Source of the DNA: a virus
Reading direction: 5' to 3' (one strand)
Virus record (IMG/VR): IMGVR_UViG_3300042522_000873
Coordinates: 1 to 25,058 of that record
Length of the DNA stretch: 25,058 bases
The notes below the pieces were generated by a model. That model was given only the letters and a program-made list of their open reading frames with translations. It was not told the origin of the DNA and searched no databases. Shown here piece after piece: positions 1-25,058 of the stretch. The translations under genes and the position numbers were made by a program. Positions within the stretch are counted from its first letter, which is position 1. Each line of letters begins with the position of its first letter.

Positions 1-102
1 ACCAGCCGCCAGGGCGTGCCCGTGCCCGTGGTCTACGGCGAGACGCTGGTGGGCTCGGTGGTGATCTCGGCCGGCGTTGACACCGTGCAGGTGGCGGGAT
101 GA
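1..102 (+). CDS. Tail assembly protein, lambda gpI-like, C-terminal end (5' partial)
   Basis: An open frame enters from the left edge and stops at TGA 100-102, giving the last 33 residues. They read as a small beta-rich domain with VPVPVVYGETLVGSVVISAG. This pattern (VPV-x-YG-x-x-x-VG-S-VVISAG) is typical of the C-terminus of lambda gpI-type tail assembly proteins. In that family the gene lies immediately upstream of gene J and helps form the tail tip. Here the stop overlaps the ATG of the J-like gene in an ATGA arrangement, which suggests translational coupling. The rest of the gene is outside the window, so the family call depends on this short tail and on its position. Confidence 0.7.
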   Translation, partial: TSRQGVPVPVVYGETLVGSVVISAGVDTVQVAG

Positions 103-3100
103 GCAGGATCGTCGGCGCAGGTGGTGGTGGATGCTTCTTAGGGCACACCCTGGTGCGGGTGCCCGATGGTCAGCGGCGCATCGATGAGCTGCAGCCCGGC
201 GATCTGGTGCTCAGCTTCGATGATCTGGGCGAGGTGCATCAGGCCAAGATCCTCAAGGTGCATGAGCACGAAGGAGAGCGAGTCAACCGCTACCGCCTGT
301 GGGGCGGCGCCGTGCTCGACGCCACGCCAAATCACTGGGTGCTCAACCAGTTCAACGCTTTCGTTGAGATCGACACGCTGAGCAGCGACGACTGCCTGGT
401 GGATGAAAACGGCCACCTGCGGCCGATCGTCGGCAAGGCCGAGCTCTGCCATGGCACCGTCTACAACCTCACCGTTGAGGGCCATCACACGTTCATCGCT
501 GGCGGGATCCGCGTTCACAATGCAGGCCTCGGCCTGGGCGCGATCGCAGGTGCTGGCGGCGGCGGCAAAGGCGGCGGCGGCCAGCAGCAGCGCACTCCTA
601 CGGAAGCGGCCGACAACCTGAACAGCGCGCAGTATGCGCAGGTGGTGGATCTGATCAGCGAGGGCGAGATCCAGGGCCTCAAGGCTGGCGCGCAGTCGAT
701 CTTCCTCAACAACACGCAGCTGCAGAACGCAGACGGCTCCTACAACTTCCGAAACGTCACCGTCTACACCCGTAACGGCACGCAGAACCAGTCCTACATC
801 CCCGGATCGCCCGGCATCGAGGACGAGAAGCCGGTCGGCGTGCAGGTGCAGCAGGCCACCCCGATCGTGCGGACCATCACCGACCCGAACGTGGACGCAG
901 CGCGGATCACGATCACGGTGCCGCAGCTGCAATCGTTCACCAACGAAGGCGACGTGAACGGCGCGAGGGTGCGCCTGCAGATCGCCGTGCAGTACGGCGG
1001 CGGCTACACCACGGTGATCGATGACACGATCGCCGGCCGCACCGCTGACACCTATCAGCGCGACTACCTGGTGGAGCTGGCCACCACGCCGGCCGACATC
1101 CGCGTGACCCGGATCACGCCGGACAGCAGCAGCGCCAAGCTGGCCAACGCCTTCACCTGGTCCACCTACACCGAGATCACCTACGCCAAGCTGCGCTACC
1201 CCAACAGCGCGCTGGTCGGCCTGCGGGTGGACGCTGAGCAATTCTCGAGCATCCCGAGCCGCACCTACCTGATCCGCGGCATCAAGGTGCGCATCCCGTC
1301 CAACGCGACGGTGGACACCACCAACGGCCGGCTGGTCTACAGCGGCATCTGGAACGGCACCCTTGGTGCAGCGCAGTGGTGCTCTGATCCGGCGTGGATC
1401 CTGTGGGATCTGCTCACCTCCACGCGCTACGGCTTCGGCGATCACGTCAAGGCAGAGCAGCTCGACAAGTGGGCGTTCTATGCCGCGAGCCAGTACGCCT
1501 CGACGCTGGTCCCTGACGGTTTTGGCGGTTTTGAGCCGCGCTTCTCCTGCAACATCAACATCCAGACGGCCGAGGAGGCCTACAAGCTGATCAATGACAT
1601 GTGCTCGGTGTTCCGGGCCATGCCGTACTGGAGCACCGGCGCGCTGACGATCAGCCAAGATCGGCCGGCCGATTCGGCCTACCTGTTCACGCTGGCCAAC
1701 GTCTCCGAGGAGGGCTTTAACTATCAGGGCAGCAGCCGCAAGACCCGCCCGACCGTGGCGGTGGTCAGCTACCTCGACCTGCCAAGCCGGGACATCGCCT
1801 ACGAGGTGGTCGAGGACCAGGCCGCGATCGCGAAGCACGGCGTGGTCTCCACGCAGATCAGCGCCTTCGCTTGCACCTCTCGTGGCCAGGCCAGCAGGAT
1901 CGGCGAGTGGCTGCTCTATTCAGAGCAGTACGAAGGCGAGGTGGTCAGCTTCACCGCATCGATCGATGCCGGCGTGGTGGTGAGGCCGGGGCAGATCATC
2001 GAGATCAGCGACCCGGTGAAGGCCGGCTCACGGCGCGGCGGCCGCATCACTGCAGCCACCACCACCACGGTGACCGTTGACGATGCCAGCGGGCTCGCAG
2101 CTGGTGCAGCCGCCACCCTCTCGGCGATCCTGCCTGATGGCACGGTGCAGAGCAGTGCGGTGACGGCGATCGCCGGCAACGTGGTCAGCCTCGCCACGCC
2201 GCTGGCCGCAGCGCCCAACGCGAACAGCGTCTGGCTCTACCAGACCTCAAACATCCAGACCTCGACCTGGCGCGTGCTTAGCGTGCAGGAGCAGGACGGC
2301 GCGAAGTACGCGATCAGCGCGCTGGCCTACAACGCCAGCAAGTACGACTACATCGAGCGCGGGGCGGCGCTGCAGCCGCGGGACATCACCGACCTGAACA
2401 TCATCCCGGAGGCCCCCACCAACCTGCAGGCCGCCGAGACGCTCTACGAGCTGAACGGCCGCGCGCTAGCCAAGCTGATCATCAGCTGGCAGCCGGTGGT
2501 CGGCGTGAACGAGTATCGCGTGCGCTGGCGGCCGCAGAACGGCAACTGGACCAGCACCACTCAGTCGCGGCCCGATTTCGAGATCCTCGACACCACCGCC
2601 GGCGTCTATGAGGTGCAGGCCTACAGCCTGAACGCTGGCCTGCGGCAGTCAGTGGAGCCGGCCAAGCTGACGGTGCAGGCCTTCGGCAAGACCGCACCAC
2701 CCGAGAGCGTCACCGGCCTGTCGCTGATCCCGATCGATGGCGCCAGCGCCATCCTGAGCTGGGACCGCTCCCCCGAGCTCGACGTGGTGCTCGGGGGCAA
2801 GGTGCTGATCCGCCACAGCGTGCTGCTCACCGGCGCGATCTGGGAGGAGAGCCAGGAGATCGTGGCTGCTGCAGCCGGCAGCCAGACGCAGAAGCAGGTG
2901 CCGCTGCTCGAGGGGACCTATCTGGTCAAGTTCGAGGATGACGGCGGCCGCCGATCGCTGGTGGCCAGCACCGTGATCGTGGACCTGCCCACACCGCAGC
3001 CGCGGCAGCTGGTGCAGACCTACGCGGAGGAGTTGGAGAGCCCGCCCTTCAACGGCAACTACACCGACATGTTCTACGTGGCCAGCCTGGCCGAAGCGGA

Positions 3101-3806
3101 CGGCGCCAGCGGCCTGATCATCAGCACCGGCCTCGCGGTGGATGAGATGGCCACTGACGGCGACTGGGACGCGCTGGCATCGATCGACAGCGTGGGCGGC
3201 GTGCTGCCGGCGGGCGAATACGAGTTCGGGAGCACGTATTCGTTCCCCGGCGTGTTCGACTGCAACCTGCGCCGCAGGCTGGTCACCCTGCCCTACATCC
3301 CCGGCGACTTCTGGGATGACCACCTCGATGACATCGACACCTGGGACTTCATCGACGGCACCGGCGCCGATCGCGTGAACGCGCTCACCTATGTGCGCAC
3401 CACGCAGGACGACCCCAGCGGCACACCGACCTGGAGCACCTGGCGCGAGTTCGCCAACGCGATCGTGCGGGGCCGTGGCTTCCAGTTCAAGACGGTGGCC
3501 ACCAGCACCGACCCGACGCAGAACATCATCATCGAGGAGCTGGGCGCCGAGCTGGAGCTGCAGCAACGCACCGAGCAATCGGCGGTGCTGACAAGTGGCG
3601 CGGGCGCGTATACCGTCACCTTCGCTAACGCCTTCTTCGAGGCGCCCAGTGTCGGCGTGACGGGTTTCAACATGGCCACCGGCGATTACTTCGCGATAGC
3701 GTCCGTGACGCGGACCGGATTCCAAGTAACATTCAGGAACAGCGCCGGCAGTGCCGTGAGCCGCCAGTTCACCTACACAGCCATCGGGTTCGGGAGGCAG
3801 ATCTAA
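99..3806 (+). CDS. Tail tip / host-specificity protein J with an N-terminal Hint (intein-like) domain
   Basis: This 1235-residue protein matches the lambda gpJ type that forms the tail tip and contacts the host receptor. Residues 1-11 are a Gly-rich start. Residues 12-141 are a complete Hint fold with Cys12, a TPNH motif (Thr76-His79) and a terminal His140-Asn141, followed by Ala142. From residue 142 the usual J N-terminus resumes: a Gly-rich stretch, then AQVVDLISEGEIQGL. The conserved J core runs to about residue 760, followed by two fibronectin III-like repeats (about 770-960) and a beta-rich C-terminal region. The last 75 residues look like a receptor-binding module. The start overlaps the upstream gpI-like stop (ATGA). 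The family and the Hint domain are clear. Whether the Hint domain splices or only cleaves is not known. Confidence 0.9.
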   Translation: MSRIVGAGGGGCFLGHTLVRVPDGQRRIDELQPGDLVLSFDDLGEVHQAKILKVHEHEGERVNRYRLWGGAVLDATPNHWVLNQFNAFVEIDTLSSDDCLVDENGHLRPIVGKAELCHGTVYNLTVEGHHTFIAGGIRVHNAGLGLGAIAGAGGGGKGGGGQQQRTPTEAADNLNSAQYAQVVDLISEGEIQGLKAGAQSIFLNNTQLQNADGSYNFRNVTVYTRNGTQNQSYIPGSPGIEDEKPVGVQVQQATPIVRTITDPNVDAARITITVPQLQSFTNEGDVNGARVRLQIAVQYGGGYTTVIDDTIAGRTADTYQRDYLVELATTPADIRVTRITPDSSSAKLANAFTWSTYTEITYAKLRYPNSALVGLRVDAEQFSSIPSRTYLIRGIKVRIPSNATVDTTNGRLVYSGIWNGTLGAAQWCSDPAWILWDLLTSTRYGFGDHVKAEQLDKWAFYAASQYASTLVPDGFGGFEPRFSCNINIQTAEEAYKLINDMCSVFRAMPYWSTGALTISQDRPADSAYLFTLANVSEEGFNYQGSSRKTRPTVAVVSYLDLPSRDIAYEVVEDQAAIAKHGVVSTQISAFACTSRGQASRIGEWLLYSEQYEGEVVSFTASIDAGVVVRPGQIIEISDPVKAGSRRGGRITAATTTTVTVDDASGLAAGAAATLSAILPDGTVQSSAVTAIAGNVVSLATPLAAAPNANSVWLYQTSNIQTSTWRVLSVQEQDGAKYAISALAYNASKYDYIERGAALQPRDITDLNIIPEAPTNLQAAETLYELNGRALAKLIISWQPVVGVNEYRVRWRPQNGNWTSTTQSRPDFEILDTTAGVYEVQAYSLNAGLRQSVEPAKLTVQAFGKTAPPESVTGLSLIPIDGASAILSWDRSPELDVVLGGKVLIRHSVLLTGAIWEESQEIVAAAAGSQTQKQVPLLEGTYLVKFEDDGGRRSLVASTVIVDLPTPQPRQLVQTYAEELESPPFNGNYTDMFYVASLAEADGASGLIISTGLAVDEMATDGDWDALASIDSVGGVLPAGEYEFGSTYSFPGVFDCNLRRRLVTLPYIPGDFWDDHLDDIDTWDFIDGTGADRVNALTYVRTTQDDPSGTPTWSTWREFANAIVRGRGFQFKTVATSTDPTQNIIIEELGAELELQQRTEQSAVLTSGAGAYTVTFANAFFEAPSVGVTGFNMATGDYFAIASVTRTGFQVTFRNSAGSAVSRQFTYTAIGFGRQI
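132..521 (+). other. Hint / bacterial intein-like domain inside the J protein
   Basis: Residues 12-141 of the J-like protein hold all the hallmark Hint positions: Cys12 at the start (CFLGHTLVRVPDG), the block-B TxxH motif (Thr76, His79), and a block-F/G ending HTFIAGGIRVHN with His140-Asn141. There is no room for a homing endonuclease, since the domain is only 130 residues. The next residue is Ala142, not the Cys, Ser or Thr that inteins need for ligation. This points to a bacterial intein-like (BIL) domain that would cleave rather than splice. It sits inside the Gly-rich N-terminal leader common to J proteins. Confidence 0.88.
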
Positions 3807-3809
3807 GGC

Positions 3810-4409
3810 ATGGCTCAGCACGACTACAACCTGGCCAACCAGTCTGGCCTCGCCTTCCGGCAGGACCTGAACAATGCGCTGGCGGCGATCGTCAGCCAGA
3901 ACAGCGGGGCCTCAGAGCCCAGCACCACCTACGCCTATCAGTGGTGGGCGGACACCACCACGGGCCTGCTGAAGCTGCGCAATGCGGCGAACAACGCGTG
4001 GATCACGATCGGCACGCTGGCCAGCGCGAACCTCGGTTTGGCGCCAGCAGCCAGCCCCACCTTCACCGGCACCGCCACGTTCGGCGGTGATGTGCTGCTG
4101 ACCGGCACCGGCGTGCTGGATCTGCCGGTTGGCACCACGGCGCAGCGGCCGGGCTCGCCCACATCGGGCATGATCCGGTTCAACACCGACCTGAGCCAGT
4201 TCGAGGGCTACAACGGCAGCGCATGGTCTTCCGTGGGCGGAGGCGCCACTGGCGGAGGCGCGGACGCGGTATTCCTGGAGAACGGCAACACCGTCACCAC
4301 CAGCTACACACTGACCACCAACAAAAATGCGGTCTCGGCCGGCCCCGTTACGATCAACGCAGGCGCCACTGTCACCGTCCCGTCCGGCGCCAGCTGGGTG
4401 ATCGTCTAA
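3810..4409 (+). CDS. Phage fibre/tail structural protein (199 aa)
   Basis: This 199-residue protein starts 3 nt after the J-like stop. The N-terminal 75 residues (MAQHDYNLANQSG, then WWADTTTGLLKLRN) form a conserved start seen in small tail-fibre-associated proteins of cyanobacterial and other phages. The phrase QWWADTTTGLLK resembles the repeated tip modules of phage fibres. The middle has Gly/Thr-rich beta repeats with ASPTFTGTATFGG, a collar-like fibre motif, and the end is a low-complexity Thr/Val strand. There is no signal peptide or membrane segment, as expected for a virion protein. Its place behind J and ahead of three further small adhesin-like genes supports a fibre or fibre-base role. 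The receptor is unknown. Confidence 0.7.
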   Translation: MAQHDYNLANQSGLAFRQDLNNALAAIVSQNSGASEPSTTYAYQWWADTTTGLLKLRNAANNAWITIGTLASANLGLAPAASPTFTGTATFGGDVLLTGTGVLDLPVGTTAQRPGSPTSGMIRFNTDLSQFEGYNGSAWSSVGGGATGGGADAVFLENGNTVTTSYTLTTNKNAVSAGPVTINAGATVTVPSGASWVIV

Positions 4410-4421
4410 CCCGAAAGGATC

Positions 4422-4934
4422 ATGCCCATTTCACTCGATGGATCAGGACCAGTCACGGGGATCACCTCCGGCGTGGGTCCGGTTGCTGCCACAGCTCAGG
4501 CCTCAACCAGCGGCACCTCGATCGATTTCACCGGTATCCCCAGCTGGGCCAAGCGGATCACGGTGATGCTGAACGGCGTCAGCACGAATGGCACGGCGCA
4601 AGTCGGGGTTCAACTCGGCACCAGCGGCGGAATTGAAGCGACTGGCTACGTTGGTTCGATCAACGATGGCTTCAGCGGGTCGGCTAACTTCTCGACCGCT
4701 TTCCTCGACAACTCTGGCAGCACTGCATCTACGCGCCAGTTTGTCTACACGTTGAGCCTGGTGAGCTCCAACACTTGGATCTGCCAGATCGTCGGGGCGT
4801 TTTCTAACGCAGCAGGCGGCCGCTTCGGCGCCGGCACCAAGACACTTTCCGGCACGCTCGATCGGGTTCGCATCACCACCTCCAACGGCACCGACACCTT
4901 CGACGCCGGCTCCATCAACATCCTCTACGAGTGA
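4422..4934 (+). CDS. Fibre/adhesin-like protein, paralogue 1 (170 aa)
   Basis: A clear ribosome-binding site (AAAGGA) stands 4-5 nt before the ATG. The 170-residue product is rich in Ser, Thr, Gly and Asn and has no cysteine-rich or membrane segment. It shares two blocks with the next gene: FTGIPSWAKRITVM (about residues 35-48) and the C-terminal block KTLSGTLDRVRITT followed by NGTDTFDAGSINILYE. Between the blocks the two proteins differ, as expected for exposed receptor-binding loops on a common beta scaffold. I infer a tip adhesin or short fibre. No enzymatic motif is visible. Confidence 0.65.
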   Translation: MPISLDGSGPVTGITSGVGPVAATAQASTSGTSIDFTGIPSWAKRITVMLNGVSTNGTAQVGVQLGTSGGIEATGYVGSINDGFSGSANFSTAFLDNSGSTASTRQFVYTLSLVSSNTWICQIVGAFSNAAGGRFGAGTKTLSGTLDRVRITTSNGTDTFDAGSINILYE

Positions 4935-4938
4935 AGCC

Positions 4939-5553
4939 ATGACATTAAGGCTCGCGGGCTCCACCTCCGGCTACACCGAGATCGACGCTCCGGCGGTGGC
5001 GGGATCGAACACGCTGGTGCTGCCCAGTGGGAATGGCTCAGCCGGCAATATCCTTGGCACCGATGGTGCGGGGAACTTGAGCTGGGTCAACGGGCGCATG
5101 GTGCTGGAGACCGCCAAGACCGCAACCGGCACCAGTGTGGATTTCACCGGGATTCCAAGTTGGGTGAAGCGGGTGACGGTGATGTTTGACCAAGTAAGTC
5201 TCAGTGGAACCAGCAATTATTTAATTCAACTGGGCGATTCTGGCGGCATCGAAAACACTGGCTACACATCTGGCGTCATCCAAGCAACAAACCAAGGGAC
5301 GGCGACGGATGGGTTTATTGCAAGTGTTGGCCTGACTGCCGCTTCCGTTACCTCTGGAGCTGCAAGAATCCAGCTACTTACGGGCAATACGTGGGCGTTT
5401 GATGGCGGTTTTGTAGCCCCTGCAGTTCCTCGCGTTTGCAACGCTTCAGGCTCTAAAACCCTCTCCGGCACCCTCGACCGCATCCGCATCACCACCGTCA
5501 ACGGCACCGACACGTTTGACGCCGGGTCGATCAACATTCTTTACGAGGGCTGA
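4939..5553 (+). CDS. Fibre/adhesin-like protein, paralogue 2 (204 aa)
   Basis: The gene starts 4 nt after its paralogue ends. Residues 1-55 form a fibre-type collar segment (GSNTLVLPSGNGSAGNILGT). The rest repeats the paralogue layout: FTGIPSWVKRVTVM (about residues 69-82), a variable middle, and a C-terminal KTLSGTLDRIRITT plus NGTDTFDAGSINILYE block. The variable middle (roughly 5200-5450) is visibly richer in A and T and uses different codons from its flanks. This suggests that the receptor-contacting part was exchanged by recombination. The conserved ends would provide homology for such exchange. The function is inferred from context and composition. Confidence 0.65.
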   Translation: MTLRLAGSTSGYTEIDAPAVAGSNTLVLPSGNGSAGNILGTDGAGNLSWVNGRMVLETAKTATGTSVDFTGIPSWVKRVTVMFDQVSLSGTSNYLIQLGDSGGIENTGYTSGVIQATNQGTATDGFIASVGLTAASVTSGAARIQLLTGNTWAFDGGFVAPAVPRVCNASGSKTLSGTLDRIRITTVNGTDTFDAGSINILYEG

Positions 5554-5555
5554 TC

Positions 5556-5999
5556 ATGAGCACACTCAGCACCACCAACCTCAAAAACCCGAGCGCCGGC
5601 AGCAACAACATCGTGCTCGGCACCGATGGTGCCACCGCGCTCACCACGGCGAAAGTGACTACGCTGGCCGACAGCGCCGGCGCCAACACCAGCACGCCGG
5701 CCGAGATCGCATCAGGTCGCGCCAAAGCCTTTGTGAACTTCAACGGCACCGGCACCGTGGCGATCCGGGCTAGCTATAACGTGAGCAGTATTACCGATAA
5801 CGGGACAGGGAATTATACAGTCAATTTCACGAACGCACTGTCGGACAGTAATTATGCTTTTGTCTTTGGTAATGACAATGCAGACAGAAACTGCGAGGCA
5901 CTGACTCTGGCGACTGGCTCTTTTCAACTTGGAGTATGGACGATTGAGACAAATACTAGAGCAGACCTTCCCGTTATAAGCGTCGCTTTCTTCCGCTAA
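5556..5999 (+). CDS. Fibre/adhesin-like protein (147 aa)
   Basis: The ATG follows the upstream TGA by 2 nt. The N-terminal 50 residues have the collar-like pattern NNIVLGTDGATALTTAKV. The C-terminal part contains AKAFVNFNGTGTVAIRASYN and a beta-strand series (SSITDNGTGNYTVNFTNAL) that I recognise from many phage tail-fibre ends. The last 230 bp are AT-richer than the rest of the window, in keeping with a horizontally swapped tip. The protein would be a soluble trimeric or beta-sandwich adhesin attached near the tail tip, but no partner can be read from the sequence. Confidence 0.7.
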   Translation: MSTLSTTNLKNPSAGSNNIVLGTDGATALTTAKVTTLADSAGANTSTPAEIASGRAKAFVNFNGTGTVAIRASYNVSSITDNGTGNYTVNFTNALSDSNYAFVFGNDNADRNCEALTLATGSFQLGVWTIETNTRADLPVISVAFFR

Positions 6000-6002
6000 C
6001 CC

Positions 6003-6476
6003 ATGACCATCATGAAACGAATCATCTACCCAACCCCTGATGGCGGCGTCGCGGTGATCATCCCCGCCGAGTCCGTCGAGCTGGCCCTCAAAGACGTGCC
6101 CGAGGGCGTGCCTTACGAGATCGTGGATGCCAGCGAAGTGCCCACCGACCGCACCTTCCGGGGCGCGTGGGTGATGGGCGACTGCTGCATCGACCACGAC
6201 CTGGAGCGCTGCCGGCAGATCGGCCACGACAAGCGCCGCGCAGCACGGGCCACCGAGTTCGCGCCGCACGATGAACTGATCGCCAAGCAGATCCCCGGCG
6301 CCGATGCAGCAGCAGCTGAAGCGGTACGCCAAGAGATCCGCGACCGCTACACCACGGTGCAGGATGCGATCGACGCCGCTGCGGATCCCTTCGAGATCAA
6401 GGTGGCGCTCGGCCTAGAGCAGCCCGCACCGGCCCCCGAGCCCGAGCCCGAGCCCGAGCCCGCCCCTGAGAGCTGA
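6003..6476 (+). CDS. Hypothetical phage protein with C-terminal Pro-Glu repeat (157 aa)
   Basis: The product starts MTIMKRIIYPTPDGGVAVII; an internal Met (residue 4) is an equally possible start. The N-terminal 80 residues are a conserved phage type often found behind fibre genes. A central helix is rich in Ala and Glu (about 95-135). The last 20 residues are a Pro-Glu repeat encoded by tandem CCCGAG units. There is no signal peptide or membrane helix. The gene position would fit a fibre accessory or assembly factor, but no catalytic or binding motif supports a firm function. Its stop overlaps the next ATG (TGATG). Confidence 0.6.
   Translation: MTIMKRIIYPTPDGGVAVIIPAESVELALKDVPEGVPYEIVDASEVPTDRTFRGAWVMGDCCIDHDLERCRQIGHDKRRAARATEFAPHDELIAKQIPGADAAAAEAVRQEIRDRYTTVQDAIDAAADPFEIKVALGLEQPAPAPEPEPEPEPAPES
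6435..6458 (+). repeat. Tandem CCCGAG hexanucleotide repeat (4 units)
   Basis: Four perfect head-to-tail copies of CCCGAG lie near the 3' end of the acidic protein gene and encode Pro-Glu pairs. A change in unit number would keep the frame, since each unit is 6 nt. Confidence 0.85.
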
Positions 6477-6613
6477 TGGCCGTCCGCAGCAAGCAAGGCA
6501 CCGCACGTCTCGAGCATCAGCCGGGGCCGCCGAAGACCACCCGCCAAGGGTTCGGCCAGCGCTCGCGCCCACGGCGCCGCGGGAAGAAGCCCCTCAGAGG
6601 GCAGGGCAGGTAA
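6476..6613 (+). CDS. Small basic phage protein (45 aa)
   Basis: This short gene reads MAVRSKQGTARLEHQPGPPK and ends in an Arg/Lys/Gly-rich tail (RPRRRGKKPLRGQGR). The ATG overlaps the upstream stop as TGATG, and GAGAG upstream can act as ribosome-binding site. Similar small, very basic proteins with an EHxPG-KKTRQG type core and an RGQG ending are familiar from cyanophage genomes, where their job is unknown. The charge suggests nucleic-acid binding. Compact coupling to both neighbours supports it being a real gene. Confidence 0.65.
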   Translation: MAVRSKQGTARLEHQPGPPKTTRQGFGQRSRPRRRGKKPLRGQGR

Positions 6614-6786
6614 TGGATCCTCAGACCCGCGAAAACTGGCGACGCATCCGCGATCACCTCGAAGCCGTGGGGAAGACTGAGAATCACTACTACAGACGCG
6701 CTCTTGTCATCCTCGCTGGAAGGCCTGATCCCTTCGATCGTTACGATGGAAGCGTGCCCGGATCAGCCGATGGCGGACGAACCTAA
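6613..6786 (+). CDS. Small hypothetical phage protein (57 aa)
   Basis: The gene begins MDPQTRENWRRIRDHLEAVG and contains KTENHYYRRALVILAGRPDP, a short helical protein. Its ATG shares one base with the upstream TAA (TAATG), and its 3' end overlaps the start of the next gene. Aromatic and charged residues are spread as in a folded helical domain rather than in random sequence. I recognise the type only as a small conserved phage protein near lysis genes. No function can be assigned. Confidence 0.55.
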   Translation: MDPQTRENWRRIRDHLEAVGKTENHYYRRALVILAGRPDPFDRYDGSVPGSADGGRT

Positions 6787-7003
6787 GACGGTCGGCGGCG
6801 TGTTCGCTGCTTCCCTCCCGGCAGCACTCGGCGCCGGCATGTTCGCCATCGGCGCCCTCCTCATCTCCATGCAGGTGCAGTTCGCTCGAGTCGAGGCCAC
6901 CGTGCAGCAAATGGCGCGGGCCGTCGAGGAACTGAAGACAGACAGCAAGGCAGAACTCACTCAGCTGGACCAGCGAGTGCGCGCCCTTGAAATGCGCAAG
7001 TAA
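6770..7003 (+). CDS. Small membrane protein with coiled coil, holin candidate (77 aa)
   Basis: The frame is open from further upstream, but the ATG at 6770 gives a compact protein. Residues 9-32 form one hydrophobic segment (AALGAGMFAIGALLISMQ) and residues 36-75 form a charged helix with heptad spacing (VEATVQQMARAVEEL, then LDQRVRALEMRK). One membrane helix followed by a coiled coil is common among phage holins and related lysis proteins. The position two genes before the endolysin supports this. Earlier in-frame starts (6746, 6704) would extend the N-terminus by polar residues and are less likely. No lysis experiment can be inferred from sequence. Confidence 0.6.
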   Translation: MADEPKTVGGVFAASLPAALGAGMFAIGALLISMQVQFARVEATVQQMARAVEELKTDSKAELTQLDQRVRALEMRK

Positions 7004-7027
7004 CGTGAGGCCATCGACGTGGACATC

Positions 7028-7168
7028 ATGAGCCCCGAGACTGCCGCCATCATCGCCATCGTCATCGCTGCTGGCAGCGAGATCATCGCGATCAGCCCCC
7101 TCAAGTCCAACAGCTGGATCCAGCTGCTGCTGCAGGCCGGCCGGCTGGTGTTCCCCAAGCGCCGCTAA
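7028..7168 (+). CDS. Small membrane protein, lysis-region (46 aa)
   Basis: The product begins MSPETAAIIAIVIAAGSEII and ends LLQAGRLVFPKRR. It has one N-terminal hydrophobic helix (residues 4-23), an SPLKSNSW linker, a second amphipathic stretch and a basic end. A GTG at 7019 would add three residues. Small proteins with an xSPLKxNxW motif and a FPKR ending occur beside endolysin genes in cyanobacterial phages. It is therefore a second holin or lysis-accessory candidate. It sits 3 nt before the endolysin start, which points to co-translation. Confidence 0.6.
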   Translation: MSPETAAIIAIVIAAGSEIIAISPLKSNSWIQLLLQAGRLVFPKRR

Positions 7169-7171
7169 CTC

Positions 7172-8254
7172 ATGGCCAACCCTGCCCCGATCACGCTGGA
7201 GCAGCTGTTCAGGTTCTACCGGGGCCTGCCGCACCAGGCCGCAGCGATCGAGACCCTCGAGCAGGATCTCGCCACCAACGGCTACGCGGTCGCCATGCGG
7301 CGCGATCGGGCATGGTTCAACACCTGGAGCCAGGACGGCAAGCAGGCGGATCTGGCTGCAGCCCTAAAGCTGATCAAGGATTTCGAGGGCTGCCACCTCG
7401 AGGCCTACCCTGACCCGCTCAGCGGCGGCGACCCTTGGACGATCGGCTACGGCACCACCCGCTACGGTGACGGCCGGCCGGTGAAGCGCGGCGACAGGAT
7501 CAACGCGATCGAGGCTGATCTGCTGCTGCGGCAGGAAGTGGACCGCATCGCCGCCAAGCTGCGCGCCACCGTGCCCTACTGGGCCGAGATGGCCGACCAT
7601 CAGAAGTGTGCGCTGATTTCGTTTTCTTACAATTTGGGGGCAGGCTTCTACGGCGCCAAGGGCTTCGAGACGATCAGCAAGCGGCTGCGCGAGAAGGACT
7701 GGCCCGGCGTGCCCGATGCGCTGCTGCTCTACCGCAACCCCGGCACCAACGTGGAGGCCGGCCTGAAGCGGCGCCGCATCGCGGAAGGTGACCTCTGGGG
7801 CCGTGACAAGCAGACCACCGGCCCGGTCTCGGCGATGTTCACCCCCGAGTCGCCCTTCAGCTTCAAGATCACGCCCCACATCACCTACGGCGAGTTCGCG
7901 CTGAATCAGGAGGCGCGGCGTTTCGATCGGCAGGAACAATGCGACACCGCCACCAAGCTGGCGCAGTTCCTCGAGAAGGTGCGCGCGCAGTTCGGCGGCC
8001 GGCCGATCGTGATCACCTCCGGCTACAGGCCCACGGCAATCAACCGGGCCGTGGGTGGTGCCAGCCAGTCGGAGCACCTCTACAACGCGATCGGCGTGGG
8101 TGCGGTGGACTTCGCGGTGGACGGCGCCGACATCTACGCGGTGCAGGACTGGTGCGATCAGCATTGGCCCCACAGCCTCGGCTACGGCGCACCGAAGGGA
8201 TTCTTGCATCTTGGCATCCGCCAGGGCGGGCCTAGGCTCCGGTGGGTCTACTGA
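7172..8254 (+). CDS. Two-domain endolysin: GH24 muramidase + M15 zinc peptidase (360 aa)
   Basis: This is a lysis enzyme with two wall-cutting domains. Residues 60-210 are a T4-lysozyme-type (GH24) domain with KDFEGCHLEAYPDPL and WTIGYGTT. Glu72 is the expected acid, Asp81 and Thr90 complete the usual triad, and SYNLGAGFYG is the conserved structural motif. Residues 235-360 are a peptidase M15-type domain with ITSGYRP, SEH (His302), AVDF (Asp313) and LHLG (His346) as the likely zinc ligands. The first would cut the glycan and the second the peptide stem of peptidoglycan. The first 55 residues are an extra N-terminal segment without a signal peptide, so export would depend on a holin. Two small membrane-protein genes lie directly upstream. 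Confidence 0.9.
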   Translation: MANPAPITLEQLFRFYRGLPHQAAAIETLEQDLATNGYAVAMRRDRAWFNTWSQDGKQADLAAALKLIKDFEGCHLEAYPDPLSGGDPWTIGYGTTRYGDGRPVKRGDRINAIEADLLLRQEVDRIAAKLRATVPYWAEMADHQKCALISFSYNLGAGFYGAKGFETISKRLREKDWPGVPDALLLYRNPGTNVEAGLKRRRIAEGDLWGRDKQTTGPVSAMFTPESPFSFKITPHITYGEFALNQEARRFDRQEQCDTATKLAQFLEKVRAQFGGRPIVITSGYRPTAINRAVGGASQSEHLYNAIGVGAVDFAVDGADIYAVQDWCDQHWPHSLGYGAPKGFLHLGIRQGGPRLRWVY

Positions 8255-8261
8255 CGATCGC

Positions 8262-8777
8262 GTGCCCCTTCCCGACTACGAGCTCCACCACCTCTGCCGC
8301 ACCCACGCGATGGTGGTGCCGTTTGACCCCGAGCTGATCAACCCGGCCAGCATCGACGTACTGCTGGGCGATCGGATCATGATCGAGGTGCCCGGCACCC
8401 CCGAGCTGCAGATCCACGGCATCCACGACCACACCGCCGAGGACCCCTATCTGCTGCAGCCGGGTGAGTTCTGCCTGGCGGAGACGCGCGAGATCTTCAA
8501 CCTGCCCGACACGGTGATGGGGCTGTTCTTCCTGAAGAGCAGCCGCGCCAGAGAAGGGCTCGAGCACAGCCACGCGGGCCTGCTGGACCCCGGCTGGTAC
8601 GGCAGCCGCCTCACGCTGGAGCTGAGCAACGTCCGCCGGATGCACCCGCTGCCCTTATGGCCCGGCATGAAGATCGGCCAGGTCGCCTTCTTCAGGATGG
8701 AGGGCATCCCCCACCGCTCCTACGCGGTGACCGGCCGCTACTGCAACGATCTGACCGTCACCGCCAGCAAGGGCTAA
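8262..8777 (+). CDS. dcd: dCTP deaminase / dUTPase family protein (171 aa)
   Basis: A GTG start at 8262, 7 nt after the endolysin stop, gives 171 residues, the usual length for this family. It converts dCTP to dUTP (or also hydrolyses dUTP) in pyrimidine nucleotide supply. Family motifs are clear: LLQPGEFCLAET (residues 64-75), LKSSRAREGLE (91-101), HAGLLDPGWYG (104-114), LTLELSN with catalytic-type Glu120, and PGMKIGQVAFF. The usual GKSS sequence is LKSS here, with Lys and both Ser kept. Cyanobacterial phages often carry nucleotide-metabolism genes of this kind. Whether it is mono- or bifunctional cannot be read by eye. A strong hairpin terminator follows. Confidence 0.82.
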   Translation: MPLPDYELHHLCRTHAMVVPFDPELINPASIDVLLGDRIMIEVPGTPELQIHGIHDHTAEDPYLLQPGEFCLAETREIFNLPDTVMGLFFLKSSRAREGLEHSHAGLLDPGWYGSRLTLELSNVRRMHPLPLWPGMKIGQVAFFRMEGIPHRSYAVTGRYCNDLTVTASKG

Positions 8778-8803
8778 GCTGACCCCGGAGCGAGAAGTGG
8801 ACC

Positions 8804-8829
8804 GCCCCGGCCTAAACAGCCGGGGCTTT
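8804..8829. terminator. Bidirectional rho-independent terminator
   Basis: GCCCCGGC (8804-8811) pairs perfectly with GCCGGGGC (8819-8826) across a 7-nt loop and is followed by TTT on the + strand. It lies between the convergent dCTP deaminase-like gene and the integrase. The integrase stop codon is inside the loop, so the left arm lies just past its end. It would end transcription from both sides. Confidence 0.75.
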
Positions 8830-9942
8830 CTGCTGGGTGATGGCGCTGGCCACCTTCGCCGCCATCGCTGCAGCTGCTTCGTCCATCAGGTGCGCATACC
8901 GGGCGGTGGTCTGCGGGCTGGCGTGGCCGAGCAGCGCGCCCACCTGCGGCAGCGTCAGGCCCGCGGTGGTGATGGCATAGGACGCATACGAGTGACGCAG
9001 GTCGTGGACGCGGAGGTTCTTGATCTTGGCCGCCTCCAGCAGCTTGTCCCAGAGATACCAGTAGCCGATCAGGTGGCCGTCACCATCGCCGGCGATGATC
9101 CACTCGGTGTTCGACCTGCGTCTCAGCTCTCGTAGGATGAGACTCGCCGCGGGCGGCAGATGCACCTTGCGCTCATCGTCCTGGCCGCCGGTCTTGTGAG
9201 CGTCGGGGGGCAGCGTCAGGATCGTTGCATCCTGATCGAGCCACTCCCAGCGCGCCGTCATGATCTCGCGCACCCGGCACCCGGTCAGCAGCAGCAGGCG
9301 GATCAGCTGCGCGAACCGCCACCGCACGCCGGCCTCGGCGAACGCATCCAGTGCGGCCAGCAGCCGCTCGAGCTCCACGCGGGATAGGTAGCGCTTGATC
9401 TTGCGCTCACCGTTGGCCTGGATGCCCTTGCACGGGTTGGTGCCCTTGGCGCGGATGCCCCACAGCTCGGCCAGGTTGATCGCCTTGCGCAGCACCGCCA
9501 GCGCGCGGTTCTGCTGGCCCCGCGGTAGCTCCTCGAGCATGTCGATCACCTGGATGGTCTGCAGCGTGGCGACCTTCTCGGCGCCGATGCGCGGCAGGAT
9601 GTGGTTCTTCCACAGCACGGCGTAGCCAGTCTTGGTGCTCGGCCTGACGCGGGTGGCGTAGTGCTTCTCGGTGACCATCTCGGAGAGCTCGCGGATGGTC
9701 TTGCCCTGGCGCAGCAGCTGCTTGTCGGTGCCAGGCGCCTCACCCTTGGCGACAGCGGCCAGGATCTTGATCGCCTCCTCACGCGCCATGGTCAGGCTGA
9801 CCACCTCGGCCCGGCCGATCTTGTGGGTCTGCTGCTTGCCGGAGGGCTCGCGGTAGCGCACGTAATAGGTGCGGACGCCGGTGGGCAGGACCATCAACCC
9901 GAGGCCTGAAATCTTCCGATCGGCCTGCCATTCGCGCTTCAT
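8812..9942 (-). CDS. int: Tyrosine integrase
   Basis: This 376-residue site-specific recombinase would integrate and excise the phage. Residues 1-75 are an arm-binding-type N-terminal domain (LPTGVRTYYVRYR). Residues 80-180 are the core-binding helical domain. Residues 185-360 are the catalytic domain with Arg223 (TGCRVREI), Lys250 (AHKTG), His313 and Arg316 (HDLRHS), His340 (LLGH) and the nucleophile Tyr349 (TTARYAHL). All catalytic positions are present. The start has GGGAG about 8 nt upstream. The gene points away from a tRNA 3' fragment 150 bp upstream, as expected for an integrase that targets a tRNA gene. Its stop codon lies in the loop of a terminator shared with the gene on the other strand. 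Confidence 0.95.
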   Translation of the reverse strand: MKREWQADRKISGLGLMVLPTGVRTYYVRYREPSGKQQTHKIGRAEVVSLTMAREEAIKILAAVAKGEAPGTDKQLLRQGKTIRELSEMVTEKHYATRVRPSTKTGYAVLWKNHILPRIGAEKVATLQTIQVIDMLEELPRGQQNRALAVLRKAINLAELWGIRAKGTNPCKGIQANGERKIKRYLSRVELERLLAALDAFAEAGVRWRFAQLIRLLLLTGCRVREIMTARWEWLDQDATILTLPPDAHKTGGQDDERKVHLPPAASLILRELRRRSNTEWIIAGDGDGHLIGYWYLWDKLLEAAKIKNLRVHDLRHSYASYAITTAGLTLPQVGALLGHASPQTTARYAHLMDEAAAAMAAKVASAITQQKAPAV

Positions 9943-9952
9943 CGAGGCTCTC

Positions 9953-9975
9953 CCATTTGCGCACTATTCGCGCAG
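9953..9975 (+). repeat. Direct repeat copy 1 flanking attP (23 bp)
   Basis: The sequence beginning CCATTTGCGCACTATTCGCG is identical over 23 bp to a second copy at 10202-10224. This copy lies in the integrase leader, next to its ribosome-binding site. The pair brackets the tRNA-like core and looks like integrase arm-type sites. This copy could also couple integrase expression to its own binding. Confidence 0.85.
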
Positions 9976-9978
9976 ATT

Positions 9979-10080
9979 TGCGCGAACGGGAGTGAATCTG
10001 CGCGAACGGGCGTGAACAGGTCAACCGGAAAAGGTGAGACGATTCAGACCGTTAGAGAGATTCCGTGAACCGGCGTGAAC
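9979..10080 (+). repeat. Short GTGAAC-type repeats, candidate integrase/excisionase arm sites
   Basis: TGCGCGAACGGG occurs at 9979-9990 and 9999-10010, with a 20-nt period. Both copies run on into (A/C)GTGAA. Two more GTGAAC units follow at 10065-10070 and 10075-10080 (CCGTGAACCGGCGTGAAC). Four similar units in 90 bp next to the tRNA-like core fit protein-binding arm sites of an attP region. Confidence 0.6.
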
Positions 10081-10093
10081 CTTTCCGGCGCCC

Positions 10094-10138
10094 CTGAAAA
10101 TCGCAGTGTCGGTGGTTCGATTCCGCCCCTGGGCACCA
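10094..10138 (+). other. attP core: 3' half of a tRNA-Phe gene
   Basis: The 45 bp read as an anticodon loop CTGAAAA (anticodon GAA, Phe), five stem bases TCGCA, variable loop GTGTC, T-arm GGTGG-TTCGATT-CCGCC, acceptor strand CCTGGGC, discriminator A and CCA. The bases before the loop (GCCCC) cannot pair with TCGCA, and there is no D-arm or 5' acceptor strand, so this is not a complete gene. Temperate phages that use tRNA genes carry exactly such a 3' fragment, which restores the tRNA after integration. The integrase lies beside it, and phage genes continue on both sides. Confidence 0.82.
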
Positions 10139-10201
10139 AAAACCCCGAAAAATCAGCCCCTTAGACAGACGGCCCCGACGGGCTTGAGAAGCTCGCCGAG
10201 G

Positions 10202-10224
10202 CCATTTGCGCACTATTCGCGCAG
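10202..10224 (+). repeat. Direct repeat copy 2 flanking attP (23 bp)
   Basis: This is an exact second copy of the 23-bp repeat at 9953-9975, on the other side of the tRNA-Phe fragment and in the same orientation. It lies close to the 3' end of the leftward small-gene run. Its spacing from the core (63 bp) differs from that of copy 1 (118 bp), as is common for attP arms. Confidence 0.85.
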
Positions 10225-10227
10225 CGC

Positions 10228-10413
10228 TCAGATCTGCGCCGGCTGCAGCGCTGCCCTGCGCAGCCGGTGGATCTTGCCGGGGGCTTCGGCCGGGTCATCG
10301 AGCTGGATCATGCGGAAGTCATCGAGGCCGTGAGTCTCGGCGAAGTGCTGCGCGGCGATATGGGTGGCGAACGGCCCGATGTGCCAAGGGCCGATCTCGA
10401 TGGCGTAGGTCAT
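10228..10413 (-). CDS. Small hypothetical protein (61 aa)
   Basis: The product starts MTYAIEIGPWHIGPFATHIA and has a mixed alpha/beta pattern with an FAETHGLDDFRMIQLDDP stretch. It looks like a compact folded domain of the kind found in many phage early regions. It is the last gene of the leftward run and overlaps the stop of the preceding gene (ATGA), so it should be translated with it. No family was recognised. Confidence 0.6.
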   Translation of the reverse strand: MTYAIEIGPWHIGPFATHIAAQHFAETHGLDDFRMIQLDDPAEAPGKIHRLRRAALQPAQI

Positions 10414-10520
10414 TTCAGGGATGGGTTGCGTTCGGCAGCAGTAAGGCTGGGGTGGTCGTCGTCGTCATCCTCGGGCAGATCCTCCGGGATGTCGTCGTAG
10501 TCGGGGTCGAGCTTGCGCAT
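10410..10520 (-). CDS. Very acidic micro-protein with shared C-terminal tail (36 aa)
   Basis: Reading MRKLDPDYDDIPEDLPEDDD, the first 22 residues are almost all Asp, Glu and Pro. The last 14 are HPSLTAAERNPSLK. This ending is nearly the same as that of a 53-residue membrane protein encoded at 14949-15110 (HPSLTVEERNPSLR), although the rest of the two proteins is unrelated. Shared tails in otherwise different proteins suggest a docking peptide or a common partner. The stop overlaps the next ATG in the run (ATGA), which supports that this very short gene is real. Confidence 0.5.
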   Translation of the reverse strand: MRKLDPDYDDIPEDLPEDDDDDHPSLTAAERNPSLK

Positions 10521-10553
10521 GGCGGGAGGGCCGCCGGAGCGGCCCGGTGCGGG

Positions 10554-10787
10554 TCAGGCGACCTTGCGGTAGCCCTTGGCGGTGAGCTGCTGGTAGCGCT
10601 GACGAACGCGGCCAGTCCAATCAAAGCCACCGCCTTGGGCCTCCCACTCGCCGGCTTCGATAGCGAAGCGCGTCATCATCATCTGGTGGTGGCCAGCCTC
10701 ACAGAAGCGAACCAGCTCAGCGCCATCGGCTGAGATCAGGAAGTGGTTGGTGCGGTCGGTCATGGTGGGCAGGGTGGCGGTGGTCAT
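10554..10787 (-). CDS. Hypothetical protein (77 aa)
   Basis: The frame is open to 10862. I take the Met at 10787 (MTTATLPTMTDRTNHFLISA), but the Met at 10763 (MTDRTNHFL) is also possible. The C-terminal part holds an aromatic/His-rich helix (ELVRFCEAGHHQMMMTRF) and FDWTGRVRQRYQQLTAKGYR. A helical, possibly DNA-associated protein would fit, but no domain was recognised. It lies at the left side of a divergent intergenic region that carries repeated TTCACA motifs. Confidence 0.5.
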   Translation of the reverse strand: MTTATLPTMTDRTNHFLISADGAELVRFCEAGHHQMMMTRFAIEAGEWEAQGGGFDWTGRVRQRYQQLTAKGYRKVA

Positions 10788-10915
10788 CGGTCGGGTGGCT
10801 GTCGATGTGTGAATCCTACACCACAGGCGGGGGAGCATCCGCGATCGGGCCAGCGCGTTCACAATCGTTCACACGGGTTTCCGTCGCTACCGTGGGCCAA
10901 GCCGGGGCCACGCCC
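10788..10915. promoter_or_regulatory. Divergent control region with repeated TTCACA half-sites
   Basis: This spacer separates leftward and rightward genes. It contains TGTGTGAA at 10806-10813 and, in inverted orientation, GTTCACA at 10857-10863 and GTTCACAC at 10867-10874, the last two spaced 10 bp apart. A leftward -10-like element, TAGGAT, lies near 10811-10816 on the reverse strand. Such an arrangement is typical of operator sites between divergent phage promoters. No -35 box was convincing. Confidence 0.35.
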
Positions 10916-11101
10916 ATGCGCGCGCACATCGCCGAGATCACCGCCAAGGTGATCATCCGCAGCGACACCGACCCCGACCAGCTCCCCGCCGACCTCTACA
11001 GCCAGATCGCCGAGTTCATCCACTCAGAGGATGACCTCCTCGACCTGGCCATCGAGCTGTTCACCCTGCCCGAAGACATCGGTGGATCGGCACCACATTG
11101 A
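10916..11101 (+). CDS. Small hypothetical acidic protein (61 aa)
   Basis: The frame is open further upstream, but the Met at 10916 (MRAHIAEITAKVIIRSDTDP) gives a compact helical protein with an acidic centre (FIHSEDDLLDLAIELFTLPE). The phrase KVIIRSDTDPDQLPADLY suggests a small alpha/beta fold. It is one of only a few rightward genes in this region. Its end overlaps the HNH nuclease gene, so the two appear to form a short rightward operon. Confidence 0.5.
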   Translation: MRAHIAEITAKVIIRSDTDPDQLPADLYSQIAEFIHSEDDLLDLAIELFTLPEDIGGSAPH

Positions 11102-11387
11102 TGAAACGCGGCTGGTCACCCGCAGGTCAGCCCGCGATCAGATCCACCTCGCGTGGAGCTACCGCTGCGCCTACTGCGGCGATCCGCTCGGCCGCAGCCC
11201 CACGCTCGATCACGTGGTGCCCAAGGTCCATGGCGGCCTGACGGTGCGGGAGAACCTGATCAGCTGCTGCCTGATGTGCAACAGCCAGAAGGGGCACAAG
11301 GATTGGATTGCCTGGTATCGCGCGCAGCCGTTCTGGTCCGCGATGGGCGAGTGGGCGATCGCGCGCTGGGTGGCCGGCGAGGGCTAA
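11082..11387 (+). CDS. HNH endonuclease (101 aa)
   Basis: A GTG start at 11082 gives 101 residues and overlaps the upstream gene by 20 nt. The HNH core is clear: CAYC (Cys29, Cys32) and CLMC (Cys63, Cys66) bind structural zinc, LDHVVPK holds the catalytic-type Asp43-His44, Asn58 sits in RENLIS, and the NSQKGHKD ending is typical. Free-standing HNH enzymes in phages act as nicking or homing endonucleases or in packaging. The terminase is not in view here, so the role is open. A free-standing AP2 domain, often fused to HNH nucleases in cyanobacteria, is encoded nearby on the other strand. Confidence 0.8.
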   Translation: MDRHHIDETRLVTRRSARDQIHLAWSYRCAYCGDPLGRSPTLDHVVPKVHGGLTVRENLISCCLMCNSQKGHKDWIAWYRAQPFWSAMGEWAIARWVAGEG

Positions 11388-11425
11388 GATTCCAGTCCAA
11401 CGATTCAATCGCTGGGCATTCCGCA

Positions 11426-11479
11426 GTGTGGAGGCTGCGGTGAGGCGTGCAGGCGCGAGAGCCGGCGCCACCTCCACAC
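11426..11479. terminator. Hairpin between convergent genes, possible terminator
   Basis: GTGTGGAGG (11426-11434) and CCTCCACAC (11471-11479) are perfect inverted arms, 36 nt apart, with a smaller GGCGC/GCGCC stem inside. The structure sits in the spacer between the rightward HNH gene and the leftward run. There is no T-run, so termination is only one possibility. Confidence 0.35.
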
Positions 11480-11484
11480 CCCAA

Positions 11485-11574
11485 TCACGGCAGGATCTTC
11501 GACGCCAGCCAGAGCGCCAGGCCGCACGCCACGGCGTAGCCCACCAGCAGCTCGATCATCAGGGGCAGCGTCAT
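11485..11574 (-). CDS. Single-helix membrane micro-protein (29 aa)
   Basis: The product is MTLPLMIELLVGYAVACGLA followed by LWLASKILP, almost entirely one transmembrane helix. Its ATG shares one base with the stop of the AP2-domain gene (TGATG), so it would be translated by re-initiation. Although very short, the clean hydrophobic segment and the tight coupling support it. Its role is unknown; small membrane peptides in early phage operons may affect host membranes or exclusion. Confidence 0.45.
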   Translation of the reverse strand: MTLPLMIELLVGYAVACGLALWLASKILP

Positions 11575-11840
11575 CACTCGGGCAGCGGATTGATCACGGC
11601 ATGATCGCCGATAATCCGCAGCGCCGCACGGTTGTAGGCCTGCGCCGCCTCGAGCTCGGTGGCGAACATGCCGAGGTAGTAGCGCCGGCCCCGGTAGCCC
11701 AGTGCAGCGCGCCATGGCAGCTTCGGGTTGGTGCTCCGGGAGACGCCCCTGTAGGGGCTGCTGGCGTTCGCGCGCCTCGGCCGGTTGGCCAGCGAGAGGT
11801 AGTAGGCCTCTCGGGTGGTGGTGCAGTTGAAATACCCCAT
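11574..11840 (-). CDS. Free-standing AP2 DNA-binding domain protein (88 aa)
   Basis: Residues 28-84 read as an AP2 domain: YRGVSR (30-35), Trp43, RRYYLGMF (52-59), TELEAAQAYNRAA (61-73), Gly78 and a closing VINP. Arg, Trp, the YLG-x-F turn and the EAAxAYNxAA helix are the family signature. In bacteria and phages AP2 usually accompanies an HNH nuclease in the same chain. Here it stands alone with a 27-residue leader, while an HNH gene without AP2 lies 200 bp away on the other strand. It probably binds DNA as a regulator or as a partner of a nuclease. Confidence 0.8.
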   Translation of the reverse strand: MGYFNCTTTREAYYLSLANRPRRANASSPYRGVSRSTNPKLPWRAALGYRGRRYYLGMFATELEAAQAYNRAALRIIGDHAVINPLPE

Positions 11841-11844
11841 AGGG

Positions 11845-12018
11845 TCAGCGAGCGAGAAGGTGGTCTAGGTAGATCTCGGCCTGCCAGAGATCGGAGCTGT
11901 ACCTGCAGTAGCCGTTGGCGCAGCTGCGGTAGTAAAGCTCCCCACCACCAGCGGGCTCGAGCGTTTCGATGTAGCCGGCGCCGCGATCAGTGCGGCTCAG
12001 GACAATCGGCGGGTTCAT
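11845..12018 (-). CDS. Hypothetical protein (57 aa)
   Basis: The Met at 12018 gives MNPPIVLSRTDRGAGYIETL with a short Cys-containing segment (YYRSCANGYCRYSSDLW) and a helical end (QAEIYLDHLLAR). Two Cys and several Tyr suggest a small beta domain. An earlier Met at 12048 would overlap the upstream gene more deeply. The gene overlaps the end of its upstream neighbour by 32 nt and stops 4 nt before the AP2 gene. No family was recognised. Confidence 0.5.
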   Translation of the reverse strand: MNPPIVLSRTDRGAGYIETLEPAGGGELYYRSCANGYCRYSSDLWQAEIYLDHLLAR

Positions 12019-12328
12019 AGATGTCACACCGCGCGGCAAACCTGCCACCAGTCTGGCGAGCCTCAGGGAAGCCGAGCGTGCAGGCCTTGCGGGCCGGCTC
12101 CCACTGCAGGCAGTCCCAGCACATCCGCGGCGAGCTTGCCGGCCTGATGCGCAGCACCGCGGCCTGATAGATGCGCTGAGCGCGCAGGAGCGCCTCCTGC
12201 AGCTGGATGGTGCCCGTGTCAGCCTCCAGCTGGTGCTCGGCTCTGGGGCCGAGGTTCACCCGACAGTGCCACGTCCGGTCTGCACGATCGCAGAACAGCA
12301 GCAGCCGGCCGGCGTGGAGGCTGATCAT
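11987..12328 (-). CDS. Hypothetical protein with C-terminal Cys-rich motif (113 aa)
   Basis: The first 70 residues are beta-rich then helical (TIQLQEALLRAQRIYQAAVL). The last 40 hold four cysteines in the pattern CWDCLQWEP ... ACTLGFPE ... FAARCDIYEP. This arrangement looks like a small zinc-binding or disulfide module found in cyanophage hypothetical proteins. Start and stop overlap the neighbouring genes, the start by ATGA. Function is unknown. Confidence 0.55.
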   Translation of the reverse strand: MISLHAGRLLLFCDRADRTWHCRVNLGPRAEHQLEADTGTIQLQEALLRAQRIYQAAVLRIRPASSPRMCWDCLQWEPARKACTLGFPEARQTGGRFAARCDIYEPADCPEPH

Positions 12329-12558
12329 TCGAACTCGCCGTAGGCCGGTGAGTGGTAGAGCCGCTCGAGCAGGTGCGAGGCCGGCTCGTCCTGCTGGCCG
12401 CTGGTCACGTAGCAGGCGACCTCATCGCGCTGGTCTGCGGCGACGAACACCTCGGGCCAGTGCAGCTCCTTCACCACCACCAAGCTGGTGCGGTGGCTGC
12501 GCACCAAGATCCACAGCGCAAGGCGCTCGATCAGGTTCAGGCTGGGCAGCTGCATCAT
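12325..12558 (-). CDS. Hypothetical protein (77 aa)
   Basis: The Met at 12558 (MMQLPSLNLIERLALWILVR) overlaps the preceding DUF3310 stop by 4 nt, which favours this start over the distant Met at 12636. The N-terminal helix is hydrophobic enough to be partly membrane-associated. The C-terminal half is acidic with paired Tyr residues. No domain was recognised. It belongs to the coupled leftward run. Confidence 0.5.
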   Translation of the reverse strand: MMQLPSLNLIERLALWILVRSHRTSLVVVKELHWPEVFVAADQRDEVACYVTSGQQDEPASHLLERLYHSPAYGEFE

Positions 12559-12776
12559 GCCTCCAGTTTGCCGAGCAGGCGGCGGAGATACCACTGCGCC
12601 TTGGCGGCATTCACGGCCGGGTCGCCCTTGTCCCACATCCTCAGGATGTAGCGCAGGACGTGGCCCTGGCAGTTGGCCAGCACCGGGTCAGGTGCGCGGG
12701 CGATGGCGGCCTCGATCACGTCGATCGCTTCCACCGGACCGTGCTTGTAGTGGTCCGGGTTGATCTGGTCGGTCAT
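12555..12776 (-). CDS. DUF3310 family protein (73 aa)
   Basis: This short protein matches the DUF3310 family: INPDHYKHGPVEAIDVIEAA at the start, then LANCQGHVLRYILRM and a closing AQWYLRRLL. The YxxGxVEAID and Gly-His-Val-x-Arg-Tyr-x-x-Arg patterns are the conserved features. The family is common in phages and in some host genomes, usually near replication or nucleotide genes, and its biochemical role is not established. It overlaps both neighbours by 4 nt. Confidence 0.8.
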   Translation of the reverse strand: MTDQINPDHYKHGPVEAIDVIEAAIARAPDPVLANCQGHVLRYILRMWDKGDPAVNAAKAQWYLRRLLGKLEA

Positions 12777-13003
12777 TCGGTGAGCTCCCAGTAGTGGCTG
12801 GCCAGTTTCGTCACGATCTCACGCGCGGCGACCAGTTCATCGAAAAACTCCTGCGTCACGGCGTACTCAGTGCCGCGGTGGCCGCAGTCGTAACACTTGC
12901 GGCGCTGACGGCGCACCTGGCCGTCATAGCTGCGCTCGGAGTTGTCGCACCTGAAGCGCCCACCACATTGCGGGCACTTCATCTCGGTGAACGGGCTGGG
13001 CAT
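12773..13003 (-). CDS. NrdR-like zinc-ribbon protein without ATP-cone (76 aa)
   Basis: Residues 8-41 are a zinc ribbon with CPQC (Cys10, Cys13) and CYDC (Cys37, Cys40), separated by an Arg-rich strand (VRRQRRK), as in the N-terminal DNA-binding ribbon of NrdR. The ATP-cone that follows in NrdR is missing. Instead there is a short helical tail (EFFDELVAAREIVTKL). It could bind DNA as a small regulator. A second protein with the same ribbon layout is encoded at 17387-17641. Confidence 0.65.
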   Translation of the reverse strand: MPSPFTEMKCPQCGGRFRCDNSERSYDGQVRRQRRKCYDCGHRGTEYAVTQEFFDELVAAREIVTKLASHYWELTE

Positions 13004-13290
13004 CACCGCCACCGGCCGAGCAGTTGCTGGCGGCAGACCTCGATAGCCTGCTGCGCCTGCTTCTGCGTCATCACCGACTCGGTGGCGTCGATCGCGCGCA
13101 CCACGTTGTCCAGCAGCTCGGGGTAGTCGGTGTCGCGGAAGTTGGCCGCCATCTCCAGCGCAAACTCCTGCCACAGCCCGGTGTAGGTGCAGCGAAGCGG
13201 GTGGCCGTAGAGCAGGTCATCGCGGCCGCTGCGCTGATACAGCGCCTCGAGCATGTCGGCGCGCTGCTGGTCGAGTTGGACGCGGTTCAT
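13003..13290 (-). CDS. Hypothetical helical protein (95 aa)
   Basis: The product MNRVQLDQQRADMLEALYQR is predominantly alpha-helical with charged faces and a C-terminal stretch TQKQAQQAIEVCRQQL. A PLRCTYTGLWQEFALEMA segment lies in the middle. No catalytic or zinc motif is visible. It overlaps the zinc-ribbon gene at its end and the next upstream gene at its start by ATGA/TGATG junctions, so its expression is tied to both. Confidence 0.55.
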   Translation of the reverse strand: MNRVQLDQQRADMLEALYQRSGRDDLLYGHPLRCTYTGLWQEFALEMAANFRDTDYPELLDNVVRAIDATESVMTQKQAQQAIEVCRQQLLGRWR

Positions 13291-13484
13291 GGTTCTAGGT
13301 GTTGGCGGAGGTAGAGCAGCTCGGCGCAGAGCTGCTCGCGGTTGCGGATGCCAGCCACAGTGCGCAGCTGATCGATGCGGATGTCGATCATGCTCACCAG
13401 CCGCTGGCGCTCATCCTGCTGGCCCTGGCGGTAGGTCCCGCTGTCGGTGATCAGCTGGCTGATTCTCGCGCGCATGTCGGTCAT
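13287..13484 (-). CDS. Hypothetical helical protein (65 aa)
   Basis: The Met at 13484 (MTDMRARISQLITDSGTYRQ) overlaps the upstream gene by 4 nt. The sequence is a continuous amphipathic helix series (QQDERQRLVSMIDIRIDQLR, REQLCAELLYLRQHLEP), suggestive of a coiled-coil or helical bundle protein. No family was recognised. Confidence 0.55.
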   Translation of the reverse strand: MTDMRARISQLITDSGTYRQGQQDERQRLVSMIDIRIDQLRTVAGIRNREQLCAELLYLRQHLEP

Positions 13485-13714
13485 CGGCTGGCCTCCAGCT
13501 CGGCGGCGATGGCCAGGAGTTCGGCGCGTATGGCTGCCGCGTGAACATCGCAACAAGAGTCATAGGGGAGGCGCGGGATCGGCACCACCTGATCCACAGC
13601 AGCTCGCAGGGCGGCGGCGATGGCGATCAGGTCATCGTCCACATGGCTTTGCCCCATGGGCGCCTTGAGGAACGCATCCAGCACCGCCTGCGCGGCGGGG
13701 GAGAGGTCAGTCAT
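13481..13714 (-). CDS. Small phage protein, LSPAAQ / RAELLAIAAELE family copy A (77 aa)
   Basis: The N-terminus MTDLSPAAQAVLDAF and the C-terminus IRAELLAIAAELEASR match a protein type common in Synechococcus phages, where function is unknown. A second copy, extended at the C-terminus, is encoded at 15340-15777. The two copies share the ends but have different middles, and their DNA is nearly identical over the shared C-terminal motif. The gene overlaps its upstream neighbour by 8 nt and its downstream neighbour by 4 nt. Confidence 0.6.
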   Translation of the reverse strand: MTDLSPAAQAVLDAFLKAPMGQSHVDDDLIAIAAALRAAVDQVVPIPRLPYDSCCDVHAAAIRAELLAIAAELEASR

Positions 13715-13889
13715 TTAACAGACCCCCATCAACAAGGGCATCGCACCACTCCTTGAATGGCGCTTCGATCTGAGCCATGGCCTTGTTGTCGATGGTCTCG
13801 GGTTTGAGGATCATGCCGAGCGCGAGACCAAGAGCATTGCCGAGGCGATCCTCAAGGCTGTTCAGTGGCACGAACTTGTAGTCAGTCAT
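13707..13889 (-). CDS. Small hypothetical protein (60 aa)
   Basis: MTDYKFVPLNSLEDRLGNAL begins a short helical protein with a Gly/Leu-rich helix (GLALGMILKPETI) and the ending KEWCDALVDGGLLND. It may be partly membrane-associated, but no full transmembrane helix is clear. It overlaps both neighbours and would be co-translated. No function is assigned. Confidence 0.5.
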   Translation of the reverse strand: MTDYKFVPLNSLEDRLGNALGLALGMILKPETIDNKAMAQIEAPFKEWCDALVDGGLLND

Positions 13890-14395
13890 TGGTTTGCTTG
13901 GTCATAGAGGGCATTGACGACGATGCCGCGATCGCCGGGGTAAAGATTCAAAGGGGCTTCGTTAAGCCACAAGGCCACCTCGCGGATCGCGGCGCGGGCT
14001 AAGGGCTTGGCCGACTGACCGACTGTCGCGGTGGAGGCGAAATCTGCGCACATGATGGCCAGCCGCTCCAACAGCGAACCGGTGCGGGCTGGTTCAGGCT
14101 GCTGCTTTGCGTCGGAATAGCCCACGCTGATGTGGCTTGCTAACGCCGAGGACAGATCTGCGTGCTTCTGGGTCAGCGCGGTGTTCGGGGTCAGCGCAAC
14201 ATCCGCAGCACGGATCTGCTCGGGTGTGGCTTGCTCAATCGCTTTGCAGCCCTCGCGGAAGCGCCGCTCGTTCTCAGCTACCTCCAGCGCTTCGATCCTG
14301 TCGCGCAGTTCGAGCGTGAGGTTAATCATGTCGAAGGAGTGGGCCCTGCCTTGGCGTTCGGCGGTGTTCCAGAGGAATGGATTGTGGTCGGTCAT
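13886..14395 (-). CDS. Hypothetical helical protein, ELRxRIExLE / AIREVAxW family copy A (169 aa)
   Basis: The Met at 14395 (MTDHNPFLWNTAERQGRAHS) is favoured because it overlaps the next upstream stop by 4 nt (ATGA). The protein has an early coiled-coil helix (LTLELRDRIEALEVAENERR) and a C-terminal ARAAIREVALWLNEAP. Both phrases recur in the protein at 15774-16097 (ELRARIETLE, ARAAIREVAAWI), and 26 bp are identical in the DNA of the second motif. The middle (about residues 55-115) is AT-richer than its surroundings. Function is unknown; a shared partner for both copies is possible. Confidence 0.55.
   Translation of the reverse strand: MTDHNPFLWNTAERQGRAHSFDMINLTLELRDRIEALEVAENERRFREGCKAIEQATPEQIRAADVALTPNTALTQKHADLSSALASHISVGYSDAKQQPEPARTGSLLERLAIMCADFASTATVGQSAKPLARAAIREVALWLNEAPLNLYPGDRGIVVNALYDQANQ
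13974..13999. repeat. 26-bp repeat, copy A
   Basis: The 26 bp beginning GCCACCTCGCGGATCGCGGC are identical to 15871-15896, in the same orientation. Both copies encode the motif ARAAIREVA on the minus strand in two paralogous genes. The direct orientation would allow recombination that deletes the genes between. Confidence 0.8.
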
Positions 14396-14742
14396 GGGTG
14401 GGTGATGCGAACGGTGGCGATGCCGTCCACCGGCACGCCCAGGCGTCGGGCTGCGCCGGCAGAGAGGTCGATGCTGTTGCAGGCGCAACGGTCGGTGATG
14501 GGCACCGTAAGGGTGCGGCCGCCGTGGCTGACGCGGACCTGGGTGCCGCAGGGTAGCCACGGATGGGCGGCGCTGATGCCCCAGTGCCGATACGTCTGGC
14601 CGCAGGCTGTGGCCCGGCCGTTGTACCAAGGGTGATACACCGTGGCGGTCACGGGGCGGCCGTGGCCGGTGCTGTGGTGCGCCTCAACCGGGGGCGCCAG
14701 GTGCTGCAGCAGCACCACCAGCAAGAACAGGCGCTTCATCAT
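14392..14742 (-). CDS. Secreted RlpA-like double-psi beta-barrel protein (116 aa)
   Basis: Residues 1-21 are a classical signal peptide (MMKRLFLLVVLLQHLAPPVE-A). Residues 30-114 match the RlpA-type double-psi beta-barrel: ATVYHPWYNGRATACG, ISAAHPWLPCGTQVRV, VPITDRC and IDLSAGAARRLGV. In RlpA, a septal lytic transglycosylase, an acidic residue follows the Gly of the first motif; here that position is Gln49, while the His60 and Asp84 counterparts are kept. Four cysteines (47, 65, 86, 88) could form disulfides. It sits in the leftward early run, not with the endolysin, so it may remodel or protect the wall rather than lyse the cell. Confidence 0.75.
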   Translation of the reverse strand: MMKRLFLLVVLLQHLAPPVEAHHSTGHGRPVTATVYHPWYNGRATACGQTYRHWGISAAHPWLPCGTQVRVSHGGRTLTVPITDRCACNSIDLSAGAARRLGVPVDGIATVRITHP

Positions 14743-14930
14743 CAGCCGTGAATCCAGCGACGGACGGTGGTGGTGCTGACGCCCAGGCGGGCAGCGATGG
14801 CGGCCTGGGTCAGGCCGGCCCGGCGCCACCGGCGGGCGCGGGCCTTGCGGTCCTCGGTGAGCCACAGCAGCACACCGATCACGATGAGGGTGGGCACCAG
14901 CAGCGCCCAGAAAAGAAGGGGAAGGCTCAT
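14742..14930 (-). CDS. Membrane-anchored HTH protein, copy A (62 aa)
   Basis: Residues 1-24 (MSLPLLFWALLVPTLIVIGV plus LLWL) form one transmembrane helix. Residues 27-60 (DRKARARRWRRAGLTQAAIA, then ARLGVSTTTVRRWI) form a homeodomain-like helix-turn-helix. A strong ribosome-binding site (AAAGGAGA) lies 4 nt before the ATG. The second copy at 16639-16830 has the same order and spacing: helix, short acidic linker, Arg-rich segment, HTH. A DNA-binding domain tethered to the membrane would place DNA or a promoter at the cell membrane. It overlaps the RlpA-like gene by 3 nt. Confidence 0.7.
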   Translation of the reverse strand: MSLPLLFWALLVPTLIVIGVLLWLTEDRKARARRWRRAGLTQAAIAARLGVSTTTVRRWIHG

Positions 14931-14948
14931 GGTTCTCCTTTGGTTGTT

Positions 14949-15110
14949 TCAGCGCAGACTGGGGTTCCGCTCTTCAACCGTCAGGCTGGGGTGGCGCACG
15001 GGGTCGCGCATCAACTCGCGGCATGTTGGGCGGCGGCGCGATGCCACGGTGACCCCCATAAAGAATCCGGTGACGCAGCCGAGCATCCAGGCGGTTGCGA
15101 GCGTGCTCAT
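14949..15110 (-). CDS. Small membrane protein with shared C-terminal tail (53 aa)
   Basis: MSTLATAWMLGCVTGFFMGV starts a protein with one membrane helix (about residues 5-23), then a basic stretch (ASRRRPTCRELMRDP) and the end HPSLTVEERNPSLR. The 14-residue end matches that of the acidic micro-protein at 10410-10520 (11 of 14 residues identical) although the DNA has diverged at many positions. The ATG overlaps the stop of the upstream gene (ATGA). No other family was recognised. Confidence 0.55.
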   Translation of the reverse strand: MSTLATAWMLGCVTGFFMGVTVASRRRPTCRELMRDPVRHPSLTVEERNPSLR

Positions 15111-15343
15111 CGCTTCAGCCTCCATTCCCCGTTTTCGTCTTGTTCGCCAAACCGATTAAACAGCGTGAACCCTTCGGTTCGGTTGGGGTCCATGAAGGTC
15201 CACGGCGCGTTGAGATTGCCGTTCATGGACCAGTAGCACTTCCAGCATCCGGGATGCAGGTCAGAGGTTTTGTCGGTGACGTAGAGGCGGCCCATGCCTT
15301 TGTTGTGCCGCCAGATGTCGCCAGGGCGGAAGGTGTCAGTCAT
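15107..15343 (-). CDS. Small hypothetical protein (78 aa)
   Basis: The product starts MTDTFRPGDIWRHNKGMGRL and contains SDLHPGCWKCYWSMNGNLNA and FTLFNRFGEQDENGEWRLKR. It has a CWKC pair and many aromatic residues, pointing to a small beta domain. Such proteins appear in phage early regions, but no named family was recognised. Junctions with both neighbours are ATGA overlaps. Confidence 0.55.
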   Translation of the reverse strand: MTDTFRPGDIWRHNKGMGRLYVTDKTSDLHPGCWKCYWSMNGNLNAPWTFMDPNRTEGFTLFNRFGEQDENGEWRLKR

Positions 15344-15777
15344 CGCTCGGCCTCCTGCTCTTCCGCTGGCTTCCAGCGAATGTTCTCGGGAGTGATGTCG
15401 CTATCCAATGAGATCAACTCAGGGTCATCTTTTTCCGTGAACGCCCAAACGAAATACTCAGGCTGCACGTAGACCGGTCTGTCGTCGCCACCGATGCTCT
15501 CATCAAGCAATCCGCGCACGTAGTAGAAACCAGGCGCGGGTGGCAGTCCGACATTCCAGCCGCCCTCCAGCTCGGCGGCGATGGCGAGGAGCTCGGCGCG
15601 GATCTTGCGCCGATGCGGCATCGCCTCTGGCGCGATTACTTTCGCAGCAGCTCGCAGGGTGGCGGCGGAAATCCTGCCGGCATGTTGTTCACATGTAACG
15701 AAGTAGAGATTGTCTTCGTCGTAAACAGGAAAGGCGGCATCCAGCACCACCTGCGCGGCGGGAGAAAGGTTAGTCAT
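15340..15777 (-). CDS. LSPAAQ / RAELLAIAAELE family copy B with C-terminal extension (145 aa)
   Basis: Residues 1-72 (MTNLSPAAQVVLDAAFPVYD ... IRAELLAIAAELEGG) are a copy of the small protein at 13481-13714. Residues 75-145 are a separate segment (PPAPGFYYVRGLLDES, YVQPEYFVWAF, then an acidic end) of the type found in phage proteins that begin GxYYV. The chain thus looks like a fusion of two modules. The middle of the first module and the extension are AT-richer than the rest. Function is unknown. It overlaps its neighbours by 4 nt. Confidence 0.6.
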   Translation of the reverse strand: MTNLSPAAQVVLDAAFPVYDEDNLYFVTCEQHAGRISAATLRAAAKVIAPEAMPHRRKIRAELLAIAAELEGGWNVGLPPAPGFYYVRGLLDESIGGDDRPVYVQPEYFVWAFTEKDDPELISLDSDITPENIRWKPAEEQEAER

Positions 15778-16097
15778 CGCTTGGCCTCCCGTTCAAGCCA
15801 ATCAATCACCTCTCTTACGTCAGGAATGACAACTCCGTAATCGTCTTCTTGCCTTCGTTTGATCCACGCCGCCACCTCGCGGATCGCGGCGCGGGCAGCG
15901 TCTTGGTGCAGCCATTGGTCAGGGTTGATCCGCCCGTCAATGGCGCAGCTCACTCGCTGCACCAGCGAACTACTAATTGGGACTGGATTAGGAGTTGGTT
16001 GGGAGTTGGCCTCCAGCGTCTCAATTCTGGCGCGGAGTTCGAGGATTGCCTCTGGCCAACGTGCAGCGTCTGTGCCCCACTGCTCTGGCGTCGCCAT
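15774..16097 (-). CDS. Hypothetical helical protein, ELRxRIExLE / AIREVAxW family copy B (107 aa)
   Basis: The Met at 16097 (MATPEQWGTDAARWPEAILE) shares one base with the upstream stop (TGATG). The chain carries ILELRARIETLEA and ARAAIREVAAWI, both also present in the protein at 13886-14395, and then a distinct acidic/charged end (DVREVIDWLEREAKR). The 26-bp repeat lies here. It is likely helical and cytoplasmic. Function is unknown. Confidence 0.55.
   Translation of the reverse strand: MATPEQWGTDAARWPEAILELRARIETLEANSQPTPNPVPISSSLVQRVSCAIDGRINPDQWLHQDAARAAIREVAAWIKRRQEDDYGVVIPDVREVIDWLEREAKR
15871..15896. repeat. 26-bp repeat, copy B
   Basis: This is the second copy of the repeat at 13974-13999, 1.9 kb away and in the same orientation, inside the paralogous gene. 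Confidence 0.8.
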
Positions 16098-16333
16098 CAC
16101 ACCACCTCCACAGCAGCACCAGGCCAGCGGGCCTCGGCGTAGCGGATGGCGGCGCGCTTCGTCTCGGCCTGTGTGATCCACGTCATGGGCCGGGCGCCCT
16201 TGGGATAGACGATCAGCCGGAACTCCTTCGTGCGGGCCTTGGGCCGCGGCCGGCTGATGCCTTCGCCGTGCTGGCTCTGGTTCGGTTCGTCCTGCCATTG
16301 CCACGGCAGCATTGCTCCGGTGGTTTTAGCCAT
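16097..16333 (-). CDS. Small hypothetical protein (78 aa)
   Basis: The product MAKTTGAMLPWQWQDEPNQS begins with a polar, low-complexity stretch. The C-terminal half (KEFRLIVYPKGARPMTWITQ, ETKRAAIRYAEARWPGAAVE) forms an alpha/beta unit recurring in phage hypothetical proteins. The ending AIRYAEARWPGAAVEVV is the most conserved-looking part. It is coupled to its neighbours by a 1-nt and an 8-nt overlap. Confidence 0.55.
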   Translation of the reverse strand: MAKTTGAMLPWQWQDEPNQSQHGEGISRPRPKARTKEFRLIVYPKGARPMTWITQAETKRAAIRYAEARWPGAAVEVV

Positions 16334-16499
16334 GGGTGATCGGGTGGGTAACGGTTTCGGAGTCGAGCCATTCGAGCTCAGACCACCACTGCAGCCATGT
16401 GTCAGCGGCGATCAGCTTGGCCTCGGTGAGGCTGTGGGCCAGCACGCACTCGAGCACGTTGGCGCTGCGGATCTGGAAGTAGAAGCGGCGGGGGGTCAT
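16326..16499 (-). CDS. Small hypothetical protein (57 aa)
   Basis: MTPRRFYFQIRSANVLECVL starts a short beta-alpha protein with a helix (HSLTEAKLIAADTWLQWW). The Met at 16499 overlaps the upstream stop by 3 nt, and 8 nt of the end overlap the next gene. The frame is open further upstream, but that part is Arg-rich and lacks protein-like composition. No family was recognised. Confidence 0.5.
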   Translation of the reverse strand: MTPRRFYFQIRSANVLECVLAHSLTEAKLIAADTWLQWWSELEWLDSETVTHPITHG

Positions 16500-16642
16500 G
16501 GCTTCAGCGGCAGGTGGTCGGCGGCGCAGTTGTGGTGCGCCTTGACGGTCTCCTGCTTGGCGGAGTCGTAGCCGGCGGCGTAGAGGCAGAACAGCAGCAC
16601 CACGACGGCGATGCGGTTGATGACGGGGTTGGTGAGCATCAT
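16496..16642 (-). CDS. Small membrane protein (48 aa)
   Basis: MMLTNPVINRIAVVVLLFCL and YAAGYDSAKQ form a single N-terminal transmembrane or signal-anchor helix followed by a polar tail with His and Cys (KAHHNCAADHLPLKP). The start and stop overlap the adjacent genes (ATGATG and CCATGA). Its place directly after the second membrane-HTH gene is notable, since the first HTH copy is also followed by a gene for an exported protein. Confidence 0.5.
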   Translation of the reverse strand: MMLTNPVINRIAVVVLLFCLYAAGYDSAKQETVKAHHNCAADHLPLKP

Positions 16643-16830
16643 GCAAGCGCCTTGCGGACGCGATAGCGGGAGAGGTTGAGGCGGGTGGCGATCTGCTGCT
16701 GGCTGAGGCCGGTGCGGCGCAGGACGCGCACGCGGCGATCATCTGAAGCGGTCAGCCAGTCGATCACGGCGACCAGAAGCAGCATTGGGATCAGCAGCTT
16801 CCAGATCACCAGGAGAGCGGTGGTGAGCAT
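16639..16830 (-). CDS. Membrane-anchored HTH protein, copy B (63 aa)
   Basis: Residues 5-26 (ALLVIWKLLIPMLLLVAVID) form one transmembrane helix. Residues 29-61 (SDDRRVRVLRRTGLSQQQIA, then TRLNLSRYRVRKAL) form an HTH. The layout matches copy A at 14742-14930: helix, W-L-T, two acidic residues, Arg-rich stretch, R-x-GL-x-Q-x-x-IA-x-RL, then a recognition helix with different residues. The differing recognition helices suggest different DNA targets. The C-terminus ends soon after the HTH, so there is no separate signalling domain. Confidence 0.7.
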   Translation of the reverse strand: MLTTALLVIWKLLIPMLLLVAVIDWLTASDDRRVRVLRRTGLSQQQIATRLNLSRYRVRKALA

Positions 16831-16862
16831 GGTGGTGAAGTGGGTGGGGAGCCCCGGAGGGC

Positions 16863-17042
16863 TCAGGCGGCAGCCTTGGCGCGGGTCACGGCCCGATTGC
16901 CGAGGTAGATGATCGCCTCGTTCAGGGTGCAGCGGCGGCCGCAGATGGCGAACACGCCTTCAGGAGTGACCATCAACCCGTCGTGAATCTGGGTGGAGGC
17001 TGTCTCAAGGGCCAGGTTCCTCAGCTGGATGGCGGAGATCAT
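16863..17042 (-). CDS. Small hypothetical protein (59 aa)
   Basis: The Met at 17042 gives MISAIQLRNLALETASTQIH, then a beta hairpin (DGLMVTPEGVFAICGRRCTL) and a helix (NEAIIYLGNRAVTRAKAAA). It looks like a folded small domain. A leader with two short hairpins lies directly upstream, so this gene may begin a transcript of its own. No family was recognised. Confidence 0.55.
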   Translation of the reverse strand: MISAIQLRNLALETASTQIHDGLMVTPEGVFAICGRRCTLNEAIIYLGNRAVTRAKAAA

Positions 17043-17141
17043 CGGAGCTGCAGCCTCTGGGCTGCCGAGTGGAGCGCTCGGCCCCGGTGAGCAAAGTATG
17101 GCCCACCGCCGGCAGCGCATCATCCCGGCTGTGACAGTTCT
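17043..17141 (-). promoter_or_regulatory. Leader with two hairpins and a possible leftward promoter
   Basis: This is the longest gap in the leftward run. Close to the start codon, on the leftward transcript, GCAGCC/GGCTGC (17050-17065, 4-nt loop) and CCGAG/CTCGG (17065-17081) form tandem hairpins. A weak -10-like CATACT lies upstream of them. There is no T-run, so termination is unlikely. A promoter and a structured leader are the better reading. Confidence 0.35.
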
Positions 17142-17390
17142 TCACATTGGCCCAAGGCAGCGGATCCGGTAGCCGCCACCGCCAGGGCGGTAGTCGAGCA
17201 GGTCGGCCTCCCAGAGGCGGCTGAGGCGTCGGCTCACGGCCGACTGGCTGCAGCTCCAGTGCTCCATCAGGTCGGCTGTCTTCACCTTGCAAGGCGGCTG
17301 CAGCAGCTGCGCCAAGTCGAGCCAGTCAAGCAGCACGCTGTCGGGCACTCGATGGCGGAGATCCAGCAGCTCGGAGGCGGTGGGCGTCAT
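17142..17390 (-). CDS. Winged-helix DNA-binding protein (82 aa)
   Basis: The Met at 17390 overlaps the upstream gene stop (ATGA). Residues 14-78 form a winged helix: LLDWLDLAQLLQPPC, then KTADLMEHWSCSQSAVSRRL as the helix-turn-helix, SRLWEADLLDY and a wing (RPGGGGYRIRCLG). The protein is close to the minimum size for such a domain. It is a plausible transcription regulator for this early region, located just before the hairpin-rich leader. Confidence 0.65.
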   Translation of the reverse strand: MTPTASELLDLRHRVPDSVLLDWLDLAQLLQPPCKVKTADLMEHWSCSQSAVSRRLSRLWEADLLDYRPGGGGYRIRCLGPM

Positions 17391-17641
17391 TCTTGGCGCG
17401 GCTTCGGCCCCACCTGGCCCACCTCCACGTGGCTCAGCGTCAGCGTCACCGGCACCCGCAGCACCGGCTTGCTCGCGTGCCCCGAGCACCACCCCACCGC
17501 ATAACGACTCACCTCCGCCTCGGCTGTGAACCATGCGTGGCCGCAGTCCAGGCACACCCGCCGGCGCACCGTCTGGTCGGCGGGCTTGCTGTTCGTCACC
17601 GCTGCCCGGTGGCGGGGGCAGCTGCACTTCGGGCAGTTCAT
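17387..17641 (-). CDS. NrdR-like zinc-ribbon protein without ATP-cone, copy 2 (84 aa)
   Basis: From the Met at 17641 the chain reads MNCPKCSCPRHRAAVTNSKP and TVRRRVCLDCGHAWFTAEAE. Cys3, Cys6, Cys30 and Cys33 and the RRR before the second pair copy the N-terminal ribbon of NrdR almost residue for residue. The ATP-cone is replaced by a short beta-rich tail. The in-frame Met at 17650 would add three residues. Only a short spacer separates this start from a gene on the other strand. Confidence 0.65.
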   Translation of the reverse strand: MNCPKCSCPRHRAAVTNSKPADQTVRRRVCLDCGHAWFTAEAEVSRYAVGWCSGHASKPVLRVPVTLTLSHVEVGQVGPKPRQE

Positions 17642-17672
17642 GGGCACCATGGGGCAGTCCGCCCCAAAAAAA

Positions 17673-17870
17673 ATGGATTTCGGTCAGTGGCTGGCGGTTG
17701 AGATCCCGCCAGAAAAACAGTTCCAGATCGAGGCCGACTGCCGCCGGCTGGAGAAGCATCCCCAGGCCGGCAGCGTCGCCGCTCAGCTCCTCCGCCAGTG
17801 CTACCACCAGCAGGAGATGCTCCAGGCCGCGGTCAATGAGATCGCGCGGCTGGAGCTCGAGCTGATGTGA
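17673..17870 (+). CDS. Small hypothetical protein, rightward (65 aa)
   Basis: MDFGQWLAVEIPPEKQFQIE begins a helical protein with ADCRRLEKHPQAGSVAAQLL and a C-terminal helix ending LELELM. I recognise this as a small phage protein type with an (I/V)PPExQF motif and an E-A-D-x-R-R-L helix, of unknown function. It is the only rightward gene between 11.4 and 20.7 kb. A hairpin and a run of A lie directly before the ATG; no ribosome-binding site is visible. An ATG at 17649 would add eight residues. Confidence 0.55.
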   Translation: MDFGQWLAVEIPPEKQFQIEADCRRLEKHPQAGSVAAQLLRQCYHQQEMLQAAVNEIARLELELM

Positions 17871-18251
17871 TCAGAACAGATCGGCTTCGGTGATCTCACT
17901 CACCACGCCACCAGTCGCCTGCGCAAGGCTGGCTGCAGCAGCTGGAGCCACCGCAGCCTCCTCGATCGCCTTCTGCACCTTGTAGTCGGGCTTGGCCACG
18001 ATGCTGAGGTACTTCACCCCGCTGCTCGCGGTCTTGGCCCAGCCGCTCAGCCGTACCGGGATCTCCTGCCGATCCCCTTGGGGCTGGGCATTCATCAGGT
18101 ACTGCGCCAGCGCATAGGCCTGGTCGGCCGGCACGTTCAGCACGCCATCGAACTCGGGGTAGTTCTTGCCGGCCTCATAGCGGTCGCCCATCCGCTTCTG
18201 CCAGTCAGCAGCGGATTGCTTGAACAGTGCGCCATTCACAGAGAAGCTCAT
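17871..18251 (-). CDS. Candidate single-strand DNA-binding protein (126 aa)
   Basis: The first 100 residues are beta-rich and polar (MSFSVNGALFKQSAADWQKR, FDGVLNVPADQAYALAQYL, IPVRLSGWAKTASSG, VKYLSIVAKPDYK). They end in an Ala-rich linker and an acidic tip (EITEADLF). Bacterial SSB proteins end in a short acidic peptide closing with Phe, which recruits partner enzymes. The next-but-one gene encodes a RecT-like protein with a similar acidic tip (PNDDIF). No OB-fold signature can be proven by eye. The gene overlaps its upstream neighbour by 4 nt, and its stop directly abuts the stop of the rightward gene. Confidence 0.5.
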   Translation of the reverse strand: MSFSVNGALFKQSAADWQKRMGDRYEAGKNYPEFDGVLNVPADQAYALAQYLMNAQPQGDRQEIPVRLSGWAKTASSGVKYLSIVAKPDYKVQKAIEEAAVAPAAAASLAQATGGVVSEITEADLF

Positions 18252-18466
18252 CGGTTGGGTTGCGAGGGATTGTTTGGCAGGCCGCGCAGGTTGCGCTGTT
18301 CGTAGGCCACGACCTCATCCACGGGGTAGAGGACGCGGCCGCCGATCTTCACGAAGCGCGGCCCACGGTTCTGGCTGCTGCGCCAGTTGTCGAGCGTGCT
18401 GAGCGAGACGATATTCCGCCATCGAGCAGCCAGCTCGCGCGGGGTCAGATACTCAGAAGATGTCAT
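18248..18466 (-). CDS. AlpA/MerR-like HTH protein, excisionase candidate (72 aa)
   Basis: Residues 6-57 match the small winged-HTH type used by excisionases and AlpA regulators: YLTPRELAARW, then SLSTLDNWRSSQNRGPRFVK, IGGRVLYPVDEVVAYE. The LxxRELAxxW start, the NWR turn and the R-V-x-Y-P-x-x-E-V ending are characteristic. A directionality factor for the tyrosine integrase, or a regulator of early genes, would fit. It overlaps the end of the RecT-like gene by 14 nt and the SSB-like gene by 4 nt. Confidence 0.65.
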   Translation of the reverse strand: MTSSEYLTPRELAARWRNIVSLSTLDNWRSSQNRGPRFVKIGGRVLYPVDEVVAYEQRNLRGLPNNPSQPNR

Positions 18467-19142
18467 CGTTCGGATCCTCTCCCACGGGCTCAGCGGCCAC
18501 GGTCGGCTTCGGTTGCTTGATCTTGGCGTTCAGGTCTTCCAGCGTCGCCTTCGGCAGTTCAGGCTCGGCCGCGCGCACCGTCACCGGCTGCACGTCCACC
18601 ACCTCCTCCTCGGTCTGGATGCCCACCAGCAGCTCGGGGATGTATAGCCGGCCCCAGAATGCCGCGGCCCGGTAGCGAATCATCAGGTCGGGCATGGTCT
18701 GCCACTTGCTACCGCTCTTAGTGGCCCACCCTTCCTTCTTCGCCATCGCCATGCTCACCACCGGCCCCTTCAGGTCGGCGCCGCTGGCCAGCTCGGTGGC
18801 CACGCAGTAGCAGGCCAGGCTGTCGCCGGTGCCGCTGATCTCGTAGCGCAGCGGGCTGAAGCGGCCGCAGCCGTTGATCAGGCCGATGATGAACTGGCTC
18901 GACCAGCTAGGCCGACCGTGGATGATGTGGAGGTTCTGAACCACCACGAACGGGCTCATCCGCATCCGGCTGGCGATCTCGAGCGCCACCAGGCAATTCG
19001 CGAAGCCGTTCTGCCCTTGGAACTGAGGCGGCACCAGCGTGGAGCTCGCGAGCGACTTGGCCATCCGCTGGGCATCCTCGAAGGCTTGGATCCCCGAGAA
19101 GGCTGAGCCGCTCGTCGTTGTGAGTGCTGTGGATTCGGTCAT
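18453..19142 (-). CDS. recT: RecT-like single-strand annealing protein (229 aa)
   Basis: The Met at 19142 (MTESTALTTTSGSAFSGIQA) fits the upstream junction (the stop overlaps by ATGA); the longer frame adds atypical Arg/Gly-rich residues. The core reads FANCLVALEIASRMRMSPFV, VVQNLHIIHGRPSWSS, MAMAKKEGWATKSGSKW and MIRYRAAAFWGRLYIPELLV, then TEEEVVDV. This is the pattern of RecT-type recombinases, with the (V/L)ALEIxxxxxxSP helix, the NLHIIHGRPS turn and the MxRYRAAxFxxR helix. These proteins anneal complementary strands. The C-terminus ends in an acidic tip NDDIF. The RecE-type nuclease lies upstream in the same run. Confidence 0.65.
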   Translation of the reverse strand: MTESTALTTTSGSAFSGIQAFEDAQRMAKSLASSTLVPPQFQGQNGFANCLVALEIASRMRMSPFVVVQNLHIIHGRPSWSSQFIIGLINGCGRFSPLRYEISGTGDSLACYCVATELASGADLKGPVVSMAMAKKEGWATKSGSKWQTMPDLMIRYRAAAFWGRLYIPELLVGIQTEEEVVDVQPVTVRAAEPELPKATLEDLNAKIKQPKPTVAAEPVGEDPNDDIF

Positions 19143-19279
19143 GACTTCAGGGCCATCAGGATGAAGAAGGAACCGGCCGCCGCTGTCGCCAGCGATGCGT
19201 CGGTCAGGTGTGAGAGGAAGATCGCGCCGCACCAGGTGGTGATCACGATCAGGGCTAGGTTCGCGAGCTGGTCCATCAT
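19139..19279 (-). CDS. Small membrane protein (46 aa)
   Basis: The product MMDQLANLALIVITTWCGAI followed by FLSHLTDASL and AAAGSFFILMALKS has two hydrophobic segments, about residues 8-22 and 30-43, so it may span the membrane twice. The ATGATG start overlaps the stop of the HNH gene upstream by 4 nt, and its stop overlaps the RecT-like start. It is short, but the tight junctions on both sides support it. Function is unknown. Confidence 0.5.
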   Translation of the reverse strand: MMDQLANLALIVITTWCGAIFLSHLTDASLATAAAGSFFILMALKS

Positions 19280-19737
19280 TGGTGCGCCCGGCAGTGGCAC
19301 GCAGGGCAGAGATGGATTAACGCATCAAGGTGATCAAGCTCGGTATACCTAGATGGATACCACTTGTGGTGCACTTGCAGCCTGAAAGAGATTTTCTTGC
19401 AGGCCTCGCAACGATCGCGAGATCTTTCGGCCACAGCAAGCTTGACTTTCTGCCAGTATTCGCTCTGCAGATAAAGCTCGTAGGCGCTTTTGGCGACAAG
19501 CACTGTCTCTGCTTTGTCGTAGAAATCTTCCCTGAATTTCCACCTTTCTTGCTCGTGCTTGTTTTCAATTTCTACAAGCTCTTGGTATTCTTGTTCGGGG
19601 TCTAGCAGAAAAGGCGATTCCCTAGAATGCCATGCGGTTTCACTACGCTTGGCTAGATTCGTGCTAGCGAGCAATAGGTCGTCCGCAAGGTCTTCAACCC
19701 TGTCAAGGAAGTCATAGTAGCCATCGAAATAGCTCAT
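19276..19737 (-). CDS. HNH endonuclease in an AT-richer insert (153 aa)
   Basis: Residues 1-90 are a charged helical region without known domain. Residues 94-152 are an HNH nuclease: YWQKVKLAVAERSRDRC, Cys110 and Cys113 (CEAC), His123-His124 (VHHKWYP), a central D-H-L-D-ALIHL, then CPACHCRAH (Cys144, Cys147, His148). The gene is clearly AT-richer than everything around it and uses codons such as TTG, AAA and GAA more often. This suggests recent transfer, as with homing-type nucleases that insert into phage operons. It separates the RecE-type and RecT-like genes. Confidence 0.75.
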   Translation of the reverse strand: MSYFDGYYDFLDRVEDLADDLLLASTNLAKRSETAWHSRESPFLLDPEQEYQELVEIENKHEQERWKFREDFYDKAETVLVAKSAYELYLQSEYWQKVKLAVAERSRDRCEACKKISFRLQVHHKWYPSRYTELDHLDALIHLCPACHCRAHQ

Positions 19738-19739
19738 GG

Positions 19740-20645
19740 TCAGTACATCTCAATTTCGGGTGCAGGGCTTACCGTTGGCGTGCCATCGGCCCGTGGGCGC
19801 ATCCACGTCGGCAGGCTGATCGTCTCGATCTGGTCGCTGTAGGCCGGCCAGTAGTCGGCATCGCGGCACTCAGCCAACAGCAGCATGTCGCGCGCAGCGG
19901 TCACCTGCCCGGCCGTCACCATCTCTGCGTCGGCGGCGTAGACGGCCACCGCATGGGGCGCCTTCTTCTCCACGCAGATGAAGATGAACTGCTCCGGCCG
20001 CCGGCCTGTCGCGCGCTCGAGGCCGTCGAGATACCAGCTGGCCTGCACGTGATAGCGGAAGTTCGCGATCGACTTGCTGAACCCTGCCGGGCTCGCATCC
20101 TCGGTGGTCTTCAGATCCACGATCAGGCTGCCGTCATCGAGCAGCCAGTCGGGCCGGCATTTGCACTCGAGCCCCGTGGCCTCGTCGGTCCACATGTGCG
20201 TGGTCTCAGCTTTGCCTGGCAGCCCCAGCAGGTAGGCCGCAGCTGGGTGGCCATGCACCGCGCGGCCCATCGCCATCACCAGCTCGGCGTCGGTACGGCT
20301 AATCACCGTACGACCCACGCTCTCGGCCTCGAACGCGGCCCACGCATCCTTGCCTGCTTTGTAGCGGCGATCGATGCCCTCCGGTGCCGCGATGTAGCGC
20401 GCGTCCCATTCGCTCAGCTCGAGGATGTGGGTGTGCACCGCCGTGCCGAGCAGCATGGCCGCAGTCGGCTCGGGCTCCACGCGCTTCGGGTCCACGTACC
20501 GCGCCCAGTAGTGCAGCGGGCTGCGCGCCACCAGATCGAGGTGGCTCTTGCTGACCACGCTGGTGAGCGCGTGGTACTCGGCGTTCTCCATAGGCAGCTG
20601 CTCATCACGGCTCACTGAACTTACCACAACATCCCGACTGTTCAT
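19740..20645 (-). CDS. recE: RecE-type 5'-3' exonuclease (301 aa)
   Basis: The protein matches the exodeoxyribonuclease VIII (RecE) nuclease domain. It starts with a typical SKSHLDLVARSPLHYWARYV region (residues 32-51), has GTAVHTHILE (67-76), and holds the PD-(D/E)xK core CRPDWLLDDGSLIVDLKTT with Asp166, Asp177 and Lys179. It ends with FRYHVQASWYLDGL, including Tyr198 and Gln201. It would resect double-stranded ends to give 3' tails for the RecT-like protein. The Met at 20645 has GGGGG about 5 nt before it; the Met at residue 19 (MENAEYHALT) is a second possible start that matches RecE family starts. An HNH gene lies between it and the RecT-like gene. Confidence 0.85.
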   Translation of the reverse strand: MNSRDVVVSSVSRDEQLPMENAEYHALTSVVSKSHLDLVARSPLHYWARYVDPKRVEPEPTAAMLLGTAVHTHILELSEWDARYIAAPEGIDRRYKAGKDAWAAFEAESVGRTVISRTDAELVMAMGRAVHGHPAAAYLLGLPGKAETTHMWTDEATGLECKCRPDWLLDDGSLIVDLKTTEDASPAGFSKSIANFRYHVQASWYLDGLERATGRRPEQFIFICVEKKAPHAVAVYAADAEMVTAGQVTAARDMLLLAECRDADYWPAYSDQIETISLPTWMRPRADGTPTVSPAPEIEMY

Positions 20646-20740
20646 CCCTTCCCCCAGTAGTTCTAAGTATTTCCTGCCCTGCCGGCTAGCATCGGGCCGC
20701 TCACCTTGGTATTGCTTCCCGGCAGCTCAGGTCAAGTCCC
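20646..20740. promoter_or_regulatory. Divergent control region between recombination and replication genes
   Basis: This 95-bp spacer separates the leftward RecE-type gene and the rightward helicase gene. On the leftward strand a good -35 match, TTGACC (20730-20735), is seen but its -10 is weak; AATACT nearer the RecE start is another -10-like candidate. An inverted pair TGCCGG/CCGGCA (20680-20685, 20719-20724) could be an operator. Promoters for both transcripts must lie here or overlap it. Confidence 0.4.
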
Positions 20741-22120
20741 ATGAGTCTCACGCTTCGCGACTATCAATCCCGCGCAATACACGATCTACGCCTTGCTTAC
20801 CGATCAGGCGCTCGCGCGCCGTTGCTGGTTGCTGCCACCGGCTGCGGCAAGACGGTCATCTTCAGCGCCATCACTGCAGGCGCCGTCGAGCGTGGTCGTC
20901 GCGTGCTGATCCTGGTCCACCGGCGTGAACTGATCCGCCAGGCCAGCGCAAAGCTGACCCATGCCGGCGTCACCCACGGCATCATCGCCGCCGGCTTTGA
21001 GCCGTCAGATCACCCGGTTCAAGTTGCGTCGGTCCAAACGCTGGCCCGACGACTCGAGCGCCAAGCCTGGCAGCCCGATCTCATCGTCATCGATGAGGCC
21101 CACCACTCTGTAGCCGGCACGTGGGGGAGCGTGCTGAACCACTGGCCTGAGGCCTACCGCTTGGGCGTCACAGCCACCCCGGTGCGCCGTGACGGACGCG
21201 GCCTCAGTGCAGTGTTCGATCGCCTTGTACTCGGACCCTCCGTGCAGCAACTCACTGCCCAAGGCTTCCTCACACCGGCGCGAATCTATGCACCGGCGTC
21301 AGCTGTTCAACTGGGAAAATTGCGAGTCCGATCAGGGGATTACGCACCAGAGGAAGCTGCAGCTCTGCTGGACAAGCCATCAATCACTGGCGATGCAATT
21401 GAGCACTATCAACGGCTTGGCCGTGGCTGTTCAGCCATCGCTTTCTGCTGTACCACCGCGCACGCAGAGCATGTCGCAAGACAGTTTCGTGACAGCGGCA
21501 TCGCGTCGCAGGTCTTACTGGGTACTACTTCCGTCGAGCAGCGTGAACAGGCGCTGCACGATCTGGCTACTGGCGCGTTACAAGTCCTGGTCTCGGTGGA
21601 CGTGATCAGCGAAGGCACCGACGTGCCATCGGTCGGCGCTGCCATCCTGCTGCGCCCCACGCAGTCCGAGGGCCTCTACCTGCAGCAGGTCGGTCGCGTG
21701 CTCCGCCCCGCACCAGGGAAGGATGCCGCGATCGTCCTGGATCACGTCGGCAACGTCCACCGCCATGGCTTCCCCGATGATCACCGCGAGTGGAGCCTGG
21801 ACAACAGCCGCCGCCGCACCGGCAAGGGTGGGCCGCCGGCGCCAGCGGTGCGCACCTGCCCCCAGTGCTTCGCTGCCTTCAAGCCGCAGCCTCAGTGCCC
21901 CGTTTGCGGCGCCGAGTGCGCCTCAGAGCCGCGCCGTGCCCTGAAGGAAGTGGCCGGCGAGCTGCAGGAGCTCAAGCGCGAGGGCATCCGCCAGCGCGTC
22001 GCCGAACGGAAGAAGGCACGCACCCTCACCGACCTCATCCAGGTCGGCATCGCCCGCGGCATGAAGAACCCCGCCGGCTGGGCACGCCACGTCTACTTTG
22101 CCCGGCAGCAGCGCTCGTGA
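20741..22120 (+). CDS. SF2 DEAH-box helicase with C-terminal zinc ribbon (459 aa)
   Basis: The motifs of a superfamily 2 helicase are in order: Tyr8-Gln9 (LRDYQSRA), Walker A ATGCGKT (32-38), DEAH (118-121), TATP (144-147), a VSVDVISEGTDVPS segment (284-297) and QQVGRVLRP (315-323). Residues 373-389 hold a zinc ribbon (CPQC ... CPVC), and the end is a charged helix (about 400-430). It would unwind or translocate on DNA during phage replication or recombination. The part from about 21.2 to 21.6 kb is less GC-rich than the flanks. The stop overlaps the start of the nuclease gene (GTGA), so the two are co-translated. Confidence 0.85.
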   Translation: MSLTLRDYQSRAIHDLRLAYRSGARAPLLVAATGCGKTVIFSAITAGAVERGRRVLILVHRRELIRQASAKLTHAGVTHGIIAAGFEPSDHPVQVASVQTLARRLERQAWQPDLIVIDEAHHSVAGTWGSVLNHWPEAYRLGVTATPVRRDGRGLSAVFDRLVLGPSVQQLTAQGFLTPARIYAPASAVQLGKLRVRSGDYAPEEAAALLDKPSITGDAIEHYQRLGRGCSAIAFCCTTAHAEHVARQFRDSGIASQVLLGTTSVEQREQALHDLATGALQVLVSVDVISEGTDVPSVGAAILLRPTQSEGLYLQQVGRVLRPAPGKDAAIVLDHVGNVHRHGFPDDHREWSLDNSRRRTGKGGPPAPAVRTCPQCFAAFKPQPQCPVCGAECASEPRRALKEVAGELQELKREGIRQRVAERKKARTLTDLIQVGIARGMKNPAGWARHVYFARQQRS

Positions 22121-22509
22121 TCGTGCCCAACGCCGAGACCACCCTCCAGCAGCAGATCCGGCTGGCCGTTGGCACCAGGCCCGACACCAGGCTCTTCCGC
22201 AATCAGGTGGGCAGCCTCCCCGATCCCCGCACCGGCCGGCTGGTCACCTTCGGCCTGGCACGCGGCTCTGCTGACCTGATCGGCTGGCGCACCATCACCG
22301 TCACCCCCGACATGGTGGGCCGCCGGCTGGCCGTGTTCTGCAGCATCGAGATCAAGACCGCCACCGGCCGCCTACGCCCCGAGCAGCAGGCATGGCTCGG
22401 CGTGGTCCAAGGCGCGGGTGGGATTGCTGGCGTGGCCCGGTCGGTGCCCGACGCCTTGCGAATTGTCACAGAGGCTGCCTCACCTGCCTCACCTCCCGGC
22501 AAGATCTGA
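22117..22509 (+). CDS. VRR-NUC family nuclease (130 aa)
   Basis: A GTG at 22117 overlaps the helicase stop and gives 130 residues. The VRR-NUC fold is clear: RLFRNQVG (25-32), FGLARGSADLIGW with Asp53, and SIEIKTATGRL with Glu78 and Lys80, followed by EQQAWLGVVQGAGGIAGVAR. Such stand-alone VRR-NUC enzymes are structure-specific or flap-type nucleases, common in phages beside helicases and primases. The pairing with the helicase suggests they act on the same intermediates. A second GTG at 22123 would shorten it by two residues. Confidence 0.85.
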   Translation: MIVPNAETTLQQQIRLAVGTRPDTRLFRNQVGSLPDPRTGRLVTFGLARGSADLIGWRTITVTPDMVGRRLAVFCSIEIKTATGRLRPEQQAWLGVVQGAGGIAGVARSVPDALRIVTEAASPASPPGKI

Positions 22510-22531
22510 CGGCTCACCACAGGGAGGCTTG

Positions 22532-24577
22532 ATGCCCCTGCTCACTGATCTGCTCTCCGCTCTCCCCGATCACTGGGGCTTCGTCGCTGTCGGCAACGAC
22601 AAGCGCCCCTATCAGCCCGAGTGGCAGAAGAATCCCCTCGACAAGCCCACCCTCTCGCGCGAGATCACCGCCGGCCGCGCCGTTGCCATCGGCGTCATCG
22701 CTGGCCCGCAGTCCGGTGGCCTCCTCTTCGTCGATCACGACGGCCTCGGCGCCTCTGAGGTGCTCGAGCAGCTCGGCATCCCCCTGCGCGAGCTTCCCAA
22801 GTCCTGGGCTGTCACCTCCGGCCGTGATGGCCGCCTGCAGATCATCTACCAGGTGCCCCGCGCCTTCTGGGATCAGATCAAGACCACCAAGCTCAAGAGC
22901 TCGATCAAAGGCGAGCAGCTCGAGCTCCGCTGGACCGGCTGCCAGTCCGTTGTCGCCGGCGCTCACCCCATCACCGGCAGCTACCGCTGGATCAAGGGCC
23001 GCGCCCCCTCAGACATGCCCATCGCCGAGGCGCCTTCCCTGCTGCTGCAGCAGATGATGCGCAGGCCTCCAGAGCCCGCACCGCTGCTCCGTCTGCCAGA
23101 TCTCACCTCAGACGCAGATCGAGCCCGCGACTACCTCTCCCGCATCCCCAGCACCCTCGCCGACGACTACGACGACTGGGTGAAGGTCGGCATGGCCCTC
23201 CACAGCGTCGGTGACGATGCCCTCCTCGCTGACTGGACCCACTGGTCTGCCATCTCCGGCAAGTTCGAGCCCGGCGTCTGTGAGGCGAAGTGGCGATCCT
23301 TCAACGGCTCCGGTGGCGTCGGCCTCGGCACCCTGTTCCACCTCGCCGATCCACCCGCCCGCGCCGTCAACAACACCCCGCCCAAAGCCGCACCGGCCGC
23401 CCCTAAGGCGCAGGCGCAGAAGCAGCCGCCCGAGGTGCAGGCCGAGAAGGCCGTGAAGCTCGACGCTGCGGAGCTCATCAAGCTCATGCGCCAGCAGCTC
23501 GGTTCACGCCTTCGCTGGAACGTCTTCACTCAGACGATCGAGCTCGACACCAAGCCGATCGAGAAGCTTGAGCTCTACTACCTCCAGTTCGCCGAGATGG
23601 GCATCAAGGTCTCGAAAGACCTCGCCGCCGACGCCTTGGTCCACGTCGCCATGGAGACCCCCTACGACCCCGTGCGCGAATACCTCGAGCACGTCGCCGA
23701 GCATGTCCCACCCACCTCCATCGACTACCTCAGCACCTGCTACCTCAGGCCCCACGATCAGCCCGGCACCCTTTACGACGCCATGCTGAAGGCCACCCTG
23801 ATCGCCGCAGTCCGGCGCATCTTCGAGCCCGGCAGCAAGCACGATTCGGCCTGCGTGCTCATGGGGCCTCAGGGCTGCGGCAAGTCCACCTTCTGGCGCA
23901 ACCTCGGCGGCCTCTGGTTCAACGATGCCCTGCGGGACATCAGCAGCAAAGACGACCTGATGGTGCTCCACCGCTCCTGGATCATGGAGTGGGCTGAGCT
24001 CGATCACATCACCGGCCGCAAGCACGCTGGCCAGGTAAAGGCCTTCCTCACCCAGCAGACCGACACCTTCCGCGTGCCCTATGGCCGCTCCACCGAGTCG
24101 TTCCCACGGCGCTGCGTGATCGTGGGCTCCACCAACCGCGACAGCGGCTTTCTGGTGGACGACACCGGCAACCGGCGGTTCTGGGTGATCCCCGTGGCTG
24201 TCGATACCCAGATCCCCGTCGATGAGCTGCTGCTCGAGCGCGATGCCATCTGGTCGGCTGCCGTGGCCGCCTACAAGGCCGGCGAGCCCAACCACCTGAC
24301 CCGTGAGCTCTCGGCGCAGGTGGACGCAGAAAACGAGGCCTACCTGGTCGAGTCGCCGTGGATGAACACCATCCGCAGCTACCTCGACGCCTACCGCGGC
24401 GTGGACGCCATCACCACCGAGAAGCTGCTCTCAGATGCCATCTCCAAGCCCGTCGAGCGGCAGACCCGCGCCGACCAGATGCAGGTTGCGTCCATCTTGA
24501 GAGAGCTGGGATACGAGCGCCACAGGGAGGCCAAGGGCGGCTCGAGGCGCTGGATCTACCGGATTGCCCTACCTTGA
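22532..24577 (+). CDS. PrimPol-type primase fused to VapE/SF3-like helicase (681 aa)
   Basis: A strong ribosome-binding site (AGGGAGG) precedes the ATG at 22532 and decides the start. Residues 10-175 are a PrimPol-type primase with the metal-binding pair Asp68 and Asp70 (LLFVDHDG) and a later basic/aromatic segment (ELRWTGCQSVVAGAHP). Residues 195-272 are a PriCT-type linker domain (DWVKVGMALHSVGDDALL, FEPGVCEAKWRSF). An Ala/Pro/Gln-rich hinge spans 280-305. Residues 380-600 are a VapE-type ATPase with GPQGCGKST (445-453), acidic Glu486/Glu489 (IMEWAEL) and STNRD (533-537). It would prime and unwind the phage chromosome, giving a replication initiator in one chain. Confidence 0.85.
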   Translation: MPLLTDLLSALPDHWGFVAVGNDKRPYQPEWQKNPLDKPTLSREITAGRAVAIGVIAGPQSGGLLFVDHDGLGASEVLEQLGIPLRELPKSWAVTSGRDGRLQIIYQVPRAFWDQIKTTKLKSSIKGEQLELRWTGCQSVVAGAHPITGSYRWIKGRAPSDMPIAEAPSLLLQQMMRRPPEPAPLLRLPDLTSDADRARDYLSRIPSTLADDYDDWVKVGMALHSVGDDALLADWTHWSAISGKFEPGVCEAKWRSFNGSGGVGLGTLFHLADPPARAVNNTPPKAAPAAPKAQAQKQPPEVQAEKAVKLDAAELIKLMRQQLGSRLRWNVFTQTIELDTKPIEKLELYYLQFAEMGIKVSKDLAADALVHVAMETPYDPVREYLEHVAEHVPPTSIDYLSTCYLRPHDQPGTLYDAMLKATLIAAVRRIFEPGSKHDSACVLMGPQGCGKSTFWRNLGGLWFNDALRDISSKDDLMVLHRSWIMEWAELDHITGRKHAGQVKAFLTQQTDTFRVPYGRSTESFPRRCVIVGSTNRDSGFLVDDTGNRRFWVIPVAVDTQIPVDELLLERDAIWSAAVAAYKAGEPNHLTRELSAQVDAENEAYLVESPWMNTIRSYLDAYRGVDAITTEKLLSDAISKPVERQTRADQMQVASILRELGYERHREAKGGSRRWIYRIALP

Positions 24578-24720
24578 AAAGGTGGTAGGGCAGGCGAAAA
24601 TCCTTGCGCTGCAGTCGATTACCCTATCTGTCCTACTACCCTACCTTTCTAAAGGATTCTATAGAATATAGAGTAGGGGTAGAGAATATACCCCTTTAGG
24701 AGCGGGTGGGCAGGTAGGGC
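24565..24720 (+). other. AT-rich repeat region, candidate origin or control site
   Basis: TGCCCTACC (24565-24573) pairs with GGTAGGGCA (24584-24592), and the primase stop lies in this hairpin. Further copies are TACCCTA (24620-24626), TACCCTACC (24637-24645), GTAGGGGTA (24673-24681) and GGTAGGGC (24713-24720). A perfect 12-bp palindrome ATTCTATAGAAT (24656-24667) and a hairpin GGGGTA/TACCCC (24676-24694) lie between them. The stretch is much AT-richer than the rest. Repeated iteron-like units, an AT-rich core and a position behind the initiator gene fit an origin; a promoter for the downstream tail gene is the alternative. Confidence 0.5.
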
Positions 24721-24796
24721 CAGGTGAGGCAGTGGGGCAGATGCACCTCACGCCTTTTCGATCGCCGCCCACGGCTCCCGCCCTTACCCTTGGCCC

Positions 24797-25058
24797 ATGG
24801 CCACCATCCGCATCGACCTCGACGCAGGAGCCCTTCAGAGGCTCGACAGCCGGGTGCGGCTGCTCACGGACCAGAACCTGCGCTATGCGGCCGCCAAGGC
24901 GCTCACAGGCGCCGCTCAGGCAGCACAGGCCGCGCTGAAGCAGGCCACCCCCCGCTACATCGATCGCCCCACCCGCTGGACCGTCAACGGCACCTACGTG
25001 CGCTTCGCTCGCGCTGACACGCTCACCGCCGAGGTGGGCTTCAGGCAGGACGCCCAAG
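24797..25058 (+). CDS. Minor tail protein Z-like, 3' partial
   Basis: The frame starts MATIRIDLDAGALQRLDSRV and continues LRYAAAKALTGAAQAAQAAL, then RYIDRPTRWTVNGTYVRFAR before running off the window. The pattern (AAxALTxxAQxAQxAL, then a F/I-D-R-P-T-x-x-T segment) matches the GpZ-type minor tail proteins that complete the tail end. No ribosome-binding site is clear; the ATG at 24797 is the first good start after the repeat region. Its presence beside the replication genes means a structural module begins here, without a terminase in view. The last base of the window falls within a codon. Confidence 0.65.
   Translation, partial: MATIRIDLDAGALQRLDSRVRLLTDQNLRYAAAKALTGAAQAAQAALKQATPRYIDRPTRWTVNGTYVRFARADTLTAEVGFRQDAQ

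Follow-up and report, generated by a model that had tools for sequence, protein, structure and literature searches.

A putative self-excising Hint domain at a fixed site in the leader of lambda-J-like phage tail-tip proteins

The tail-tip gene of a phage represented in IMG/VR carries, close to its start, a complete Hint domain, which we read, with a probability of roughly two in three, as an A-type-BIL-like self-excising domain that occupies a fixed site in the J leader as an optional mobile cassette. The analysis started from a 25-kb virus record (IMGVR_UViG_3300042522_000873; 25,058 nucleotides, referred to as the window), and all positions are given in window coordinates. We describe the anatomy of the domain, the selection on both of its reaction sites and on the Ala that follows it, its gain and loss, and its lateral exchange between J genes. 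Self-excision is very probable judging from the residue pattern, and we likewise infer the mix of its products and recombination as its means of movement.

Results

The J gene and the inserted domain

The carrier of the domain is a gene on the plus strand (99-3806; 1235 aa, from the open reading frame and profile matches), the start ATG of which overlaps the TGA (100-102) of a gpI-like gene upstream. Its body (594-3803) comprises HDII/FNIII-A, Phage-tail_3 and downstream domains according to profile and structure matches, with FNIII-A_GpJ and Phage-tail_3 recovered by library search. The C-terminal body is homologous to lambda J (central tail fibre J profile phrog_31, E 7e-251), and solved J structures match at E about 1e-122, aligning from J residue 156-158 onward. 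By these matches the host protein is a lambda-J-like tail-tip protein, and the location in the Gly-rich leader of such a protein, as given in the initial annotation, was borne out.

The following elements all lie on the plus strand. The N-leader MSRIVGAGGGG (11 aa; 99-131), the motif of which is the N-terminus of Hint-less J alleles, is followed by the 130-residue Hint domain (132-521; J residues 12-141), recognised by domain libraries and the fold model. The domain begins exactly with Cys1 (J Cys12; codon 132-134), the nucleophile of the N-terminal acyl shift, and ends exactly with His-Asn (J 140-141; 516-521), the site of Asn cyclisation. Between them are the block B motif Thr-Pro-Asn-His (J 76-79; 324-335) and a second Cys (domain Cys88, J Cys99; 393-395). 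Directly after Asn141 comes the codon of Ala142 (522-524), which opens the C-flank Ala-Gly-Leu-Gly (+1 to +4; 522-533), conserved across copies and without a nucleophile at +1. The leader motif recurs 3' of the domain (IAGAGGGG-K; 543-569), where it matches the leader of Hint-less J, and the sequence after the Hint domain in this J reads AGLGLGAIAGAGGGGKGGGG. The catalytic positions listed at annotation (Cys12, Thr76-x-x-His79, His140-Asn141) and Ala142 are thus all present in the translation of the open reading frame.

Domain identity and predicted fold

A 174-aa N-terminal piece passed the Pfam cut-offs for both Hint (32.3 bits, cut-off 29.7) and PT-HINT (29.0 bits, cut-off 27.7), whereas both scores fell slightly under the cut-offs when the whole J protein was used as query; NCBIfam intein_Cterm was above its cut-off. 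An AlphaFold model built from a 45-sequence alignment had pLDDT values above 90 throughout the domain, dropping below 50 in the Gly-rich flank on either side. Fold comparison of this model recovered inteins, BIL domains and Hedgehog among solved structures at Z about 20 (20-21; Hedgehog 19.6-19.9), with intein and BIL scores tied, so that the fold does not separate these two classes. The profile search of solved relatives placed a Clostridium BIL domain (2lwy) first with E 6.8e-10 and the gp41-1 intein next with 1.5e-9, and PT-HINT matched all 45 members of the alignment, with a best E of 3.7e-13 versus 1.4e-9 for Intein_splicing. By sequence and by predicted fold, the domain is a member of the Hint superfamily. 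The resemblance is far beyond chance: relatives are encoded by at least 463 viral stretches, and the catalytic residues are complete in all but one of 148 distinct copies.

Selection on the catalytic residues and the flank

A tree built from 148 distinct Hint DNA sequences served to count silent and replacement changes. Across the whole domain 920 replacement and 2853 silent changes were found. No replacement occurred at Cys1 (19 silent changes), block B Thr (37 silent), His129 (J His140; 20 silent) or Asn130 (J Asn141; 33 silent), all invariant in 148 of 148 copies. The block B His is kept in 147 of 148, the one exception being a change of His68 to Asn in a single copy in which all other catalytic residues are kept. 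Homologues with degraded Cys12, His140 or Asn141, which had been named at annotation as speaking against self-processing, were not found among the 148 distinct copies.

The flank is equally constrained. Ala+1 is invariant (148/148) through 39 silent changes without a replacement and uses all four Ala codons, from which Thr or Ser is one step away; a nucleophile at +1 was never seen in any of the 148 distinct copies. Gly+2 (24 silent, 0 replacement) and Gly+4 (23 silent, 0 replacement) are likewise fixed in 148/148, and position +3 is Leu or Ile (51 silent changes, 4 Leu/Ile changes). Because the loci fetched by a DNA pattern that fixes the C-terminal block are biased for that block, the conclusions were redone on loci recruited by J alone, which can have no bias toward the domain; there, 39 of 39 distinct full copies were intact.

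Since Ala+1 stayed unchanged through 39 silent changes, it is, on this pattern of substitution, a feature maintained by selection. The invariance of Cys1 through 19 silent changes argues that the N-terminal thioester chemistry is selected as well, and hence that the chemistry at both domain ends is under selection, beyond Asn cleavage alone. In a single Hint copy, at locus L325, the Gly at -1 is replaced by Pro; the acyl shift at the N-terminus should be slower there. Cys88 (J Cys99), with 13 silent and no replacement changes, is likewise found in all 148 copies and is a possible redox partner of Cys12.

A single insertion site between leader repeats

The domain has one fixed insertion site, the Gly-rich leader near the J start. 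Empty alleles have the form M...Phi-x-G-A-GGGG-K-GGGG, and occupied alleles M...Phi-x-G-(A/S)-GGGG-[Hint]-AGLGxx-Phi-x-G-(A/S)-GGGG-K-GGGG, where the motif Phi-x-G-[ASG]-G is found in 138 of 142 distinct N-leaders of Hint-bearing J and in 140 of 142 C-flanks. The comparison of J proteins with and without the insert, which had been proposed at annotation, gave as difference the Hint domain, its AGLG flank and a repeated leader. A good example is the empty locus L333, MTQTKYVVGAGGGGGK, against the occupied locus L348, [MTQTKYIQGAGGGG][Hint][AGLGAR][IAGAGGGGGK], the cleaved product of which, AGLGAR-IAGAGGGGGK, would be just as long as the native MTQTKY-VVGAGGGGGK of L333. Because the leader motif stands on both sides of the domain, cleavage after Asn141 alone would restore a native-like J N-terminus matching the empty allele, and ligation would leave J with a doubled leader.

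Gain, loss and lateral movement

Among the loci recruited by J, 60 have the domain, 87 are without it and 4 are undecidable at contig edges; the edge-cut loci L120, L296, L306 and L320 were excluded from the presence/absence counts. Presence of the domain switched at least 17 times on a tree of 115 J heads, and well-supported branches force at least 8 of these switches. An earlier tree of 157 J heads, in which the edge-cut L120 was still scored as Hint-less, gave 12 switches, 8 well supported. J proteins that are 95-97% identical differ in the presence of the domain. The maturation switch suggested at annotation is therefore not a general one for the tail, since such close relatives lack the domain.

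Hint distances follow J distances only in part (matrix correlation 0.57). L231 and L226 share 92-96% identity in the Hint DNA, against 40-54% in the upstream DNA outside the leader and 57-63% in the J body. L143 and L047 show the reverse, with flanks mostly at 90-97% and Hint at 73-85% identity. These contrasts between Hint and flanks indicate at the DNA level that the domain moves sideways between J genes as a unit. It is without an endonuclease, and recombination at the leader would be the simplest route of movement; the window phage encodes its own RecT-like annealing protein and an exonuclease VIII-like protein.

In the gpI-like gene of L100, about 200-400 bp before the J start, we observed a segment that spans a hydrophobic plug-like stretch and, in comparisons of close relatives, is far more variable than its flanks, irrespective of the Hint domain. 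A link between the domain and this segment was considered and rejected, the variation being equal in pairs that both are without the domain.

Distribution

The carriers are uncultured aquatic phages, numbering in the hundreds. A scan of IMG/VR yielded the at least 463 stretches mentioned above, and 485 with the alignment as query; a rescan of the viral set with the alignment query returned identical top 80 loci. Among the fetched loci, each viral copy that could be placed lies in a J leader. In 50,697 records of isolated phages the domain was absent from any J gene, and the matches there were distant Hint/intein domains (about 26-33% identity) in other genes, so that no cultured phage can be named as a carrier. 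One cyanobacterial MAG carries the domain, and no second copy was found in 200 further genomes of its family. The nearest full-length J proteins from isolates belong to Prochlorococcus phages (37% identity) and are without a Hint domain. Together with the MAG, this makes a cyanobacterial host likely. In the open-licence literature we did not find a Hint domain described in a phage J protein.

Other genes of the window

Two adjacent genes behind J (4422-4934 and 4939-5553), on reading their sequences, share a similar C-terminal ending (TLDR-RITT-NGTDTFDAGSINILYE) and are likely duplicated tail-fibre or lectin-like genes. A dCTP deaminase-like gene (8055-8777) lies behind the endolysin gene. Because genes for an integrase, the RecT-like annealing protein and the exonuclease VIII-like protein are present (8812-9942, 18453-19232 and 19740-20645, in this order; strand -), the window phage is probably temperate, with its own recombination module.

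Discussion

Relation to known Hint systems

Nearest among known systems are the A-type BIL domains (PT-HINT PF07591; 2lwy, 6y75), which give the best profile match, although the gp41-1 intein scores almost as well, and share with the J domain a size of about 130 aa, Cys1, block B TxxH, the VYNLTVE..HT block, the C-terminal His-Asn, the absence of a nucleophile at +1 and the lack of an endonuclease. Known A-type BIL domains are found in variable regions of non-conserved bacterial proteins, whereas this domain always lies at a single, fixed position within the leader of a conserved virion protein of phages, followed by Ala-Gly-(Leu/Ile)-Gly at +1 to +4. We therefore use the name A-type-BIL-like, location being a trait of distribution and not of mechanism. 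Class 1 mini-inteins (gp41-1, DnaB, the Mtu RecA splicing domain) have in common with it the fold, all intein-side catalytic residues, a single fixed insertion site with empty alleles among close relatives, patchy presence and lateral spread. They usually have Cys, Ser or Thr at +1 (PMC7664689), in contrast to Ala in all 148 copies here, and the site here is a flexible leader instead of a conserved active site. Class 2 and class 3 inteins have no Cys or Ser at position 1, and those of class 3 have a Cys in block F. A class 2 or class 3 mechanism was rejected, as Cys1 is invariant and block F position F:4, assigned by eye from the VYNL motif, is Asn112 in 148/148.

Hint domains within phage proteins are also known as inteins of terminases and replication enzymes (phiCbK TerL, cyanophage Mic1 TerL), but those have a nucleophilic +1 and enzymes as hosts, and one of the two Mic1 inteins has an endonuclease. 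The Hedgehog C-terminal Hint domain shares the fold and the residues for the N-S acyl shift; however, it performs the N-terminal acyl shift only (PMC7664689), whereas here the C-terminal His-Asn is invariant, and with 130 residues the J domain is too small for a sterol-recognition region.

A model of two-ended self-excision

For A-type BIL domains it has been proposed that an N-terminal thioester forms, Asn cyclises and a direct amine attack joins the flanks, with cleavage as the dominant outcome (PMC4031507; PMC7664689). The residue pattern described here fits this chemistry, and two-ended self-excision is the best reading of it. After translation, Cys12 would form a thioester with Gly11 and Asn141 would cyclise, so that the Hint domain leaves from both ends and the freed J starts at Ala142 (AGLG...). 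In a fraction of the molecules the Ala142 amine may attack the thioester directly, as proposed for A-type BIL domains, and ligate J to the leader. Such ligation would be dispensable, because the sequence 3' of Asn141 repeats the native leader motif and the cleaved N-terminus would already be native-like. Recombination in the Gly-rich flanking repeats might then delete, insert or swap the cassette between J lineages. Points against this model are the one copy with block B His changed to Asn, the fold comparison that ties inteins with BIL domains, and an N-leader that has stayed J-like.

Solved structures of the lambda tip show the N-terminal region of J packed beside gpI and gpL (PMC10721106; PMC11101478). 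By analogy, a 130-residue domain at the J N-terminus would plausibly obstruct assembly unless removed.

The alternative that survives best, rather unlikely as it is, accepts self-excision and concerns persistence: the domain might be a purely selfish, intein-like parasite that makes no difference to the phage. Its patchy occurrence and its lateral transfer as a unit are in line with this reading; yet 60 of 147 J-recruited loci retain a domain that has no endonuclease and whose deletion between the flanking repeats is apparently easy, and every full copy in these loci is intact.

True protein splicing as the main outcome, in which the leader would be ligated via thioester aminolysis to give MSRIVGAGGGG-AGLGLGAIAGAGGGGK... 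with a doubled leader, we hold to be unlikely. Cys1 and block B Thr are invariant, as splicing would have it, and 138 of 142 N-leaders keep the J motif. The N-leader is still J-like although a cleavage-only pathway discards it, which favours either ligation or shared ancestry with the empty alleles. The initial annotation regarded normal intein ligation as unlikely on account of Ala at +1; ligation is nevertheless compatible with Ala+1, as splicing has been reported for A-type BIL domains that lack a +1 nucleophile (PMC4031507). Against splicing as the main outcome, reviews give cleavage as dominant for A-type BIL domains (PMC7664689; PMC4031507), and a complete leader in the C-flank leaves no need for ligation.

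By established intein chemistry, Asn cyclisation alone requires neither Cys1 nor the block B Thr. Cleavage at Asn141 only, with the 11-residue leader departing attached to the Hint domain and J beginning at Ala142, was the mechanism originally envisaged; it accords with the invariant His-Asn and with the cleaved product of L348 equalling the native L333 N-terminus in length, but appears improbable, because it leaves unexplained an invariant Cys1 (19 silent, 0 replacement) as well as block B Thr (37 silent, 0 replacement). That the domain is simply retained on the virion as a structural or binding domain, tethered at the tail tip by the Gly-rich leader, is very improbable: close relatives without it do occur naturally, but Cys1, TxxH, His-Asn and the fixed AGLG flank would then have been kept through 19 to 39 silent changes without reason.

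These assessments overlap, because splicing and cleavage at Asn141 alone are special cases of self-excision or lie close to it, and the selfish reading bears on persistence only. Beyond two-ended self-excision, we suggest with considerable reserve that the domain could be a dedicated self-excising element confined to the J leader, endonuclease-free, laterally mobile and with Ala+1, which is acquired, lost and exchanged as a cassette. It would turn the N-terminus of the virion tip into AGLG and perhaps pass the leader, activated as a thioester, to a further component of virion or cell before full excision.

Significance

The predicted BIL-type autoprocessing would be placed here in a conserved virion machine, as opposed to a variable surface protein of bacteria. 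Pairs of near-identical J proteins that differ in the domain constitute a natural experiment on the persistence of self-processing domains that can be cleanly deleted, and hundreds of natural Hint domains fixed for Ala+1 provide a test set for ligation or release without a side-chain nucleophile.
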